Origin: Planococcus sp. 107-1
GTDB taxonomy: Bacteria; Bacillota; Bacilli; Bacillales_A; Planococcaceae
Direction: 5' to 3'
DNA: 64,000 nt
Assembly (NCBI RefSeq): GCF_021513255.1
Contig: NZ_CP090977.1
Span: forward strand, 2,914,001 to 2,978,000
Shown: in pieces, positions 1-64,000 of the stretch
Layout: each line of letters opens with the position of its first letter
How positions within the stretch are numbered: the stretch's first letter is position 1
The notes under the pieces: model-generated
Seen by the model: only the letters and a program-made list of their open reading frames with translations
Told to the model about the DNA's origin: nothing
Databases searched by the model: none
Program-made: the position numbers and the translations under genes

Positions 1-220
1 CTGGATCTCCAAGCCCTGCTGTTCCAAGTACAATAGAAAAGAATACAAGCGGCACAACGAGCATATTGATCAAGCTCAAAAATAATTGTCCAACAGGAAC
101 AAATACGTATGTATTTAAAGTCTCAAATGATCCGGGTGCAAACAAATTGATAAGCAAACCAACAATTGCCCCTAAGACCAATCCAGTTAACACTTTTATA
201 GTTAAACCAGGTTTTTTCAT
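1..220 (-). CDS. Dicarboxylate/amino acid:cation symporter, N-terminal part
   Basis: Only the first 73 codons lie in the window; the gene continues past base 1. The start ATG at 220 follows AAAGGAAG at good spacing. The translation begins MKKPGLTIKVLTGLVLGAIV and continues through a helix ending LINMLVVPLVFFSIVLGTAG, which is the N-terminal pattern of the DAACS family (GltP/GltT/DctA type). These are integral membrane proteins that import glutamate, aspartate or C4-dicarboxylates with Na+ or H+. The substrate cannot be read from this fragment. The family call is strong; a specific gene name is not justified. Confidence 0.8.
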   Translation of the reverse strand, partial: MKKPGLTIKVLTGLVLGAIVGLLINLFAPGSFETLNTYVFVPVGQLFLSLINMLVVPLVFFSIVLGTAGLGDP

Positions 221-415
221 TCATCATCTTCCTTTTTTTAAGATTAGGCTTTAGTTTACCCGAAAACTGAAAAAAATTACAGTGGAATGTCGGTTGTTTA
301 GTAAAATTTTAGTATATTTATATAGTGATTCTAGTTTTCATTTCTGCTTTTCTGTAACAAAAACAAGGATAAAATCCTTTAGATGCCTACTTTTTTACAT
401 AGCTGACTTGGCGGC

Positions 416-461
416 AAAAAAGGACAGATAAACTGAACATCTCAATTTATCTGCCCTTTTG
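416..461. terminator. Intrinsic terminator between symporter and TetR gene
   Basis: An inverted repeat (CAGATAAA / TTTATCTG, extended by AAAAGG / CCTTTT) is flanked by A and T runs, so it can end transcription on either strand. It sits 58 bases after the TetR stop and upstream of the divergently spaced symporter leader. The rest of 221-518 shows no gene. Confidence 0.6.
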
Positions 462-518
462 TGAAATTGAGTAATTACATGGTCTTTCCTCATTCAATCC
501 ATTCCTTCATCTGAATTT

Positions 519-1103
519 TTAAAGCAACATTTTAATCAGATATCCAGCATAGATTTCTTCAATTTCCTCTTTGCTGAACTCCCCTTTTTCGGAATACCAT
601 ACAGGAATCCAGTTAGCAGCTCCCAGTATAATCATTCGTGCCATTTTCTGCTGTGTTAAATGGAATTCTCCTCTTTCTGCGCCTTGAGAAATAATTTTAT
701 CGAATAAACCGGCATAGGCATCCCGTCTTTTCGTGATATCATCAATATTCTCTTCTGAAAAAATCTGTTCGGGTCTTATAATTAAGCTGAATATCTCTTT
801 TTCCTGTATCGCAATATCCAAATGGACTCTTATTGCTTTTTCCATTTTTTCTTTCGAAGAAATATTTTCTTGATATATATTTTTAAGCAATTTCATTGCT
901 TCCAATAAAATGAGATCATGGCAATTAAAAAGCAATTCTTCTTTGTTCTTAAAATAATAATAAAGAGAACCTTTAGTCATAAGCAATTCAGCAGCGATGT
1001 CTTCCATTGTGGTTTTATGAAATCCTTGTCTTGAAATAACGGAATTGGCTGAACGGAGGATGTCTTCCTTTTTCTTAGCTGCTTTTCGTTCTCTCAGCTT
1101 CAT
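519..1103 (-). CDS. TetR/AcrR family transcriptional regulator
   Basis: A 194-residue protein with the TetR N-terminal helix-turn-helix at about residues 10-55 (GFHKTTMEDIAAE then the recognition part TKGSLYYYFKNKEELL) and a helical ligand-binding C-terminal part. ATG at 1103 follows GGGGAGGA; a TTG one codon upstream is also possible. It lies directly downstream of an acyl-CoA dehydrogenase gene on the same strand with a gap of 77 bases. By analogy with FadR-type TetR proteins of Bacillus it may repress fatty acid degradation genes and respond to acyl-CoA, but this role is inferred from the neighbour only. Confidence 0.85.
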   Translation of the reverse strand: MKLRERKAAKKKEDILRSANSVISRQGFHKTTMEDIAAELLMTKGSLYYYFKNKEELLFNCHDLILLEAMKLLKNIYQENISSKEKMEKAIRVHLDIAIQEKEIFSLIIRPEQIFSEENIDDITKRRDAYAGLFDKIISQGAERGEFHLTQQKMARMIILGAANWIPVWYSEKGEFSKEEIEEIYAGYLIKMLL

Positions 1104-1180
1104 CAAATTCCTCCCCCCACCTTTAATCGTATAGATTTAACTGCAGAATCCCCACTAATTTCTTGCGGTTCTGCTCTTTC

Positions 1181-2410
1181 CTATTGATTGCTTTTGACTT
1201 CTTCTTTTAATTGTTCACGCAATTCAAGGCGTCCGATATCGCGTAAATGAACTTGGTCGGGACCATCTACTAAACGCAGCGTCCGCGCATTCGCATAATG
1301 AGCCGCGAGCGGGAAGTCTTCTGTTAAACCGCCTCCGCCAAAGACTTGGATCGCCCGGTCAATGACATTCAACGAAACACGTGGAGCCGCGATTTTAATC
1401 ATCGCAATTTCTTTCCTGGCTGCTTTAGCACCTTCTTCATCAATTTTATGAGCAGCATGCAATGTTAAAAGACGTGCTTGCTCTATTTCAACGCGGCTTT
1501 CAGCAATAATTTCCCGGATGACGTCTTTTTCAGCTAAAGTGGAACCGAATGCCACTCGGCTGTCGGTACGTTTGCATAATAATTCAAGTGCCCTTTCTGC
1601 TGCTCCAATTGCGCGCATGCAATGATGAATTCTGCCTGGTCCAAGGCGTCCTTGCGCGATTTCAAATCCACGGCCTTCGCCAAGCAGCATATTTGATGCT
1701 GGTACCCGGACGTTATTGTAATGGACTTCAGCATGCCCTTGCGGCGCATCGTCGTAGCCAAAAACGGTCAGCGGTCGCTTGATTTCGACTCCTGGCAGGT
1801 CGAATGGCACCAAAATCATCGACTGCTGCTGGTGCTTCGGAGCATCCGGATCGGTTTTGCCCATCACGATCGCTATTTTACAGCGGGGGTCCATCGCGCC
1901 AGTCGTCCACCACTTCTTGGCGTTGATGACATATTCATCTCCATCCCGGACAAAACTGCTTTGGATGTTTGTTGCATCTGAAGAAGCCACATCTGGTTCT
2001 GTCATTGAAAAGCATGAACGGATTTCGCCGCGCAAGAGCGGCTCAAGCCACTGCTTCTTCTGTTCTTCGGTTCCGTATTTCACGAAAACTTCCATATTCC
2101 CTGTATCCGGGGCGTTGCAATTAAAGATTTCTGGAGCAATTAAAGAGCGGCCCATAATTTCACAAAGATGTGCGTAATCATAATTTGAAAGGCCTGCGCC
2201 GTATTCTGGATGGTCCAAAAATAAGTTCCACAGCCCCTGCTTTTTCGCTTTTGCTTTTAATTCTTCAATAATCGGTGGGATTGTCCAGCGGTCTTCCGCT
2301 TCTTCGATATATTTTTCAACCGTTTTTTCATTCGGATAAATGTACTCGTCCATAAATTTTATTAATTTCACTCGTAGTTCTTGTGCTTTAGGTGATAACT
2401 CTTTAAGCAT
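1181..2410 (-). CDS. Acyl-CoA dehydrogenase family protein
   Basis: A 409-residue flavoprotein of the acyl-CoA dehydrogenase family, expected to oxidise acyl-CoA to 2-enoyl-CoA with FAD in beta-oxidation or amino acid breakdown. Visible family features are the FAD and substrate-binding segment [17 protein letters not shown] (about residue 135), the [10 protein letters not shown] segment, and the C-terminal [15 protein letters not shown] motif that contacts FAD. The length and the [14 protein letters not shown] ending resemble the FadE11/ACAD10-11-like branch. The start at 2410 follows GGGGGAAG-like sequence. The TetR gene downstream probably shares the transcript. The substrate chain length is not known. 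Confidence 0.9.
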
Positions 2411-2603
2411 TTCAACTTCCCCCTGACTTTATTTTAAAGTTGCAAGTTCTTGAGTTTCTCAAATTAGTTGTAAAATTTAGAACCTATCTTCAAAAATAGT
2501 ATAAGGGTTCTTTTTTTGAATTACAAGTCAATTTTCAAACGATTTTAAATATTTATTTAATTAACCAGTTTTTTCTTTTTAAAACTTAATGATAAACAAA
2601 ACA

Positions 2604-2635
2604 AAGACCCTTTCCGCGTTAACGGAAAGGGTCTT
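2604..2635 (-). terminator. Terminator of yebC
   Basis: A perfect 13-base-pair inverted repeat (AAGACCCTTTCCG) with a 6-base loop, followed on the minus strand by a T-rich tail. It lies 14 bases after the yebC stop codon. Confidence 0.85.
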
Positions 2636-2648
2636 CACTTTGCTTATT

Positions 2649-3367
2649 CTATTCAGCCAACTCGACGTTATGGTAAACCTGCTGAACGTCTTCCAAATCT
2701 TCAATGGCATCAATCATTTTTTCAAACTGAGCTTGCGCTTCTTCTGGAAGCTCCAATTCATTTTGTGCAAGCATGGTTAATTCCGCTACTGTGAATTCTG
2801 TAATGCCCGCATTTTTAAATGCTTCTTGAACCACATGGAATTGATCAGGCTCAGCGTAAACAATCACAGAGTCTTCTTCTGCGATGATGTCGCGTACATC
2901 AACATCCGCTTCCATTAATAGTTCAAGCACTTCTTCTTCGCTCTTGCCTTCGATGCCGAATACTGCGGTATGGTCGAACATATAGGAGACAGATCCGCTG
3001 ACACCCATATTGCCGCCGTTTTTCCCGAATGCGGCGCGTACATCTGAAGCTGTTCGGTTTACGTTGTTTGTCAAAGTATCGACAATCACCATCGAACCAT
3101 TCGGCCCGAATCCTTCATAGCGAAGTTCATCGTAGCTTTCTTCTGATCCGCCTTTGGCTTTTTCGATCGCCCGGTCGATAATGGCTCTTGGCACACTATA
3201 AGTTTTCGCGCGCTCAAGCACCACTTTCAACGCTTGGTTCGATTCAGGATCCGGTTCCCCTTGTTTCGCCGCTACGTAAATTTCGCGGCCAAATTTTGCA
3301 TATATCCGGCTAGTATTAGCATCTTTTGATGCTTTTTTTCTTTGATGTTATTCCACTTGCGTCCCAT
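2649..3367 (-). CDS. yebC: YebC/PmpR family DNA-binding protein, frameshifted as sequenced
   Basis: The open frame of 193 codons from 3230 to 2649 lacks the conserved YebC N-terminus. That N-terminus is present just upstream: ATG at 3367 begins [12 protein letters not shown] and, after one frame change, continues as [20 protein letters not shown]. The change falls in a run of seven T on the plus strand (3333-3339); eight would restore the frame and give 239 residues, the usual family length. YebC-family proteins are widespread; they were described as transcription regulators and more recently as factors that help ribosomes through polyproline stretches. The break is more likely a sequencing error than a real pseudogene, because the rest is fully conserved. 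Confidence 0.85.
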
Positions 3368-3652
3368 TCTGGTTTCCCACTTTCTTTCAACTTTGAATGT
3401 GAAGAACGTTCACTCCTTCTATTATATAATAAATGCCAGGATTTTTTCGAGTTATAGAAATTGAAAAGGAAAAAAATTCAAAGCTCTTCATAAAATACAG
3501 TGCATAACTTCAAGAAAATGAAAGCGAAGGCAATTGTCGATAACCAAATGGGGCTGCGCATCACTTCTACTTTATTTGAAGAAACAAATTCGCTCCTATA
3601 CAAAGACGGCACACTCGAAACGAATGTCGGACCCGAAGAGTTAAATAATTGC

Positions 3653-3691
3653 AAAAAGCGGCATTCCCTTTTACAGAGAATGCCGCTTTTT
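3653..3691. terminator. Bidirectional terminator overlapping a stop codon
   Basis: Stem AAAAAGCGGCATTC / GAATGCCGCTTTTT with an 11-base loop. The TAA of the small minus-strand gene at 3671 lies in the loop, so the last codons of that gene are also half of the hairpin. Confidence 0.8.
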
Positions 3692-3910
3692 CTTTTCGTT
3701 CTTATCCGTTCGGAAATACTCGGACAGTTGAATCACACGGGCGTTTCCCGTATGCAATTCGTGATAGATGCCGCGGCTATCCGTGAACGAAATATACTGA
3801 TCCCGTTCGCTTCGGATCAATTGCTCCGCCTCTTCCTGAGATTCCAAGTGGACAAACCTCCGGATGTAATGATTTTCATCGAAAAAGTAAGTGACTTTAA
3901 ATTCTTTCAT
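3671..3910 (-). CDS. Small conserved-looking protein downstream of nos
   Basis: A 79-residue, charged protein starting MKEFKVTYFFDENHYIRRF. ATG at 3910 follows GGGTGG; a GTG at 3919 is an alternative. The gene begins 12 bases after the reconstructed nos stop, so the two are probably co-transcribed. I do not recognise a named domain; the alternating pattern and aromatic residues suggest a small alpha/beta protein. No signal peptide or membrane segment is seen. A role linked to NO synthase is only suggested by position. Confidence 0.6.
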   Translation of the reverse strand: MKEFKVTYFFDENHYIRRFVHLESQEEAEQLIRSERDQYISFTDSRGIYHELHTGNARVIQLSEYFRTDKNEKKKRHSL

Positions 3911-3922
3911 AAAAACCACCCA

Positions 3923-5027
3923 TTAAGTTGAGTATGGCGCTTTCTGATAGAAGTAATTAGGCTTCACTTTGTCGTTCTTATACGGCTTATGGAAAATATG
4001 CGTTGTGGCCGGTGACATCGGCGGAATGAGCCAAGCCCAATTGCCAGTAACATCGCGTCCAGCTCCCGCCTCTTTTTTTCTCAAAGCTGCTAAACTGCTT
4101 AGCAGCTGTGTGATGATCCACAATTGTTACGCCCGCCTCATTGAAAGACTCTAAGACTGCGACATTCAATTCGACAAGCGCCCGGTCTTTCCAGAGCGTC
4201 CGGTTCGAGCTTGTATCCGCACCGATTGCTTCTGCTACTGCCGGCAATAAATCATAGCGGTCTTCATCAGCCAAATTCCGCGCCCCGATTTCGGTTCCCA
4301 TATACCAGCCATTGAAAGGTGCCATTGTATAATGGATGCCGCCGATTTCAAGCTTCATTTCGGAAATGATCGGAACAGCATACCATTTAGCATCCAGCTC
4401 TTTAAATCCTTCAAAATCAGGATGCGTAATTTCGACTTCCATCACGGACTCTTCCGGCAACTCGAAATAGCGCGGTTCTTGCCCTTTTACTTGAATCACA
4501 ATCGGGAGAATATCAAAATGGGTCCCTTCGCCTTCCCAGCCCAATTGTTCGCATTGCTTCGTGAATTCGATCGAACTGGAGTCTCCAACCACTTTTCCAT
4601 CTTTTTCATAGCCGGCATAGCGGATCAATTGATGATTCCAGATGCGCATCTCATCTTCTCCATCATGTGCAGCCGGAAAGACCGTAATTGCCGGGCGGAT
4701 TTTCCCTTTATTCGTCGCAAAATCAATATGGTTAACGAGGGCTTCAAATGCGCCTTCAGCTGTTTTTTGTCCGCGTTCATCAAAAACCGTCAATGAATTC
4801 CAAAATAGCCGGCCGATGCAGCGGTTGTTGTTGCGCCATGCCATCTTCGCTCCATGCTCTAATTCTTCGAACGTATGGTGATAGGTTCCTGTCGCTTCAA
4901 TTTCCTTGGTTACAGCCTCTAGTCGATCTTCCAGCTCTTGCTCGTTTTTTTCAAGCTCGGTGTAGCAAATCACTAGAAAATCAGCCGCTTCTTCTAGCAA
5001 AGCATCCCTTGTCTCAATTGCCTTCAC
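3923..5027 (-). CDS. nos: Nitric oxide synthase oxygenase, frameshifted as sequenced
   Basis: Bacterial NO synthase makes NO from L-arginine using a heme-thiolate centre and pterin, borrowing electrons from cellular reductases. The heme-ligand cysteine is in [14 protein letters not shown] (about residue 70), and the substrate-site segment [20 protein letters not shown] is intact. As read, the frame runs off after SSFEKK into an unrelated tail ending at 3987. The true C-terminus ([20 protein letters not shown] to [10 protein letters not shown]) is present in the next frame and ends at 3923. The switch lies in a run of seven T at 4073-4079; six would restore a protein of about 367 residues, normal for the family. 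GTG at 5027 has the best-placed GGAG; 5033 (ATG) is an alternative. No reductase domain is fused. Confidence 0.9.
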
Positions 5028-5154
5028 GTACATCACTCCTTAGTTTCATCATAACACCTCGCCGCTCATATCATAAATGATAGCTCTTTGTTTTTAGGCG
5101 TGGATGCAGTAGACTTGAAATAGTTTGAAAATATAAATTAAGGAGATTCCATCC

Positions 5155-5958
5155 ATGGTAAAAGCGATTTTCTTTGATTTGGACGACACGTTATTATGGG
5201 ATAAAAAAAGTGTGGCTTTGGCTTTCGCAAAAACTTGTAAGCTCGCTTCCGAAATCAGTGGGAAAGACTGCAGCGGACTTGAAGAGGCGGTAAGAAACGA
5301 GGCAACTGAACTCTATGCCAGCTATGCTACCTACCCCTATACGAAAATGATCGGCATCAATCCTTTTGAAGGATTATGGGGAATTTTCGATGATGAAGGC
5401 GATGATTTCCAGCAAATGAAAGCCTTAATATCGGATTATCAGCGTGATGCTTGGACAGGCGGATTGAAAAAAATCGGCATTGAGGACCCTGCACTCGGTG
5501 GAAAGCTAGCCGCTTATTTTCCAGAAGCCAGAAAGCAAAGTCCGATTCTTTACGAAGAATCTTTGGAAATCCTGGATCAGTTAAAAGGCCGCTATCAATT
5601 ACTGCTGTTGACGAACGGCTCTCCATCGCTGCAATATACGAAACTTGAGATTACACCAGAAATTGCCCCCTATTTTGACCACATTGTCATTTCCGGAGCA
5701 TTCGGGCGCGGCAAGCCGGCTCCAGCCATTTTTGAACATGCTTTATCGAAATTCAGCCTGCAGCCGGAAGACGCCTTGATGGTCGGCGATAACCTCCTGA
5801 CCGATATTATCGGCGCCGAAAAAGCCGGCATCCGTTCTGTCTGGATCAACCGGGAAGCTAAAGCTCCCCACGAAACCATTCTACCTACATACGAGATCAA
5901 ACACCTCCAGGAATTGCTGCCGATTCTGGAACACATCAAAAAAGCAGAAAAGCTCTAA
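5155..5958 (+). CDS. HAD superfamily hydrolase (YsaA-like)
   Basis: A 267-residue HAD subfamily IA phosphatase. Motif I is FFDLDDTLLW (nucleophile Asp about residue 9), motif II is LLLTNGSPS, the lysine of motif III is in GRGKPAPAIF, and motif IV is MVGDNLLTDIIGAEKAG. A helical cap lies between motifs I and II. ATG at 5155 follows AAGGAG. It is divergent from nos. HAD-IA enzymes act on small phosphorylated metabolites such as nucleotides or sugar phosphates; the substrate is unknown here. Confidence 0.85.
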   Translation: MVKAIFFDLDDTLLWDKKSVALAFAKTCKLASEISGKDCSGLEEAVRNEATELYASYATYPYTKMIGINPFEGLWGIFDDEGDDFQQMKALISDYQRDAWTGGLKKIGIEDPALGGKLAAYFPEARKQSPILYEESLEILDQLKGRYQLLLLTNGSPSLQYTKLEITPEIAPYFDHIVISGAFGRGKPAPAIFEHALSKFSLQPEDALMVGDNLLTDIIGAEKAGIRSVWINREAKAPHETILPTYEIKHLQELLPILEHIKKAEKL

Positions 5959-5978
5959 AGAGCCTTTCTGCTTTTTGC
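5940..5978. terminator. Bidirectional terminator between HAD gene and serA
   Basis: Inverted repeat AAAAGCAGAAA...TTTCTGCTTTT around an AGCTCTAAAGAGC core, with A and T runs at the two ends. It ends two convergent genes. Confidence 0.75.
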
Positions 5979-7571
5979 TTATAGATTAATCGCTGTCACT
6001 TCTTCGATTTCGGCTAAGTTTTTCAATTGCTCGAGGCTTGATTGCGGGGCTGCTTTGTCGATGGACAGCATCATGATAGCCGCTCCGCCTTCATTTGAAC
6101 GCCCCACTTGCATCGTCGCAATATTGACGTTTTCTGTTCCAAGCAAGGTTCCGACGCGCCCAATTACACCAGGGCGGTCATTGTGGCGAATGAACATTAG
6201 ATGCCCTTTCGGCACGACATCGACGATAAAATCATCAACCTTGACGATACGTATGCCTTGTCCGTTCAGCAAAGTTCCAGCTGCTTTTCGAGTGCCTTTT
6301 GCCGTTTTCACTTCCACTGTGATCAAATTTGTGAACCCTCTCGCTGTGGTAGACTTGCTTTCGTTGACCGTAATTCCTTTTTGATTGGCCAAATACATCG
6401 CATTGACATCATTGACATGCGTCCCGAGATGGCGCTTCAATAAGCCTTTTAATGTATTGCGGGTTAGCGGGCCGACTTCCATATTCGCCAATTCTCCGGA
6501 ATATTGGATATTCACTTCTTCTGCGGTGCCATCCGCCAAATCGGTCAAAAATATTCCCAGCCGTTCTGACAGTTCGAAATAGGGTTCAATTTTTGCCATG
6601 ATTTCTTTTGGTACAGAAGGCAGATTCACTGAATTACGCACCATTCCTGAAGTCAAGAAACTGATGACGTCTTTGCTGACATCCACAGCAACGCTTTCCT
6701 GCGCCTCAATGGTACTTGCACCGAGATGGGGAGTTGCCACGACTTCTGGCAAATCCAGTAAACGAAAATCGACCATTGGCTCTTGTTCGAATACATCAAG
6801 TGCCGCACCGGCTACTTTTTTCGATTTGATGGCATTGTATAGGGCGTTTTCGTCGATGATTCCACCTCGCGCACAATTGACGATTTGAACGCCGTCTTTC
6901 ATGATTTTAAATGCCTCTTCATTTATCAAATGCCGCGTTTCTTTCAATAAAGGTGTATGGACGGTAATAAAGTCCGCCGCTTTTAACACTTCTTCCACTG
7001 TGCCAAAATCAATGCCCAGCTTGTCCGCTTTTTCTGCTGTCAAAAAAGGGTCATAGGCAATGACATTCATCCGCTGCCCTTTTGCCCGTGCAGCAACTTC
7101 TGCACCAATGCGCCCGAGGCCGACTACGCCAAGCGTCTTGTTCTTGAGCTCTACACCCACATACGATTTGCGGTCCCAGTTTTTATTGCGCAGCGCATGG
7201 AAGGCTTGAGGGATTTTCCGGGCCATCGACATCAGCATGGCGATTGTATGCTCGGCAGCTGAATTGGTGTTGCCGTCTGGCGCATTCACGACAATAATGC
7301 CGCGTTCAGTGGCCGCTTCCAAATCAATATTATCCACGCCTACCCCCGCCCGGCCAATAATTTTCAGCTTTTCGGCTTTTTCAATAATTGCTCGTGTCAC
7401 TTGCGTTTGGCTTCGGACTAAAAGTGCATCGAAATCGCCGATCCGTTCCCCTAATTGTTCAGGAGTCAATTTAGTTTCCATCACGATATTAAATCCTTCT
7501 GCCTGGCGCAAAGGATAAATGCCATCTTCACTTAGCGGATCACTGATCAAAATTTGAAAAGCCATACTCAT
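5979..7571 (-). CDS. serA: D-3-phosphoglycerate dehydrogenase
   Basis: A 530-residue SerA of the long type. It catalyses the first step of serine synthesis, oxidising 3-phosphoglycerate with NAD. The catalytic domain has RAGVGVDNIDLEAATERGI, the NAD-binding GVVGLGRIGAEVAARAKG (about residues 148-165) and the LDVFEQEP and TPHLGAST motifs. The intervening allosteric-substrate-binding domain and a C-terminal ACT domain (IRHNDRPGVIGRVGTLLG) follow. The start overlaps the stop of the upstream aminotransferase gene in an ATGA, so translation is coupled. The pair lies behind a T-box leader, which fits control by charging of an amino-acid tRNA, most likely serine. Confidence 0.95.
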   Translation of the reverse strand: MSMAFQILISDPLSEDGIYPLRQAEGFNIVMETKLTPEQLGERIGDFDALLVRSQTQVTRAIIEKAEKLKIIGRAGVGVDNIDLEAATERGIIVVNAPDGNTNSAAEHTIAMLMSMARKIPQAFHALRNKNWDRKSYVGVELKNKTLGVVGLGRIGAEVAARAKGQRMNVIAYDPFLTAEKADKLGIDFGTVEEVLKAADFITVHTPLLKETRHLINEEAFKIMKDGVQIVNCARGGIIDENALYNAIKSKKVAGAALDVFEQEPMVDFRLLDLPEVVATPHLGASTIEAQESVAVDVSKDVISFLTSGMVRNSVNLPSVPKEIMAKIEPYFELSERLGIFLTDLADGTAEEVNIQYSGELANMEVGPLTRNTLKGLLKRHLGTHVNDVNAMYLANQKGITVNESKSTTARGFTNLITVEVKTAKGTRKAAGTLLNGQGIRIVKVDDFIVDVVPKGHLMFIRHNDRPGVIGRVGTLLGTENVNIATMQVGRSNEGGAAIMMLSIDKAAPQSSLEQLKNLAEIEEVTAINL

Positions 7572-8725
7572 CTCTTCCCTTCATTCAAATAGATTTCCTG
7601 GGCTGCCCGCACGCCTTTTCCGAGTTCAATCTCTTTTCCTGCTTTAACGATGCCGATTTCCATCGCTGCAATCGCTTGAAGCATATCAGCCGGTGAACAA
7701 TATCCCATATGGCCGATGCGGAAAATCGTTTTCGCCATATGCTGCTGGCCTCCTGCGATGTCCATCCCGAATTCTCGTTTCATGATTTTCCGGAAAACCG
7801 GCGAGTCGAAATCAGCTGGTTCAACAGCCGTGACCGTCGGCGACGCATCTTCATCGCTTGTCAACAGTGAAATTCCCAATGCATTAAAGGCGGAACGCGT
7901 CATCTCCATCATCAATCGGTGCCGTGCATATACTTCTTCCAATCCTTCTTCCTCCATCAGTTGGAGCACTTGCTGAAGACCGAAAAGGAGGGAAATTGCC
8001 GGGGTAAAGGGCGTCGTATCTTTCACGATATTATCGCGATGTTTTTTCAAGTCCAGGTAAAAACGCGGCCGCGGATTGTCTTCAATCTTTTTCCATGCTC
8101 GTTCACTAGCTGCTATAAAAGCCAATCCTGCTGGCAGCATAAATGCTTTTTGGGAACCAGTTACAACTACATCCAATCCCCATTCATCCATCTTCGTTTC
8201 CACCCCGCCGATGCAGGAAACGCCGTCGACAATCAGGAGGGCATCCGATACTTCTTTGATGGCCGCCGCGAGTTCCGGTATCGGATTTAATACACCTGTT
8301 GACGTTTCACAGTAGGTTGAGAAAACGGCTTTCACTTCAGGATGCTCTTGCAAAAATTCCTTTACGGCCAACGGCTTTAAAGCTTCTCCCCAAGTTACTT
8401 CGATGATATGGGTCTTAATATCATAAGCTTCACAGATTTTTGCGAAACGTTCCCCGAATGATCCCGTCACAATCACCACTGCTTCTTCTCCGGGAGCGAC
8501 CGTATTGACTGCAGCTGTCTCCAAACCGGATGTGCCGCTACCGGTTAAAATCATCACTTCTTGTTCCGTTCCAAAGACGCGCTTTAACTTCGGCCGGATG
8601 TCGCTGATCATATCGGAAGTACTTTGTCCTCTATGGCCGATCATCGGTTGGCTCATGGCCCGATTTACACTCGGCGGTATGGGCGTCGGCCCTGGAATAC
8701 GCAGGATTTGTTGGTCAGTCAGCAT
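7568..8725 (-). CDS. Class V aminotransferase (alanine-glyoxylate/serine-pyruvate type)
   Basis: A 385-residue PLP enzyme of the AGXT/PucG branch. It begins with the typical RIPGPTPIPPSVNRAMSQPM and carries the PLP lysine in VVVTGSQKAFMLPAGLAF (about residue 193). GGGG before the ATG gives a usable ribosome site. It is first in a T-box-controlled operon and overlaps serA by four bases. I infer that it supplies the transamination step next to SerA, either as a non-orthologous phosphoserine aminotransferase or as a serine-glyoxylate/pyruvate enzyme. No serC or serB is in view to settle this. Confidence 0.85.
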   Translation of the reverse strand: MLTDQQILRIPGPTPIPPSVNRAMSQPMIGHRGQSTSDMISDIRPKLKRVFGTEQEVMILTGSGTSGLETAAVNTVAPGEEAVVIVTGSFGERFAKICEAYDIKTHIIEVTWGEALKPLAVKEFLQEHPEVKAVFSTYCETSTGVLNPIPELAAAIKEVSDALLIVDGVSCIGGVETKMDEWGLDVVVTGSQKAFMLPAGLAFIAASERAWKKIEDNPRPRFYLDLKKHRDNIVKDTTPFTPAISLLFGLQQVLQLMEEEGLEEVYARHRLMMEMTRSAFNALGISLLTSDEDASPTVTAVEPADFDSPVFRKIMKREFGMDIAGGQQHMAKTIFRIGHMGYCSPADMLQAIAAMEIGIVKAGKEIELGKGVRAAQEIYLNEGKR

Positions 8726-8777
8726 AATGAAATTTCCCCTTTCGTTTTAAAACACTTAACTCAGATTTAGTTGAGAA

Positions 8778-9040
8778 GCAAAAAAGGCCCTCCTCCCCTC
8801 ACATATAAATGCAAGGGGCGAAGAGCCTTTCGATTCGCGGTACCACCCTAATTCACTGTCTATTAATAGACAGTCTCATTGGTCAAATGCGTAACGGGCA
8901 CGAGCCGGATGGACCTACTCAAGTTCAATCCATCTATTCAGGAGTGCTGCCATAAGCCGGAAACGCTGATTTTCACCACCCATCAGCTCTCTTCAGATTC
9001 CTCTGCCCATACCGTATCTCCATCAACATAGTTAAGTTAT
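8778..9040 (-). promoter_or_regulatory. T-box riboswitch leader of the aminotransferase-serA operon
   Basis: On the minus strand the hallmark T-box sequence AGGGTGGTACCGCG is at 8849-8836, followed by a strong terminator hairpin (AAGGCTCTTCGCCCC... GGGGAGGAGGGCCTTTTTT) at about 8832-8778. Upstream is stem I with GAGAGCTGATGG and GGTGGTGAAAATCAGC. A UCC triplet at 8943-8941 in CACUCCUGAA sits where a specifier codon is expected and would read serine; this assignment is from position and the serA context, not from a folded model. Uncharged tRNA binding should favour the antiterminator and switch the operon on. Confidence 0.9.
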
Positions 9041-9055
9041 ATTTGAATTGAGTCC

Positions 9056-9084
9056 ATCATAATCAAATAAAAACAAGTTGTCAA
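9056..9084 (-). promoter_or_regulatory. Sigma-A promoter of the T-box operon
   Basis: TTGACA at 9084-9079 and TATGAT at 9061-9056 on the minus strand with exactly 17 bases between them. It lies just upstream of the T-box leader. Confidence 0.85.
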
Positions 9085-9191
9085 TATAGATAAAATATTC
9101 AGACAATATGTAACCGTTTTCAAATTCTAGAAACCTTAACACCGCGCCGTTTTAAACATTATAAATTTTTTTGCATCAATTAACGCAGAAA

Positions 9192-9232
9192 AACCCGGAA
9201 AGCAAAATGGATTTTGCTTTCCGGGCTTTCTT
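9192..9232 (-). terminator. Terminator of the Ter operon
   Basis: Perfect 15-base-pair stem (CCCGGAAAGCAAAAT) with a two-base gap, and T runs following on the minus strand. It lies after the last terD gene. The plus-strand side also has T-rich sequence. Confidence 0.9.
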
Positions 9233-9252
9233 TTTAGACGATATTTTTCAGC

Positions 9253-9830
9253 TTAAGCTAAACCGAAGTCATTTACCAATGCAGCTAATCCGCCTTGGTA
9301 GCCGCTGCCGATCGCGTTGAATTTCCATTCACCGCCGTGGCGATATAATTCACCCACGACTAGAGCTGTTTCAATAGAGAAATCTTCTCCTAAGTCGTAG
9401 CGTAAAATTTCTTCATTTGTGCTTTCGTTCATAATACGGATAAATGCATTCGATACTTGTCCGAAGTTTTGTCCGCGGCTGTCCGCTTCGTGGATAGTAA
9501 CTGTAAAGACCACTTTATGGATGTCAGCTGGCACATTCGGCAAGTCGACGATCACTTGCTCATCGTCTCCCTCCCCTTCACCAGTCAAGTTGTCGCCAGT
9601 GTGGGTAACCGAACCATTTCCTCCAACAAGGTTGTTATAGAAGATGAAATCTTCCGGTCCGCGGATTTTCCGTTTTCCCCAACAAGGAAAATCGATGCGT
9701 CCAAGTCAAAATCTCCACCGCCGCTGTATTTGTTCGTGTCCCATCCTAAACCGACGAGAACTTTCGTTAACCCTGGATTTGTTTTTGTTAAGTCAATCTT
9801 TTGCCCTTTTGATAAGTTGATCGATGACAT
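9253..9830 (-). CDS. terD: TerD family stress protein, frameshifted as sequenced
   Basis: Two overlapping open frames (9830-9585 and 9588-9253) together make one TerD. The first gives [20 protein letters not shown] to [11 protein letters not shown] and the second continues from [19 protein letters not shown] to the end. The correct joining sequence [20 protein letters not shown] is present out of frame between them. A single missing C/G near 9659-9660 explains the break; restoring it gives 192 residues, identical in length to the intact paralogue at 17048-17626. TerD proteins bind calcium through acidic DFDLD and EGDDE motifs and belong to tellurite, phage and envelope stress clusters. This is the last gene of the operon. 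Confidence 0.85.
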
Positions 9831-9856
9831 AATAATTTCCTCCTCCGGCTGATTAA

Positions 9857-10935
9857 TTAAGCTTTGCGTTGTGTATCTTCGTATTTCTTTTGAAGCTCTG
9901 CTATGCGAAGGCGCCCTTCTTCACGCATCTTGCGGTTTTCCGCTTCGATTTCGCGTGTATCGTTCATCCCTTGCATAATTGTTTCCCACGTCTGTTCAAT
10001 TGTCTCAATTTTGATGCTTGGTTGTCCAGACATACGGGCAATATCGACGCTTTGGCGCGAGATATCGTTCGCATTATTCAATAGCATTTCATTTGTCCGG
10101 CGATCCAGTTCATTCATACCTTCCGCTACCAAGCTTTGGCGTTTCGCAGCAATTGCGTTGATCAGGCCGGTTTTAAAAATCGGAATCGTCGTTACAAAAG
10201 CAGAATTGATTTTCCCGATCAATTTCGTATTGCCGCGCTGCAGCATACGGATTTGAGGAGCCGATTGATACGATACTTGTTTCGCCATCTCCAAATCGTA
10301 AACTCGCTGTTCCAGCAACTCAATTGCGTTTTGAAGAGAATTCAGCTCCATTAAGGCCATTTGGTTGCCGCTTTCAGCTTTTGCGCGGACTTCCGGCTCT
10401 TGGGCTTTCAATTCCTGGACTTTCAAATCGCCTGCTGCGATATACTTTTCCAGTTCCATGAAATAGTTGAAGTTCTGGTCGTATAATTCTTCCAAAGTGG
10501 TCGTCGATTTTTTCATTTCCGACTCGTATTTGGTGATTTCTACGTACACTTTATCGATTTCAGTTCCCATTGTCTGGTACTTGCTGAACAATTGCTCGAT
10601 CATCTTATTGCCTTTGTTGAAGATCTTGTTCAAGAAGCCCTTCTTTTCAACAAAGTCCTTTTTATCGAATTTGTCCATGATCTTTCCGAGTTGCTTTAAC
10701 AGTTCACTGGATTCTTCCATGCTGTTCGCTTGGACAGAATTCAACACTTTTCCAGTGAATGCTGAAATTTCGTTTGCCGGTTCGCGCCCGAATTCCAATA
10801 GCTCAATTTGATTTTTCGGGTTGATGGAAGAAGCCAATTTAACGACTTCCGGGTCTTGCTTCAACTTCACTTTCAACTCGTTTTCATTTTGCATAAGGGA
10901 TTCCTGCTGGTCAATTTGCTGCGGCAATGTATTCA
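9857..10935 (-). CDS. TelA-family toxic anion resistance protein (YceH-like)
   Basis: About 359 residues, matching the TelA/KlaA/YceH family (PF05816). It is predicted to be almost wholly helical and partly coiled coil, with the conserved stretch [20 protein letters not shown] and [23 protein letters not shown] at 10935 is preferred because GGAG lies eight bases upstream; GTG at 10945 is too close. The family is found beside TerD genes in many Firmicutes; the biochemical role is not established. It lies 21 bases after yceG and 26 bases before the last terD. Confidence 0.9.
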
Positions 10936-10956
10936 TCTTCTTCACTCCTTTTTAGG

Positions 10957-12570
10957 TCATAGCCATTTTTTAAAAATTTTCTTCACGACCGATGGTTCTC
11001 GGTAAGGTTCATTAAAGCTTCTTTCGTCCAGCCAATGCGTATCGATAGCTTCCGTGTCGATCCAGCGTTCGATATCCTGATGGCCTTGCGGGTTTATCAT
11101 GATCACGTCAAGGCCGAATGTATGGATAAGCGCGATGGCGTTGGCATCTGCACGGCTTAATTCCGCATCCTTCTCTTCATTATAGAACAAAAGAGTCGGC
11201 ACAAACTGAGGATAATCAAATAACTGGATCAATTGAATAACCGAATCCGGAAGCGACATCGATTGTGAAAATAGGTATAACTGAAGATCTTCAAACGACT
11301 CTCCTGTTTGCGGAGTCAACATCGGCTTTTCTACATGCCGTGCAATCGCCTCGCATAAAGCAGTTTGCACACCTTCAGGCAAGCGGCTGTATTTCCACCA
11401 ATTAGCCGTTTTCATTTTTTCGGGATCCAGTCTTCCGTTCTTATCCAATGCAGCACGGTAATGAAATAGCTGATTCCCTTTCCGTTCTTCTATGAACGGG
11501 AAGCTTCGGATCAATAATGTATCTTCACGTTCTGTCAAATTGTGGATATTGTCCCAAAAGCGCTTTCGATCTTTTTCTATGCCCATTATTTTAGCAAATA
11601 CTACGGGAATGATAACGCTTCCCCGCTCGACCCCAAAAGACGGCCGGACCATTGCACGTTCTTTGGCGAGCATGAAGGCTTCATCAATGGTCGTTTTCAA
11701 GCGAATCGAGCGAGTCGAGTACGATTTGAACTGAAAAGGCTTATATAAGCCTGAGTCGTCATGGTGCAATAAACGATCCACTTCCTGTGTTGCGCGAAAA
11801 GCGACTGTTCCGACGCGTTCCGGCTTTTCTTCTGGAAATTGCACCACTTTATCACTCGTCACCTGGAAGCTATGGCTTAGAAGATCTTGGCCTCCTACCG
11901 CATCGGCCAGCCAATGCTTGCCTTCAGGGTCATAAGCAATGATATGGAATCCGAACGCTGCAGAAAATTTCAGGAACCATTTTTCACTCTCAGACATATC
12001 GGCATACCATAAAAAAGCAGGCAAACCTTTTTCCAGATTTAACTTTTCAAGTTCCGGCTCAATGTGGTTGAATGTCCATTTTACTAAATCCGTCGCTACT
12101 CGCCGGAAAGAAGAATGCGTGGTGGCAGCCGCTGAGTGGGTTTGGAATTCTTTGAGGATATCAATCAACACCAGGCGCAGCCGGCGATTTAAGCCGGGAT
12201 CTTTCAACTTCGGCATGAGCCCTTTGCCATCTAAAAATGCGACAATCCGGCTTGGCGACAGGCCATTTTCTTTCTTATTCATTTCAAACAAATCTTGCAG
12301 GCTGCGCAGCCTTTCGGAGGAAATTTGTTTATTCAGTTTCCCTGATAAGCGGATCAGCCGTCCTTCCGCCGCTTCCATGACATCATAAATACCAGCAAAA
12401 TAATCGTCTTCGTCCAAGGACATACCGACGAATTCACCGATAAGCTGCGGATAGGTCAGGCTATCCTCTTCTATTTTTGTTTCTGGATGACTGATGATGG
12501 GCTTATTCAGCCACTCCCCAATCTTTTCCGGATCCCACGTTCTCACGCGTACCGGATGCAGTTGAACCAT
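10957..12570 (-). CDS. YceG-like Ter-cluster protein
   Basis: A 537-residue cytoplasmic protein that matches YceG of the Bacillus yceC-H cluster in size and position (between a HAD gene and the TelA gene). No signal peptide or membrane helix is seen. The centre contains a Lys/Arg and aromatic-rich segment (ERDEDTLLIRSFPF-like, near residue 370) and the C-terminus has VIMINPQGHQDIERWIDTEA. AGGAGGGA precedes the ATG at 12570. Function is not known; the family (DUF, PF14266) travels with TerD and TelA. The operon context is the main clue. Confidence 0.85.
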   Translation of the reverse strand: MVQLHPVRVRTWDPEKIGEWLNKPIISHPETKIEEDSLTYPQLIGEFVGMSLDEDDYFAGIYDVMEAAEGRLIRLSGKLNKQISSERLRSLQDLFEMNKKENGLSPSRIVAFLDGKGLMPKLKDPGLNRRLRLVLIDILKEFQTHSAAATTHSSFRRVATDLVKWTFNHIEPELEKLNLEKGLPAFLWYADMSESEKWFLKFSAAFGFHIIAYDPEGKHWLADAVGGQDLLSHSFQVTSDKVVQFPEEKPERVGTVAFRATQEVDRLLHHDDSGLYKPFQFKSYSTRSIRLKTTIDEAFMLAKERAMVRPSFGVERGSVIIPVVFAKIMGIEKDRKRFWDNIHNLTEREDTLLIRSFPFIEERKGNQLFHYRAALDKNGRLDPEKMKTANWWKYSRLPEGVQTALCEAIARHVEKPMLTPQTGESFEDLQLYLFSQSMSLPDSVIQLIQLFDYPQFVPTLLFYNEEKDAELSRADANAIALIHTFGLDVIMINPQGHQDIERWIDTEAIDTHWLDERSFNEPYREPSVVKKIFKKWL

Positions 12571-12586
12571 GGGAATCCCTCCTACA

Positions 12587-13402
12587 TTATTTATGCTGCA
12601 AAGTTTCTTGCTTCACGCGGAAAAGTATTTCTTCTCCCGCTTTTATCCCTTGTTTTTCGGTAATTTCAATATGCGCTGAAACAGGCACCCGGCTTTTTAC
12701 TGCTTCGCCGTGGGCAGCCAATAGTCCAAGGTCTGCACTTTCAAGCAAATCGAGATCCAGAAGTGAATCTCCAGCTGCCACAACATAGTCAGCGCCGAGA
12801 CGCTCTTTTACATATTGCATAGCTCCTGCTTTTGTAATGCTTTCAGGCATGAAATAAAGTTTTCTTCCCTGGAGCGACATCGACCAGCCGATTTCACGGA
12901 AAGTCTTTGTATAAAAACCCAATTTATCGTCCGGAAATTTTTCACGGTCAATAATCAAGTAGACGAACCATCCGTCTGCTTCTCTCACGCGCAGAACCCA
13001 GTCTTCCGAGAAATGCTGATCAATTTTTGGCAAAAGCTCTTCGACAATGGTTTTCTTGCTGACGCATTGTTTTCGGATGTGATCTGACCATTCTTTGATC
13101 GGTTCGCCGTCTTCCAAAATGACGGCACCGTTAGAAATGACAGCGAATTTCGGCGCCTCATTTCCTTTATAGATGCCGGTAACGCGTTCATACTGACTCT
13201 GCGTCCGAGTCGTGACAGGCAAGAAGAAAAGTTCTTCCGTTAACTCATGAAGCGTTTGTTGGCTCGTTTCCGTCATGAAGGACTGCGGGTTGCCTTCAAA
13301 GCGTTCAACTTCCCGCAAATCGGATTCCGCCACCTGTTCTCCCATGGACCTCTTCGAATAGATTAATGTCTGGTCTAAGTCACTGGCAAATAGGATCGTC
13401 AT
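12587..13402 (-). CDS. HAD family phosphatase of the Ter operon
   Basis: A 271-residue Cof-like HAD protein. Motif I is FASDLDQTLIY (nucleophile Asp about residue 8), motif II is LPVTTRTQSQ, a lysine lies in SITKAGAM, and motif IV is VVAAGDSLLDLDLLESAD. A C2-type cap lies between residues 85 and 190. It overlaps the upstream StiP gene by an ATGA. In this operon type the enzyme is proposed to remove a phosphate from the product of the phosphoribosyltransferase-like proteins. That step is inference from context. Confidence 0.9.
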   Translation of the reverse strand: MTILFASDLDQTLIYSKRSMGEQVAESDLREVERFEGNPQSFMTETSQQTLHELTEELFFLPVTTRTQSQYERVTGIYKGNEAPKFAVISNGAVILEDGEPIKEWSDHIRKQCVSKKTIVEELLPKIDQHFSEDWVLRVREADGWFVYLIIDREKFPDDKLGFYTKTFREIGWSMSLQGRKLYFMPESITKAGAMQYVKERLGADYVVAAGDSLLDLDLLESADLGLLAAHGEAVKSRVPVSAHIEITEKQGIKAGEEILFRVKQETLQHK

Positions 13403-14508
13403 ATTTCTTTTCCTGACTTGATCAATCCAATTGAACGATAGAATAATTCAGGGACAACTTCAACAGGCACATTTTTCTCTTTAGCTAAAATCAGCAAGTG
13501 TTGGACGTCTGGATGTTCTAAGTCATTCACTAACACTTTCCAAGGGCTTCTGCGCAATAGTACACGTGTCGTTTCGCCGACACCTGGCTTGATCAAGTGG
13601 TAATCCGTTTCACTATACATTTTCGCGCCAATTTCTTCCACTTCCTTCATTCCTTGCCACGTTCTTTCGGCAGTCACCGGAGTGGATAAAACTTCTTTTT
13701 CAACCGCCTCGGAAGTTAGATGGAAACAAGCAGTTACTTCATCTACAAAATTATTGGATAAGTCTTCTGCCACTAATTCCTCGTAAAATTTAGCGCCGTG
13801 AAAATCATCTTCCCCAATATAGCGTTCGTTTAAAATGGTGCGGCTGACAAGACCGGAAACCGTTGAATTCAAGCAAGCACTTGGAATCAGAAAATCTTCC
13901 CGCGTTCCAAATAGCACGGCACAGGCGCCCGGATCGGCTAAAACTGCCATATCATCATGTAAATTCCAATCTTCCCGGCTATTCAACAAATCAACGGATT
14001 TCGTCAACTCTTTTTGAATGGCCCCTTTGCCAGTCCATCCGTCTATAAATTGAATGCGGCTTTCAGGATGCGCCTTACGGATGGTTTCGATCGCTTTTTC
14101 ATCAATGCCTTTATCCCGAAGAATCGAAACGCTGTAATGCGGCCAGTTCAATCCGAGTATTTGTTCCGCATACCGGCGAATCAAAATGCCGATCGGACTT
14201 CCGGCCCGCGCCAGCGATACGAGCACGACATCCTCAGTTTGTGCATTTAGCAAGATGCGCCGAGATACTACTCCCACCAGATGGCTAAGGCGCTCTTTAG
14301 TTGTCTCAACAGTTGCATGGTAGAGTTCTGTATATTCCTGAGATGGCTGATATTCCATAGGCAGACGCTCCGCGTAATGCGCTCCAGTGCGGACGGCATT
14401 TTCACGTTCTTCTAAGGTGCTTTCCTCGAAATCAGCTGTGACATCTTTCAATAAAAATGTGATATCTTCTTTCGGATAACTGGTTCTCACTAATCCCGTA
14501 GCAATCAT
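13399..14508 (-). CDS. StiP-family phosphoribosyltransferase-like protein with PELOTA domain
   Basis: About 369 residues. The first 270 residues resemble the PRTase_1/StiP family (PF11202), with LVSLARAGSPIGILIRRYAE near residue 100 and IQFIDGWTGKGAIQKEL near residue 150. The C-terminus (RVLLRRSPWKVLVND, then HLLILAKEKNVPVEVVP) has the look of the PELOTA/L7Ae-like RNA-binding domain reported for this family. Databases call it cysteine protease StiP, but the fold expectation is a PRTase. Start at 14508 overlaps the previous stop in ATGA and follows GGAGG. Longer upstream frames are only overlap. The substrate is unknown. Confidence 0.85.
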   Translation of the reverse strand: MIATGLVRTSYPKEDITFLLKDVTADFEESTLEERENAVRTGAHYAERLPMEYQPSQEYTELYHATVETTKERLSHLVGVVSRRILLNAQTEDVVLVSLARAGSPIGILIRRYAEQILGLNWPHYSVSILRDKGIDEKAIETIRKAHPESRIQFIDGWTGKGAIQKELTKSVDLLNSREDWNLHDDMAVLADPGACAVLFGTREDFLIPSACLNSTVSGLVSRTILNERYIGEDDFHGAKFYEELVAEDLSNNFVDEVTACFHLTSEAVEKEVLSTPVTAERTWQGMKEVEEIGAKMYSETDYHLIKPGVGETTRVLLRRSPWKVLVNDLEHPDVQHLLILAKEKNVPVEVVPELFYRSIGLIKSGKEI

Positions 14509-15875
14509 TGAGTGGAATTCCTCCTTTTGGCTGCCGTCAATGAAATCCATTCGACTGGCGCTTTCTTCTCCAAATAACTGATTAACGGACTCCATGCCGC
14601 TGGATCTGAAACAGATTCGGCCAGCAGGTAAATCCGGTCAACATCCAATCCGTTCAAATTATAGATAAACTGGTTTACTCCGTCTGCATCCGGCAGTTGG
14701 AAACTCGCTTTCTCGCGAATCGGATAGCCCTCTTTAGTCGAAGCGAAAATCGGGCTTCTTGTGGTCGTTTGGACAATCGAATCGTCGCTAAGCGCAAGCC
14801 CGAACCGGAGCGCCAAGTACATATTTTCGCCTATGCCCACCACTAAAGGTTTTTTGGCTTTTTGCTCAAGTTTCTCGACTGTATTCGATGCCCAGCTGTC
14901 GATTGCCTTTTGCTCTTCGCTCGACAGTCCGAATCTTCCAGTCAATCCTATGTATCGCTGCCCTGTAGAAGATTCATAAGGAAGCATGTCTGCTTCAGCA
15001 ATCTCCTGTGGCTGATTGGGCACACCGCCTGCTAATTGTTCGATTGCCGGTTCCTCAGGAGAAGAACCGTGATTCAATTCGAACTGCCCGGCCATCAAGG
15101 ACAACACTGCTAGTTCAATTTTTCGTTCCTTAGCCAATTGGCCGAACTTCTTCTGCTGTTCCTCATTGCGCCAATCCAAAATAGAAAGGGAGGTATACTT
15201 TTTGCCTGGAAACTGCTCGTCCAAAGCCGTGATTAAATTAATCAGTGTGTTGCCGGTTGAAATTTCATCATCGATTAGAACGATCGCTTCTGCGTCTTCC
15301 AACAGCCCTTTGGGCGCATACACTTTATGCGATGTAGCATGTGAATGCTCTTCCTCAAAAACAAATGATGGCGTCAAACCGCTAATATTTTCCCTGGTCG
15401 TATGGATATAAAAAGCATTCTCAAAATGCTGAAAGACGGAATGCCCGAGTCCAGTAGCCGTTTCTGCCATTCCAATAAATACGGTTTTCTCCGGCAACGC
15501 TGCCATATGCCGAAGCGAGTCTTTAGTAGCCGCCGGATTCGGCGCCCCGCTTTTCAAAATCCGCACAAGCTCTGAAGATTGAGGAACTTTGGGAAGCCCT
15601 TCTTTTTCCATCAATAAAGAAGCCAACAAGCTGCCGGTCCCCAGTGCAACAGACGGAGACACAGCAAGGTGCTTGGCTATCAGTTTGCTGATAAAAAGGA
15701 ACTGGCGTTTCTTATTGACCCGAAGGCCCATTGAAAAAAGTGCTTCTGCCGACAAGCCCTGATAGGCCTCGCGGACTGTCACAGCCAGATCCAGATGCTG
15801 CCACAATTTATAATTGAGTTGATAATTGGTTTGATCGAATGTGGTTGAGGACATCGATTGGTTTAAAGTTTTCAT
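14505..15875 (-). CDS. Phosphoribosyltransferase with TRSP domain
   Basis: A 456-residue protein. The N-terminal half is a PRTase fold with the PRPP-binding motif AIVLIDDEISTGNTLINL near residue 205 and an upstream TGLGHSVFQ loop. The C-terminal half contains IVQTTTRSPIFAS, the signature that names the TRSP domain. These are the PRTase_2 and TRSP families of Ter-linked biosynthetic modules. ATG at 15875 follows GGGGTG and overlaps the lyase gene by 68 bases. The presumed reaction is transfer of phosphoribose to a base-like acceptor; neither acceptor nor product is known. Confidence 0.88.
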   Translation of the reverse strand: MKTLNQSMSSTTFDQTNYQLNYKLWQHLDLAVTVREAYQGLSAEALFSMGLRVNKKRQFLFISKLIAKHLAVSPSVALGTGSLLASLLMEKEGLPKVPQSSELVRILKSGAPNPAATKDSLRHMAALPEKTVFIGMAETATGLGHSVFQHFENAFYIHTTRENISGLTPSFVFEEEHSHATSHKVYAPKGLLEDAEAIVLIDDEISTGNTLINLITALDEQFPGKKYTSLSILDWRNEEQQKKFGQLAKERKIELAVLSLMAGQFELNHGSSPEEPAIEQLAGGVPNQPQEIAEADMLPYESSTGQRYIGLTGRFGLSSEEQKAIDSWASNTVEKLEQKAKKPLVVGIGENMYLALRFGLALSDDSIVQTTTRSPIFASTKEGYPIREKASFQLPDADGVNQFIYNLNGLDVDRIYLLAESVSDPAAWSPLISYLEKKAPVEWISLTAAKRRNSTQ

Positions 15876-16953
15876 TCAGCACCCCATAGACTTCCGCCTG
15901 GGCGGCAATTTTCCTTGCCCAGCTTAAATGCGGTTTTACTTCATTCATTTTATTGCGTGTCGGACTTTGCAGGATCCCATTGAATTTGCCGCTTTCTGCA
16001 AGAATCAGGGATGCGTCGTCGTAAGTTTCCTTTGTAACAATATATCCTGCATTTACAGTCATGATTTGGGACGGATGGATGCAAGTCTTTCCTTTAAAGC
16101 CGTTTAAAACGTCCAGTTGCACTTCTTCCCATAAAACTTTTTCAGCTTCTGAGGCTACAAATGGAAATTGGACGGTCGAAAAGTGCTCGTATACAGGACC
16201 AGAAACGGTAAACCCGTCTTCTGCCCGCCCAAACTGATTGAGGATATCCACTAGACAATCTCGGACCACATGAACATCGTATATAGTGCGTTCGACTGGA
16301 CGCCGCAGGCCATAAAGGCTGGAAAAATCTGTAGCTCCGACGCGCACTGTCAGAATGCGATCCGCTTCCTCTTTCAAAATCCCATAAATTTCCTTTAAAG
16401 TTTGCTGTCTCGTTTCCTTATAAAGGACTTCTTTTGTCTCAAGGAGCGGCAAAGCGTATAAATTGCGCCCTGCTGCTTCACTTGCCCGATCGAGCGCCTG
16501 GAAAAAAGCGCGAAGGTTTTCAGTGTCGCATTTCGGAAAAACGATTCCAGTCAAAACACCGAGTGTTTTCCCTGCAGCAGCAATCAGTGCATCCAGCTGA
16601 GCTGCACTGCGGATCCGCAAAAAAAGTGCCGGACTCCCAGCAAGCTGGTATGGATTTGCTGCATGGAGACGTTTCAACTGGTCTGCCACATTCTTTTCAG
16701 CTTCAGGCAATTCCGAATCGGCTACAGCATCTTCTAAACAAATGATTAAAGTGGCTAATCCTGAGAATGCTCCCCGGCTGTAGTTCCCAGCCAGTATTTT
16801 CGTAGCGATATCTCGTCTGGAACCTGGCGTATAAAGAGCTGCACCCAATGCAAGCCCCAATGTTTCCCTTGCCGTATCACGGGAGAACTCTGTCGGGGAA
16901 TATTTAAAAAACGCTTTTAAATCCGAATTAGTCAATACGTCGAAATGTTTCAT
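15808..16953 (-). CDS. HpcH/HpaI aldolase/citrate lyase-like protein
   Basis: A 381-residue member of the CitE/HpcH TIM-barrel family. LYTPGSRRDIATKIL near residue 40, the acidic metal-binding stretch LIICLEDAVADSELPEAE near residue 70, and KTCIHPSQIMTVNAGY near residue 300 are family motifs. ATG at 16953 follows GGGAGGA; codons further upstream have no better site. CitE-like enzymes make or break C-C bonds in acyl-CoA or keto acid substrates using Mg2+. In Ter operons this family is the usual partner of the two PRTase-like proteins. The true substrate is not known. Confidence 0.88.
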   Translation of the reverse strand: MKHFDVLTNSDLKAFFKYSPTEFSRDTARETLGLALGAALYTPGSRRDIATKILAGNYSRGAFSGLATLIICLEDAVADSELPEAEKNVADQLKRLHAANPYQLAGSPALFLRIRSAAQLDALIAAAGKTLGVLTGIVFPKCDTENLRAFFQALDRASEAAGRNLYALPLLETKEVLYKETRQQTLKEIYGILKEEADRILTVRVGATDFSSLYGLRRPVERTIYDVHVVRDCLVDILNQFGRAEDGFTVSGPVYEHFSTVQFPFVASEAEKVLWEEVQLDVLNGFKGKTCIHPSQIMTVNAGYIVTKETYDDASLILAESGKFNGILQSPTRNKMNEVKPHLSWARKIAAQAEVYGVLNENFKPIDVLNHIRSNQLSTQL

Positions 16954-17001
16954 CTTCCGTCCTCCCGGCACAATTAAACAAATAAATTTTAATCGAGTCT
17001 A

Positions 17002-17037
17002 AAAAAGCAAGGAGACGACTGGCCCCTTGCTTTCTAC
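17002..17037 (-). terminator. Internal terminator or attenuator in the Ter operon
   Basis: On the minus strand AAGCAAGGGGCC ... CTCCTTGCTTTTTT forms a GC-rich hairpin with a T run. It lies between the second terD and the lyase gene. No good promoter is visible in the 45 bases after it, so partial read-through would set the ratio of TerD proteins to the enzymes. Confidence 0.7.
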
Positions 17038-17047
17038 TTGTGCAAAA

Positions 17048-17626
17048 TCAGCTATCTAAACCAAAGTCTTTAACAAGTGATGCTAGTCCACCTTGATAAC
17101 CGCTGCCAATCGCATTAAATTTCCATTCTGCTCCGTGGCGGTAAAGCTCCCCTACGACGATTGCCGTCTCGATAGAGAAATCTTCGCCTAAGTCATAACG
17201 GATCAGCTCTTCGTTAGATCCAGCATTCACAATGCGTACGTATGAATTGCTGACTTGGCCGAAGTTTTGGCCGCGTGCTTCTGCGTCATGGATAGTGATA
17301 GCGAATGAGACTTTTTCAATAGAAGAAGGAATAGCAGAAAGATCGATGTTCACCGCTTCATCGTCCCCTTCGCCTTCTCCGGTTTTGTTGTCTCCAGTAT
17401 GCTCTACAGCACCGCCAGCGCCGATTGTATTGTTGTAGAAAATAAAATCAGCCTCTGAAGCTGCTTTGCCGCTTGCATCTAATAAGAATACGGATGAATC
17501 CAAATCGAAATCCTGTCCGCCGTCGTATTTATTTGTATCCCATCCAAGGCCAACTACCACTTTAGATAGTCCTGGATTTGATTTTGTTAAGTCTACTTTT
17601 TGTCCTTTTGATAAGTTAATAGCCAT
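17048..17626 (-). CDS. terD: TerD family stress protein (YceD-like)
   Basis: A 192-residue intact TerD. It begins [20 protein letters not shown] and carries the acidic calcium-binding segments [11 protein letters not shown] (about residue 40) and [19 protein letters not shown] (about residue 80), then [27 protein letters not shown] overlaps the end of the upstream gene, 15 bases away, so the two terD genes are translated from one message. TerD proteins are soluble beta-rich proteins of metal, phage and envelope stress clusters, thought to act as calcium-dependent scaffolds. Confidence 0.95.
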
Positions 17627-17641
17627 TTACTCGTCCACTCC

Positions 17642-18256
17642 TTAAGCGTATTTGTTTGCAATTGAACTAATGTCTGCGTCTGTTGTGCCTTCACCGACTG
17701 CTGAGAATTTCCACTCGCTGCCTTGGCGGTACAACTCGCCAGGAATCAATGACATTTTACCTGCGTAGTTTTCTGTTAAATTGTAATGCACCAATTCTTC
17801 TTTTGACTGATTATCCACTAAACGGATGAAAGCATTTTGGATCATGCCGAAATCTTGCTTTTTCTGTTTTGCGTTGTAGATATTTACAACGAAAACCAGA
17901 CGGTGAATAGAAGGGGAGATTTTTTTAAGGTCGATGTTGATCGTCTCATCGTCCCCTTCACCTTCTCCAGTCAAGTTATCGCCCGAATGGACAACGCTGC
18001 CGTCCTTGCTTTTTTTGTTGCCGAAGTAAATCAGGTTTTCTTTGCCTTTCAGTTTGCCATTTTCGTCCAGCATGATGACAGATGCGTCACAGTCAACGTC
18101 TGCTCCGCCGCCACCGCCGCCAAGCAATCCACTTAGGAAACCGCCGCTTTTTTTCGTTTCAACAGGGTCCCAGCCGAGGCCGACCATGATGCTCGAAAGA
18201 CCTGCACGCCCTTTTGTCAAATCGATTTTCTGACCTTTTACAAGATTAATAGCCAT
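17642..18256 (-). CDS. TerD family stress protein with Gly-rich insert (YceC-like)
   Basis: A 204-residue TerD, first gene of the operon. After MVGLGWDPVETKKS it has a short Gly-rich insert (GGFLSGLLGGGGGG) before the metal-site stretch DVDCDASVIML, where other TerD proteins of this cluster run straight on. It also keeps [19 protein letters not shown]. The insert and the Cys in DVDCD match the YceC subtype. ATG at 18256 has GGAGAG eight bases upstream; GTG at 18265 is too close to that site. Confidence 0.93.
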   Translation of the reverse strand: MAINLVKGQKIDLTKGRAGLSSIMVGLGWDPVETKKSGGFLSGLLGGGGGGADVDCDASVIMLDENGKLKGKENLIYFGNKKSKDGSVVHSGDNLTGEGEGDDETINIDLKKISPSIHRLVFVVNIYNAKQKKQDFGMIQNAFIRLVDNQSKEELVHYNLTENYAGKMSLIPGELYRQGSEWKFSAVGEGTTDADISSIANKYA

Positions 18257-18295
18257 TCTTAGCACTCTCCATTCATCTTTATGTACTTACAGTTA

Positions 18296-18324
18296 ATAGT
18301 ATTTGTAAATCTGGAAAATTTCAA
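18296..18324 (-). promoter_or_regulatory. Probable promoter of the Ter operon
   Basis: TTGAAA (18324-18319) and TACTAT (18301-18296) on the minus strand are separated by 17 bases and lie 40 bases before the first terD start. No sigma-B-like or clear sigma-W-like site was seen upstream. The rest of 18325-18572 holds no gene that I can support. Confidence 0.65.
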
Positions 18325-18572
18325 TTATTAAGGGTCATTGCACAGCTACGATGAATTCTTTCCGCCTTATAATTGACAACACTTGCTGATAGCCGCGCAA
18401 AACTTTAAAAATAGCTGATAGAATATACTACGTTTGTAAATGGAATAAGTTTCATTTCTAAAATTATTCTGTAAAGCTTTTGTGGAAAGAAAAATGCAAG
18501 CATATTTTTAAAGCGGGGAAGGGTAAACAGAATCATAGAGAAATACGATACATACTGAAAGGGGAATGCGAT

Positions 18573-19514
18573 ATGAAACTGGTCTCCATCGTAGTTCCGG
18601 CATTTAATGAAGAAGCCAATATTGCACGGATGTTCAACCGGCTGGCCGAGGAACTCGAACCGCTTCCTTACCATTATGAAATTATGTTCATCAATGACGG
18701 CAGCCGAGACGGTACCCTTCAAGAGATTTTAAAATTGGCTGAGAAACATCCGAATGTCAAATACATTTCGCTGACAAGAAATTTCGGAAAGGAATCCGCG
18801 ATCCTTGCCGGCTTGAGCCGCATCAAAGGAGACGCGGCTATTTTGATGGACAGCGACCTGCAGCATCCACCTCAAATGATCGGGGAAATGATCGCCGGTT
18901 TTGAAGAAGGATTTCATCAAGTTGTAGCCAAACGTTCCCGCAGCGGTGAATCGAAAATGCGAAGCTTGCTTTCTTCCGCCTATTACAAAATCGTCAATTC
19001 CATCACCGACGTTGATTTTGTCGACGGTGAAGGAGATTTCCGGTTATTGAGCCGAAAAGCAATCAATTCCATCTTGGCCCTTAGCGAAAGCAATCGATTC
19101 TCGAAAGGAATCTACTCTTGGATCGGCTTAAGCAAAAAAATCATTTGCTATGACAATGTGCTGAGAAGCGAAGGATCGTCAAAATGGTCCTTCGGCAGTT
19201 TGGTCAATTACGGCATCGACGGGATTATTTCATTTAACTTAAAGCCGCTCCGCGCCTGTTTTTACACCGGATTTCTCGTCCTATTCCTTTCCATCCTCTA
19301 TATTATCTGGACTTTTTACCAAATCATGCAGCAGGGCAATAGCGCACCCGGTTATTTCACAACGATCACCGCTATTCTATTTTTAGGCGGCATTCAATTG
19401 ATTAGCCTTGGAGTAATCGGTGAATACATTGGCCGCATCTACAATGAAACAAAACAGCGGCCGAATTTCTTGATCGACGTCAGCAATGTGGATGAATATG
19501 ATGAACTTCAATAA
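18573..19514 (+). CDS. Polyprenyl-phosphate glycosyltransferase (GT2, CsbB/GtrB-like)
   Basis: A 313-residue GT2 enzyme. The cytosolic domain has VVPAFNEEANI (about residue 8), FINDGSRDGT, and the catalytic ILMDSDLQHPPQMI. Two transmembrane helices follow at about residues 228-250 and 265-287. ATG at 18573 follows AAAGGGG; the longer open frame upstream lacks a ribosome site. The family transfers a sugar from a nucleotide sugar to undecaprenyl phosphate at the membrane. Together with the next two genes it forms a three-part envelope glycosylation unit, as with CsbB and YfhO of Bacillus (lipoteichoic acid GlcNAc). The sugar itself cannot be read from sequence. Confidence 0.92.
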   Translation: MKLVSIVVPAFNEEANIARMFNRLAEELEPLPYHYEIMFINDGSRDGTLQEILKLAEKHPNVKYISLTRNFGKESAILAGLSRIKGDAAILMDSDLQHPPQMIGEMIAGFEEGFHQVVAKRSRSGESKMRSLLSSAYYKIVNSITDVDFVDGEGDFRLLSRKAINSILALSESNRFSKGIYSWIGLSKKIICYDNVLRSEGSSKWSFGSLVNYGIDGIISFNLKPLRACFYTGFLVLFLSILYIIWTFYQIMQQGNSAPGYFTTITAILFLGGIQLISLGVIGEYIGRIYNETKQRPNFLIDVSNVDEYDELQ

Positions 19515-19911
19515 ACTGAATACGGAATTCACTCGTTTCGTCGTTGTCGGTGTCATCAACACACTCACGTATTACAGTATTTATCTTGTTTTGCATAATC
19601 TGTTTTCCTTGCCGTATATGGCAGCTCATCTGATCGGTTTTTTCATCAGCTTGAACATCTCATTTTTCTTGAATTGTTATGTAACGTATAAAATTAAACC
19701 TACGTTGAAAAAGTATTTATATTTTCCACTTACTCAAGTAGTGAATATTTCCGTATCCACTTTTTTAGTATTTGTTTTTGTGGAATGGCTGCAACTGAAC
19801 AGCAACATCGCTCCGTTTGCTGCAGTCATATTTACTGTGCCCATCACGTTTGTCATTTCCAGCAAAATTTTAAAAGGCACAGCAACACCAAAATTCGCAA
19901 AAAGACGGTGA
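19492..19911 (+). CDS. GtrA/GtcA family flippase
   Basis: About 139 residues with four predicted membrane helices, beginning NTEFTRFVVVGVINTLTYYS and containing the family motif FFISLNISFFLNCYVTYK. The start is uncertain: in-frame ATGs lie at 19486, 19492, 19498 and 19501, all overlapping the previous gene, and none has a clear Shine-Dalgarno site, so translation is probably coupled. GtrA proteins are thought to flip polyprenyl-phosphate sugars across the membrane for the following GT-C transferase. Confidence 0.88.
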   Translation: MNMMNFNKLNTEFTRFVVVGVINTLTYYSIYLVLHNLFSLPYMAAHLIGFFISLNISFFLNCYVTYKIKPTLKKYLYFPLTQVVNISVSTFLVFVFVEWLQLNSNIAPFAAVIFTVPITFVISSKILKGTATPKFAKRR

Positions 19912-19915
19912 ATCT

Positions 19916-22498
19916 ATGCGCAGTCGTTTCTTCAATCTGTATTTATTGTCCGGCAGCTTCTTTTTAGCGTTCGTTGCTCATGCGGTCTTTTTTTTCAATG
20001 GACACGCAGCCACTTTATGGTCGGCATCGATGACGGCAGTTCGCAGATGCTTCCTTTCAAAAAGTTATTGTATGACCAGTACACTTCCGGGGAATTTTTC
20101 TATTCTTTCGATTTCGGACTAGGAGCCGGAACGTTCAGCGAGCTTTCCTATTACTTCTCGACATCCATTGTCTTTTTGATAAGCGTCTTTATTGTTTTTC
20201 TGCTTGAAACGATCGGCCTTATCCAGTCCGCTGATATTCTGTTTTGGGCAAATGCCGCTGTCTTTATCAGCATCGTCCGCCTCACTTTTATTTTGTTCAT
20301 TGTGACGAGGCTGTTTATGTATATGAAAATCCCATGGATTTCGGCTTTGCTTGGCGCCTCTATCTACGGCATATCGGGCATGTATTTCCGCCATACGGTA
20401 TACTGGGAGTTTTTTGCAGACGCCTTTCTCTGGCTGCCTTTATTAATATTGGGAATCGAGAAGGTTTTCCGTGAACAGAAACCTGGCTGGTTTTTGCTGG
20501 CTGTTTCAATTTCCATGATCGATAATTTTTATTTTTCGTATATTAACTTTTTTGTTAGCTGCGATTTATATCGCAGTTCGGTTATTCATCCCGCTTTCAG
20601 CTGGAGAGTCAAAACGCTTACACGCTTTATGGACGTTCCTTTGGGCTGGTTTGCTTGGTTTTGGCATCAGTGCTGTTTCTTTCATACCAGCGGTTTATGC
20701 ATTTTTAAATAACCATCGCCCTGCTTTTGAACAGGAAATCGCTCGGTTGGACTTTACCGATAATATTCTATTTACAAGCCGCTATATTGTGCTGCCGGCA
20801 ATTTTTGTTTTGATGTTATTTATGTGGCGCCTTTACCGAAACCGGACATTCCGTTTGTTTGCGATTCTTGCGGCAATCGGTATCCTTCTTCATTTCAGTC
20901 CATTAGCGGCCAGTATATTCAATGGCTTTTCAGCCCCTCAATTCCGGTGGGAATATTTTCTTTCCCTGATGGTTGGTGGTGCAATTGCTGTGGGGCTTCG
21001 TGAATTGCCTAATATTACAGGAAGGCAATTTTTAGCCGCTTCTCTTATCACGTTATTCCTATTCGTCTATACGGGTATTGCAGACGAACTTTTCGAATGG
21101 CAATCATTATCCACAACCCTTGTATTCATAAGCCTTTTGATAAGCTTACTTTTCAGCTACTCCCTCATCAAATGGAAATCTGTCCGGATTCGAAATGCCT
21201 TTATCGCCTTTCTCCTGGTTTTTCTCCTCGGCTTTGCAAACCTCTATCAAGTCGAGAAGTTGCTTGAAACCGGACGAATTGGGCAAGTGAATGAAGAATT
21301 ATTGACCGGATCCGAATATGACGATGCTGAAATCAGGGAGCTTCTGGCTCAAATTGACAATCAGGAACCAAGCGGATATTATCGCATCGAATGGATGGAA
21401 GGTGTGAGGAATAATACGCCTATTGTCCAGGACTTCCGCGGATTGAGTGCTTATTCCAGCATCCTCAATAAAAATCTGCTGTACTTTTATCTATATGATT
21501 TGGAAATCGACATGGGCCGCGAAAGTGTCAGCCGCTATGCAACACTCGGCAAACGCACCAACCTTTACAGCCTGCTTCAAGGAAAATACATCATTTTGCC
21601 AAAAGACGACAGCAACATCCCTTATGGATTTACTGAAGCTTTTTCTTCTGACCATTACACGGTTTATGAAAACCCATTTGTCCTTCCTTTCGCCCGCACA
21701 GCTTCTGCCGTTTATCAAGAGCAGCAACTGGCAGACGCTCCAATATTAATGCGTGAACATGCCATGCTGGCTGGCGTCGTACTTGATGGCACTGGCGGGC
21801 AAGATGAATTACCGGAAATCCAGAACAAGGCGGATAGATTCGAAATAGTCGAAGCTGATGCTCTTTATGAAGATGGCGTTCTGGAAATTACAGCGGATGA
21901 AGGCGGATTGGATTTCATCCGGAAGAATTCTGCCTTTACGGATGGCGACTTGTACATCTCGTTCCATCTGGAAAATTTTGCAGCTTCGTCCGGATTCCCA
22001 TTAAAAATCAACGATTATTACACTACGCGGAAAGCAAATGACTCCATTTACCGGACCTATGTGGATGATTTGACCATCCGTACTGAAGCGGCGGAAAAAA
22101 TATCTTTACGTCTTCCGAAAGGAAGCTATGCATTAAGTGATATTGAGATTTACGAAGAGCCATACGATCTATTAAAAAAGCAAACAGAAAAAGAATCAGG
22201 TCTAAGCCAACTCGACATTGATGGCAGTTCAGTTGAAATGGTATACGAAAATCAAGAAGAAGCACCCTATTTAACGACTGCCATTCCTTTTGAAAGAGGT
22301 TGGCGTGCTGAAGTCAATGGAAAAGAAGTCAATGTATTAAAAGCCAATTACGCTTTTGCGGCAGTGCCTCTTGAAAAAGGAAGAAACGAGATTTCGTTTA
22401 GCTATCGCCCTCCATTCTTTAAGGCTTCACTGATTGTATCCGTGCTGTCTTTAGCCGCCAGCCTGTTTCTTTTATTCGGCCGCAAAAGGCGCCCCTAA
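19916..22498 (+). CDS. yfhO: YfhO family membrane glycosyltransferase, two frameshifts as sequenced
   Basis: Three consecutive frames make one protein. Frame one gives MRSRFFNLYLLSGSFFLAF; frame two continues FMVGIDDGSSQMLPFKKLLY; frame three continues LLAAIYIAVRLFIPLSAGE to the end. The breaks are in T runs: eight T at 19988-19995 (nine restores frame) and six T at 20548-20553 (five restores frame). The corrected protein is 860 residues, the expected size for YfhO. It has an N-terminal multi-helix membrane part, a large extracytoplasmic domain (about residues 470-820) and a final helix. YfhO is a GT-C-type enzyme that moves a lipid-linked sugar onto a cell-surface acceptor such as lipoteichoic acid. 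Confidence 0.88.
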
Positions 22499-22617
22499 TT
22501 ATCTAGCAGCTTTTTAAATTTACTCCTACAAAAGAAGTGCTTTAGGAGAAAAGAGTTTATTTTCATATGAAAATGTGTAATGAGAGAATAAACCAATTTC
22601 AAATAAGGGGTGATCAG

Positions 22618-23202
22618 ATGAAGCGTTGGTTCATGCTTGTGCTGGCAATCGCATTTCTTCTTATTCTCGCAGCCTGCGGAAACGATAATTCAGAAACGGA
22701 ACCGGCCACTGAAACAGATGGTGCCACGGAAGTCGAAGACGAGAACGTAAATGAAGGCGAAGAAAATCCGCCGAACGGTGAGGAAGCCGAAGACAATTCA
22801 GATGAGGGGTCCAGCGAAGATTTAATGTTCGTGACGGTCGATTTGATGAATTCGGACGGCGATGCGATCGGAACGGCAGAAATTAATGATGAAGAAAACG
22901 GCGTTACCGTGGGACTTGATTTGACAGACCTTGAAACGGGTACACATAAAGTGCAATTTCTGGATGCCGGAAAATGCGAAGTCCCTGACTTCCAAACAGC
23001 CGGTGAAGTGTATGGAGAAGAATTGCCATCAGTTGATGTTGGCGATGATGGGACGGTACAAGAAGAACTGACAGCTGAAGGATTCACCTTAAAAACAGAG
23101 GAAGAAAATTCCTTACTGCAAGAAGGCGGTACTTCATTGGTCCTTGAATCCGAAGAATCCAGCGAGCGCGTCGCATGCGGCGTTGTCACAGGAGAAAACT
23201 AA
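22618..23202 (+). CDS. Lipoprotein with degenerate Cu/Zn superoxide dismutase fold
   Basis: A 194-residue secreted lipoprotein. The signal peptide ends at LLILAACG, a clear lipobox (Cys about residue 20), followed by an acidic linker of about 45 residues. The rest resembles YojM/SodC: VDLMNSDGDAIGTAEI, then GTHKVQFLDAGKCEVPDFQTAG, and ERVACGVV at the end. The disulfide cysteines (GKC and ACG) are kept, but the copper-ligand histidines of the GFHIHE and later motifs are replaced, so dismutase activity is unlikely. ATG at 22618 follows AAGGGGTGA. Confidence 0.8.
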   Translation: MKRWFMLVLAIAFLLILAACGNDNSETEPATETDGATEVEDENVNEGEENPPNGEEAEDNSDEGSSEDLMFVTVDLMNSDGDAIGTAEINDEENGVTVGLDLTDLETGTHKVQFLDAGKCEVPDFQTAGEVYGEELPSVDVGDDGTVQEELTAEGFTLKTEEENSLLQEGGTSLVLESEESSERVACGVVTGEN

Positions 23203-23203
23203 A

Positions 23204-23228
23204 GGAGCGGCTTGCCGCTCTTTTTTTG
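23204..23228 (+). terminator. Terminator after the lipoprotein gene
   Basis: Stem GAGCGG-CTTG-CCGCTC followed by seven T. It starts two bases after the lipoprotein stop codon. Confidence 0.9.
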
Positions 23229-23264
23229 TTGGACTGATTTGCCCCTGCTTGTCTGCCTATCAGC

Positions 23265-23289
23265 GTTTATCCGCATCTAATTGGGGAAT
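23265..23289 (+). promoter_or_regulatory. Sigma-B-like promoter of the SDR gene
   Basis: GTTTAT, 13 bases, then GGGAAT, close to the general stress consensus GTTTAA-N12-14-GGGWAT. It ends 36 bases before the ATG of the SDR gene. Confidence 0.7.
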
Positions 23290-23325
23290 AAATAAATTAG
23301 ACATTATTTCAAGGAGGACTTTTAC

Positions 23326-24201
23326 ATGGCAGAAGATAAATTCGAAAAAATCGATGAACAAGTAGACCCTCAAGAACAAGAGAGACAGCCTGGATTTGAA
23401 AATGACATGTCTCCGGAACCTATTTATGACGATAAAGATTATAAAGGGGCAGGCAAACTGGAAGGGAAAGTGGCATTAATTACCGGAGGCGACAGCGGAA
23501 TTGGCCGGGCGGTCGCAATCGCATTCGCTAAAGAAGGCGCTAATGTCGCCATTGCTTATCTGGATGAACACGAAGATGCAGAAAAAACGGTGAAAGAAAT
23601 TGAATCTTACGGCGTGAAAGCCTTTAAATCAGCGACAGATGTATCCGACGTCGAAAACTGCAACCAACTGGTCGTGGATGTCATTTCAGAATTTGGCCAA
23701 CTGAATGTTTTAGTTAATAATGCTGGCAAGCAATTCCCGCAAGATGATTTCTTGAACATCTCACCTGATCAATTGATGGAGACGTTCACAACGAATATTT
23801 TCAGTATGTTCTACTTGAGCCAAGCAGCTATTCCGCATATGCAAAAAGGAGATTCGATTATTAACACATCATCGGTCACTGCTTATCGCGGTTCCTCTGA
23901 ACTGATCGATTATTCGGCGACCAAAGGTGCCATTACGACTTTCACCCGTTCATTGTCGCAAAGCTTAAGCGATAAAGGAATCCGGGTAAATTCTGTAGCT
24001 CCCGGACCTATTTGGACACCGTTGATTCCGGCTTCTTTCGACGCTGAAAAAGTAGGCGTGCATGGCGGCGATACACCAATGGAACGGAGAGGCCAGCCAT
24101 CTGAGGTAGCTCCAGCTTACGTTTATTTCGCTTCAAAAGATTCAACTTACGTTACGGGGCAAGCCATTCATGTCAACGGAGGCGACTTCATTTCTTCTTA
24201 A
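23326..24201 (+). CDS. SDR family oxidoreductase, general stress type
   Basis: A 291-residue classical short-chain dehydrogenase. After an acidic N-terminal extension of about 45 residues it has the cofactor motif ALITGGDSGIGRAVAIAFAK, NNAGKQF, and the catalytic Ser plus YSATKGA (Tyr-Lys). It matches the YdaD/YhdF/YhxC-type enzymes of Bacillus, several of which belong to the sigma-B regulon. AAGGAGG precedes the ATG. A sigma-B-like promoter lies directly upstream, which fits. The substrate is unknown; NADP preference is likely but not certain. Confidence 0.93.
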   Translation: MAEDKFEKIDEQVDPQEQERQPGFENDMSPEPIYDDKDYKGAGKLEGKVALITGGDSGIGRAVAIAFAKEGANVAIAYLDEHEDAEKTVKEIESYGVKAFKSATDVSDVENCNQLVVDVISEFGQLNVLVNNAGKQFPQDDFLNISPDQLMETFTTNIFSMFYLSQAAIPHMQKGDSIINTSSVTAYRGSSELIDYSATKGAITTFTRSLSQSLSDKGIRVNSVAPGPIWTPLIPASFDAEKVGVHGGDTPMERRGQPSEVAPAYVYFASKDSTYVTGQAIHVNGGDFISS

Positions 24202-24210
24202 ACTTTCGCG

Positions 24211-24245
24211 AAAACCCAGTCTTCTTGGAAGACTGGGTTTTCTTT
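24211..24245 (+). terminator. Terminator of the SDR gene
   Basis: Perfect 14-base-pair stem AAAACCCAGTCTTC / GAAGACTGGGTTTT with a short loop and following T-rich sequence. Confidence 0.9.
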
Positions 24246-24326
24246 GGAAAAAACTTGTTATTTATAGGATTGTTTGATTTCATTTCGGCTATAACGAAGT
24301 AAGAACGCTGCAGGGAGGTGACAGAA

Positions 24327-24719
24327 TTGAGATATATTGAAGCAATCCTTATGAAATTCGCGATGGTCTTCGCCGTATTATTTGTGATACTCGGCCTTGT
24401 CGGAATCGAATTGATCGATATTTTCTTAATCAGCCTCGTGATAACCATCGTTGACTTTATCGGGGATTTGGTGATTTACCCAAGAACTTCGAACAAAATT
24501 GCAACAGGCGGCGATTTGGTTCTTGTATTCTTGCTCGTCTGGCTGCTCGGGATGGTCTGGATCGAGAATCCGGACTCTTCACTCGTCATGCCGGCTATCT
24601 ATTCTGCAATCATAATTGCTATCGCCGAATGGTTCTTCCATATCTACCTAACGAAGCGTGTATGGGAACGCAAAGAAACTTCTCACACCACCACCCATGA
24701 TGAACCGAGACAATCTTAA
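24327..24719 (+). CDS. DUF2512 family membrane protein (YndM-like)
   Basis: A 130-residue protein with four predicted helices (about residues 10-28, 33-53, 62-80 and 90-110) and a short charged C-terminal tail. The first helices read MKFAMVFAVLFVILGLVG and FLISLVITIVDFIGDLVIYP, as in the DUF2512 family of Bacilli. TTG at 24327 is preferred because GGGAGGTG lies six bases upstream; GTG at 24318 overlaps that site. Function unknown. Confidence 0.8.
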   Translation: MRYIEAILMKFAMVFAVLFVILGLVGIELIDIFLISLVITIVDFIGDLVIYPRTSNKIATGGDLVLVFLLVWLLGMVWIENPDSSLVMPAIYSAIIIAIAEWFFHIYLTKRVWERKETSHTTTHDEPRQS

Positions 24720-24727
24720 TATGAAAT

Positions 24728-24761
24728 AAAAGCTGCCGAAGAAGATACTTCGGCAGCTTTT
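24728..24761. terminator. Bidirectional terminator
   Basis: AAAAGCTGCCGAAG / CTTCGGCAGCTTTT with a six-base loop between convergent genes. The stop codon of the DUF2071 gene overlaps its right arm. The same AAAGCTGCCGAA stem recurs at 28530-28564. Confidence 0.9.
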
Positions 24762-25455
24762 ATTTTTCAATTACTGGCGGATAAAATAACACTTTTACGG
24801 GTTTTGCATAATGGGAAATCGCTTTTTCTTGGTGCAGGTCTTTCGCCAGAAAGTTGGCCATCGTATTGACTCCAATTTCCCCTTCTACATAATGCAAATT
24901 CCAAGGTATATGGCTAATATCCACGCGCAATAGGTTTTTCTGCGGCTTTGTCCATAAACAATAGCGTTCGGTCAGCCAGTGTTCAAATGGATTCGATTGA
25001 ATGGGCTTTGAAACTACACGGAATTTTAAATGTAGCGATTCTGGAAAAGAACCTTTATGTGTTCTGTTGCTGGTGAATTCCCACTGCCCTTTATGTTGAT
25101 CATATTCCATATCCGCATGGCGGTAAGGTAGAAACCCGCCTGTTCCTGCAGCTTTGACAGCTAAAAAACTGTCTGCATCTAAAGAGAAGAAATAGACGCC
25201 TGTCCGCCCTTTATATTTCACATAAGTCCTGACATTCAATTCGTTATAGGATTCCACGGTCGGAATCGGCGGCGTAAACCTGACCCGAGTCTTTTCCGCT
25301 TTGAACAAAACCAAGCCGATCCAGGCTGTCCCATTAAATTCATCGATTTCCAGCTCTTCTGGTATTTTATCCCGCAAAGATTCTGCTGAAACCGGCCAGT
25401 GAAGAAAAACTGCATGATGCCATTCCTGTTTCATTGCCCATGGTGCGTTAGCCAT
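24760..25455 (-). CDS. DUF2071 family protein (YqjF-like)
   Basis: A 231-residue soluble protein of the DUF2071 family. Characteristic pieces are VFLHWPVSAESLRDKIPEEL near residue 16, ELNVRTYVKYKGRTGVYFF near residue 72 and LLRVDISHIPWNLHYVEGE near residue 175. The family is common in Bacilli and actinomycetes. Structure of relatives suggests a ligand-binding barrel related to acetoacetate decarboxylase, but no activity is established. The gene stands alone between two terminators. Confidence 0.85.
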   Translation of the reverse strand: MANAPWAMKQEWHHAVFLHWPVSAESLRDKIPEELEIDEFNGTAWIGLVLFKAEKTRVRFTPPIPTVESYNELNVRTYVKYKGRTGVYFFSLDADSFLAVKAAGTGGFLPYRHADMEYDQHKGQWEFTSNRTHKGSFPESLHLKFRVVSKPIQSNPFEHWLTERYCLWTKPQKNLLRVDISHIPWNLHYVEGEIGVNTMANFLAKDLHQEKAISHYAKPVKVLFYPPVIEK

Positions 25456-25525
25456 CCACTCATCTCCTATAATAAAGCGTGTGATTATACTATTGCTCCT
25501 GCATCGCTGCGCTAGCTTCGTCGCA

Positions 25526-25568
25526 AAAAAGGGGTTGTCCCAAATTACTTTTGGGACAACCCCTTTTT
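25526..25568. terminator. Bidirectional terminator with repeated GTCCCAAA core
   Basis: A 19-base-pair stem of AAAAAGGGGTTGTCCCAAA and its complement with a five-base loop. It lies four bases from the corrected Mn catalase stop. A near copy of the core TTGTCCCAAAA/TTTTGGGACAA is found at 46477-46518. Confidence 0.9.
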
Positions 25569-25572
25569 GCCA

Positions 25573-26396
25573 TTATTTCATATCTTCAGCTGGAAGTGTA
25601 TCATGTGCTTCTGGAGGAGCTGGCTTTAATACTGGGCGGCCACTCAAAGGCGCGGTTTTTCCACCGTAATCGGATGGCCATCCGGTGCCGGTTGGCTGAC
25701 CCATGGCAATTGAGAAGCTGTGCTTGTTTCTGGATTTGTATAAAGAATATGCGAGAACTCTGTCGCTTCCCATTCTGGCGGTATAGTTGAAGGAACGATA
25801 GGACCTTCTTTCGCTTCTAAATCCTTGATCGCTGCTAACCATTGGTTTTGGTGCATGGTGTCGCGTGCGATAAGGAATGAGAATAGATCTTTTACACCAC
25901 GATCATCAGTCATGCTGTAAAGTCTTGCAACTTGCAGGCGTCCTTGCGACTCCGCATTAACATTGGCACGGAAATCCGCCAACAAGTTACCGCTTGCTAC
26001 AATATAGCCGGCATTCCATGGAACACCGTTGCTGTCTTTAGGAGATGCCCCTAAACCGTGAACGATGGCATGCTGCGGATTCATACCGCCCATAATCGCT
26101 CCAATAATTGGATCTTGTGCCGCTTTTTCCTGTTCATAAACTGGTGCACCTTCAAGTAAACGGGCTACCATCGTAGCAAGTAATTCAATATGCCCTAATT
26201 CCTGTGTACCGGTATCCATTAATAAGTCACGATATTTCTCGTTGCCTCTCGTGCTCCATCCTTGGAATAAGTATTGCATCGCTACGGACATTTCACCGAA
26301 TTGCCCACCGATCAGTTCTTGGACCTTTTTAGCAAATACCGGATCTGGAGAGTCCGGTTTTGAATGGTATTGAAGTTCGCCTGTGTGAAAGAACAT
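25573..26396 (-). CDS. Manganese catalase, frameshifted near the C-terminus as sequenced
   Basis: A non-heme catalase that converts hydrogen peroxide to water and oxygen at a dimanganese site. Ligand motifs GGQFGEMSVAMQYLFQ, QELGHIELLATMVARL and FLIARDTMHQNQWLAAIKDL are intact. As read the frame ends at 25644 with VEKPRL. The usual C-terminus (GRPVLKPAPPEAHDTLPAED) continues in another frame to 25573; six instead of five bases in the T run at 25656-25660 rejoins them. Corrected length about 274 residues, matching YjqC/YdbD-type enzymes. CAGGAGG precedes the ATG. It is probably co-transcribed with the small gene upstream. Confidence 0.9.
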
Positions 26397-26460
26397 GTAT
26401 AAAAACCTCCTGTATATTTTGGTTTAATTGGAGTTGATTTAGTTGGAGTCTATGCGGCTT

Positions 26461-26712
26461 TCACCGTTTATCTGAGGAAACATCAGCTGGGTGTCCGCCA
26501 TCATAATCCGAATCGTTGCCTCCGGCATTAAATGAATTATCGCTTATTTTGCCACTGCTGTTCTTTTCTGTAGAATTTCTTTCGGGTTGCCCTCTCTCGG
26601 TAATGGAGGATTTTTCTTCGTCGCTAGAGGTATATCTGTTGTTCCCGGATTCTCTTTTTTCATGTTCCATGTCTTTTAATTTCTTTTCATGGTCTCTTTG
26701 ATCCTTCTCCAT
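26461..26712 (-). CDS. Small hydrophilic, probably disordered protein
   Basis: An 83-residue protein rich in Glu, Lys, Ser, Asn, Asp and Gly, with no hydrophobic core, beginning MEKDQRDHEKKLKDMEHEKR. AAAGGAGGAAAAAGG before the ATG is a very strong ribosome site. A sigma-B-like promoter lies upstream and the Mn catalase gene begins 65 bases downstream, so both are probably stress induced. I recognise no family. It could be a desiccation or stress protein of the hydrophilin kind; that is a guess from composition. Confidence 0.7.
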   Translation of the reverse strand: MEKDQRDHEKKLKDMEHEKRESGNNRYTSSDEEKSSITERGQPERNSTEKNSSGKISDNSFNAGGNDSDYDGGHPADVSSDKR

Positions 26713-26753
26713 CCTTTTTCCTCCTTTCTTGAATTTAAATGCACGTTATGTGA

Positions 26754-26778
26754 ATACCCCTCACTTCCTTATTAAAAC
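26754..26778 (-). promoter_or_regulatory. Sigma-B-like promoter of the small gene and Mn catalase
   Basis: On the minus strand GTTTTA (26778-26773), 13 bases, then GGGTAT (26759-26754). This is a good match to the general stress consensus and precedes the ATG by about 40 bases. Confidence 0.72.
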
Positions 26779-26840
26779 CATTTAATGTATTTTGTTAACC
26801 TTTTAATCTAAAAGTCATAAACCCGCTTGAGATTTACATA

Positions 26841-26880
26841 AAAAAGCCGTTGGAATTGTTAAAATCTCCAAACGGCTTTT
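26841..26880 (-). terminator. Terminator of ohrB
   Basis: AAAAGCCGTTTGGAGATTTT ... CCAACGGCTTTTTT on the minus strand, 14 bases after the ohrB stop. Confidence 0.85.
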
Positions 26881-26893
26881 GTGCGGCTATAAT

Positions 26894-27313
26894 TTAATTC
26901 ACTTTTAATTCGACCTCAACATTTCCTCTTGTCGCTTTTGAATACGGACATACTTGGTGAGCGGCTTCCACGAGTTCTTCCGCTTTTTCTTGATCTACCC
27001 CTTGAACCGATACATTCAATGTCACGGCAATTTTATAGCCGCCGTCAGATTCGTCTTTTAAAAAGTGGACATCCGCTTTAACCGATGTGCTCGATACGTC
27101 CGCTTTTTGCTTACGGATCACTAAATTCAAAGCGCCATCAAAGCAAGCCGAGTATCCGGCTGCAAAAAGCTGCTCAGGGTTTGTCCCTTCTCCGCCTGGC
27201 CCTCCTAATTCTTTGGGTGAAACAAGCTGCATATCGATGATGTTGTCTTCAGATACCACTCTTCCTGATCTTCCTCCGGTTGCAATTACAGATGTAGTGA
27301 ATAATGCTGACAT
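26894..27313 (-). CDS. ohrB: Organic hydroperoxide resistance protein (Ohr)
   Basis: A 139-residue Ohr/OsmC-fold thiol peroxidase that reduces organic hydroperoxides. Both redox cysteines are present, Cys57 in AAGYSACFDGAL and Cys122 in HQVCPYSKATRG, along with GTNPEQLFAAG. ATG at 27313 follows AAAGAGG; the longer open frame upstream has no ribosome site. No ohrR is adjacent. In Bacillus ohrB is the sigma-B-controlled copy and ohrA the OhrR-controlled one, so the B name here rests on context, not on sequence. Confidence 0.9.
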   Translation of the reverse strand: MSALFTTSVIATGGRSGRVVSEDNIIDMQLVSPKELGGPGGEGTNPEQLFAAGYSACFDGALNLVIRKQKADVSSTSVKADVHFLKDESDGGYKIAVTLNVSVQGVDQEKAEELVEAAHQVCPYSKATRGNVEVELKVN

Positions 27314-27454
27314 TTTCTCATCCTCTTTCCTGTTTATATTTTTCCAAATAATTAGATAACACATCAAACGTACTGGTTTTTTTGCCGGGAGTCAATGATT
27401 TTGATCTTCTGATGCATTGTCAAGAAATCTAGGAAGCCTAAGACTCTGCTGAAC

Positions 27455-27479
27455 GTTTCAGCTTTCTGCGAAAGGGTAA
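27455..27479 (+). promoter_or_regulatory. Sigma-B-like promoter of the DJ-1/PfpI gene
   Basis: GTTTCA, 13 bases, then GGGTAA, 39 bases before the start codon. Confidence 0.65.
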
Positions 27480-27518
27480 ATGAAGAAATAGATTAGATTC
27501 TCCGAGGAGGAAAACATA

Positions 27519-28223
27519 ATGGCAAAAGTATTAGCAGTCCTCTCCAATGGACATGTGAACGAAGAACATAACTACGTTACAGGATGGTGGGCAGAAGAAT
27601 TATTCGCTCCTGTATTGGAACTGGAAAAAGAAGGCCATATTGTCGGTCTGGCTTCACCAAAAGGCGGAAAACCTGTAGTCGACCCGCTTAGCCTCAGCAA
27701 AGAGTACGATCCCGACGGCAAATACAAAGAACTATACGAACGCGGAATTGCTGATAAAACGACTCCGATTGTTGACGTTCAAGCGAGCGATTATGATGCG
27801 ATCTTCATCGTTGGCGGCCACGGTGCCATGTTTGACCTTGCACACGATGAAAATTTGCAAGCCGTCATCAACATCATCTACGATATGGGCGGCATTGTAT
27901 CCGCTGTGTGCCATGGGCCTGCGCCGCTTGTGTATACAAAGCTAAAAAACGGCAAAGGCATTTTAGAAGGATTGAAAGTGACCGGCTATCCAAACAAAAT
28001 GGAGCCTAAAGAAGTGGACGGATTGCTTCCGTTTAGCCTCGAAGATGAGATGAGAAAAATTGCGGATTATTCAGATGGCTCGGATGAAAAAGAATATGTG
28101 GTTTGGGGAAGCGAACAAATCCTCACAGGGCGCGACCCTCAGTCTTCTCCTTTATTCGGCCGGGAACTTGCCAAGAAGTTGACGAGCCTCGAAGAAAAGG
28201 AAGAAGAGAAGTTCTTTGATTAA
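27519..28223 (+). CDS. DJ-1/PfpI family protein (Hsp31-like)
   Basis: A 234-residue class I glutamine amidotransferase-like protein. The nucleophile elbow is SAVCHGPAPL with Cys131, an acidic residue is supplied by WWAEELFAP (about residue 27), and IFIVGGHGAMFDL is the conserved glycine-rich loop. The length matches Hsp31/HchA-like members, which act as chaperones or glyoxalase III. The final 20 residues are a charged tail. GAGGAGG precedes the ATG, with a sigma-B-like promoter further up. Which activity applies is not decided by sequence. Confidence 0.88.
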   Translation: MAKVLAVLSNGHVNEEHNYVTGWWAEELFAPVLELEKEGHIVGLASPKGGKPVVDPLSLSKEYDPDGKYKELYERGIADKTTPIVDVQASDYDAIFIVGGHGAMFDLAHDENLQAVINIIYDMGGIVSAVCHGPAPLVYTKLKNGKGILEGLKVTGYPNKMEPKEVDGLLPFSLEDEMRKIADYSDGSDEKEYVVWGSEQILTGRDPQSSPLFGRELAKKLTSLEEKEEEKFFD

Positions 28224-28243
28224 AAACCTTTGTTTAGGGTATT
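28219..28243 (+). promoter_or_regulatory. Sigma-B-like promoter of a small membrane protein gene
   Basis: GATTAA, 13 bases, then GGGTAT. The -35 begins inside the stop codon of the DJ-1 gene. The start codon is 37 bases downstream. Confidence 0.62.
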
Positions 28244-28279
28244 GGGTTATTAACGAGATAGACTCGAGGAGGTAATATG

Positions 28280-28489
28280 ATGAGCGAAAAAGATCCTAAA
28301 GAAGAAAAGTACATGAAAGAAAATGAAGAAACGATGCAACGCCCTCCAGCTCAAAAAGAAGGGCTGCAAGAACCTCGAACGACTGGCTATCGTCCGATAC
28401 AAATCGGAATCGTGATTTTTGTCATCATTGTGATAGCTATTATTATTTGGGGAATCAGTTCCAATATGTGGGGACTTTTCAGCAATTAA
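28280..28489 (+). CDS. Small single-pass membrane protein
   Basis: About 69 residues: a hydrophilic N-terminal 40 residues rich in Lys, Glu and Pro, then one helix IQIGIVIFVIIVIAIIIWGI and a short tail. GAGGAGG stands seven bases before the ATG at 28280; an ATG at 28277 is adjacent. It has its own sigma-B-like promoter and a terminator. I do not recognise a family. A stress-linked membrane role is inferred from the promoter only. Confidence 0.72.
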   Translation: MSEKDPKEEKYMKENEETMQRPPAQKEGLQEPRTTGYRPIQIGIVIFVIIVIAIIIWGISSNMWGLFSN

Positions 28490-28529
28490 TCCCTTATATA
28501 GTTGAAGAAAAAAATGTGAATACGCCATG

Positions 28530-28564
28530 AAAAAGCTGCCGAAATGATTTCGGCAGCTTTTTTC
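28530..28564. terminator. Bidirectional terminator
   Basis: AAAAGCTGCCGAAAT / ATTTCGGCAGCTTTT stem with flanking A and T runs, between the small membrane gene and htrA, which converge on it. Confidence 0.9.
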
Positions 28565-28567
28565 TCT

Positions 28568-29764
28568 TTATAGGCTTTCAGTCAATTCAACTTCAAATTC
28601 CTGTATTTCCCCGTCTCTGTAGGCCTTCACTTTTAACGTATCGCCAATTTCGCTTTCGTTGTACAAATGCTGGCGAAGCTCCATGACTGAATTGACAGCT
28701 TCCCCGTCCATTTCAACAATGACATCGTACGCTTCGATTCCCGCTTTCGCCGCACCAGAGCCATCCGCAACAGACTGAACGACGATGCCGCCCTTGACAT
28801 CAGCCGGCAAATTCAGTTCACTTTCCCGGTACTGCTGTGGAATATCAGCTAAGTCCAGTATGCCGACGCCAATTGAAGGACGTTCCACTTCGCCTTTCGA
28901 TTCCAAATCTTCGATGATCGGAATGGCTGAATTGATCGGAATGGCTAAGCCAATTCCTTCGACTGCGTCTTGGGCGATTTTCATCGAGTTGATCCCGATC
29001 AATTGTCCGTGGCTATTGATCAATGCACCGCCGCTGTTTCCTGGGTTGATCGCAGCATCCGTCTGGATGACTTCAGACTGCCAATCTTCTTTTCCGTCTT
29101 GGTTAATATCAATCGGGATCAGCCGCTCAGTTCCGGAAATGACGCCCGTTGTAACCGAACCTGAAAATTGAAGGCCGAGTGGATTACCGATTGCGATAAC
29201 CGGCTCCCCTGCTTTCAGCACAGAAGAATCGCCGAACTCGGCCACTGTCTTAATGCTGTCTCCTGCCACTTTTAATACGGCTAAATCTGTCCAGGCATCT
29301 GTCCCTAATACTTCCGCTTCCAATTCAGTTTCATCTGCCAATGTCACTACAACCTGTTCAGCCCCTTCGACCACGTGGTTGTTTGTCACGATAAATGCAG
29401 ATTCTCCGTCTTTTTTATAAATAACGCCAGAACCCACACCAGCCTCTTTAGCTTCAGCATCTGCAGCCGGCATAAAAGGGTTTAATTGCGCTTTCTGAAG
29501 ATTGGAAACCCCGACTACAGCTCCGGAAGTCTGTTCCACTGTTTCCGTCACGTCAGTTGTAACGATTTGGGAAACATTCTGGACATGCTCAGACGCTTCT
29601 GTAGTTGATGTACCGTTTACAGCTGATTCGGTCGCTTGCTCATTGTCTGTAAAGCCCGGGAGCACTACCCCGACAAGGAGCGCCCCGGCAATCAACCCGC
29701 TAAAACTTGAAGCAAAATAGCCGCTGCGTTTTTTCTTCGGTTCACTTGAATTATAGTATCCCAT
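28568..29764 (-). CDS. HtrA/DegP-type serine protease with PDZ domain
   Basis: A 398-residue membrane-anchored S1C protease. A cytosolic basic start (PKKKRSGYF) precedes a single helix at about residues 18-36. The catalytic triad is His in VTNNHVVEGA, Asp in DAWTDLAVLKV and Ser in NPGNSGGALIN. A C-terminal PDZ domain (GGIVVQSVADGSGAAKAGI) follows. These proteases degrade or refold misfolded exported proteins. GAGGAGG precedes the ATG. It is 13 bases after the PrsA-like gene, so the two form an export quality-control operon. It matches HtrA/HtrB/YyxA; which of these is unclear. Confidence 0.93.
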   Translation of the reverse strand: MGYYNSSEPKKKRSGYFASSFSGLIAGALLVGVVLPGFTDNEQATESAVNGTSTTEASEHVQNVSQIVTTDVTETVEQTSGAVVGVSNLQKAQLNPFMPAADAEAKEAGVGSGVIYKKDGESAFIVTNNHVVEGAEQVVVTLADETELEAEVLGTDAWTDLAVLKVAGDSIKTVAEFGDSSVLKAGEPVIAIGNPLGLQFSGSVTTGVISGTERLIPIDINQDGKEDWQSEVIQTDAAINPGNSGGALINSHGQLIGINSMKIAQDAVEGIGLAIPINSAIPIIEDLESKGEVERPSIGVGILDLADIPQQYRESELNLPADVKGGIVVQSVADGSGAAKAGIEAYDVIVEMDGEAVNSVMELRQHLYNESEIGDTLKVKAYRDGEIQEFEVELTESL

Positions 29765-29777
29765 TAATGATTCCTCC

Positions 29778-30647
29778 TCAGTTTAATGTATTTTCAATTT
29801 CATAGGATTCTTGTTTTTCTGCAATCCATTTTGTATATTCCGCGTTCAGCTTTTGATCGAAAAGCAATTCGTTGATTTGGTCCCTGCTGTCTTCAAGCGT
29901 CGCCTCCGCCGCTTCTTTTTTATCCGTCACTTGAATGATATGGTAACCAAATTCCGTTTCTACCGGATCGCTGATTTCATCGACGTTCATGGCAAAAGCA
30001 GCTTTCTCAAATTCGGCTGCCATTTCGCCAGTCCCGAAGAACCCAAGCTCTCCGCCGTTTTGGGCTGTTGCCGCATCTGTTGAATATTCTTTAGCCAATT
30101 CAGCAAAATCTCCGCCATCCGCTAGTTTAGCCTTTACTTCATCCGCTTCTTCTTTCGTTGCCGTGAGTATATGGCTTGCTTCCACTTGAGCAGGCTGTGC
30201 CAAGCTTTCCTTGTTTTCTTTAAAGTAGCTTTCAATTTCTTCTTCCGTCACTTCGATATCCGGACCAAGCAGCTTTTCGATTTTTACATAGGTTTCCATT
30301 TCGCTTGCTAAATCTTCCATGGTCATTCCGCTCGACTCCACGGCTGCAGCTAATGCTTCTTCCCCGCCGTACGATTTTTCATAGACAGCCATTTCCTGAT
30401 TCAATTCTTCCTGGGTTACTTTTATATTCGCTTTTTCTACTTCTTGCTCCAGAATTTCATCGGTGATCATGGCGTTCAATGCATCGGGTCCCGCCGTTTT
30501 TACCAATTCTTCATAAAGTGCGTCCTTTTCAATTGCTTTGCCGTTTACTGTGGCAACCGCTTCAGAATCTCCCTTGATGAATCCGGCAATTAAAAAAATT
30601 GCTGATGCTGCGATGACGCCGATTGCGATATATACTGCTTGTTTCAT
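29778..30647 (-). CDS. PrsA-like parvulin foldase, without lipobox
   Basis: A 289-residue extracytoplasmic peptidyl-prolyl isomerase. The N-terminal helix AVYIAIGVIAASAIFLIAGF is followed by a SurA-like helical region and a parvulin domain at about residues 145-235 (ASHILTATKEEADEVKAKL, GELGFFGTGEM, TEFGYHIIQVTD). Unlike typical PrsA there is no Cys after the signal helix, so it looks membrane-anchored rather than lipid-modified. ATG at 30647 follows AGAGGG. It precedes htrA in the same operon. Confidence 0.88.
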   Translation of the reverse strand: MKQAVYIAIGVIAASAIFLIAGFIKGDSEAVATVNGKAIEKDALYEELVKTAGPDALNAMITDEILEQEVEKANIKVTQEELNQEMAVYEKSYGGEEALAAAVESSGMTMEDLASEMETYVKIEKLLGPDIEVTEEEIESYFKENKESLAQPAQVEASHILTATKEEADEVKAKLADGGDFAELAKEYSTDAATAQNGGELGFFGTGEMAAEFEKAAFAMNVDEISDPVETEFGYHIIQVTDKKEAAEATLEDSRDQINELLFDQKLNAEYTKWIAEKQESYEIENTLN

Positions 30648-30737
30648 ATTCAGCCCTCTTTCTTTTCCTGTTAACAACACTTTACCAAGCAATTATGAAC
30701 AAACTATGACCGAAGTTTTAACAGAGATGTAAAGTTG

Positions 30738-30782
30738 AAGAGCCCGCGAAGAAAAGGAATGCTTTTCTTCGCGGGCTCTTAC
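30738..30782. terminator. Strong bidirectional terminator
   Basis: An 18-base-pair perfect stem AAGAGCCCGCGAAGAAAA with a seven-base loop. It separates the two-component system from the prsA-htrA operon. Confidence 0.88.
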
Positions 30783-30793
30783 AGAAAACTGGT

Positions 30794-32200
30794 TTATGCT
30801 TTTTTATGGGGAAGCTGAATACTGAACTTTGTCCCTTTTCCTTTTTCGCTTTCCACTTGAATATCTCCGTCATGTAAAGTGACAAGCTGCCTTACGATAG
30901 AAAGGCCCAAGCCGAATTGCCCGCTGCCTCTTGAAAGATCGGATTTATAAAAGCGCCGCCAAATCAAATCGATTTCTGCAACGTCAATGCCAACTCCGTT
31001 GTCTTCCACTTCAATCTCCATAAATTCAGGCGTCCGGATTGACCTTAAAACAATCTGTCCATTTTCGGTGAACTGGATGCTATTCCTGACAATATTCGTC
31101 AAAATCTGGATCAACCGGTCCATATCCCCGTAAATGATTTGGCCTGGTTCCGTTTCCACCACAATTCGATCGTTCTTTTCGGCAGCTTGCAGCTCAAGCT
31201 GTTCCTGAATAATTTCCAGCAGCTCTTCCGCTTCGATCTCCTCTTTTTCCAATTCAACTTGATTGGAACGGATTTTTTCATAATCCAAGTTTTCATTGAC
31301 GAGGCGCATAAGGCGTTTTGTCTCATCGCTGACAAGTCGAATTCCTTTTTCCCGCTGGTCTTCCTCAATCATATTATTGCGAAGCCCTTCTATAACCCCT
31401 GCTATTGTCGTTAAAGGCGTGCGCATTTCATGCGAAACATCTGCCATAAACTGGCGCCGCCGGTTTTCAAGCCGATCGATTTCCTCGCTGGACTGCCGGA
31501 GCTTTTGGGCCATTTGATTGAAGTCTTCCGCTAAATCACCGAATTCATCAAAATTGGATTCAGGCAAGTTTACATCGTAATGCCCTTCACTGATCATCGC
31601 TGTCGCTTTTTGCATCCGCTGAAGTCGGCTGACATGCATTTTAGACAACAATAAGCTCAAAAGCAATGCAATCGCTAAAGCGATCAGGATGGTGGTCAAA
31701 AGGGATTTATTGAGTTCTGAGATCATTTCGCTTGTGCCGCTGATCGGTGAAGCAAGAAGCACTCCCCCTACTAACTGCCCGCTATCGACATATGGCAATG
31801 CGACAAACGTGACGGTGCTTTCAAAGCGCTCAACATCCCGTTTAACCACAAGCGTTTCGCCTTGTTCAATCACATTCCACTCATCCCTTGTCAGTTCAAC
31901 TGTCGGAAAAGCGCCGGAAACCGGGTAGAGAATCCGGCTTTGCTGATCAAAGACGATGAAGTCGATATTCTGCGACCGGAGAATCGGAACAAAAGATTGA
32001 ATGCCCGTTCCTGGCCGCGATTGATCAAGCGCCTGGAGAATTTGCTGCCCGTAGCTTTCCAGTTCTTCAGCTTTGTCCTGATAGGCAAAGTCTTCGACAT
32101 AACGGACAAATAACAGGCTTAAAATCAAAAATGCGATGAGCAGAATACTCAGGTGGCTGGCAATTAGCTGATAAAAGTACTTAATCCGCAAATTCTTCAA
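30794..32200 (-). CDS. Sensor histidine kinase
   Basis: About 468 residues: helix at residues 10-32, an extracytoplasmic sensor of about 120 residues, a second helix near 170-190, HAMP domain, then HisKA with the phospho-accepting His in DVSHEMRTPLTTIAG and HATPase with NIVRNSIQFT, VEDNGVGID and GSGQFGLGLSIV. The start is uncertain: TTG codons at 32200 and 32191 overlap the response-regulator gene, and a GGAG lies upstream of 32200. It forms a two-component system with the overlapping regulator. Adjacent prsA and htrA suggest a signal related to envelope or secretion stress, which is inference. Confidence 0.92.
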   Translation of the reverse strand: MKNLRIKYFYQLIASHLSILLIAFLILSLLFVRYVEDFAYQDKAEELESYGQQILQALDQSRPGTGIQSFVPILRSQNIDFIVFDQQSRILYPVSGAFPTVELTRDEWNVIEQGETLVVKRDVERFESTVTFVALPYVDSGQLVGGVLLASPISGTSEMISELNKSLLTTILIALAIALLLSLLLSKMHVSRLQRMQKATAMISEGHYDVNLPESNFDEFGDLAEDFNQMAQKLRQSSEEIDRLENRRRQFMADVSHEMRTPLTTIAGVIEGLRNNMIEEDQREKGIRLVSDETKRLMRLVNENLDYEKIRSNQVELEKEEIEAEELLEIIQEQLELQAAEKNDRIVVETEPGQIIYGDMDRLIQILTNIVRNSIQFTENGQIVLRSIRTPEFMEIEVEDNGVGIDVAEIDLIWRRFYKSDLSRGSGQFGLGLSIVRQLVTLHDGDIQVESEKGKGTKFSIQLPHKKA

Positions 32201-32864
32201 ATTTATAGCCAACTCCCCAAACCGTATGGAAAAGCCCTTCTCCACCCGCTATTTTTTTACGGAGCCTTTTAATGTGGACATCCACGGTCCGTTCATCTCC
32301 GTAATATTGATACCCCCATACTTGTTCAAGCAATTGCTCCCTGCTGAACACTTGCTTTGGATGCTGAAGGAAAAATACCAATAGGTCGAATTCCTTCGGC
32401 GTAAGGCTTTGGACTGCTTCGCCATCTTTCAGCACAGCTCTCGTCTCCTGATTCACTTGAAAATGCCGGGTTTTAATCACATTCACATGAACCTGTTCAT
32501 TTTTCAGTGAACGCCTTGTCACCGCTTTGATGCGCGCCATTAAAGTTAATGGACTGAACGGCTTCGTCACATAGTCATCCGCCCCCATTTCAAACCCGAT
32601 CACTTGATCCGATTCGCTGTCTTTCGCTGTCAGCATAATGATTGGCACCGCATCGCCCTGTTCCCGAATTTTGCGGCAAAGGGTAATGCCGTCCATTCCC
32701 GGAAGCATCCAGTCGAGGATGAGCAAGTCATAATTGTTTTCGGTATACATCCGGTATCCTTCCAACCCGTCTGAAGCAAAACTGCCTTCTATTCCTTCTT
32801 TTGAGAAAAACAAATCCAGCATCGAACTGACGCTCGGGTTATCTTCCACCACCAAAATTTTCAT
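32181..32864 (-). CDS. OmpR-family response regulator
   Basis: A 227-residue regulator. The receiver domain has Asp7-8 in VVEDN, the phosphorylation site Asp51 in LLILDWMLPGMDG and Lys in DYVTKPFSP. The C-terminal winged helix ends with DERTVDVHIKRLRKKI and WGVGYKFEEF. The gene overlaps the kinase gene by about 20 bases, showing coupled expression. Target genes are unknown; the prsA-htrA operon just beyond the kinase is a plausible one. Confidence 0.95.
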   Translation of the reverse strand: MKILVVEDNPSVSSMLDLFFSKEGIEGSFASDGLEGYRMYTENNYDLLILDWMLPGMDGITLCRKIREQGDAVPIIMLTAKDSESDQVIGFEMGADDYVTKPFSPLTLMARIKAVTRRSLKNEQVHVNVIKTRHFQVNQETRAVLKDGEAVQSLTPKEFDLLVFFLQHPKQVFSREQLLEQVWGYQYYGDERTVDVHIKRLRKKIAGGEGLFHTVWGVGYKFEEFAD

Positions 32865-32943
32865 ATCTTACCTCCGCAGCCTGTTTTTATAAAAGTAAAT
32901 CACATTCAGAAAAGGCGCAAGTGAAACGGAACCTGCACAAATG

Positions 32944-32970
32944 AAAAACCGCTTCAAGGAGAAGCGGTTT
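32944..32970 (-). terminator. Terminator of the GTPase gene
   Basis: AAACCGCTTC / GAAGCGGTTT stem with a five-base loop and T-rich tail on the minus strand, seven bases after the stop. Confidence 0.85.
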
Positions 32971-32976
32971 AAACCA

Positions 32977-33990
32977 TTAAGCATTTTTTTCGCGTTTCTT
33001 GTATTTCTGGAACAAATCGCCGATCATGTCGTAGTCGATGGCAATATTATTTTCATAGGCATACTTCACACCGTAGCCGAGTGCAAGCGTCATAGCAGAT
33101 GCAACAGTTCCGCCAATAACGGAACCCGCACCCGGAATGAATTTCAGCGCTTGCCGATAAATTGTATGTCCGATTGTTTGAGTGGCGGTGATGACAATCA
33201 TGTCTTTTGCCGCTTTTTTCGTCAATGGCTTATCATAGAGCTTCGATAACTTGATGATCATCCCTACTTGTAAGGAGGTCAACGGAATGACATCGGATCC
33301 TGGAATCGGAGAAGCACCAATTACGCCTGCCGAAACGCCTGAACCGATAATCCAGCGGTTCGCTGCGGCTGATTTTTCTTTCATGCTTTTGGCGAAGAGC
33401 AGGTCTTTACCCTTCTTTTCGAGCAAAAAAAGAATTTCCTTCTTCAAGGTTTCCAAGTTTTCTCCGGTCTTTGAAGAAATCGGAATGACTTTATATTTAT
33501 TGTTCGTATGGTTTTTAACAAATTGGACGATTGACGGAATGTTCTCCGCCGCATCAATTTTGTTCAAAACAATTAGTATGTCTTTGTTATGCTTTTCGAT
33601 GCCCATAAATTTTTCTTTCTCGCTGTCCGAGAAAACCGTGCCTGCCGCGTTTAAAAAGAACAGTACAACATCGGATTTTTGGACAAACTCAAGCGTTTTC
33701 TTCGGATTTTCATCGTTCGGATCATTAAGTCCAGGGGTATCCATGAACTTGATATTCTCCAGTCCGCGAATATTATAAGGATCGACGCTCACCGTTTCGC
33801 CTGGCATCGGATTCGTGCTCGCGATATCTTCACCGATTATTTTATTGACCGTAGAAGATTTTCCGGCGTTGACTTCCCCAATCAGCGAAATGAGCAATTC
33901 CTGATCCAATAAGTCATTCACTTTTTTCATTTCATTTTCAAACATTTGGTCCATCATGCGGTTTACTTCTTCTTCAAATTCTCTGACCAC
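32977..33990 (-). CDS. GTPase with C-terminal membrane-associated DUF697-like domain
   Basis: A 337-residue Era/dynamin-related GTPase. G1 is GEVNAGKSS (about residue 37), G3 is DTPG, G4 is NKIDA and G5 is ISSKTG. The C-terminal 120 residues hold hydrophobic stretches (GVSAGVIGASPIPGSDVIPL, AGSVIGGTVASAMTLALGYG) of the DUF697 type, which associate with membranes. GTG at 33990 follows AAGGGGG. The family is linked to membrane stress or remodelling but the exact role is not known. It is a single-gene unit. Confidence 0.85.
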   Translation of the reverse strand: MVREFEEEVNRMMDQMFENEMKKVNDLLDQELLISLIGEVNAGKSSTVNKIIGEDIASTNPMPGETVSVDPYNIRGLENIKFMDTPGLNDPNDENPKKTLEFVQKSDVVLFFLNAAGTVFSDSEKEKFMGIEKHNKDILIVLNKIDAAENIPSIVQFVKNHTNNKYKVIPISSKTGENLETLKKEILFLLEKKGKDLLFAKSMKEKSAAANRWIIGSGVSAGVIGASPIPGSDVIPLTSLQVGMIIKLSKLYDKPLTKKAAKDMIVITATQTIGHTIYRQALKFIPGAGSVIGGTVASAMTLALGYGVKYAYENNIAIDYDMIGDLFQKYKKREKNA

Positions 33991-34057
33991 TGTCCAGTCC
34001 CCCTTTTCCCATGTTTACTCCATATTATAAACAATTCACTCTTTGCCGCCTACTCAT

Positions 34058-35878
34058 TTACTTTTCGATATACGGGTTCAATAAACTGTCGCTGTATTTC
34101 AAGATTTCCAAGGCATTTTTCTTATGTTTTTTGGTGGCGCTGTTTTTCGCACGTTCGTCCATCGTCTTCATATCGTACATTATATCAGGAAGCCTTGCTC
34201 CGGCCGCTTTATACAATTGCTCAGACTGAATAAATGATCCGCCGGGCATATAATAGCGCATCCCTAAAAGGTTTTTCTTATATTCGAAAAGGTTATGGCC
34301 GATCAGCGGGGTATCAGCATCAACTCCAAGCAGCGCTAAAATCGTTGGCATAATATCCACTTGGCCGCCTAAACGTGTCATTTGATGCCCTTCAAATAAA
34401 TTGCCTCCAGCCATTACGAGGGGAATCGTAAAACGGTCTTTCATCGTATAAGGATGGCCGATAAATTCTTCAAGCAGCAATTCATCTTCTTCTGTTACAG
34501 GAGACCCGTGCAGCCCTGAATGGTCACCAAATACAACAATCAGCGATTCGTCATAAAGTCCGGATTTCTTTAAATCGCTGATAAAATTGCCAATCTGTTC
34601 ATCAGCATAGCGAATCGATTGTAAATAATTCCCTGTATACGTATCGATATAAGCATCGGGTAAATCCAAATAGTTCATCTCTTCAGGCAATACGAACGGT
34701 GTGTGGCTCGTCAAAGTGACGATATTCGAATAGAATCGCTCATTCTTTTTTAATTGCCCGGGCAATTTTTCTAATACAAAATCAAATAGCACTTCGTCCG
34801 AAGGGCCGTATCCTACTTCTTCCGTATCGGGAATTTCTTCGCTTGAATACACTTCTTCGTATCCGAGCACCGGATAGAGAACATTCCGATTCCAGAAGCC
34901 CAGATCGTCCGCGTGGTAAGTTGCTGAGCCATACCCCTCATCTCTCAGTATTCTGGAAAGCGACACGGCCTCTTTTCCATTTAAGCTATTAACGGTCGGA
35001 ACCATGCCCTCTGCGTAAAGCCCCGTATTCGCAATCCATTCGGCGTCAGATGTAGTCCCCGCTCCGATTTGCTGAAAAACATTCGAGAAATAAGCGCTTT
35101 CGGTGATCAATCCGTTTAAATTCGGCGTGATTTCCTGTCCATCCAAAGTTCGGCCGATCGTGAAATTTTGCAAAGATTCCACTTGAATCATGAACAGATG
35201 CCGGCCTTCTGCTAACCCAAACGTTTCGTGAGCGTTGACTGGGACGTATTCATTCCCTTTCAGCTCTTCTAATTCTTTTGCGCTCAACTCGGTAGAAGAA
35301 GCATGAGCTGTCTCATTTGCCCGTTGGTACATTTGAACGAGCTGGGATTGGATATAGCCGTTTTCTTTTGCGAAAAAAGAAACGTCGATAATGGGCTGCT
35401 TAAATGCATATGCTGTGCTGATCAGGCATATTGCTGCAATCCCGATAGTTGAATATTTCATCAGCGCATCTCTTTTTGGCGCTTCCCACCGTTTCGCCAG
35501 CATGAAGACGATCACTAAATCAAGGAAGAATAAAAAGTCGTAAGGATTGGCTAATAAGGCAATGGTATGCCCGACAGAAGCCGATTGAGTGGTCTGCTGC
35601 AGATCATAATAGGATGGAATCGTAGAATAATAGCGAATGTAAAGAGTCACCGCAAAAAAGATGGCGGAAACAATAAAATTATAAATTCCAACAGCCAACC
35701 AAACCCGTTTTTTCACAATCAAAAGCAAAAGGGCTAATGCAAATGCCCACATTGGAAATTCCACGAAAATGATGTGGACAACAGAGCGTGTGTCAAAAAT
35801 CAGTACACGAAAAGCGATTACTTTCAGCAATAGCAAAGCAAATATCAAGATATAGGAAAAATTACGGGGTTTCGTCAT
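34058..35878 (-). CDS. LTA synthase family sulfatase-fold protein
   Basis: A 606-residue protein with five N-terminal membrane helices (to about residue 150) and an extracellular sulfatase-like domain. LFMIQVESLQNF contains the metal-binding Glu, GAGTTSDAEW carries the catalytic Thr, and VVFGDHSGLHG holds metal ligands. These enzymes polymerise glycerophosphate from phosphatidylglycerol onto a glycolipid anchor, or prime that reaction. AAAGGAGGTGA precedes the ATG. Whether it is the main LTA synthase or a paralogue such as YqgS or YfnI type is not clear. Confidence 0.92.
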   Translation of the reverse strand: MTKPRNFSYILIFALLLLKVIAFRVLIFDTRSVVHIIFVEFPMWAFALALLLLIVKKRVWLAVGIYNFIVSAIFFAVTLYIRYYSTIPSYYDLQQTTQSASVGHTIALLANPYDFLFFLDLVIVFMLAKRWEAPKRDALMKYSTIGIAAICLISTAYAFKQPIIDVSFFAKENGYIQSQLVQMYQRANETAHASSTELSAKELEELKGNEYVPVNAHETFGLAEGRHLFMIQVESLQNFTIGRTLDGQEITPNLNGLITESAYFSNVFQQIGAGTTSDAEWIANTGLYAEGMVPTVNSLNGKEAVSLSRILRDEGYGSATYHADDLGFWNRNVLYPVLGYEEVYSSEEIPDTEEVGYGPSDEVLFDFVLEKLPGQLKKNERFYSNIVTLTSHTPFVLPEEMNYLDLPDAYIDTYTGNYLQSIRYADEQIGNFISDLKKSGLYDESLIVVFGDHSGLHGSPVTEEDELLLEEFIGHPYTMKDRFTIPLVMAGGNLFEGHQMTRLGGQVDIMPTILALLGVDADTPLIGHNLFEYKKNLLGMRYYMPGGSFIQSEQLYKAAGARLPDIMYDMKTMDERAKNSATKKHKKNALEILKYSDSLLNPYIEK

Positions 35879-35935
35879 TCAAATCACCTCCTTTTACTTA
35901 ACGAATGAATGCCTTAAATGTTTCATTTTAATTAT

Positions 35936-36460
35936 TCAACTCCATATGCGCTTGATGCTGCCTGCTTCCCTATTAACTTCATAGACATCCGGGTTAGATA
36001 GTTGCTGCCATTCTTTGTACCCATAGCTTTCATCCATATTTTTTAACAATAAGCCGATTAAATTTCCATGAGAAACAAGAATGGCACGATCTGGCGCATT
36101 CGCCATCACTTCCAGCCCTCTTGCCATGGCTTCGTTTCCAGATTCTCCGCCCATGAGCTTCAGATCCAAATTGCCAAATGATTCTTCCAGACGTTCCATC
36201 CAGTCGGGTAAATTCTCAGTGCTGAGCACCCTCTCTGAAAGCCGGCTGTCAATTTCAATTTGAATCCCCAGGGTGTCAGCAGTCGGTTCAATCGATTGAA
36301 TGGCCCGCGTGAAAGGGCTCGAAATGATATGCGAAACCTTCTTTCCCTTAAAAAAACCGGCCAATTCTCGTGCTTGCTCTTCACCTTCTCCTGTTAACGA
36401 GGCTTCAGGCGCCTGCCCTGTCGCCTGGCAATGCCTAACTAGATATATCACTTTTCCCAT
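35936..36460 (-). CDS. Histidine phosphatase family protein
   Basis: A 174-residue phosphoglycerate mutase-like protein. The nucleophile His is in YLVRHCQATG (about residue 9), SSPFTRAIQS gives the second Arg, and ILVSHGNLIGLLL supplies the second His. ATG at 36460 follows AGGGGTG. The family removes phosphate from small metabolites; the substrate is unknown. It lies 11 bases downstream of the yetF-like gene and may share its transcript. Confidence 0.9.
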   Translation of the reverse strand: MGKVIYLVRHCQATGQAPEASLTGEGEEQARELAGFFKGKKVSHIISSPFTRAIQSIEPTADTLGIQIEIDSRLSERVLSTENLPDWMERLEESFGNLDLKLMGGESGNEAMARGLEVMANAPDRAILVSHGNLIGLLLKNMDESYGYKEWQQLSNPDVYEVNREAGSIKRIWS

Positions 36461-36471
36461 TTCCCACACCC

Positions 36472-37178
36472 CTAATTCCCTTTTTTAACATTGTCTTTAT
36501 CCTCATTATAGGTCTTAATGAAAAATCCGTCTGTTTGGGACCATTCGGCATATAAAATATCCTTCACAGTGGGGTAGCCAAGCTTCTGCAATTCATCGTA
36601 CAGCCACTCGGGTGTTTTTCCAACAAACCTTAAAATCTCTTCATTTATCTTTCCCTCATCGACAAATAAAAAATTCAATGCTTCGTCTTTCACTTTCAAC
36701 TCCATCATAGCAGGAGTCACTTCCCCAAACTCTGGATACTTCCTCAAACTAACGGTGCCTCCAGGTTCCAGGTATAAATCCCTCACTTCCCGCAGAGAAA
36801 AGACGCCTTGTTGGCGGAGCATGACGCGCAATTGCTCCATCTCCAAATGATTCTTATTCAGTTCTTGGATATTGAATTCTCCATCTCGGATTAATATAGA
36901 GGATTCTCCTTTTAACAAAATGCGAATCCGATCGTACTTCTGAGACAGTTTTTCGATGACAAAAAGCATGGCCCCCATACCGCTACTGCAAACCAAACAT
37001 GCAAACCTGAAACTTTATCATCGTAGATGCTTTCTTCTAAAATACCGCCCAATACAATCGAATAGATAAAATCAAAAGGCGTCAGCTGGGACATTTCCTT
37101 TTTGCCCAGCAACCGAGTAACTACCAATAAAGCGATCAATCCAAAAAATAACTTTGAGCCAATATCGACATAAGCCAT
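36472..37178 (-). CDS. YetF/DUF421 membrane protein, frameshifted as sequenced
   Basis: A DUF421 (YetF/YcaP) protein. The N-terminal part MAYVDIGSKLFFGLIALLVV to VWFAVAVWG has three membrane helices. The cytosolic part restarts in another frame at AMLFVIEKLSQKYDRIRILL and ends at KTYNEDKDN. One base is missing in a C run of five at 36972-36976; six restores a 235-residue protein, normal for the family. ATG at 37178 follows GGAGG. Family members are found in spore or membrane contexts; function is not defined. Confidence 0.85.
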
Positions 37179-37262
37179 TGTCCAGACCTCCATTCAATAG
37201 TCTCTTACCATCCCCTTTCCCCTTATTCAGTTTCTTAAGCTATTTCAAATCTTAGATTCTTG

Positions 37263-37295
37263 ACTATAAAAAACTCGGGAGCAAAAGCTCCGGAG
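37263..37295 (-). terminator. Terminator of the rib operon
   Basis: CTCCGGAGC-TTTT-GCTCCCGAG with one mismatch, followed by six T on the minus strand, about 60 bases after the ribH stop. Confidence 0.75.
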
Positions 37296-37352
37296 CCTAT
37301 ATATTGAACTGAATTTTGCGGAATATCGACAGGGAAAAGTTATTAGTTCAAC

Positions 37353-37826
37353 TTATATAGATGACAATTTTTTCATCAAGTTAGCCATTTCAATCGCGCC
37401 TGCAGCCGATTCCCAGCCCTTATTCCCAGCTTTTGTGCCAGCCCGTTCAATCGCCTGTTCAATCGAATCGGTCGTCAAGACGCCGAAGATGACCGGAATT
37501 CCTGCGTTGTCACTAACTCTAGAAACCCCTTTCGCTGCTTCACTGCAGACATAGTCAAAATGGGGCGTTGCGCCGCGGATAACCGTTCCGAGCGTGATAA
37601 TCGCATCGTACTTTCCGCTTTGCGCCATTTTCTTCGCTGCAAGCGGAATTTCGAAAGCACCCGGTACCCAAGCAACCGCTACATCATCTTCATTCACTCC
37701 GTGGCGCTTTAGCGCATCTTCTGCGCCGCTCAGCAATTTGCTTGTAATGAACTCGTTAAAGCGCCCCACCACTATTCCGATCCGCAATCCTTCACCATTC
37801 AAATAACCTTCGTAATGTACAGCCAT
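37353..37826 (-). CDS. ribH: 6,7-dimethyl-8-ribityllumazine synthase
   Basis: A 157-residue RibH that condenses 5-amino-6-ribitylaminouracil with dihydroxybutanone phosphate. [47 protein letters not shown] with the catalytic His and [16 protein letters not shown] are all present. ATG at 37826 follows AAAAGGAG. It is the last gene of the FMN-riboswitch operon. Confidence 0.96.
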
Positions 37827-37890
37827 TCTATCTGCTCCTTTTAATATCAGCAATCGCTAATGTAAATTTTTTATCGCACTCAGCATTTTT

Positions 37891-38505
37891 TCAAATGGCC
37901 ATTTCGCGTTCTTTGCGATATGCAACCAATGATTCAATCGTCAAAATTCCCAGCCCTAAGCGTTCGGCCACTTCCTGTAAATCATCGACACGCGCCATCG
38001 TACCATCTGGTTTCAAGATTTCGCATATGACGCCAGCCGGAACAGAACCGGCGAGTTTCGCTAAATCCACTGCCGCTTCAGTATGTCCGGTACGGGTAAG
38101 CACCCCGCCGCTTTTGGCAATCAACGGGAATACATGGCCGGGCCGGTTAAAGTCGCGCGCTTGCGCCGATGGATCCGCCAAACTTTTAATCGTATGGGAA
38201 CGTTCAAAGGCACTGATGCCGGTTGTCGTTTCTTTATGGTCAATGCTGATCGTAAATGCAGTTCCAAACTCATCTGTGTTTTCATCCGTCATCAAGGGCA
38301 TGTTTAATCGAGCCGCAATTGATTCGTCAATCGGAGCACAGATTAAGCCTCTTCCTTCGGCAGCCATTAAATTGATGATTTCAGGTGTAGCAAATTCAGC
38401 CAAGGCAATAAAGTCACCTTCATTCTCACGGTTTTCATCATCAATCACAATCACAGCTTTTCCTGCTTTCAAATCACTCACGGCTTCTTCAACTTTATAG
38501 AACAA
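37891..38505 (-). CDS. ribB: 3,4-dihydroxy-2-butanone-4-phosphate synthase, stand-alone
   Basis: About 204 residues. The DHBP synthase motifs [31 protein letters not shown] and [15 protein letters not shown] are complete. In Bacillus this enzyme is fused to GTP cyclohydrolase II (RibBA, about 400 residues); here the frame stops right after the RibB domain ([10 protein letters not shown]) and the 64 bases before ribH hold no trace of RibA. TTG at 38505 has GGAGGTG at good spacing; ATG at 38520 overlaps the ribE stop. Makes the four-carbon precursor of riboflavin from ribulose 5-phosphate. Confidence 0.9.
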
Positions 38506-38519
38506 GACTTCCACCTCCA

Positions 38520-39155
38520 TTAGAATCCATTTTCAGCTAACCAATTACGCGTCATTTTAGGCGCAGTCTGTTGAATTCGCTCTGTATATTTCGCGAGCAA
38601 ATCGCATTCGATATTTACTTGTGCACCGATTCCTTTATTGCCAAGCACTGAATCTTCCTGGGTCGTCGGAATTAAGGAGATGATAATCGACCGAGCTCCT
38701 AATCCGAAAATAGTCAAAGAAGTCCCATCAATTGCAACCGAACCTTTATGCATCATGTATTTCATCAATGTGGGCTCTATCTCAATTTCTTTTGTCCAAG
38801 CATTCGCTTCTTTTCTAACAGCTCGAATCTTGCCGACCCCATCAATATGGCCGCTGACGAAATGGCCGCCAAATCGTCCATTTGCCGGCATCGCCCGTTC
38901 TAAATTAACGGGTGAACCGCTTGCCAGCTCTTTTAGCGCCGAAGATTTGAAAGTCTCTGGAATGACATCGGCAGTAAATGACTGATGGGCAAAACTTGAC
39001 ACCGTCAGGCAGACTCCGTTGACCGCTATACTGTCGCCCCGCTTCATATCTTCTAAAATCAACGAACAGGAAATCACCAGTTCCAATGATTGGGATTTGG
39101 ACTGAACGGAAGAGATCTTTCCGACTTCTTCTACAATCCCGGTAAACAAATGCAT
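38520..39155 (-). CDS. ribE: Riboflavin synthase
   Basis: A 211-residue enzyme with two lumazine-binding domains in tandem: [12 protein letters not shown] and [12 protein letters not shown] in the first, then [13 protein letters not shown] and [11 protein letters not shown] in the second. It dismutates 6,7-dimethyl-8-ribityllumazine to riboflavin. ATG at 39155 follows AGAGGAG. It is the first gene of the operon. The usual first gene ribD is missing between it and the riboswitch. Confidence 0.95.
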
Positions 39156-39457
39156 CACGCTCCTCTTTTAACGCTTGGCCATACGCTGGCCTATTTTTGT
39201 GCATACCAAAAAAACACCTGTATTTCTGATATGCTGGGTTCTTTGGTGTCAGAGACACCCTTTCGATGTTGCTAAATTGGATTCTTTCCACCAAGGGGCT
39301 GTCGGGTGGCAAGGAAAGGAAAAACAAGAGAGGGTAAAATACACTTTTTAATCGGCACCCTAAAAAGCGTACACCAAATAAGCTTCATTTCTTGGCTGCG
39401 AAATGAAAATGTAAGCTATTTATAAAAAAAGTGCATAACAAAATAAGCCTTCAAATT
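39156..39457 (-). other. Long leader between FMN riboswitch and ribE
   Basis: About 300 bases with no ribD and no recognisable remnant of it. It contains a small perfect hairpin GGTGTC-AGA-GACACC at 39245-39259 and T-rich stretches. Minus-strand frames here are short and unlike any rib protein. A transcription terminator controlled by the riboswitch may lie here, but I could not place one with confidence. Confidence 0.5.
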
Positions 39458-39675
39458 CTTCTCCCATCCAGACTTTCACTGTCGGTGCCGGATTTTCACC
39501 AGCTCCACCGCTCTTCAACGACAGCAAACGGGCATGTCCGAAACCGGCGAATGCCGGAGCTGGGCGATGCAAAAACTCAGGCGGGGATGCCTGCAGCTTA
39601 CATTTGCTTAAAGATCGGGTCACGGACTTACAGTTTCCTGCTCACCGCCGGTAAGGAATTTCACCTTGCCCCGAA
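39458..39675 (-). promoter_or_regulatory. FMN riboswitch (RFN element)
   Basis: On the minus strand the conserved blocks are in order: CGGGGCAAGGTGAAATTCC, CCGGCGGT, CCGTGACCCG, GAGCGGTGGAGCTGG, and CGACAGTGAAAGTCTGGATG with GGGAGAAG. These match the RFN class that binds FMN and shuts down riboflavin genes. The variable arm between GACCCG and GCGGTGG is long (about 110 bases) and has its own strong stems, such as GCAGGCATCCCCGCCTG. It precedes ribE-ribB-ribH. Confidence 0.95.
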
Positions 39676-39770
39676 GAATTTGATTCGATTATTTGTCGTT
39701 ATAAGGGTAACATAATTAAAAGAGGAATCCGATTATATTGAAAATTTTTTTGAAAAAAGGGGTGAAAAGA

Positions 39771-40097
39771 ATGACACACGAAATGACTGTAAAAGGATTG
39801 GATGTAGACTCGGAAACCCGCTGCCGGCATTACCATTCAGAAGTAGACCGCATTGCGATTAAATTTTATTGCTGCGGAATCTACTACCCTTGCTTTGAAT
39901 GCCATCAAGCGGTCGGATGCGGCCAACATCAAGTATGGCCTTTGGAGCTTTTTCATGAAAAAGCGATTCTTTGCGGCAGCTGCGGCTACGAATTGAGTAT
40001 TACGGAGTATTTGGAATGCCGTTCTGAATGCCCGTCTTGTAATTCTTCCTTTAATCCTGGATGCAGTTTGCATAAACATTTATACTTCGCTGCATAA
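39771..40097 (+). CDS. CHY zinc finger protein
   Basis: A 108-residue protein with Cys/His pairs typical of the CHY zinc finger (PF05495): RCRHYHSEVDRIAIKFYCC, YYPCFECHQAVGCGQH, LCGSCGYELS and CRSECPSCNSSFNPGC. At least ten Cys and several His could bind two or three zinc ions. AAAAGGGGTGA precedes the ATG; the longer frame upstream has no site. Bacillales homologues are uncharacterised. It is divergent from the rib riboswitch. Confidence 0.85.
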   Translation: MTHEMTVKGLDVDSETRCRHYHSEVDRIAIKFYCCGIYYPCFECHQAVGCGQHQVWPLELFHEKAILCGSCGYELSITEYLECRSECPSCNSSFNPGCSLHKHLYFAA

Positions 40098-40149
40098 AAA
40101 AGGGCTGTCCGGTAAGTCGTTATTCGACTTGTGGACAGCCCTTCTTTTT
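40096..40149. terminator. Bidirectional terminator
   Basis: AAAAGGGCTGTCC / GGACAGCCCTTCTTTT with an inner AAGTCG/CGACTT stem, between the convergent zinc finger and acetyltransferase genes. Confidence 0.85.
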
Positions 40150-40150
40150 A

Positions 40151-40648
40151 TCAAGCACTTTCAGTGGCTTGTTCAACTCTTAGACACATAACAATTTGCT
40201 CACCTTTTGAACGCATCAATCGCCGGCCGGTATCCTCAAACCCGGCTTTCTCATAAACCCGCTGCGCCGCAAGATTCCGCGCATTCACACCGAGCACAAT
40301 TTCATCAAATTGCGGATATTCTTTTCTTATAAATTCCGGGAGGGCGTAAATTGAGCCTGTAGCGATTCCCCGGCCTTGGAATTTAGGGTTTACTGAATAG
40401 CCGCGAAGCAATAAAGCCCTGGGATTATTGGAGTATTTTTTTCGGTCATCGGATTCATCAAGCTCGAAAAATCCAGCCACTTCATCACGCGCTTTGATGA
40501 TGATTAAATGCTTTAGCGGATTTTCCACATCCCGTTCAATGATGTCTTGGGGAAGACCGGTAAATTCAAGCTGATCGGATGGCAAGTCATACGTGACAGC
40601 CACTTTTGATGAGTAAGGATGAAGCGATACTTCTTTCTTTTTTATCAT
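40151..40648 (-). CDS. GNAT family N-acetyltransferase
   Basis: A 165-residue acetyltransferase. The acetyl-CoA site is VNPKFQGRGIATGSIYALPE (about residue 93) and ARNLAAQRVYEKAGFEDTGR follows, as in the GNAT fold. ATG at 40648 has GGAGG nine bases upstream. The substrate is unknown. It stands alone. Confidence 0.88.
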   Translation of the reverse strand: MIKKKEVSLHPYSSKVAVTYDLPSDQLEFTGLPQDIIERDVENPLKHLIIIKARDEVAGFFELDESDDRKKYSNNPRALLLRGYSVNPKFQGRGIATGSIYALPEFIRKEYPQFDEIVLGVNARNLAAQRVYEKAGFEDTGRRLMRSKGEQIVMCLRVEQATESA

Positions 40649-40765
40649 GACAAACGCCTCCTTGCTGCTCATGGAATTCCATTTTCAATCCGATTATAGC
40701 ACGCTTTTATTTGATGGAGTTTTCAATAATGTAAAGTTTGGAATTCCGGCAAAATAGGGCAAGCA

Positions 40766-41590
40766 CTAAGCTTTCTCCAAAGTGACCACGATAATTTCCG
40801 GCAAATTGAAAATCCGTACCGGGAAACCGCTATTGCCTAGACCGCGGCTTAAAACCAGTCGCGTCGACTGTTCTTCGAAAATCCCTTTTGTCATGGTCGG
40901 GAACCATCCTTGACCCGGTGCAAATAAGCCGCCAAGGCCTGGGAAACGGATCTGACCGCCATGCGCATGCCCTGCAAATACTAAGTCAATTTCTTCTTCA
41001 ACGTAAATACTGAACATTTCCGGACGGTGTGCCAATAAGAGTGTAAACCGCTCATCGATGCCGGCTTCTGCCAATGCACTTCTGGTAAAGTCCTGTTCTG
41101 TTTGCTGAACATCGAGCAACGGGTCATTGATGCCGGCAATCTGAACAGATTCGCCTTCCACTTCCCAGTCCATCGATTCGTCCATCAATACATGGACGCC
41201 TCTTTGTTCCAGCGCTTCCGTAATTTCATCGATTTTGTTCACTGCCACTTCATGATTTCCAAGAACATAATAGACCTCGCTCATTTCAACCAAGGCATCT
41301 ACAAGTGTTAAGCTCGTATCCAAATCATAGCGATTGCTGTCGATCAAATCGCCCGTCAGGAAAATGGCATCGGGTTTGGCCGCTTCCACTTTTTCAATTA
41401 AAGACGACTGCCCCTCGCCAAAATTGGCGTTATGCAAATCGGAAATTTGAACAATTTTTTTACCGTCAAAAGCTTCTGGCAGCTTGTCCGATTCAATGGT
41501 GAATTCTGTCGTTTGGATCCAATTATTATTAACCCAAATAAAGCCCCATAGAAGGAGCAGCACAACTAATAAAGCACCTAATTTTTTCAT
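40766..41590 (-). CDS. Membrane-anchored metallophosphoesterase (YkuE-like)
   Basis: A 274-residue calcineurin-like phosphoesterase with an N-terminal helix (KLGALLVVLLLLWGFIWV). Metal-binding motifs are IVQISDLHN, LTGDLIDSN, VLGNHEVAV and FAGHAHGGQI. The family acts on lipid or nucleotide phosphoesters at the membrane, and YkuE of Bacillus is a Tat substrate linked to the cell wall. This protein has no twin-arginine motif at its start. Substrate not known. Confidence 0.9.
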   Translation of the reverse strand: MKKLGALLVVLLLLWGFIWVNNNWIQTTEFTIESDKLPEAFDGKKIVQISDLHNANFGEGQSSLIEKVEAAKPDAIFLTGDLIDSNRYDLDTSLTLVDALVEMSEVYYVLGNHEVAVNKIDEITEALEQRGVHVLMDESMDWEVEGESVQIAGINDPLLDVQQTEQDFTRSALAEAGIDERFTLLLAHRPEMFSIYVEEEIDLVFAGHAHGGQIRFPGLGGLFAPGQGWFPTMTKGIFEEQSTRLVLSRGLGNSGFPVRIFNLPEIIVVTLEKA

Positions 41591-41660
41591 ATTTTAACCT
41601 CTATTCACGGTTGGCCGAATGGTTAGGTTCCTTTTCGTACCAGTCATTTTCTCTCTTTTT

Positions 41661-42047
41661 TCATTCAGGCGCCACGATTTCGAACTTCATTAGGTCCGGC
41701 GCTTCTATAAATACGGCATAATAGTCCGGTCCTCCGGCAAATGGATGGCGGTCTTCATATAAAATGCGAAAGCCCATTTTCCTGGCTTTCTCCGTTAATG
41801 CATCTACATGGCCTCTTGAATCCGCGTGAAACGCCAAATGATTTAAGCCAGTCGCTTTCCGGTGGTAGCCTCCAGGCAAAAAAGCTTCTTCAGTTTGGAC
41901 AAATACCACATAGGTCTTACCCATTCGATAACTAAAACCTTCTGGCCATTCCTGATAAAGCTTGTAGCCTAAATCCGGCAAAAAAACTTCATAGAATTCC
42001 CGTGCTTTTGTCAAATCGGATACATTGATTTCTACGTGATGAAGCAT
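41661..42047 (-). CDS. VOC family protein (glyoxalase-like)
   Basis: A 128-residue single-domain vicinal oxygen chelate protein starting MLHHVEINVSDLTKAREFYE and ending MKFEIVAPE, with GLNHLAFHADSRGHVDAL in the middle. The His in HHVEI, His in NHLAFH and Glu near the end are the expected metal ligands. Such proteins range from glyoxalases to fosfomycin-type resistance enzymes; no assignment is possible. It may be read from its own promoter upstream of 42047. Confidence 0.85.
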   Translation of the reverse strand: MLHHVEINVSDLTKAREFYEVFLPDLGYKLYQEWPEGFSYRMGKTYVVFVQTEEAFLPGGYHRKATGLNHLAFHADSRGHVDALTEKARKMGFRILYEDRHPFAGGPDYYAVFIEAPDLMKFEIVAPE

Positions 42048-42150
42048 ATTTTTTCGCCCCTTTTTTTCATCATAACAGATAGCAGCAGCGGATTTCGAAT
42101 TTGAAATGGCCAGCTGCAGATTCCAGTCTTTATCGGCTTCCAGATCAGAT

Positions 42151-42178
42151 GCAAAAAACCGCAGCTATTTGCTGCGGC
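42151..42178 (-). terminator. Terminator of the ABC transporter operon
   Basis: CCGCAGCAAATAGCTGCGG followed by six T on the minus strand, nine bases after the permease stop. Confidence 0.88.
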
Positions 42179-42186
42179 GTATGCCG

Positions 42187-42972
42187 TCAAACTTTTGCAG
42201 TTGAAGCTTTCTTTTTCGCCATCCCAGTTCCGAAGAAGAGTAAGGCAAGAATAAAAGCAAAAGCAATGCCAAGTGTCCACCAGTAATCGCTCAGATCCGG
42301 TTCCCCGTTCAGCCATTGCACTGCATAAACCGGGATTTTCATCGGCGAAAATGTCCAGTAAGCTCCGACCAGGCTGTCTACGATTTGCATGAAAAAAACA
42401 AGAGCTAAGGAAACGGCTGCCGCGAGTCCGGCATTAGGCATGGCAGCACTTGCTGCGAGCACTATCGTCACAACCACTAAAATCCAGATGCTATAAGTTC
42501 CTGCAAATTGCAAGAAAGGAATGATTTCCACTTGGTTAAATAGGAGGAAAGTATAGTAATATGCAGCCAATAACCCAAGCCAAACGCTGACAATTCCAGT
42601 GATGCTTGCCATAAGCCATTTACTCAAGAAATAATCCCGGAAAGATAGCGGCCTTACATAAAGCAAAGTAGCTGTCCCGCTCCTTCTTTCGCCCGCTATC
42701 GTCCCCATGTAGGCCAAGATCAATATAGCCATCCCGATCAGCTGATACTGACCAATGACAGCCTGCAGAATTTCCTCAGGCTTCGGAACCGGCAATTCGA
42801 TGACTGCACCATCTGGCAAATTGCCGAGTGAATCCAGTAATTGCGGCAAAAAATAATTTGTGACAGGCTCGAGAATCCCAAAAAGGATGAAAACAATCGG
42901 TATCCAGAAAATCTTATAATTGCGGAGGTTTTCTCGCCATTCTTTATGAAATAAAATACCGAATTGATTCAT
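42187..42972 (-). CDS. ABC-2 type transporter permease
   Basis: A 261-residue permease with six predicted helices, beginning with the soluble segment FGILFHKEWRENLRNYKIFW and containing AGERRSGTATLLYVRPLSFRDYFLSKW, a typical coupling region of NatB/YtrC-type permeases. It overlaps the ATPase gene by four bases. Together they form an exporter. The GntR regulator at the head of the operon suggests a cell-envelope drug or stress response similar to ytrABC, by family analogy. Confidence 0.9.
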   Translation of the reverse strand: MNQFGILFHKEWRENLRNYKIFWIPIVFILFGILEPVTNYFLPQLLDSLGNLPDGAVIELPVPKPEEILQAVIGQYQLIGMAILILAYMGTIAGERRSGTATLLYVRPLSFRDYFLSKWLMASITGIVSVWLGLLAAYYYTFLLFNQVEIIPFLQFAGTYSIWILVVVTIVLAASAAMPNAGLAAAVSLALVFFMQIVDSLVGAYWTFSPMKIPVYAVQWLNGEPDLSDYWWTLGIAFAFILALLFFGTGMAKKKASTAKV

Positions 42973-43853
42973 CTGCCGCCCGCCACCTTTATGAAAATTT
43001 CTTCCAGTGAAACCGTCTTCTGCTCCACCCCGACTACGCCTTCTGCGTTTTCAGCGAGCTTTGCCAACACTGTCTTCATCGCCGTCCCGCCATCTCCCCT
43101 AGTAGCCAGCTCTAAGGTCGAGCCATTCAAGCTCGCCGGCAATGAAACGAACCCGGCAAATGCTGAAGCTTGGTCGGCCGTTTGGAAACGGATTCGAATG
43201 CACGGTTCCGCGTACCGCTCTTTCACTTCCGCTAAAGACCCTTGCTCAACTAATTTTCCTTGCTGCATAAAAAGCAGTTGATCGGTCATTTGTTCCGCAT
43301 CGTTCAAAATGTGGGTGGAGTAAAGAATCGTTGTATCGGGCTGCAAAGATTTCAACAAATCCATAACTTCCCGGCGGCCAGTCGGGTCTAGAGCAGATAC
43401 CGGCTCATCCAGCAATAATAGCTTCGGTTCATGCACAATCGCCTGCGCCAGGCCAAGCCGCTGTTTCATCCCACCAGAAAATGTGCCGGTCTTTTTGTTT
43501 TGAACCGACCCCAAACCGACGAATTCCAATGTTTTTTTCGATTGCGCTAAAGCCTTTTTCGAATCCACTCCACTTAGCTTCGCAGCCATTTCCATGAATT
43601 CAAGCGCCGTCATCCAAGGGAAGAAATGCGGATGCTGCGGCAAGAAGCCAACACCCGATTCCCGATTCCATTTGATCGACCCGCTTGTTTCCCGAAGCAG
43701 CCCGGCCAGCATAGACAAAGCCGTGGTTTTCCCGGCACCGTTCGGGCCGATCAATGCCGTTGCTGTCCCTTCCTCCAAAGCAAAAGAAAGATTGCTTACT
43801 GCAAGCTGTTCCCCGTATCTTTTAGTCAAATTCTGCACTTCTAAAATCGTCAA
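42969..43853 (-). CDS. ABC transporter ATP-binding protein
   Basis: A 294-residue ATPase. Walker A is IGPNGAGKTTAL, the signature is TFSGGMKQRLGLAQAI, and Walker B is LLLLDEPVSALDP with the His switch in ILYSTHILNDAEQM. TTG at 43853 overlaps the previous stop (TTGA) and follows GGGAGG; a longer upstream frame only covers the previous gene. It powers the permease encoded next. Confidence 0.95.
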   Translation of the reverse strand: MTILEVQNLTKRYGEQLAVSNLSFALEEGTATALIGPNGAGKTTALSMLAGLLRETSGSIKWNRESGVGFLPQHPHFFPWMTALEFMEMAAKLSGVDSKKALAQSKKTLEFVGLGSVQNKKTGTFSGGMKQRLGLAQAIVHEPKLLLLDEPVSALDPTGRREVMDLLKSLQPDTTILYSTHILNDAEQMTDQLLFMQQGKLVEQGSLAEVKERYAEPCIRIRFQTADQASAFAGFVSLPASLNGSTLELATRGDGGTAMKTVLAKLAENAEGVVGVEQKTVSLEEIFIKVAGGR

Positions 43854-44044
43854 TAGTTCCGCCTCCCGATCACTAAGTACAAAATGGGCCCGATAATATT
43901 CACAACAACGATGAGAACAGCCCACATCCATTTCGGACCGTTTGGATTCGGATTTTTAATCAAGTCGATTAATGTGAAGATCATTAATCCGATTTGAATA
44001 AGCAATATAGGCAAAAGCAATAATACAATAGTCGATTGATCCAT
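43850..44044 (-). CDS. Small PLDc_N domain membrane protein
   Basis: A 64-residue protein with two helices and the motif KNPNPNGPKWMWAVLIVVV then GPILYLVIGRR, which is the phospholipase D N-terminal (cardiolipin synthase N-terminal) domain alone. ATG at 44044 follows GGAAGG. Such proteins commonly accompany ABC and GntR genes in Bacilli. The stop overlaps the ATPase start. Confidence 0.85.
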   Translation of the reverse strand: MDQSTIVLLLLPILLIQIGLMIFTLIDLIKNPNPNGPKWMWAVLIVVVNIIGPILYLVIGRRNY

Positions 44045-44081
44045 AAGCCGCCTTCCTTTCTCTATCATCAATATTCATTTA

Positions 44082-45179
44082 TTAAATTAAAAAAGCAATG
44101 AGCAAAATAGCAGCTAATGGTACAAACAGAATCATCCAGCTTTTCGGATTTCCTAAATTGACTGTCCAGCCGATGCCGAACCGCTTTTCCACCATGATTG
44201 ATGGGTCTTCCTTATTGACGTAGAAGATGCCTGCTTTCCAGTATCGATCGCTGTCTGCATCTATAATATCCGGATCGCTTGCCCCGGCCGCAGGACTTGC
44301 AGAGAGCCTGGCTACTTTTATCGTGTAAAAAGCAGTTACGGCTAAAACAAGAATTGTGAATCCGATGGTCATCGCCATCACCCAGAGCGAACTGCCAAGT
44401 TCCGGATAGATAAGGGATAGCTGCAGGCTTCCGAGTAAAAGCGTCACGGCCACAGAAGTGACAAATAGGAGCCAGCTTCCGTATTTCCGGGAGGCCAACT
44501 CCCTTTTGCGGGATTGAACCTTTTGAGTGGCCCGGATTTTTGAGCCGCTTGTTTTTCTTGCTTGGTTGATGAAATAAAAGAGCCCTTGCATAATGAGCAG
44601 GATCAAAAGCATCGAAATACTGGAGAAAATGGTTTTATCGGAAAAACGATCCGCTTTGCCATCCGCTCCCCAATGGACCGGTATCTGTTCAGGCAATTGG
44701 CTGTAGACCGTTAAAGTCAAAGCGATTAATCCGATTGTGATAAGCATAGGCAGCAAAAAAGCGATGCCCGACACCATTTCCAGATCGTTGCGGAACTGAA
44801 GGTCCACAATGACTTTCTCTTTTTTTCCAAGTACCCATCCTTGTTCCTGTTTTTCTTTCTTCACTTTCAAATGATTTTTGAAATAAAGAGCCATGCTGAA
44901 TGTCAAGAGGCCTAACTGCAGCCCAACTCCCCATATGACTGCCTGCCCTTCTTGAACATTTAAGAAATTCACCGCTAATGCATAAAAAACAGCAGCTAGC
45001 AGCCCGCCTGCCAGAACCAAGCCGCTATAATTCTTTTTTAACCGGCTGAGAACTTTTTGCTGATGATAAGGCTCCGGAACATAAATGCCAAAAACCTCCG
45101 TAGCCCTCACCAAATAAGGCATAAACGCTTGAATCCCAGTAAGCAATACCAGAATGGAAATCATCAAAACTATTGTCAT
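44082..45179 (-). CDS. DUF1648/DUF5808 multi-pass membrane protein
   Basis: A 365-residue protein with about nine helices. The DUF1648 motif LPEQIPVHWGADGKADRFSD is at about residue 165, and the C-terminal ENEDPSIMVEKRFGIGWTVN-like segment (here YVNKEDPSIMVEKRFGIGWT) belongs to the DUF5808 domain. It overlaps the GntR gene by four bases, so it is in the same operon as the ABC transporter. Related SdpI-type proteins give immunity to a membrane toxin, but this one is much larger and function is unknown. Confidence 0.85.
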   Translation of the reverse strand: MTIVLMISILVLLTGIQAFMPYLVRATEVFGIYVPEPYHQQKVLSRLKKNYSGLVLAGGLLAAVFYALAVNFLNVQEGQAVIWGVGLQLGLLTFSMALYFKNHLKVKKEKQEQGWVLGKKEKVIVDLQFRNDLEMVSGIAFLLPMLITIGLIALTLTVYSQLPEQIPVHWGADGKADRFSDKTIFSSISMLLILLIMQGLFYFINQARKTSGSKIRATQKVQSRKRELASRKYGSWLLFVTSVAVTLLLGSLQLSLIYPELGSSLWVMAMTIGFTILVLAVTAFYTIKVARLSASPAAGASDPDIIDADSDRYWKAGIFYVNKEDPSIMVEKRFGIGWTVNLGNPKSWMILFVPLAAILLIAFLI

Positions 45180-45565
45180 TTAGACCCCTCCCTTATTTCC
45201 CTTACCATCTTCTCTATCATCGCAGCCAACTCTTCCCGGCTTATTTGAAGGCATAGAGCTTCCGCTAAAATTGGCCGCAATTCTTCCTCCATGCGAATTT
45301 TCTCTTCGGCAGTAGCTGAGCGCACTGCGTCTTTGTGAATGAAAACACCCTTCTTCGGAATAATTTCAATCATTTTTTTCTCTTCCAAATAATGATATGC
45401 CTTATTTACCGTATGCATGTTCATGCTTAAGTCCGCTGCAAAAGCCCGTACTGAAGGCAGCGGTGTTTCAGGGGCCAATTCTTCTCTCGCGATGCCTTCC
45501 ATGATTTGTTGGGCCAATTGAAGATAAATGGGTATAGCCGAGTCCGGCTCAATTTCAATAAACAT
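45176..45565 (-). CDS. GntR family transcriptional regulator (YtrA type)
   Basis: A 129-residue regulator of the short YtrA subgroup. The winged helix begins SAIPIYLQLAQQIMEGIARE and the recognition region is LPSVRAFAADLSMNMHTVNKAYHYLEE; only a short C-terminal dimerisation tail follows. ATG at 45565 follows AGAGGTGG; the upstream open frame reads over its own operator. It heads a four-gene operon and very likely represses it. Confidence 0.92.
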   Translation of the reverse strand: MFIEIEPDSAIPIYLQLAQQIMEGIAREELAPETPLPSVRAFAADLSMNMHTVNKAYHYLEEKKMIEIIPKKGVFIHKDAVRSATAEEKIRMEEELRPILAEALCLQISREELAAMIEKMVREIREGSK

Positions 45566-45578
45566 TTTTCCACCTCTT

Positions 45579-45623
45579 TGTTCTATTTTCATTAGAACAG
45601 TTGTTATACAAATAATAGAACAG
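45579..45623 (-). promoter_or_regulatory. Putative GntR operator repeats
   Basis: A perfect inverted repeat TGTTCTA-7-TAGAACA lies at 45579-45599, and a third half-site TAGAACAG at 45616-45623. They are 14-58 bases before the gntR start, where an autoregulatory operator is expected. Confidence 0.65.
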
Positions 45624-45643
45624 ATTTCAAAATAAATCAATCT

Positions 45644-45672
45644 AAAAAGGCTATGAATTTTCATTCACAGCC
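45644..45672 (-). terminator. Terminator of the MgtC gene
   Basis: GGCTgTGAAT-GAAA-ATTCAtAGCC followed by five T on the minus strand, 16 bases after the mgtC-like stop. Confidence 0.8.
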
Positions 45673-45687
45673 AAATTCTTTCCGTTC

Positions 45688-46383
45688 TTAAATTTTTATA
45701 TGGGAAACAAAATCCAATCGTTGCAATGCTTTTATGACTTCCATTTCTTTTTTAAGCTGCCCTTCGCCAATAATGATGATATAGCTTGAAACTTTTCTGT
45801 CGCTATAAGCTTCGATGGACTCAATTTGAAAATCGAGAATCGGAATCCCGCTGCCTTCAAACAAATCACTGATTTCCTTGAAGGTGTCTTCCCGATCTTC
45901 AGCAATGATTAATATCTCTTTTTGGCGGTGAAATGAAAAATACTTTTTTTCCAATTTCTCCAGAACATACAACGTGATCAATACGATAACTGTTGCTAAA
46001 AGAGCGACATAGTACATGCCGATGCCTATGACAAGCCCTAATCCAGCCGCAACCCAAATAGATGCAGCAGTGGTCAATCCTCTAACCGATCCCCGCTGGA
46101 CAATGATGGTCCCTGCTCCTAAAAATCCGATTCCGCTGATTACATAGGAAGGAATCCTCGAGGGATCATAGCGGATCACCCCGTCATCATTTTGGATAAA
46201 TACATCAAAACCCGTTACGGACAAAATCATCATTAAACAGGATCCGGTTCCAACGAGCAGGTGGGTGCGCAGCCCAGCTGCCTGTTGTTTGGACTCCCGT
46301 TCCACACCAATCATTCCACTCAGTAAAGCCGCCAGCAGCAGCCGCCCTGCAATTACTGCGTAATCATGGGGTAGAAAGTCCAT
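45688..46383 (-). CDS. MgtC/SapB family membrane protein
   Basis: A 231-residue protein with four to five N-terminal helices carrying the MgtC motif LLLAALLSGMIGVERESKQQ and AGLRTHLLVGTGSCLMMI, then GIGFLGAGTIIVQRGSVRGL, and a soluble C-terminal domain of about 85 residues of the ACT-like type. Members affect magnesium homeostasis or F-ATPase under Mg2+ limitation; this plain Firmicute form is uncharacterised. Confidence 0.9.
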   Translation of the reverse strand: MDFLPHDYAVIAGRLLLAALLSGMIGVERESKQQAAGLRTHLLVGTGSCLMMILSVTGFDVFIQNDDGVIRYDPSRIPSYVISGIGFLGAGTIIVQRGSVRGLTTAASIWVAAGLGLVIGIGMYYVALLATVIVLITLYVLEKLEKKYFSFHRQKEILIIAEDREDTFKEISDLFEGSGIPILDFQIESIEAYSDRKVSSYIIIIGEGQLKKEMEVIKALQRLDFVSHIKI

Positions 46384-46476
46384 CTTCCTCCTCCTCGGCT
46401 TCTCATTCTAACTCCTTTCCTTTTGTTTACCCGCAAAATCCAAATAACATCGCGTGCCCAATAATAAATAAGCGAG

Positions 46477-46518
46477 AAAAAAGATTGTCCCAAAAGTAAT
46501 TTTGGGACAATCTTTTTT
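46477..46518. terminator. Bidirectional terminator with repeated GTCCCAAA core
   Basis: AAAAAAGATTGTCCCAAAA / TTTTGGGACAATCTTTTTT with a four-base loop, just after the msrA stop. It shares its core with the terminator at 25526-25568. Confidence 0.9.
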
Positions 46519-46520
46519 CC

Positions 46521-47198
46521 TCACCATTTCATTGCCATCAATTTATTGATCAGGATTTCCTGGTATTCTGGAGCAATGTTCCACTTCGTGATTTCTGATT
46601 TAAGATTTTGGCGATTTCCGAAGCCTTTGACAAAGCCGTTCAGCCGGGCTGCAAATGTGGAATCGGCTAGCAGTCCAACATCTGGATACAACGGCGCTAA
46701 TTGCTCCATCGCTTTCGGATAACGCTTTAAATAATATTTCTGATGCCGTTCTTCGGCCAATGTAAAATTAGTGAAAGCCGCAATATCGGTTTCAATTTCT
46801 TCGCCTATCTCCTGCTCCATTTCCCGTTTTACTTTCTCAACCATTCGTTCTTGCTCAGGGCTCCGAAAGCGAATCAAAGAAATATACTGCCGTCCTTTGT
46901 ATTGATCGCGGTTCGGATAATGGTTGTTCCAGAAGTGCAGAAGTATTTCTTCATACGAAAGAATCGCTGGATCAAAATCAACTTCCACCGTTTCTGTGTG
47001 ATCGCCCATTTTCCGGTAGCTTGGATTTAAAGAAGTTCCGCCGGAAAATCCCACACGTGTTCGGATGACCCCAGGAAGACTTCCAAAACGGGATTCTGGC
47101 CCCCAAAAGCATCCCATTCCAAATGTAGCGGTTTCGATAGTTTCTGCCGTTGCCGTCAATCCTTGTTCAATGATTCGAATTGTCAATTCTTCGGCCAT
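46521..47198 (-). CDS. msrA: Peptide-methionine (S)-S-oxide reductase
   Basis: A 225-residue MsrA. The catalytic Cys30 is in FGMGCFWGPESRF, with VGFSGGTSLNPSYRKMGDHTE and HFWNNHYPNRDQYKGRQYIS following. It reduces methionine S-sulfoxide in oxidised proteins. The C-terminal 45 residues extend past the core domain. No msrB is fused or adjacent. Confidence 0.95.
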   Translation of the reverse strand: MAEELTIRIIEQGLTATAETIETATFGMGCFWGPESRFGSLPGVIRTRVGFSGGTSLNPSYRKMGDHTETVEVDFDPAILSYEEILLHFWNNHYPNRDQYKGRQYISLIRFRSPEQERMVEKVKREMEQEIGEEIETDIAAFTNFTLAEERHQKYYLKRYPKAMEQLAPLYPDVGLLADSTFAARLNGFVKGFGNRQNLKSEITKWNIAPEYQEILINKLMAMKW

Positions 47199-47350
47199 TG
47201 CTCTACCTCCTCAATTGCTTTCATTAGAACATATTGATGCTCAATTGAAAAGTTTGGATGTATTTCACAAAAAAAAATTAATAATTACAGTATTATCTGA
47301 TAATTTAATGATAAAATGGAATAAATTTAAAGAAATTTTAGGAGGAAAAT

Positions 47351-48835
47351 ATGAAAATCCAACAAAAATTCATGGCCGGAATTGTCGCTTTTGCTGTTTT
47401 CTTGAGCGGGTCCGCATTTACGGCTCCATCCGCTGATGCAGCTTCCCCATACTCTTCACTTCAAAGTTCTGCTGCTTCCGTCTTGAAAGACACTCGCTTA
47501 AAGGGTGTTACCCATAGCGTCACGGTTCAGAATGCAGCAACAGGTGAAGTCGTATATGAAAAAAATCCGAATCAATTGGTCACACCAGCTTCCACTTTAA
47601 AAACCTTGACGGCCGCTGCCGCCTTGGAAACACTCGGTGAAAATCACCGCTTCACTACACAAGTTTTGACAAATGGCTCTGTTTCAAAAGGAACTTTATA
47701 CGGCAGTCTCTATCTTCGCGGACAAGGGGATCCGACTCTTTTGAAAAAAGATTTTGATGCCTTTGCTTCTACACTTTCCAAACGCGGAGTCAAACGTTTA
47801 TCCGGCCATGTAATCGGCGATGACACCTGGTATGACGCCGTCCGCTTGTCTCCCGGAATTTCAAAAGAAGATGAATCCTATTATTACGCTGCCCAAATCT
47901 CCGCGTTGAGCTTATCGCCAAATACCGATTATGATACCGGATCGGTCATTGTGCACGCGAAAGCATCAAGCCAAGGAAAACCGGCAAAAATCACTTTAAC
48001 TCCTGCAACAAACGTCGTTCAGATCATCAATAAATCCAAAACGGTTGCCAAGGGATCCCGCAACACCTTAAAAATTGTGCGCCAACATGGGACAAAAAAA
48101 GTGGTTATTACCGGGAATGCCCCCATCGGCAATGACGGGACAAAAGAATGGATAGCTGTTTCAAATCCAACCGCTTATGCATTGGATGTCTTCAAAAAAT
48201 CACTTTCAGAAAAAGGGATCCGTTTTGTTGCCACCTCTAAAACGGTATCAGGCAAGACTCCATCGAATGCACGTGTTTTATTGACCAAAAATTCAATGCC
48301 CCTAAAACAATTGATGGTGCCATTTTTAAAACTCAGCAATAACACCCATGCCGAAGTATTGGCGAAAGAGATGGGCAAGAAAGTTTATGGAGATGGCAGT
48401 TGGGATTCAGGCCTGAAGGTAATGCGTGAATACGGGGCTTCCATCGGCTTGGATACAAGCAAATGGAAATTTGAAGATGCTTCCGGTATGTCCCATGCCA
48501 ATAAAACCACTTCAAAAGAATTAAGTAAATTGCTGATCCATGTCCGTTCTGAACCTTGGTATGATAGCTACCTAAAAGGCCTTCCAGTCGCAGGAGCGAA
48601 AGAACGATTTGTCGGCGGCACATTGCGCCAGCGTTTGACGACAGGCGCAGCGAAAGGCAATGTTATTGCCAAAACCGGAAGTTTAAATAATGTCAGCGCC
48701 CTTTCTGGCTACGTCAAAACAAAAGACGGCGAATGGCTGACTTATTCCATCCTGACCCAGAATACCAAATCCAGCACAGTGCCGGTCATTGACCGCCTAG
48801 CCTCAACCATCGCCAATTCGAAAAAAACCAAGTAG
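47351..48835 (+). CDS. dacC: D-alanyl-D-alanine carboxypeptidase/endopeptidase, PBP4 type
   Basis: A 494-residue secreted S13-family enzyme. The signal peptide is about 30 residues ending APSADA. Active-site motifs are STLK (Ser81), SNN in FLKLSNNTHAE and KTGS in IAKTGSLNN. It trims or cleaves peptidoglycan cross-links. TTAGGAGG precedes the ATG. A 13-base palindrome ATTATC-T-GATAAT at 47292-47304 lies in the promoter region and may be an operator. Confidence 0.93.
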   Translation: MKIQQKFMAGIVAFAVFLSGSAFTAPSADAASPYSSLQSSAASVLKDTRLKGVTHSVTVQNAATGEVVYEKNPNQLVTPASTLKTLTAAAALETLGENHRFTTQVLTNGSVSKGTLYGSLYLRGQGDPTLLKKDFDAFASTLSKRGVKRLSGHVIGDDTWYDAVRLSPGISKEDESYYYAAQISALSLSPNTDYDTGSVIVHAKASSQGKPAKITLTPATNVVQIINKSKTVAKGSRNTLKIVRQHGTKKVVITGNAPIGNDGTKEWIAVSNPTAYALDVFKKSLSEKGIRFVATSKTVSGKTPSNARVLLTKNSMPLKQLMVPFLKLSNNTHAEVLAKEMGKKVYGDGSWDSGLKVMREYGASIGLDTSKWKFEDASGMSHANKTTSKELSKLLIHVRSEPWYDSYLKGLPVAGAKERFVGGTLRQRLTTGAAKGNVIAKTGSLNNVSALSGYVKTKDGEWLTYSILTQNTKSSTVPVIDRLASTIANSKKTK

Positions 48836-48940
48836 CCGATTAGGCAATTCCGCTGCTTTTTATTAAAATAAGGATATAAAGTACAGGTTGCTAGCTGTTT
48901 TTCATGATCGAACTCCACTTTCGGAAAGTGAGTGAGCGCT

Positions 48941-49525
48941 ATGGAAGAAGGCCGTAAAGAAAAGATTCAATCTTATTTCCGCGAATTGGACAGAAGTTTC
49001 TTTATGGATATCCATAAAGAAGCAGCCCACCTGGATGAGGCGGTTCCCATTGGGTATGAGCAGACAATCTCCCAGCCTTCCCTTGTGTTGGAAATGACGC
49101 TGGCATTAGATCTCCAAAAGGATTCTGTGGTTCTTGAAATCGGCACCGGTTCCGGATTCCAAACGGCATTGCTCGCTGAGTTTTCAAAAACGGTTTACAC
49201 CGTAGAAAGAATCGAAGAATTACACACGCGAGCAAAAGAACGCCTCCAAACAGCCGGTTTCCAAAATATCCATTTCAAATTGGATGACGGCAGTGCAGGA
49301 TGGAAAGAAAAGGCGCCTTTTGACCGGATCATGGTGACTGCTGCTGCCTCCGAAATGCCGCAAGAGTTAGTCGACCAATTAAAGCCGGGCGGGAAAATGC
49401 TGATTCCGATCGGCAGCGCCTTGGTTCAGAAATTGAAACTCGCAGAAAAAAATGAACAAGAAAAATTGACGACCACTACTTTAAATTATGTTCGATTTGT
49501 CCCGCTGAAGGGAAAATACGAATAA
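48941..49525 (+). CDS. Protein-L-isoaspartate O-methyltransferase-like protein
   Basis: A 194-residue SAM-dependent methyltransferase of the PCMT family. The SAM motif is VVLEIGTGSGFQTALLAEF (about residue 63), AVPIGYEQTISQPSLVLEM is the conserved PCMT substrate segment, and LKPGGKMLIPIG closes the fold. True PCMTs repair isoaspartyl residues; these short Bacillales members are annotated by similarity only. The start is uncertain because neither ATG 48941 nor GTG 48932 has a clear ribosome site. Confidence 0.85.
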   Translation: MEEGRKEKIQSYFRELDRSFFMDIHKEAAHLDEAVPIGYEQTISQPSLVLEMTLALDLQKDSVVLEIGTGSGFQTALLAEFSKTVYTVERIEELHTRAKERLQTAGFQNIHFKLDDGSAGWKEKAPFDRIMVTAAASEMPQELVDQLKPGGKMLIPIGSALVQKLKLAEKNEQEKLTTTTLNYVRFVPLKGKYE

Positions 49526-49527
49526 CG

Positions 49528-49572
49528 AAAGGCTATGGCCGCAGCTTCTAGAAACTGCGGCCATAGCCTTTT
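49528..49572. terminator. Bidirectional terminator
   Basis: A 17-base-pair perfect stem AAAGGCTATGGCCGCAG with a ten-base loop between convergent genes. Confidence 0.9.
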
Positions 49573-50358
49573 TTATTTTTCTCCGATTTCCTTCAACAAT
49601 TGTCGAGGACGTGCAGCGTTGTACCATTTCCAGCAAAAAAGGCCAATCAAAAAGGCATCGACGAGATCTCCTCCGTAGTACATCAACTTCCCTGCCGATT
49701 GTGCGTCAGCAAGCGTTATACCATCAGGCGGAAACGCGTAAATCATTTTCGACAAAATGCCATGCGCAGCCAGTGAAAGAATCAGCAAAATTGCGCGCGC
49801 GAGATAACTGACACGATGCGGAGACGGATCTATGCAAAGAATTGCCGCCGTGAACAGGTAGCCTGCCATAAAAAGATGAAGATGAATTAATCCGTTTAAC
49901 AAAGGAGCGGTATCCATCAAGCTGTATAGCCCGCTCCGGTATAAAACGAACATGCCGCCTGTATTCAATATCCCTGCTGTAACGGGATGGGATATGAATA
50001 CCGGCAATGGACTCTTCAGGAAATGCGATACTTTTCTTGCTGCCGCAACTGGAAGCGTGCGCAAGAGCAGGGTCATGGGAGCGGCCAGTACGGCGAGTAA
50101 AGGAGCCGCCATCCCAAGTATTAAGTGAATCCACATATGGTCTGTAAAAGCATGTGACCGCCCAGCAATTCCGAATCCTCCGACGGAAAAGGCAATCATC
50201 AATAGAGCAAAAATCCATAAAATGGTACGATATATCGGCCATTTCCGGTAAGAGCGATTCGACAAGAGAGCTGCGTGGACATAAGCTGCGATCAATGCCA
50301 GACAAAGTACGACGACCAAGAACTGGATGACGGAGCCATCCGCTAGATGTTGCGCCAT
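49573..50358 (-). CDS. CtaG/caa3-type cytochrome oxidase assembly-like protein
   Basis: A 261-residue protein with seven predicted helices of the caa3_CtaG family. Conserved pieces are GRSHAFTDHMWIHLILGMAA, LNGLIHLHLFMAGYLF and LYYRSGL-like LYRSGLYSLMD. These proteins assist assembly of the caa3 oxidase copper centre, but this copy is not beside ctaBCDEF genes. It is one base from the DUF2243 gene, a pairing often seen in Bacilli and actinobacteria. Confidence 0.88.
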   Translation of the reverse strand: MAQHLADGSVIQFLVVVLCLALIAAYVHAALLSNRSYRKWPIYRTILWIFALLMIAFSVGGFGIAGRSHAFTDHMWIHLILGMAAPLLAVLAAPMTLLLRTLPVAAARKVSHFLKSPLPVFISHPVTAGILNTGGMFVLYRSGLYSLMDTAPLLNGLIHLHLFMAGYLFTAAILCIDPSPHRVSYLARAILLILSLAAHGILSKMIYAFPPDGITLADAQSAGKLMYYGGDLVDAFLIGLFCWKWYNAARPRQLLKEIGEK

Positions 50359-50359
50359 C

Positions 50360-50866
50360 TCATTCTTCCTCTTTCGGCTTCTTCACTGCTTTGCGGGTCT
50401 GCAGCAATAGAAAAGCCCCTATTCCAAGCACACTTGCTCCAGCAATATTCCACACCAGATCATATGGGAAAATATCGACATTATAGCGAATCTGGTGAAG
50501 TCTTAAAAGCTTATGCTGCACCAATCCATCATATAATTGAAATGCCGCTAACCCAAACAGCATAGCTCCGATCCACCTTTTCCCCCAAAACGCATTTCTT
50601 CGCCGAAGATCCGCGAATAAAAAGAGAGAACTGATTGTCGCAAACCAGCCAAAAGCATGAAACAATCCATCCGACAGTAAACCGACTGCCAAGGTGGACT
50701 GATCATAGAAATGATGCCATTGCAGCAGAAGGTGAAAACCCACTTCATCGATAAAAGCTGCTAATCCAACACCGAATAACAACCCAGACCAAAAATTGCG
50801 TGCTTTGAAAACCACTCGATTCTTCTTATTGGCATATGCGATAGAGTTCAGGCTGTTGGCAGGCAT
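50360..50866 (-). CDS. DUF2243 family membrane protein
   Basis: A 168-residue protein with four helices. GLAAFIDEVGFHLLLQWHHFYD and LLSDGLFHAFGWFAT, then YDGLVQHKLLRLHQIRY, hold the conserved His and Asp residues of DUF2243. The many membrane-embedded His suggest metal or heme handling, which is inference. It precedes the CtaG-like gene with a one-base gap. Confidence 0.9.
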   Translation of the reverse strand: MPANSLNSIAYANKKNRVVFKARNFWSGLLFGVGLAAFIDEVGFHLLLQWHHFYDQSTLAVGLLSDGLFHAFGWFATISSLFLFADLRRRNAFWGKRWIGAMLFGLAAFQLYDGLVQHKLLRLHQIRYNVDIFPYDLVWNIAGASVLGIGAFLLLQTRKAVKKPKEEE

Positions 50867-50999
50867 AGCATCCTCCTTATGACCAGAGTAGTGAAAAAAA
50901 TCTATTTTTCATGGAGTTATTTTTGATGACTTATACCCGATGCCCATTCAAACAAAACGTCGGTTCCCACACGCCTATCCTAAGTTGTTTTCTTGATTA

Positions 51000-51689
51000 C
51001 TAGGATTCCATCAGCAAAATTATGTATCCTTCATCTTCTTTAAAATTCCAATCAAGATAGATTTCTTCAATTTCCCTTCGAAGCAGCTCTTCTAATGCGC
51101 TCTGCTTCAGCAATTTCTTTTCGAGCCGCCTTTTCGCCTGTTTCAATTGCTCTATATAACCGTCTTCGATTAATTCAGTCTCGATTTTCATGAAAATTCC
51201 GGAACGCTTTATTAAGATTGTCCGGTTATTCAACCAGCTGATGTTAATGGAATCCGGAACCTTCTGGGCAATCTCACTGGAAACCATCACTTCCCGGTAA
51301 ACGGCTGATTCATCTACTTTAGCCGGCCAAGGCAACGCAGGCTGTTTCGTTTTTTCTTTTAAGATGACAAAGATGAGTCCAGTCTGATCATCCACATTCC
51401 AATCGGTATAAATTTCAGATACCGAAAACTGCCCAATCTTATACAAATGCAGTTTAATTTCTGGCTTCAAGTCTTTCATCAATAAATTCCGGATTTCCAA
51501 AACACGCTTTATTTCCTGCTGTTTTAAAAGTATTTTCTCTGTTTGCGATAAAAAGCCACGGAGATGAATTGTGATGTAGCGATCAGCCACTGTGACATAA
51601 ACAGAAAGCGGGCCTTTGCCAAAATAATTGCGCAGCAAAGTAGAAATGTAGCTCCCGATTTCTTTTTGAATCATTTTTTCTGTAGACAT
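51000..51689 (-). CDS. DUF2294 (Na-translocating-like) protein, duplicated domain
   Basis: A 229-residue soluble protein with two copies of the DUF2294 fold. The first starts QKEIGSYISTLLRNYFGKGP and ends with LYKIGQFSVSEIYTDWNVDDQ; the second ends ELLRREIEEIYLDWNFKEDEGYI, echoing the EIYxDWN motif. The duplication is visible from that repeat. Function is unknown. AAGGAG-like sequence precedes the ATG. Confidence 0.8.
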   Translation of the reverse strand: MSTEKMIQKEIGSYISTLLRNYFGKGPLSVYVTVADRYITIHLRGFLSQTEKILLKQQEIKRVLEIRNLLMKDLKPEIKLHLYKIGQFSVSEIYTDWNVDDQTGLIFVILKEKTKQPALPWPAKVDESAVYREVMVSSEIAQKVPDSINISWLNNRTILIKRSGIFMKIETELIEDGYIEQLKQAKRRLEKKLLKQSALEELLRREIEEIYLDWNFKEDEGYIILLMES

Positions 51690-51946
51690 GGTATATGCTC
51701 CTTTTTCCCCGAAAAGTCGTTAACATGGTTTTTTATGAGATGGAAACAAAGGAGAAAAAATGCAAAGCCGTTAATGCCCCATGCTTTCCGACAACAAAAA
51801 ACTAAAACCTACAAGTTTCTTTTCTTCAGCTGTTCTACACCCTTTAAAGTTTGCATTTATCTCCGCGCATTCTCTTCCATTATTTATTTGCATATATTCA
51901 ATGAAACCATGCTTTTTTCCATCTCTTTTTTAAGACAAACCGAAAA

Positions 51947-51983
51947 AAAGCCGAAAAGAATCATAAAGATTCTTTTCGGCTTT
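51947..51983. terminator. Orphan terminator-like hairpin
   Basis: Perfect 16-base-pair stem AAAGCCGAAAAGAATC / GATTCTTTTCGGCTTT with a five-base loop and flanking A/T runs. No convincing gene ends next to it on either strand; the interval 51690-52156 contains no supported gene. Confidence 0.7.
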
Positions 51984-52052
51984 GCTAACAGCTCTATTGT
52001 CTGCAACATCGTACCAAAATATAGTAATGGATATGAATTTAAAGTTGGAATT

Positions 52053-52121
52053 GTAAACTGAATGCAAGTGATAGGTGGGCATATCAGAAACTCTATTGTT
52101 TTCTGAGTAAGTTCAGTTTAC
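52053..52121. repeat. Nested inverted repeat in intergenic region
   Basis: Outer arms GTAAACTGAA (52053-52062) and TTCAGTTTAC (52112-52121) enclose an inner hairpin TCAGAAA / TTTCTGA (52084-52090, 52100-52106). It lies downstream of the topB operon. It may be an RNA element, a terminator or a mobile-element remnant. Confidence 0.5.
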
Positions 52122-52156
52122 ATCACTTTTCCTTTAAGGTAAAGGAAACTGGGTAC

Positions 52157-52369
52157 TTACTGTTGCCTCACTTCGAATCCTTCCAACTGGATTCGTTTAA
52201 CAATCTGGTCCTCGCCGATTTGTGCGTCGTCGTAGGTAATTTTCACTTCGCCTTCTTCTGTATCGACGAGGGCCCGTTCGATTTCCTCCATATCCATCAG
52301 CATCTTTTCAAGGGCTTGAATGGGATTTTCTGCTGTTGCCTCTTTTACATAAATGGTCATAGTCGCCAT
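52157..52369 (-). CDS. Small HMA-like protein without metal-binding cysteines
   Basis: A 70-residue acidic protein: MATMTIYVKEATAENPIQAL, then GEVKITYDDAQIGEDQIVKR and IQLEGFEVRQQ. The beta-alpha-beta spacing resembles a heavy-metal-associated (HMA) domain, but the CxxC is absent. AAAGGATG precedes the ATG. It follows topB after 66 bases and may be co-transcribed. Function unknown. Confidence 0.7.
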   Translation of the reverse strand: MATMTIYVKEATAENPIQALEKMLMDMEEIERALVDTEEGEVKITYDDAQIGEDQIVKRIQLEGFEVRQQ

Positions 52370-52435
52370 CTTCCATCATCCTTTCGAGTAAATCATTTCT
52401 TATGTTTACCCGAATTCCTGATTTCGAAAAACCCC

Positions 52436-54543
52436 TTAAAATTCCATTTTAATTTTTCCCTCTTCAAGCACTAATTTAGCACTGAACTTCTTGCCGTTTT
52501 TTGAAACAAAGCCTTTGATGACAGGCGTTTTTCCTTTTGTGCATAAATACTCGATCTGTTTGGCCGTTAACCGTTTCTTCGCGAAAATGGCAGGAAATGA
52601 TTGTTTGCAGCCATTCTCATATTCCGTACAGTTAAAGGATCCTCTTTGAAAAACAATTTTGCCTTTTTTGCATCTCGGGCAGACCGCAATTTCATCTTTG
52701 CCTTCCAAAGACGGCATTTTTTCCGGCAAGCCGTTGGTTTTCATTTGGTTCGGCACTTCATCCAGCAATTTCTGGATAAACTTCGCGATAGTTGCCAAAA
52801 ACACCTCGGCAGAGCCCTCCCCTTTGCCAATTTTCTTCAAATATGTTTCCCATTTCGCAGTCATCGAGGGACTGGAAAGCAAATTGCCTTCAATTGATTG
52901 GCACAGGATGCGCCCTTTATTGGTAATGGAGACAATATTCTTTTTCACTTCAATGTATTCATGCCGCTTGATAGTCTCGATGATGCCGCTTCGCGTAGCT
53001 TCTGTTCCAAGACCTTCGATTTCTTTCAGGATTTCGGTGTCTTCAGCATCTTCCACTAGTTTCCCGCATGTTTTCATCATGGCGATCAACTGGCCTTCTG
53101 TATAAGGTTTGGGCGGAATTGTCATGCCTTCTTTAATTTCCACTTTCGCTTTTACCGGTTCCTGTTCCCGAAGTTCCGGCAAAGACGGCTCCGCTTTCGC
53201 TTCTTTCACTGGTGGAAACAATTCTTTCCAGCCCTGCTCCAAATCGGTTTTTCCCGTCGTAAAGAAATCGAGGCCTTTGACATCGGTCGTGACTTTGGTT
53301 TCTGCATAGCGGTAATCACGATGGAACATCGCAAGCGATGTCCGCAGCACTTCTTCGTATAAATTGCGCTCGTCTTTGGCGAGTCCTTCCACTTTCCGGG
53401 CAGTCGGAATCGACTTTGTCGGGATGATGGCATAGTGTTCCTGTACTTTTGCACTATCGACAAAGCGTTTTTTGGGCGACCGCGAAGCTACAGGAAATTC
53501 CGCACCGATCAGTTTTTGGTAGGCTTCCACTTGATTGGCCAAATAACTGAACTCGGCTGGGGTGATGTGCTGGGCATCTGTCCGCGGATAGCTGACCAGT
53601 TTTTTTTCATACAAGCCTTGCATAACTGACAAGACTTTAGCCGGACTGTATTTCCATTTCCGGTTTGCAGCTGCCTGCAAGGTGGACAACGAATGGAGCA
53701 GCGGCGGCTGAATCCGTTTTTCTGTCGTTTTCAGCTGTTTTACTAAACCGTCTTCCAAGCCGGTGATTTGATGCTTCATCAGCAGCGCTTCCGCTTCTTG
53801 CCGTTCTTTTGCTTTGATTTTTGCCTTGCCTTTGTATTTTCCTTTTTCCGCTTTGAAAACGCCTTCGATTTCATAGAAAGGCTCTGGCACAAAAGCTTCA
53901 ATTTCTTTTTCCGCTGATAAATGAGGAAGACTGTCGGCGTTTGGACCCGGCCGATTGCAAACACTTCACGGATTCCTTTTTCCTGGAGCAGCAGCGAATA
54001 CAAACGGGAACCGTTCATGCCGACCAGCCAGTCGCTGATTTGCCGGGCTTTCGCTTCCTGATACAGCAAAAGATCCTGCCGGTTGTCCCGAAGCTGCTGG
54101 AATCCTTTCCGCACTTCATCGACTTCCAGGGAATTGATCCACAAGCGCCGGATGGTTTTCCCTTTAGCGCCGGTATGGTAATAAATACTGTAGAAGATAT
54201 TAGAGCCTTCCCGGTCCACATCGCAGGCGTTGATGACGGTATCGGTCTGCTGGATCAGCTTTTTAATCACACCGAATTGCTGGGCTTTGCCTCGTGCTAT
54301 TTGAAATTGATAGCGCTCAGGTAAAATAGGCAAAGCAGCAAGAGACCATCTATTCCATTTCGGATCATAGGCTTTGGGTTCTTTTAATTCCACCAAGTGG
54401 CCAATTCCCCAAGTGATGTAAGCTCCTTCCGGAAAAATCGGATCGGGTGCCACTTCCATATAGCCATCGCGTTTTGTCGTCTTAAACGCTTCAGCGTATG
54501 CTTTTGCCTGACTCGGCTTTTCGGCTACGATAACGGGTTTCAT
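52436..54543 (-). CDS. topB: DNA topoisomerase III, frameshifted as sequenced
   Basis: A type IA topoisomerase that relaxes negative supercoils and decatenates DNA. The TOPRIM domain starts MKPVIVAEKPSQAKAYAEAF and has INACDVDREGSNI; the catalytic Tyr is in LVSYPRTDAQHI; a C-terminal zinc-finger-like part has VCPRCKKGKIVF. The two frames (54543-53779 and 53890-52436) join after GRVQTPTVFLIYQR. One G is missing at 53911-53912 (plus strand CC, expected CCC); restoring it gives EKEIEAFVPEPFYEIEGVF and about 702 residues, near the usual 720-730. No natural split is likely. Confidence 0.92.
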
Positions 54544-54684
54544 CTAGTTCGTCCTTTCACTTCGTTGTTCTTTCTCTTTATTGTACTCCTTCAAGTAAAT
54601 AAACAAAGCAAAAGCTGGTGCTCGACCTATTGTTTTTTTGAAAAAAGCTGTACAATATAAAAAAGCTTGAAGGAGTGGATGCGT

Positions 54685-55362
54685 TTGGAAAATAAGTCCG
54701 CATTACTTGCCGGAGCCAGCGGTCTGGTGGGACATGAGTTATTGCATTTTCTGCTTGAAAGCTCTAATTATGAATCCGTGAAAATTTTAGTTCGAAAATA
54801 TATAGACGTTCAGCACCCGAAACTTGAGCAAGTCCTGGTCGATTTCAATCGGCTTGGAAATTACGAAGAACATTTGAATGTAAACGATGTCTACTGCTGT
54901 CTAGGGACTACCATCAAAAAAGCCGGCTCGCAGGAAGCCTTTCGAAAAGTGGACTATGAATATCCTTTGAAATTGGCGGAACTCGCAAAACAGCATAGCG
55001 TGAATAATTTCCTTGTCGTTTCCGCACTTGGTGCAAATGCAGCTTCTAACGTATTTTACAGCCGCACAAAAGGCCAATTAGAAAGGGATTTGAAGAAATT
55101 GCAGCTGCCGGCGCTCCATATATTCCAGCCATCGCTGCTGCTTGGCGACCGCAAGGAATTCCGCCTTGGAGAAAAGCTTGCCAGCATCTTAAGTCCCATT
55201 TATAGTCCATTCATGCTGGGCAAACTGAAAAGATATAAGCCAGTCAGAGCCCGCAGAGTAGCCTATGCCATGTATGTTATCGGCCAAACCGATTTGGCCG
55301 GCCCTTTCACTTATCCTTCTGACCAGATCCATGAAATCAGAAACCAAAGCCTGGAAAAATAG
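54685..55362 (+). CDS. NAD(P)-binding oxidoreductase (HTATIP2-like)
   Basis: A 225-residue Rossmann-fold protein of the atypical SDR group: ALLAGASGLVGHELLHFLLE near the start, then DVYCCLGTTIKKAGSQEAFR and a YSRTKGQLERDL segment with the Tyr-x-x-x-Lys pair. TTG at 54685 is preferred by spacing to GAAGGAG; ATG at 54679 is close. The substrate is unknown. Relatives are annotated as NAD-dependent epimerase/dehydratases. Confidence 0.85.
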   Translation: MENKSALLAGASGLVGHELLHFLLESSNYESVKILVRKYIDVQHPKLEQVLVDFNRLGNYEEHLNVNDVYCCLGTTIKKAGSQEAFRKVDYEYPLKLAELAKQHSVNNFLVVSALGANAASNVFYSRTKGQLERDLKKLQLPALHIFQPSLLLGDRKEFRLGEKLASILSPIYSPFMLGKLKRYKPVRARRVAYAMYVIGQTDLAGPFTYPSDQIHEIRNQSLEK

Positions 55363-55364
55363 AA

Positions 55365-55425
55365 AAGCGGAAGTGCCCGTTTAGCCCCGATAAGCGCTGG
55401 AGTCTGGACATCGAAAAGCGCAAGT
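55365..55425 (+). repeat. REP-like Bacillales intergenic repeat, partial
   Basis: AGAAAAGCGGAAGTGCCCGT and TTAGCCCCGATAAGCGCTGG are followed by a second GAAAAGCGCAAG block. This pattern (AAAAGCGCAAGCGCC...TAGCCCCGACAAGCGCTGG) recurs between genes in many Bacillales genomes. Only one partial copy was found in the window. Confidence 0.6.
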
Positions 55426-55453
55426 CTATTTTCATACTTCATTCTCTATCAAC

Positions 55454-55490
55454 AAAAGCCGACGGAAAGCATCGCTTCCCGTCGGCTTTT
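55454..55490. terminator. Bidirectional terminator
   Basis: AAAAGCCGACGG / CCGTCGGCTTTT stem with an inner GAAAGC/GCTTCC loop, between convergent genes. Confidence 0.88.
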
Positions 55491-55496
55491 GCCTTT

Positions 55497-55949
55497 TCAT
55501 TGAGTTGCCAAAACAATCGTAGGCTGCAATTCGATTTCTACATTGCCTTTGATCGCCCGGCTGATCATGCAAGACGACTCTGCTTTTTCGGCGAGCTTTT
55601 TAGCTAATGATACATCTTTTTCTGAAGCGTCCTGTTTCAATACGACATGGGGACGATGAATGATGCGTTCATACGTGAATACACCATTCGTCACATCGAC
55701 AATCCCTTCCGCTTCCATCGTCAATGATTCTTTTTCCAGTTTGCTGCGCTCCATCATTGCCGCCAAAGTGATGATGTAGCAAGTTGCAGCTGCACCGAGG
55801 AGCATTTCATCCGGATTCGTCCCGATTCCAGGGCCGTCCATCTCAGGCGGAATCGAGATTTTCGTCTTTAGATTGCCTGCTTCAATTTCTCCAGAATCAT
55901 TCCGTAATCCTGGCCAATTCGCTGTTAAATGAAAACGATGCTTTGCCAT
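55497..55949 (-). CDS. OsmC-family peroxiredoxin
   Basis: A 150-residue OsmC/Ohr-type protein. The first redox Cys is in LLGAAATCYIITLAAMME and the second in AESSCMISRAIKGNVEIEL. GIGTNPDEMLLGAAA is the family helix. ATG at 55949 follows AAAGGAGA; the longer frame upstream has no site. It is closest to the SACOL1771-type OsmC proteins. It is a relative of, but clearly separate from, OhrB at 26894. Confidence 0.9.
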   Translation of the reverse strand: MAKHRFHLTANWPGLRNDSGEIEAGNLKTKISIPPEMDGPGIGTNPDEMLLGAAATCYIITLAAMMERSKLEKESLTMEAEGIVDVTNGVFTYERIIHRPHVVLKQDASEKDVSLAKKLAEKAESSCMISRAIKGNVEIELQPTIVLATQ

Positions 55950-55975
55950 TCCCATCTCTCCTTTGCTTAAATCAC

Positions 55976-56917
55976 TCAATCAAAAAAACCATCCAACTCT
56001 TCGAGCCGCGGAAGAGCGGTCAAAGCACCCGGTTTTGTCGTACAGATGGCACCGAGTTTATTGCCAAAATGAGCGCATTCCATGACTTCTTCACGCGTCA
56101 CAGGCAAGCCGTTCAAATGGATATGGCGCAGAATTCCCGCCATAAATGCGTCTCCCGCTCCTGTTGTATCGACCGGCTTCACCGGCACGACCGGGATGTG
56201 AAGAATCTCCCCTTCAAAGACGGCATAGGTTCCGTTCTCCCCGTCGGTCACAAAAACCAAAGGAATCTGGAACTCAGAAAGGCGGTCAACGCCTTCTTCC
56301 CAAGTCGCCGTTTCCATCAAGAAAATCGCTTCTTCTTTAGCAAGCTTCAATACATCAACAGACGGCAAAAACCCTTTTACCGTTTCTCGGCATTGCTTTT
56401 CGCTTTCCCAGCGCAGCGGCCGGATGTTGACATCGAACGAAAAAAGCGCCCCATGTTTTTTCGCCATACTCATCGCTTGCAATGTGGTAGACAAAGCATC
56501 CGGATGGAAAGTTGTGCCAGAGCAAATATGAAAGACACTGGCATTTTCAAAAGCTTCTTCCTGCAAGTCGGCTTTCATCACTTGAAGATCCGGCGTGTCA
56601 TTTTCATACTTGGCGAATATGCGGTCAAACTCAGGCGTCAAATGCACGTAAACCCCACTGACCCGCTTTTCCGGCAATAAAACCGAGTAGGCTAAATTGA
56701 CGCCTTCTCTTTCCAATTCCTCTCTGACAAAAGCAGAAGTTTCATCATCCCCTGAAATGGTGATAAATGCCGAAGGGATGCCGAGTCGGCTGACGCCGGC
56801 AGCTACATTGACGGTAGCGCCTCCTAAATGCCGGTTGAAAGAATTGTTCTCGACCGTCTGTGCAATATAATCAACAAAAGCATCCCCATAAACAAGGACG
56901 TGCTTCGTATTTCCCAT
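55976..56917 (-). CDS. PfkB-family carbohydrate kinase
   Basis: A 313-residue ribokinase/fructokinase fold. GGATVNVAAGVSRLGI is PfkB signature 1 and DTTGAGDAFMAGILRHI with the catalytic Asp is signature 2. AGGAGG precedes the ATG. It probably phosphorylates a hexose or similar sugar; no sugar transporter or regulator is adjacent to indicate which. The OsmC gene follows by 26 bases and may be co-transcribed. Confidence 0.9.
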   Translation of the reverse strand: MGNTKHVLVYGDAFVDYIAQTVENNSFNRHLGGATVNVAAGVSRLGIPSAFITISGDDETSAFVREELEREGVNLAYSVLLPEKRVSGVYVHLTPEFDRIFAKYENDTPDLQVMKADLQEEAFENASVFHICSGTTFHPDALSTTLQAMSMAKKHGALFSFDVNIRPLRWESEKQCRETVKGFLPSVDVLKLAKEEAIFLMETATWEEGVDRLSEFQIPLVFVTDGENGTYAVFEGEILHIPVVPVKPVDTTGAGDAFMAGILRHIHLNGLPVTREEVMECAHFGNKLGAICTTKPGALTALPRLEELDGFFD

Positions 56918-57087
56918 GTAGCTGTGCCTCCTGATAATCGCGGCTCAATTCAGCCGCTTTCCATAAAAATATTTTTTCCGATATACTGGATGAAATGCCA
57001 GTAGAATAAGTGCATGAATAAACGAATATGCACTCTCTCTATTATTTCAAGCATAGCAGCCAGATAGCAAGTAAAAGGAGCGATTTT

Positions 57088-57648
57088 ATGAATTTCCAAA
57101 TTCGGCAAGCGAGGCCAGACGACAGTCGAGCCGTTGCCCCGCTCATCGTTAATGCCATCGGCGAAATCGCCGATCATATGACAGCGGAAAACCAACCCGA
57201 GAAAATTTTACAGAAACTCCAAGCCATGATTGAAGGAGAACATACGCGGCATAGCCATCGATTTACTTATGTAGCGGAAGTGGATCAGTCGATTGCCGGG
57301 ATTTTGGTCCTTTATCACGGAAAAGACGCGGAAGCATTAGACCGCTATTTGATCGACCAGCTTAAACAGGAAGGACATGCGCGCACCATCGAGCCCGAAG
57401 CCCATTTAGACGAATGGTATATCGATACCGTATCCGTCGATCCTGCTTTTCAAGGACAAGGAATCGGCAGCCTGCTATTCGAGTATGCCGAAACGATCGT
57501 CGCAGAAAATGGCGGCGGAAAACTTGCCCTCAACGTCGACCTTGAAAAAGAAGGCGCAATCCGTTTGTACCATCGCCTCGGTTTTGCCATCACTGAACCT
57601 TGGACCATTATCGGTGAACCTTTCCATCACATGGTGAAAACCATCTAA
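57088..57648 (+). CDS. GNAT family N-acetyltransferase
   Basis: A 186-residue protein with IRQARPDDSRAVAPLIVNAI at the start, then WYIDTVSVDPAFQGQGIGSLLFEYAE (acetyl-CoA loop) and VDLEKEGAIRLYHRLGFAI. The long central insertion and the ATYPE of the first helix resemble YjcK/YkkB-like enzymes with no defined substrate. AAAAGGAG precedes the ATG. Confidence 0.9.
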   Translation: MNFQIRQARPDDSRAVAPLIVNAIGEIADHMTAENQPEKILQKLQAMIEGEHTRHSHRFTYVAEVDQSIAGILVLYHGKDAEALDRYLIDQLKQEGHARTIEPEAHLDEWYIDTVSVDPAFQGQGIGSLLFEYAETIVAENGGGKLALNVDLEKEGAIRLYHRLGFAITEPWTIIGEPFHHMVKTI

Positions 57649-57652
57649 GCAT

Positions 57653-57687
57653 CGAAGAGCCGCCTTTTCACAAGGCGGCTCTTCGTT
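57653..57687. terminator. Bidirectional terminator
   Basis: CGAAGAGCCGCCTT / AAGGCGGCTCTTCG, 14 base pairs with a five-base loop, followed by T. Confidence 0.9.
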
Positions 57688-58476
57688 TTATAATTTATAC
57701 TTTTCGTATAGGGGTTCGCGGCGGTCTTCAAAGACCGGGATGCGCTTTCTGACCTCTTCCACTTCGCTTAAATCGATTTCTGCATAGCCGATGCCTTCTT
57801 GCATCGCCATATCCAAACGGATTTCCCCCCATGGAGCAATAATCATCGTACTGCCGCCGAATTCATTTTTCGGGTCTTTTCCGATGCGATTAACTGCGAC
57901 GATAAAGCACTGGTTTTCAATCGCTCTTGCCTGCAGCAAAATTCGCCAATGATCGATACGTGCCAACGGCCATTCCGCCGGCACGAAGATCACTTTCGCT
58001 CCGTTAAGTGCGAGTGCCCGGATCCATTCCGGAAAACGGATATCGTAGCAGATGACGCCGCCGCACTGTGTTTCTTCCAAAGAGAAAATACCGAGCGCCT
58101 CTCCTTCTTCTAAATGGATATGTTCGTCCATCAATCCGAAGCGATGGGCTTTATCGTATTCCGCCACTACTTCCCCTGCTTTATCAGCCACATACATCGT
58201 GTTGTAAAATCCCTGTCCTTTTTGAGTCGAAACAGATCCTCCTACAATATTCACTTTGTGTTTTTTTGCAAAATCTGTGAGAAATTTTTCCGTACGCTTT
58301 GTGCCATCAGCCAGCGCCTCGAGTTCTGTCAGCGCATAGCCTGTGTTCCACATTTCCGGCAAAACTATTGTATCTGCTCCATTCGCCGCTGCCTCTTCCA
58401 GATAGCCCCTGACTTTTTGGAAGTTCGCTTCAGGATCGCCAAAAGCGATATCCATCTGTATACATGCAAGCTTCAT
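57688..58476 (-). CDS. mtnU: Carbon-nitrogen hydrolase (nitrilase/omega-amidase-like, MtnU/YkrU-like)
   Basis: A 262-residue nitrilase-superfamily enzyme with the triad Glu41 in IVLPEMWNTGY, Lys in AEYDKAHRFGLMDEH, and Cys in GGVICYDIRFPEWI. ATG at 58476 follows GGAGGAG. The size, and the divergent mtnE-like aminotransferase 89 bases away, match the YkrU (MtnU)-MtnE pair of the Bacillus methionine salvage region, where it hydrolyses the 2-oxoamide side product. The gene symbol rests on this neighbourhood. Confidence 0.88.
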   Translation of the reverse strand: MKLACIQMDIAFGDPEANFQKVRGYLEEAAANGADTIVLPEMWNTGYALTELEALADGTKRTEKFLTDFAKKHKVNIVGGSVSTQKGQGFYNTMYVADKAGEVVAEYDKAHRFGLMDEHIHLEEGEALGIFSLEETQCGGVICYDIRFPEWIRALALNGAKVIFVPAEWPLARIDHWRILLQARAIENQCFIVAVNRIGKDPKNEFGGSTMIIAPWGEIRLDMAMQEGIGYAEIDLSEVEEVRKRIPVFEDRREPLYEKYKL

Positions 58477-58565
58477 ATTCTTCTCCTCCAGTAGACAATT
58501 TATCTTCAACTCTATAAGATTTGGAGTAGATGTGCAATTATTTAGAAAATAAGGAGGGCCTACCC

Positions 58566-59729
58566 ATGGAATTTTCCAACAGGCTGCAGCAATTGCCGCA
58601 GCAATTCTTTTCAAAATTGGCTGCCGAAACCAGCATGGCAATTTCAGAAGGCCGCGACGTTATCAATTTAGGCCAAGGAAATCCAGACCAGCCCACACCT
58701 TCCCATATTATTAAGGCGATGCAGGAAGCCGTAGCGGACCCCAAAAACCATAAATACGCTCCCTTCCGCGGAATCCGCGAACTGCGCCAAGCCGCTGCTG
58801 ATTTCTACAAACGCGAATACGATGTCGACATTGATCCCGATTTGGAAGTAGCCATTCTCGGCGGCACAAAAATCGGCCTGGTAGAATTGCCGCTCGCCTT
58901 TTTAAATGCGGATGACTTGATGCTGCTTCCAGATCCAGGCTACCCGGATTATCTTTCCGGTGTGCCTTTAGCTGACGCGCAGTTTGAAACAATGCCGTTA
59001 AAAGCCGAAAACCGGTATTTGCCTGACTTTGAGGAAATTCCTGATTTCGTAATCGAACAAGCGAAGCTCATGTATTTGAATTACCCCAATAACCCGACCG
59101 GAGCAGTTGCAGACCGTGCTTTTTTCGATGAAACAGTGGAATTTGCAAAAGCGAACCAGATGGCCGTCGTCCACGATTTTGCCTATGCAGCTATCGGATT
59201 CGATGGCGTGAAGCCGCCAAGTTTCTTGCAGTCAGAAGGAGCGAAAGACATTGGGGTGGAAATGTATACCTTGTCAAAAACGTATAATATGGCTGGGTGG
59301 CGCATCGGCTTTGCTGTTGGCAATTCCAAAATCATCGAAGCACTCAACCTGATTCAGGACCATTTCTTTGCCGGACAGTCGCCTGCACTTCAGCTCGCTG
59401 CTGCAGAAGCGCTTACCGGCAACCAGCAATGTGTGGCGGAGCTGCTTGAAACTTATGAAAGTCGCCGATTGGTACTTGAACGGGAATGCTCCCGCATCGG
59501 CTGGAAGACGGAAGCGCCAAAAGGTTCTTTCTTTGCCTGGCTCCCTGTCCCGGATGGGTTCACCAGCGTCGAATTCGCAGATTATCTACTGGCGAACGCC
59601 GATATTTCGGTAGCGGCAGGAAGCGGCTTCGGTGAAAGCGGCGAAGGCTATGTCCGGGTCGGTTTGCTGGTTCCAGAAGTCCGGATTGTCGAAGCCATTC
59701 AACGGATTGAAAAATTGAACCTATTTTAA
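58566..59729 (+). CDS. mtnE: PLP-dependent aminotransferase (MtnE-like)
   Basis: A 387-residue class I/II aminotransferase. Key motifs are NLGQGNPDQPTPSHII near residue 37, the YLNYPNNPTGA motif near residue 160 and the PLP lysine in LSKTYNMAGWRIGF near residue 230. AAGGAGGG precedes ATG 58566. MtnE converts 4-methylthio-2-oxobutyrate to methionine in the methionine salvage pathway. The divergent mtnU-like gene supports the name; other mtn genes are outside the window or absent. Confidence 0.88.
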   Translation: MEFSNRLQQLPQQFFSKLAAETSMAISEGRDVINLGQGNPDQPTPSHIIKAMQEAVADPKNHKYAPFRGIRELRQAAADFYKREYDVDIDPDLEVAILGGTKIGLVELPLAFLNADDLMLLPDPGYPDYLSGVPLADAQFETMPLKAENRYLPDFEEIPDFVIEQAKLMYLNYPNNPTGAVADRAFFDETVEFAKANQMAVVHDFAYAAIGFDGVKPPSFLQSEGAKDIGVEMYTLSKTYNMAGWRIGFAVGNSKIIEALNLIQDHFFAGQSPALQLAAAEALTGNQQCVAELLETYESRRLVLERECSRIGWKTEAPKGSFFAWLPVPDGFTSVEFADYLLANADISVAAGSGFGESGEGYVRVGLLVPEVRIVEAIQRIEKLNLF

Positions 59730-59734
59730 TTCGT

Positions 59735-59782
59735 AAATACGAAAAAGCCCCGGATGAGTTAATCCGGGGCTTTTTCGTATTT
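59735..59782. terminator. Very strong bidirectional terminator
   Basis: A 21-base-pair perfect stem from AAATACGAAAAAGCCCCGGAT to its complement, with a six-base loop, between convergent mtnE and the signal peptidase gene. Confidence 0.92.
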
Positions 59783-59784
59783 AG

Positions 59785-60318
59785 TTATTTTAATAAACCG
59801 AAATGTTTGAATGGCGAAATGCGGAGCTTTGCTTCACCGATAACAGCATCCTCTAAAATGAAGCCGATCGTCCTCGAATCCACACTGTTCAAGCGGTTAT
59901 CCCCGAGTACAAAATAACAGCCTGTCGGCACCAGAAACTCCCCGAAATCGTTCGTCAGAAATGGAAATCCGTGCAGCTTTGCCCATTCCCGATTTTCTTC
60001 CAAGTACGGCTCTTCCACCGCTTCTCCATTTAAATACAATTGATCATCGCGCATCTCCACCCGATCGCCGGGCAATCCGATCACACGCTTAATCAAGTTT
60101 TTATCGTCTGCAGCTTGAAATACGATCAAATCGAAATGATCGATTCCGCTTATTTTAGCCAGGAGGACTTTATCATCTTCTTCAAATGTCGGCATCATGG
60201 AATGGCCATGGACCGAAACCGGTTCGAACAAAAACTCACGGGACACCAGGACAATCAGCGCCGTTAAAAAAATGATTTTCATCCATGCGGTCAATGTCTC
60301 CACTGAATAAGGCACCAC
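59785..60318 (-). CDS. Signal peptidase I
   Basis: A 177-residue type I signal peptidase of the SipS/T class. One N-terminal helix (WMKIIFLTALIVLVS), then the catalytic Ser40 in HGHSMMPTF and Lys77 in LIKRVIGLPGDRVEM, and GCYFVLGDNRLNSVDSR as box E. It removes signal peptides at the outer face of the membrane. The usual number of sip paralogues in Bacilli makes the exact name uncertain. GGAGG precedes the ATG. Confidence 0.95.
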   Translation of the reverse strand: MVPYSVETLTAWMKIIFLTALIVLVSREFLFEPVSVHGHSMMPTFEEDDKVLLAKISGIDHFDLIVFQAADDKNLIKRVIGLPGDRVEMRDDQLYLNGEAVEEPYLEENREWAKLHGFPFLTNDFGEFLVPTGCYFVLGDNRLNSVDSRTIGFILEDAVIGEAKLRISPFKHFGLLK

Positions 60319-60456
60319 TGGAATCCCTCCTTAAAAATTGATGTAATTGTATCTTACTACAGACTTTTCCGCTATGCACTTCAGCTTGTAGGCTTTTGCT
60401 ATTGAGGCTTTGTCTTGCTACAATTGTGTAAATATTATAAAAAAGGAGTGGCTGCC

Positions 60457-61359
60457 ATGAAAACTTTATCGACTCAAGATGTCATTTACAGCTTTTCTCA
60501 ATTAAACGCCCCCGTGCTTCGCGTTCAACCGGGAGAAACGGTAGCGATTGAAACTTATGACTGCTTTAAAAATCAGATTCAATCCGAAGACCAGGAAGTG
60601 GCTGCTATTGACTGGAATGCCATCAACCCTGCCACCGGCCCTATCTTCATTGAGGGAGCGCAATTCGGCGACTTGCTGAAAGTGACAATCGATGATTTGG
60701 AAATTGGGGACCAAGGCGTTATGGTCACGGGTCCAGAACTCGGCGTAATGGGCCATCGCTTTGAGAGAATGGAAGCTAAAATCATTCCGATCCACAATGG
60801 ACAAGCCGTATTTAACGACCGCGTTCAATTGCCGCTGAATCCGATGATCGGCGTAATCGGCGTTGCACCGGAAGGCAAACCCGTTTCTTGCGGAACGCCT
60901 GGTGCGCACGGCGGCAATATGGATACCAAACTGATTACAAAAGGTGCAACTCTTTACTTCCCTGTTTTCACCGATGGCGCCCTTTTTGCACTTGGGGATT
61001 TCCATGCTGCAATGGGTGACGGAGAAGTCAGTGTTTCCGGTATTGAAGTGCCTGGACGGGCGACTGTCACTTTCGACTTGATCAAAGGCGTGCATCCCAA
61101 TTACCCGATTCTTCAAAATGAAGATGGCCTTGCACTTCTTGTATCAGCAATGACACTGGACGAAGCGGTGAAAATCGCCGTCGAAGAAACCATTGACTTG
61201 CTTTTGCCTTATACCGATTTAAGCGTCAGTGAAATGACCATGTTAATGAGCGCAGCTGGAGAAACACAAATCAGCCAAGTCGTTGATCCGCTTGTGACTG
61301 TCCGTTTCTTTGTTCCGCAGCACATTCTTGATTCATTCCAAATAAAATTATTTGCTTAA
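60457..61359 (+). CDS. Acetamidase/formamidase family protein
   Basis: A 300-residue FmdA/AmdA-family enzyme. Typical pieces are NPATGPIFIEGAQFGDLLKV, CGTPGAHGGNMDTKLIT with the catalytic-zone His and Asp residues, and LFALGDFHAAMGDGEVS. It hydrolyses short amides such as formamide or acetamide to acid plus ammonia. ATG at 60457 follows AAAAGGAG. The GNAT gene follows by 12 bases, so the two probably share a transcript. Confidence 0.92.
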   Translation: MKTLSTQDVIYSFSQLNAPVLRVQPGETVAIETYDCFKNQIQSEDQEVAAIDWNAINPATGPIFIEGAQFGDLLKVTIDDLEIGDQGVMVTGPELGVMGHRFERMEAKIIPIHNGQAVFNDRVQLPLNPMIGVIGVAPEGKPVSCGTPGAHGGNMDTKLITKGATLYFPVFTDGALFALGDFHAAMGDGEVSVSGIEVPGRATVTFDLIKGVHPNYPILQNEDGLALLVSAMTLDEAVKIAVEETIDLLLPYTDLSVSEMTMLMSAAGETQISQVVDPLVTVRFFVPQHILDSFQIKLFA

Positions 61360-61371
61360 AGGAGAATTTTT

Positions 61372-61896
61372 ATGTTTATCGGTGAAAAAATCCGCTTGAC
61401 CGCCATGCGGGCTGAAGATTTGCCTGAGTACAGGAAATGGAACAGCGAAGCGGGGTTCGGCCGCAATTATAATTCCTCACCAATCCGCGAAATTCCGGAA
61501 AAACAAGCAGAGGAATGGCTTCATGAAAATTCCAATCGGGATTTCCGCTTCGCTATCCGCCCGCTTGAAAACGAGAACTTCATGGGCGTATGCGCAATTG
61601 AAGACATTGAATGGCCGCATCGTGTCGGCTGGCTGTCTATCGCTCTTGGTTCTGATTATCAAGGCAGCGGATGCGGCACCGAAGCGATGAAGCTGCTGCT
61701 GAATTACGCTTGGAATGAATTGAATCTGCATCGCTTGCAGCTTACTGTATTTGAATACAATAAACCCGCGATTGCAATCTATGAGAAATTAGGCTTCCAA
61801 AAAGAAGGCGTTTTCCGCGAATTTCTACAGCGCGACGGCAAGCGATTCGATATGTATTTATACGGCAAATTGGCGTCAGAACCTTCCGACTTTTGA
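61372..61896 (+). CDS. GNAT family N-acetyltransferase (RimJ/RimL-like)
   Basis: A 174-residue acetyltransferase: LTAMRAEDLPEYRKWN at the start, VGWLSIALGSDYQGSGCGTEAMKLLL for the acetyl-CoA loop, and NKPAIAIYEKLGFQKEGVFR. The layout is that of RimJ/RimL-like enzymes. AAAGGAG precedes the ATG. Substrate unknown; it may be an amino-glycoside-free housekeeping enzyme. Confidence 0.9.
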   Translation: MFIGEKIRLTAMRAEDLPEYRKWNSEAGFGRNYNSSPIREIPEKQAEEWLHENSNRDFRFAIRPLENENFMGVCAIEDIEWPHRVGWLSIALGSDYQGSGCGTEAMKLLLNYAWNELNLHRLQLTVFEYNKPAIAIYEKLGFQKEGVFREFLQRDGKRFDMYLYGKLASEPSDF

Positions 61897-61945
61897 GTGG
61901 AACGCCATTTTGTGTTACACTCAAGAAAAAATGTAGGTGATTAGA

Positions 61946-62965
61946 ATGGTAGGAAGAAATGACCCGTGCCCATGCGGCAGCGGCAAAAAATATAAAAAAT
62001 GTCACGGAAAACAACAATCCGTTTCAATTAATGATTTGGTGAACGAAGAATTATTCAAAGTACGCCAACAGTTCTTTTCGGAAAATCCGAATCAGGAACA
62101 ATTACCGGCTTTCCGTCAGCTTCAGCAGGAATGGCAGCCCCGGTTAATGGAATCGATGGCAGAAAACGATGCTCAGGCTTTTGTAATCGAGAACTTCTTG
62201 TTCATGCAGAAACCCGAACTTTGGGAAGATTTCTTGATGAAGCAAATTGAGCTTGCACAACGTCCAACGACGAAAGAAGTTCTTCAAAACTGGAAAGACG
62301 TCCGCGTATTCCTTGGCCAATACATTCAAGGCAATGAAGAATCTGCCCAATTTAAAGATGCGTTCACAGGAGAGCTTTATCAAATGACTGATCAGCCTCC
62401 AACGGATATGGAAGATGGACAAGGCTTGCTTGCTATCTTGCTTCCAGATGCGCGCATTGGCGAAAATGGCGCCTTGTTCCTTAACGGCTATTTGACAGTC
62501 GTTGGCGAATTTGCTCCTTTCTTTGAACAATTGAAAGCAGCGATGGACACTGCCAATGCTAGCGACGGCAGCCAGTACATTACAGATAATTACCTGACTG
62601 TAGTGGAACATATCGTTAAATATTCAACTGGGACAGTTGAAGAAAGCATTGAACTTTCACCAGAACATGAATCGGTTATGGCTGGACTTCGCAGCCATAT
62701 CGCTCAAGCGGAATTCGATAAAGAAACTGTCGATAACGTGACGAGCATTTTGAACAGCTACTTGGTTAGCCAGCAGCCGACGGTCCAAAAACCGGAAGCC
62801 TTGGTTGCCGGTTACTGGAGATTCCTTCAGGATCACGAATTGATCGATGGCCCGATGCTTGCTCCTAAGGACCTTAGCGAGAAATTCGGTGTTTCTTCAA
62901 GCACTATCCTAAAACGTTCAAAAGAATTCGGTGCTTATTTCGAAGAATTATTAGCAAAAAAATAA
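61946..62965 (+). CDS. SEC-C motif zinc-binding protein
   Basis: A 339-residue protein whose first 20 residues are a SEC-C zinc motif: [19 protein letters not shown]. The rest is mostly helical and acidic, with [20 protein letters not shown], and a C-terminal helix-turn-helix-like stretch [20 protein letters not shown]. The SEC-C motif is found in SecA and in many small proteins. GTAGGTGA precedes the ATG. The function is unknown; the HTH-like end is a suggestion only. Confidence 0.85.
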
Positions 62966-62970
62966 ACAGT

Positions 62971-62996
62971 AAAAAAGCAGCCTCGGCTGCTTTTTT
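62971..62996. terminator. Bidirectional terminator
   Basis: AAAAAAGCAGCC / GGCTGCTTTTTT with a two-base spacer. The small minus-strand gene ends on its right edge. Confidence 0.88.
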
Positions 62997-63208
62997 CATT
63001 CTCCAGGCTTTCTCCGAAACCGGATCAATATATAAATAAGTATGCCAATAACCGTTAAAAACAAATACAGCCTCAAAAAACGAATACCCAACCAAGAACT
63101 CTCAGTGAACTGAAATAGGAAATTCAACGTTGTCGCCATCGAACCTAAAATTCCCAGCGCAAAAATGGTTAAACCCAAAACTTTTAGGATTTTCAATACG
63201 ATTTGCAT
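62996..63208 (-). CDS. Small two-helix membrane protein
   Basis: A 70-residue protein with two predicted helices (VLGLTIFALGILGSMATTL and LYLFLTVIGILIYILIRF) and a short basic tail. AAAGGAGGA precedes the ATG at a good distance, so it is probably translated. I recognise no family. It lies between the SEC-C gene and a thioesterase. Confidence 0.65.
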   Translation of the reverse strand: MQIVLKILKVLGLTIFALGILGSMATTLNFLFQFTESSWLGIRFLRLYLFLTVIGILIYILIRFRRKPGE

Positions 63209-63336
63209 TTTCCGTCCTCCTTTGCAATTCTCTCTACATACCCTTCAACGGATTGTAGAATTCACCCTTGTTGATAACTTTAGGGAAATCGAACAAAACC
63301 GGATAAAATCTTGATATTTCGGCAAAAAAAAGGATC

Positions 63337-63413
63337 TTATACACATTTCTGAAAAGTTATACAGTTTTTTTGTGGAATAACTCTATTTTTTTCACTTATG
63401 CACATGTGGATAA
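63337..63413. promoter_or_regulatory. Cluster of DnaA-box-like sites
   Basis: TTATACACA at 63337, TTATACAG at 63357, TTATGCACA at 63396 and TGTGGATAA (a perfect TTATCCACA on the minus strand) at 63405. The last two abut as an inverted pair. No dnaA, dnaN or AT-rich unwinding element lies here, so this is not supported as an origin. The remaining bases of 63209-63336 show no gene. Confidence 0.55.
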
Positions 63414-63451
63414 GTTAGCATAGGAAAGAAGAAATCTTCTCACACACATGA

Positions 63452-63487
63452 AAAAAAGTGCTCCGAGAACACTCGGAGCACTTTTTT
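63452..63487. terminator. Bidirectional terminator
   Basis: AAAAAAGTGCTCCGAG / CTCGGAGCACTTTTTT stem with a short loop at the end of the thioesterase gene. Confidence 0.88.
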
Positions 63488-63969
63488 CATTGGGTTTTTG
63501 GTGTTTTAGCACGCATTTTCCGGTATTCTCTTCGAGCAGGAGCCGTTTCAAAGAAAAGCTTCTCGCCTTCAGATTCCGGAATGACAGCCGGTACTGGAGT
63601 CGGTTTTCCATCATCGCCCATGGCTACTAAAGTCAGGAACGATTCGGTCGTCAGTTTTTCCTCGCCAGTCTGCAAATTCTGTGATTTAACACGGACATAT
63701 ACTTCCATAGAAGTCCGTCCAGTAGAAGTCACATTGGCTTCCAATTCCAATACATCTCCAACATGGGCAGAAGATAAAAAGTCGACAGAGTCAATTGAAG
63801 CTGTAACGACCACTTGGCGGCTCGAATGCTTCATCGCTGCGATTCCCGCAATTTCATCAATATAGGCTAATACTTTTCCTCCAAAGATCGAATCCATATG
63901 ATTCGTATCCGGCGGCAATACCAGCTTCGTTTGGATCGTTCTTGATTCTTTCATTGGTTTTGCTTCCAT
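63487..63969 (-). CDS. Acyl-CoA thioesterase (hotdog fold, YkhA-like)
   Basis: A 160-residue hotdog thioesterase. TNHMDSIFGGKVLAYIDEIAGIAAMKHSSR (in shorter pieces NHMDSIFGGKVLAYIDE) is the conserved helix and catalytic region, followed by VDFLSSAHVGDVLELEANVT. YkhA-type enzymes hydrolyse acyl-CoA esters. GAAAGGAATG precedes the ATG. Confidence 0.9.
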   Translation of the reverse strand: MEAKPMKESRTIQTKLVLPPDTNHMDSIFGGKVLAYIDEIAGIAAMKHSSRQVVVTASIDSVDFLSSAHVGDVLELEANVTSTGRTSMEVYVRVKSQNLQTGEEKLTTESFLTLVAMGDDGKPTPVPAVIPESEGEKLFFETAPARREYRKMRAKTPKTQ

Positions 63970-64000
63970 TTTCTACATTCCTTTCGATGATTCTATCGGT

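Follow-up and report, generated by a model that had tools for sequence, protein, structure and literature searches.

An operon of Planococcus sp. 107-1 combines genes for TerD and TelA proteins with genes for a lyase, two proteins of the phosphoribosyltransferase (PRTase) kind and a phosphatase, and it raises the question of what such enzymes contribute to a stress response. Our preferred answer, to which we assign a probability of roughly 0.58, is a Ter stress operon of known kind, located on the chromosome and switched on through a sigma-W-type factor, in which a response arm is accompanied by a quartet of proteins forming one biosynthetic unit, whose product would signal to the arm or be used by it. 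Anantharaman, Iyer and Aravind reportedly proposed in 2012 that Ter operons with a biosynthetic module make a nucleoside-like metabolite, and several of the Pfam families in the operon take their names from this Ter-module setting. The operon belongs to the kind proposed then, so its architecture is not new, and the nucleoside proposal is prior work. It shares TerD, TelA, YceG, the C-C bond lyase (CCL), PRTase_2-TRSP, StiP-PELOTA and HAD proteins with the 2012 operons, but differs from them in having no TerC, TerB or Ter ATP-grasp gene.

Gene layout and the split third TerD

The nine genes read on the minus strand from 18256 to 9253 of the window (the whole stretch of 64,000 nucleotides that was analysed), in the order of Table 1, within a genome close to that of Planococcus ruber. 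A sequence-only reading had given the strand, gene order and outer coordinates correctly, and all nine of its domain assignments were borne out by Pfam, the scores of the HAD protein being modest yet above the cut-off. The adjacency of the quartet, with TerD and TelA/YceG in the same operon, also supports its placing of the operon among those that join Ter genes to a biosynthetic module.

Table 1. Features of the Ter operon and its flanks, in window coordinates.
Feature	Position	Strand	Evidence
ECF sigma (sigma-W-type) promoter TGAAAC-N16-CGTA	18429..18454	-	strict motif match
TerD (first)	17642..18256	-	PF02342, 246 bits
TerD (second)	17048..17626	-	PF02342, 278 bits
CitE-like C-C bond lyase (CCL)	15808..16971	-	C-C_Bond_Lyase PF15617, 355 bits
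PRTase_2 + TRSP protein	14505..15875	-	PF15609, 212 bits; PF12500, 99 bits
StiP + PELOTA_1 protein, likely start 14508	13399..14508	-	PF11202, 337 bits; PF15608, 105 bits
HAD phosphatase (type IIB / Cof-like)	12587..13402	-	Pfam Hydrolase_3, 28 bits; S6PP, 23 bits
YceG protein, two tandem YceG domains	10957..12570	-	PF14266 YceG_bac, 242 bits, two stretches
TelA	9857..10945	-	PF05816, 347 bits
Third TerD, split between two frames	9253..9830	-	Pfam TerD pieces, 66 + 171 bits
Intrinsic terminator-like hairpin 3' of operon	9194..9225	-	14-pair stem; T run on minus strand

GGAGAG precedes the start codon (ATG, at 18256) of the first TerD gene, and the longest StiP-PELOTA frame begins at 14595. ATGA overlaps, previously described along the operon, occur at only two of the eight junctions: StiP/HAD, at 13402, and, provided that 14508 is the start of StiP, TRSP/StiP. 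Elsewhere, the CCL and TRSP genes share up to 68 bases, and at five junctions the genes are separated by spacers of 11-76 bases.

All nine domains of the supposed nine-gene operon are present, but the ninth gene is not intact, so that two whole TerD genes are accompanied by one that is divided between frames at 9830-9585 and 9588-9253, with a junction near 9660-9669. Its P. ruber orthologue (locus L082) is a single frame of 192 aa. The same kind of split affects two further genes, one YfhO-like (near 20540) and the other nitric-oxide-synthase-like (near 4080), bringing to 3 of 18 the P. ruber frames (at least 120 aa, matching the window) that are split in the source genome. Since three of 18 genes common to both genomes are divided here, the split in the third TerD likely represents, on this comparison of frames, a sequencing or assembly error, and biological decay of the last TerD is disfavoured on the same count.

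Distribution of the quartet

We identified CCL, TRSP, StiP and HAD genes as a block in fixed order in 89 of the 96 StiP-bearing loci, eight of these in fused form; the other seven are without the fixed quartet, three of them being cut by a contig end. Of 299 genomes from the same phylum, 17 contain StiP, and precisely these 17 contain PRTase_2 above the cut-off; every one of them carries TerD (found in 20/299 overall), indicating that the operon association is not due to chance. A CCL match above 300 bits was found in 16 of these 17 genomes. On three proteobacterial plasmids the PRTase, a middle gene, StiP and a PF15617 lyase lie in a different order; Pfam identifies the middle gene as HAD on one plasmid, scores it below cut-off on another and gives it no match on the third. 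TRSP and StiP are divergent in genome G173, which has no CCL match, and no CCL was found in the neighbourhood of loci L156 and L177. A StiP relative is present on 2,567 of 72,556 plasmid records, mostly enterobacterial.

TelA adjoins YceG in 50 of 59 YceG-bearing loci, and this pair, present in the operon, is frequent but not universal among Ter module loci. Clusters of TerC and of the Ter-type ATP-grasp, each with one member checked by Pfam, occur in 40 and 11 of 100 loci, respectively, the latter also in an Aromatoleum locus. Because most neighbour loci are without one or both, we counted these genes as optional and not as defining. The source genome has two TerC genes outside the operon; a dedicated Ter ATP-grasp copy was not found genome-wide, the best match (29.9 bits) falling inside a 1070-aa frame. 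Compared with an anti-phage defence library, eight operon proteins (the split TerD omitted) gave a single weak PRTase match (PDLC02935, 20 bits), and in the NCBIfam scan the lyase and HAD proteins alone were matched, both below cut-off.

The pFI430 ter locus of Lactococcus cremoris MG1363 likewise carries a lyase, PRTase, StiP, a further gene, YceG, TelA and three TerD genes successively; unlike the Planococcus operon, it is plasmid-borne, has its TerD genes last and shows no Pfam match for the gene in the HAD position. The Ter cluster of Acinetobacter phage vB_AbaM_ME3, described in an excerpt of PMC7824862, shares adjacent PRTase, HAD and StiP-type genes, but has no annotated lyase within the 17 kb inspected.

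We additionally identified nine loci (e.g. L107) in which TRSP-PRTase and StiP-PELOTA form one protein. This fusion requires at minimum six label changes on the tree, at least three of which are forced by supported branches; the fusion counts, like those of the promoter given below, are not independent, as related loci share common ancestry. Neither the fusion nor the promoter of this operon was found described in the CC-licensed papers searched; the 2012 paper may mention fusions.

Catalytic residues and the nature of StiP

Loss of catalytic residues, named by the sequence-only reading as grounds for doubt, was not seen, and such residues are kept in the lyase, the TRSP-PRTase and the HAD protein. 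E178 and D215 of the CCL are invariant (90 sequences), and profile comparison relates it to the citrate and malyl-CoA lyases (best E 3e-7). The canonical PRPP motif consists of two acids and T-G, and is present in the TRSP-PRTase as IDDEISTGNT, of which D203, E204 and T207 are invariant in 96 sequences and G208 is kept in at least 93%. This protein weakly matches APRT of known structure (E 0.046), and its profile is weakly similar to that of APRT (E 0.002, probability 14%) and more weakly to that of OPRT (E 0.023, probability 2%). The catalytic motifs of HAD proteins (DxD, Thr, Lys and GD..D) are complete, with D8, D10, T64, K191, D212 and D216 invariant in 88/88. For YceG, a fair model (pLDDT 87.7, pTM 0.57) found no credible match in the PDB (best E 4.8e-4, but TM 0.15 and rmsd 23), and a sequence search against solved structures found no match.

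The StiP domain is predicted to adopt a PRTase fold. Its model (pLDDT 87.9, with most of residues 1-31 in the long frame below 50) has PRTases as 48 of its top 50 PDB matches, and every one of the 29 matches at E 0.001 or better has this fold, with PyrR at the top and HGPRT also matched. StiP resembles these type I PRTases in its modelled fold, but differs in its extra L7Ae-like domain and in its PRPP loop, which, in a weak profile alignment, is two residues shorter than that of PyrR (DGWTGKG against DDVLYTGRT) and has one acid. As the loop is non-canonical, catalysis by StiP is only putative. The earlier claim of two PRTase folds is upheld for the TRSP protein by its PRTase signature and for StiP by the predicted fold, but StiP is without the canonical PRPP motif. 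The profiles of StiP and PyrR resemble each other weakly (hhalign probability 14%, E 0.002), and profile comparisons gave no real alignment of StiP with the HPRT of the source genome and no PRTase alignment with the TRSP-PRTase.

Both Pfam PF11202 and most of the annotated plasmid records listed name StiP a cysteine protease, and among 97 sequences, mostly from Bacillota, all but one retain C241 and all but one retain H266. It is nevertheless very improbable that StiP is such a protease and the operon a protease-controlled stress response: C241 is replaced in six of 11 sequences (by I or V in all five from proteobacteria or phage, by H in L178), no cysteine column in that 11-sequence alignment is 90% conserved, and the PDB matches at E 0.001 or better are all of PRTase fold, with no protease among the top 50. 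Among the CC-licensed papers searched, one uses the name cysteine protease StiP, none brings StiP under that label together with TerD, and one, on ETEC, mentions the TRSP domain, PELOTA RNA or PRTase_2.

A less likely reading is that StiP-PELOTA, rather than being a metabolic PRTase, acts on RNA as an enzyme or is a regulator like PyrR, in which a PRTase-fold ligand sensor is joined to an L7Ae-like domain on structured RNA; the quartet would then make the ligand, and StiP would read it or act on the RNA. PyrR, which heads the PDB matches, is itself an RNA-binding PRTase, and the 11-sequence StiP profile reaches it, not significantly (E 0.082). The weak profile alignment with PyrR puts LAVLIDRGHRELPIRADF on MAVLADPGACAVLFGTREDFL, and the shortened loop with one acid is likewise consistent with a regulator. 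The PELOTA domain aligns to L7Ae (GTNETTK opposite GIGETTR), and its E341 and R344 are invariant. The K-turn contact motif of L7Ae is NExxK, of which GETTR retains the E and the K/R with N replaced by G. The domain from which an RNA target was suggested earlier is an L7Ae relative, and the target itself is a conjecture. Against a regulator, D185 and R130 of StiP are invariant in 97/97, as in a working site, and an enzyme would fit both the place in the operon and the fusion with a canonical PRTase. Moreover, the only RNA element that Rfam detected at gathering thresholds in positions 1-26000 of the window is a T-box ahead of the next operon.

Promoter and proposed function

Apart from the sigma-W-type motif ahead of the operon, the 64 kb contain no strict match, and 0.08 would be expected in shuffles; genome-wide there are 43 matches against 23 for a reversed control, and a lone match thus proves little. 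Among Bacilli loci, 50 of 177 module heads are preceded by the motif, compared with 2 of 551 other ORFs, and the motif heads the operon in 41 of 59 loci. It is missing from the remaining 18 and from all 40 other loci, indicating that sigma-W control is outside the module core. The source genome contains a sigW orthologue (313 bits against a cut-off of 243), which is also preceded by the motif. In Bacillus subtilis, the yceCDEFGH genes include those of TerD, YceG and TelA; the control genome of this species gave matches for YceG and TerD but, unlike the Planococcus operon, represents the response arm alone, as it is not one of the control genomes matched by StiP, PRTase_2 or CCL. These genes are under sigma-W, yceC-yceH being listed as a secondary sigma-W operon in an excerpt of PMC3498285. 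We infer that sigma-W may drive the operon here.

A role mainly in metal or tellurite resistance, in which the enzymes detoxify or chelate and there is no signalling nucleoside, seems quite unlikely. The TerD and TelA families are present, and terZ-F supplied in trans made Escherichia coli MG1655 resistant to tellurite, but that resistance, in the excerpt of PMC8115787 that reports it, came without the biosynthetic cluster. Furthermore, none of the four quartet proteins has a metal-handling domain by Pfam, and the promoter belongs to the envelope-stress type. Given such a promoter, tellurite is probably not the best assay condition for the operon, and is less apt than envelope stress.

In the biosynthetic reading that we prefer, a sigma-W-type ECF sigma factor would switch the operon on under cell-envelope stress. 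The TerD proteins, which are metal-binding, and TelA with YceG would make up a membrane-associated response arm, and CCL, TRSP-PRTase, StiP-PELOTA and HAD would act as a single biosynthetic unit. The lyase would supply or trim a carbon-skeleton acceptor, the PRTase pair, acting as one complex, would use PRPP to give a ribotide-like product, and the HAD protein would remove phosphate from it; the product may then signal to the response arm or be used by it, and the L7Ae-like domain may tie StiP to structured RNA. The order from acceptor to phosphoribose to phosphate removal, as put forward by the sequence-only reading, is plausible. We infer the contact between the two PRTase proteins, and likewise the individual reactions, the compound that they yield and the RNA bound by StiP.

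The module is widespread on plasmids, and the protease label of StiP is contradicted by fold and conservation. The fusion means that TRSP-PRTase and StiP should be assayed together, and the promoter tells when to look for the metabolite; between them, they make a guess from comparative genomics directly testable, in Planococcus or in L. cremoris MG1363. A bolder proposal, which we consider unlikely, is that TRSP-PRTase and StiP-PELOTA together make a two-headed phosphoribosyltransferase, equipped with an RNA-binding domain of the L7Ae type, which under sigma-W envelope stress would build a modified ribotide and deliver it to, or install it on, a K-turn-like RNA. If true, this would be a stress-induced RNA-modifying or RNA-sensing system with a chemistry not yet described.

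Operon layout and the split third TerD

The nine-gene, one-strand Ter operon proposed in the sequence-only reading was found by Pfam domains with the same gene order and outer coordinates (see table), in a source genome consisting of a single 3.5 Mb contig. Its closest named relative is that of Planococcus ruber (StiP identity 96%). The YceG protein contains two YceG domains, and the operon is followed by a hairpin of 14 pairs and a T run. ATGA overlaps, previously ascribed to the junctions in general, occur in the coordinates at two of them; at one other the genes overlap by at most 68 bases, and at the remaining five they are 11 to 76 bases apart. The StiP gene probably starts at 14508, because the 29 extra residues of an alternative frame from 14595 are poorly modelled (pLDDT mostly under 50) and are absent from the P. 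halocryophilus frame.

The third TerD is present as the ninth gene, in two frames rather than intact. Among P. ruber frames of 120 aa or longer, 18 match the window, 3 of them on split genes; besides TerD, these are a YfhO-like and a nitric-oxide-synthase-like gene. No window gene was matched by two P. ruber frames, TerD paralogues aside. Sequencing error is the simpler reading of the TerD split, given the completeness of 94.3% and contamination of 4.1% reported for this single contig, and true decay is a less simple possibility. Separately, a T-box leader precedes an aminotransferase-like and a serA-like gene.

Features of the operon and its surroundings, in window coordinates
Feature	Position	Strand	Remarks
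YfhO-like membrane protein gene	20017-22498	+	split near 20540; single frame in P. ruber
Sigma-W-type motif, TGAAAC-N16-CGTA	18454-18429	-	sole strict match in window; 0.08 expected
Sigma-70-like site	18324-18296		weak site; such sites near shuffle level
TerD, TerD, CCL (CitE-like C-C bond lyase), PRTase_2+TRSP, StiP+PELOTA, HAD, YceG, TelA, TerD	18256-9253	-	nine genes, in this order
Third TerD	split near 9665	-	one P. ruber frame on two window frames
T-box leader	8811-9035	-	106 bits
Nitric-oxide-synthase-like gene	3926-5036	-	split near 4080; single frame in P. ruber

Conservation and fusion of the central four genes

The CCL, TRSP-PRTase, StiP-PELOTA and HAD genes form a unit. We compared 100 loci, comprising 80 named loci (the best 80 of 177 in one StiP scan) and 20 further genome stretches, a partly redundant set in which two loci have identical StiP. 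Among the 96 that bear StiP, 81 retain the four genes in fixed order and eight have them as CCL, fused TRSP-StiP and HAD; of the remaining seven, three are ended by a contig edge (L106, L135, L150) and four are real exceptions (L156, L167, L177, L178). Across the phylum (299 genomes, completeness floor 90%), StiP and above-cut-off PRTase_2 occur in an identical set of 17 genomes, all of which are included in the 20 with TerD. CCL exceeds 300 bits in 17 genomes (16 with StiP), and YceG occurs in 13 (11 with StiP). Weaker hits, probably to other PRTases and lyases, were not counted: PRTase_2 fell below cut-off in a further 58 genomes, and CCL scored under 70 bits in a further 39.

In one genome the quartet is divided, with CCL-TRSP and StiP-HAD (L167 and L168) about 1 Mb apart. 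L178 has TerD and a cation-ATPase-cluster gene next to a TRSP-StiP pair that has diverged strongly (StiP 23% identical), with neither CCL nor a recognised HAD at the locus and no Pfam match to PELOTA in its StiP. L156, from Desulfonema magnum (Thermodesulfobacteriota), has a fused TRSP-StiP with HAD; CCL and TerD were not found within the 21 kb.

Single frames joining TRSP-PRTase to StiP-PELOTA, of 782 to 839 residues, were identified in nine loci (L099, L107, L108, L109, L113, L115, L136, L144, L156), and all four domains were found in that of L107, the one scanned with Pfam. The fusion requires a minimum of six changes on the StiP tree, at least three of them forced by well-supported branches, with gains indistinguishable from losses. 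The existence of this natural fusion suggests that the separate Planococcus proteins may act as a complex.

Relatives are also carried on plasmids. In Aromatoleum, Azospirillum and Halomonas the order is PRTase, middle gene, StiP and lyase, unlike that of the window, with an ATP-grasp gene preceding the row in Aromatoleum. The lyases of all three match PF15617 (238 to 326 bits). Pfam assigns the middle gene to HAD in Aromatoleum, scores it below cut-off in Azospirillum and gives it no match in Halomonas. The first three genes of this proteobacterial row recur on a Rhizobium plasmid; a Streptomyces plasmid has StiP without the other quartet genes, and a Brevibacillus plasmid has lyase, PRTase and StiP, with HAD not annotated next. 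Plasmid pFI430 of L. cremoris MG1363 carries almost the same gene set as the window, although the gene at its HAD position has no Pfam match.

Predicted folds of StiP and PELOTA

The StiP model (pLDDT 87.9, pTM 0.88, 67 sequences) matches PyrR and HGPRT in the PDB. All 29 matches with E of 0.001 or less are PRTases, as are 48 of the top 50, the other two being PLP enzymes; TM-scores by target length are moderate (maximum 0.57). The modelled domain has a PRTase fold, not that of a protease, and is a candidate enzyme. A cysteine protease, as StiP is named in Pfam and plasmid records, was considered and is disfavoured on these PDB matches and on the replacement of C241. All 97 StiP sequences aligned share D185, G186, W187, T188, G189, G191 and R130, and 96 of them retain C241. 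A broader set of 11 includes five proteobacterial or phage sequences; these five have I or V in place of C241 and L178 has H, while D185, W187, G191, R130 and G132 stay, making the protease name doubtful. The putative PRPP loop, DGWTGKG, is unusual, with a two-residue gap against DDVLYTGRT of the PyrR encoded in this genome in a weak profile alignment (E 0.002, probability 14%); TRSP-PRTase has the canonical motif IDDEISTGNT.

The PELOTA domain had been taken to hint at an RNA target. By profile it matches L7Ae with a best E of 2.5e-4 (11-sequence set) or 0.0093 (67-sequence set), and GIGETTR aligns over GTNETTK. E341 and R344, invariant in both StiP sets, occupy the E and K positions of the K-turn contact motif, and N is replaced by G; RNA binding is likely.

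The sigma-W-type promoter and the standing of the operon

The sigma-W-type motif lies about 175 bases ahead of the first TerD ATG. In loci assigned to Bacilli from record titles and kinship, it was found within 450 bases upstream of 50 of 177 module heads, by a crude rule under which 49 heads are internal TRSP starts without the motif, versus 2 of 551 other ORFs. It is present in 41 of these 59 Bacilli loci and at no head in 40 other loci; P. chinensis and P. glaciei have no strict match at the head. Many loci in which YceG and TelA make up a separate unit carry a second copy in front of it. A search of the genome for sigW gave an orthologue at 313 bits, against a cut-off of 243, and the motif starts 64 bases ahead of this match. 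Genome-wide there are 43 strict matches versus 23 for a reversed control, so about half may be chance; these sites (e.g. G000:C1:77417-77442) provide a first-draft Planococcus ECF regulon. The sigma-70-like site could be a second promoter.

The proposal of a nucleoside-like product reportedly dates from 2012. It is cited in PMC7824862, PMC8115787 and PMC6225704, the first of which restates it as a nucleotide signal produced by PRTases and HAD enzymes. Other papers describe B. subtilis yceC-yceH as a secondary sigma-W operon (PMC3498285) and increased TerD synthesis under metronidazole in C. difficile (PMC6262375). Evidence against a simple resistance role for the quartet comes from E. coli MG1655, where terZ-F supplied in trans was enough for tellurite resistance (PMC8115787). 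The operon is an ordinary member of a known Ter kind with predicted biochemistry; the natural fusion, the StiP PRTase fold and the sigma-W-type promoter are three additions by which it becomes testable.
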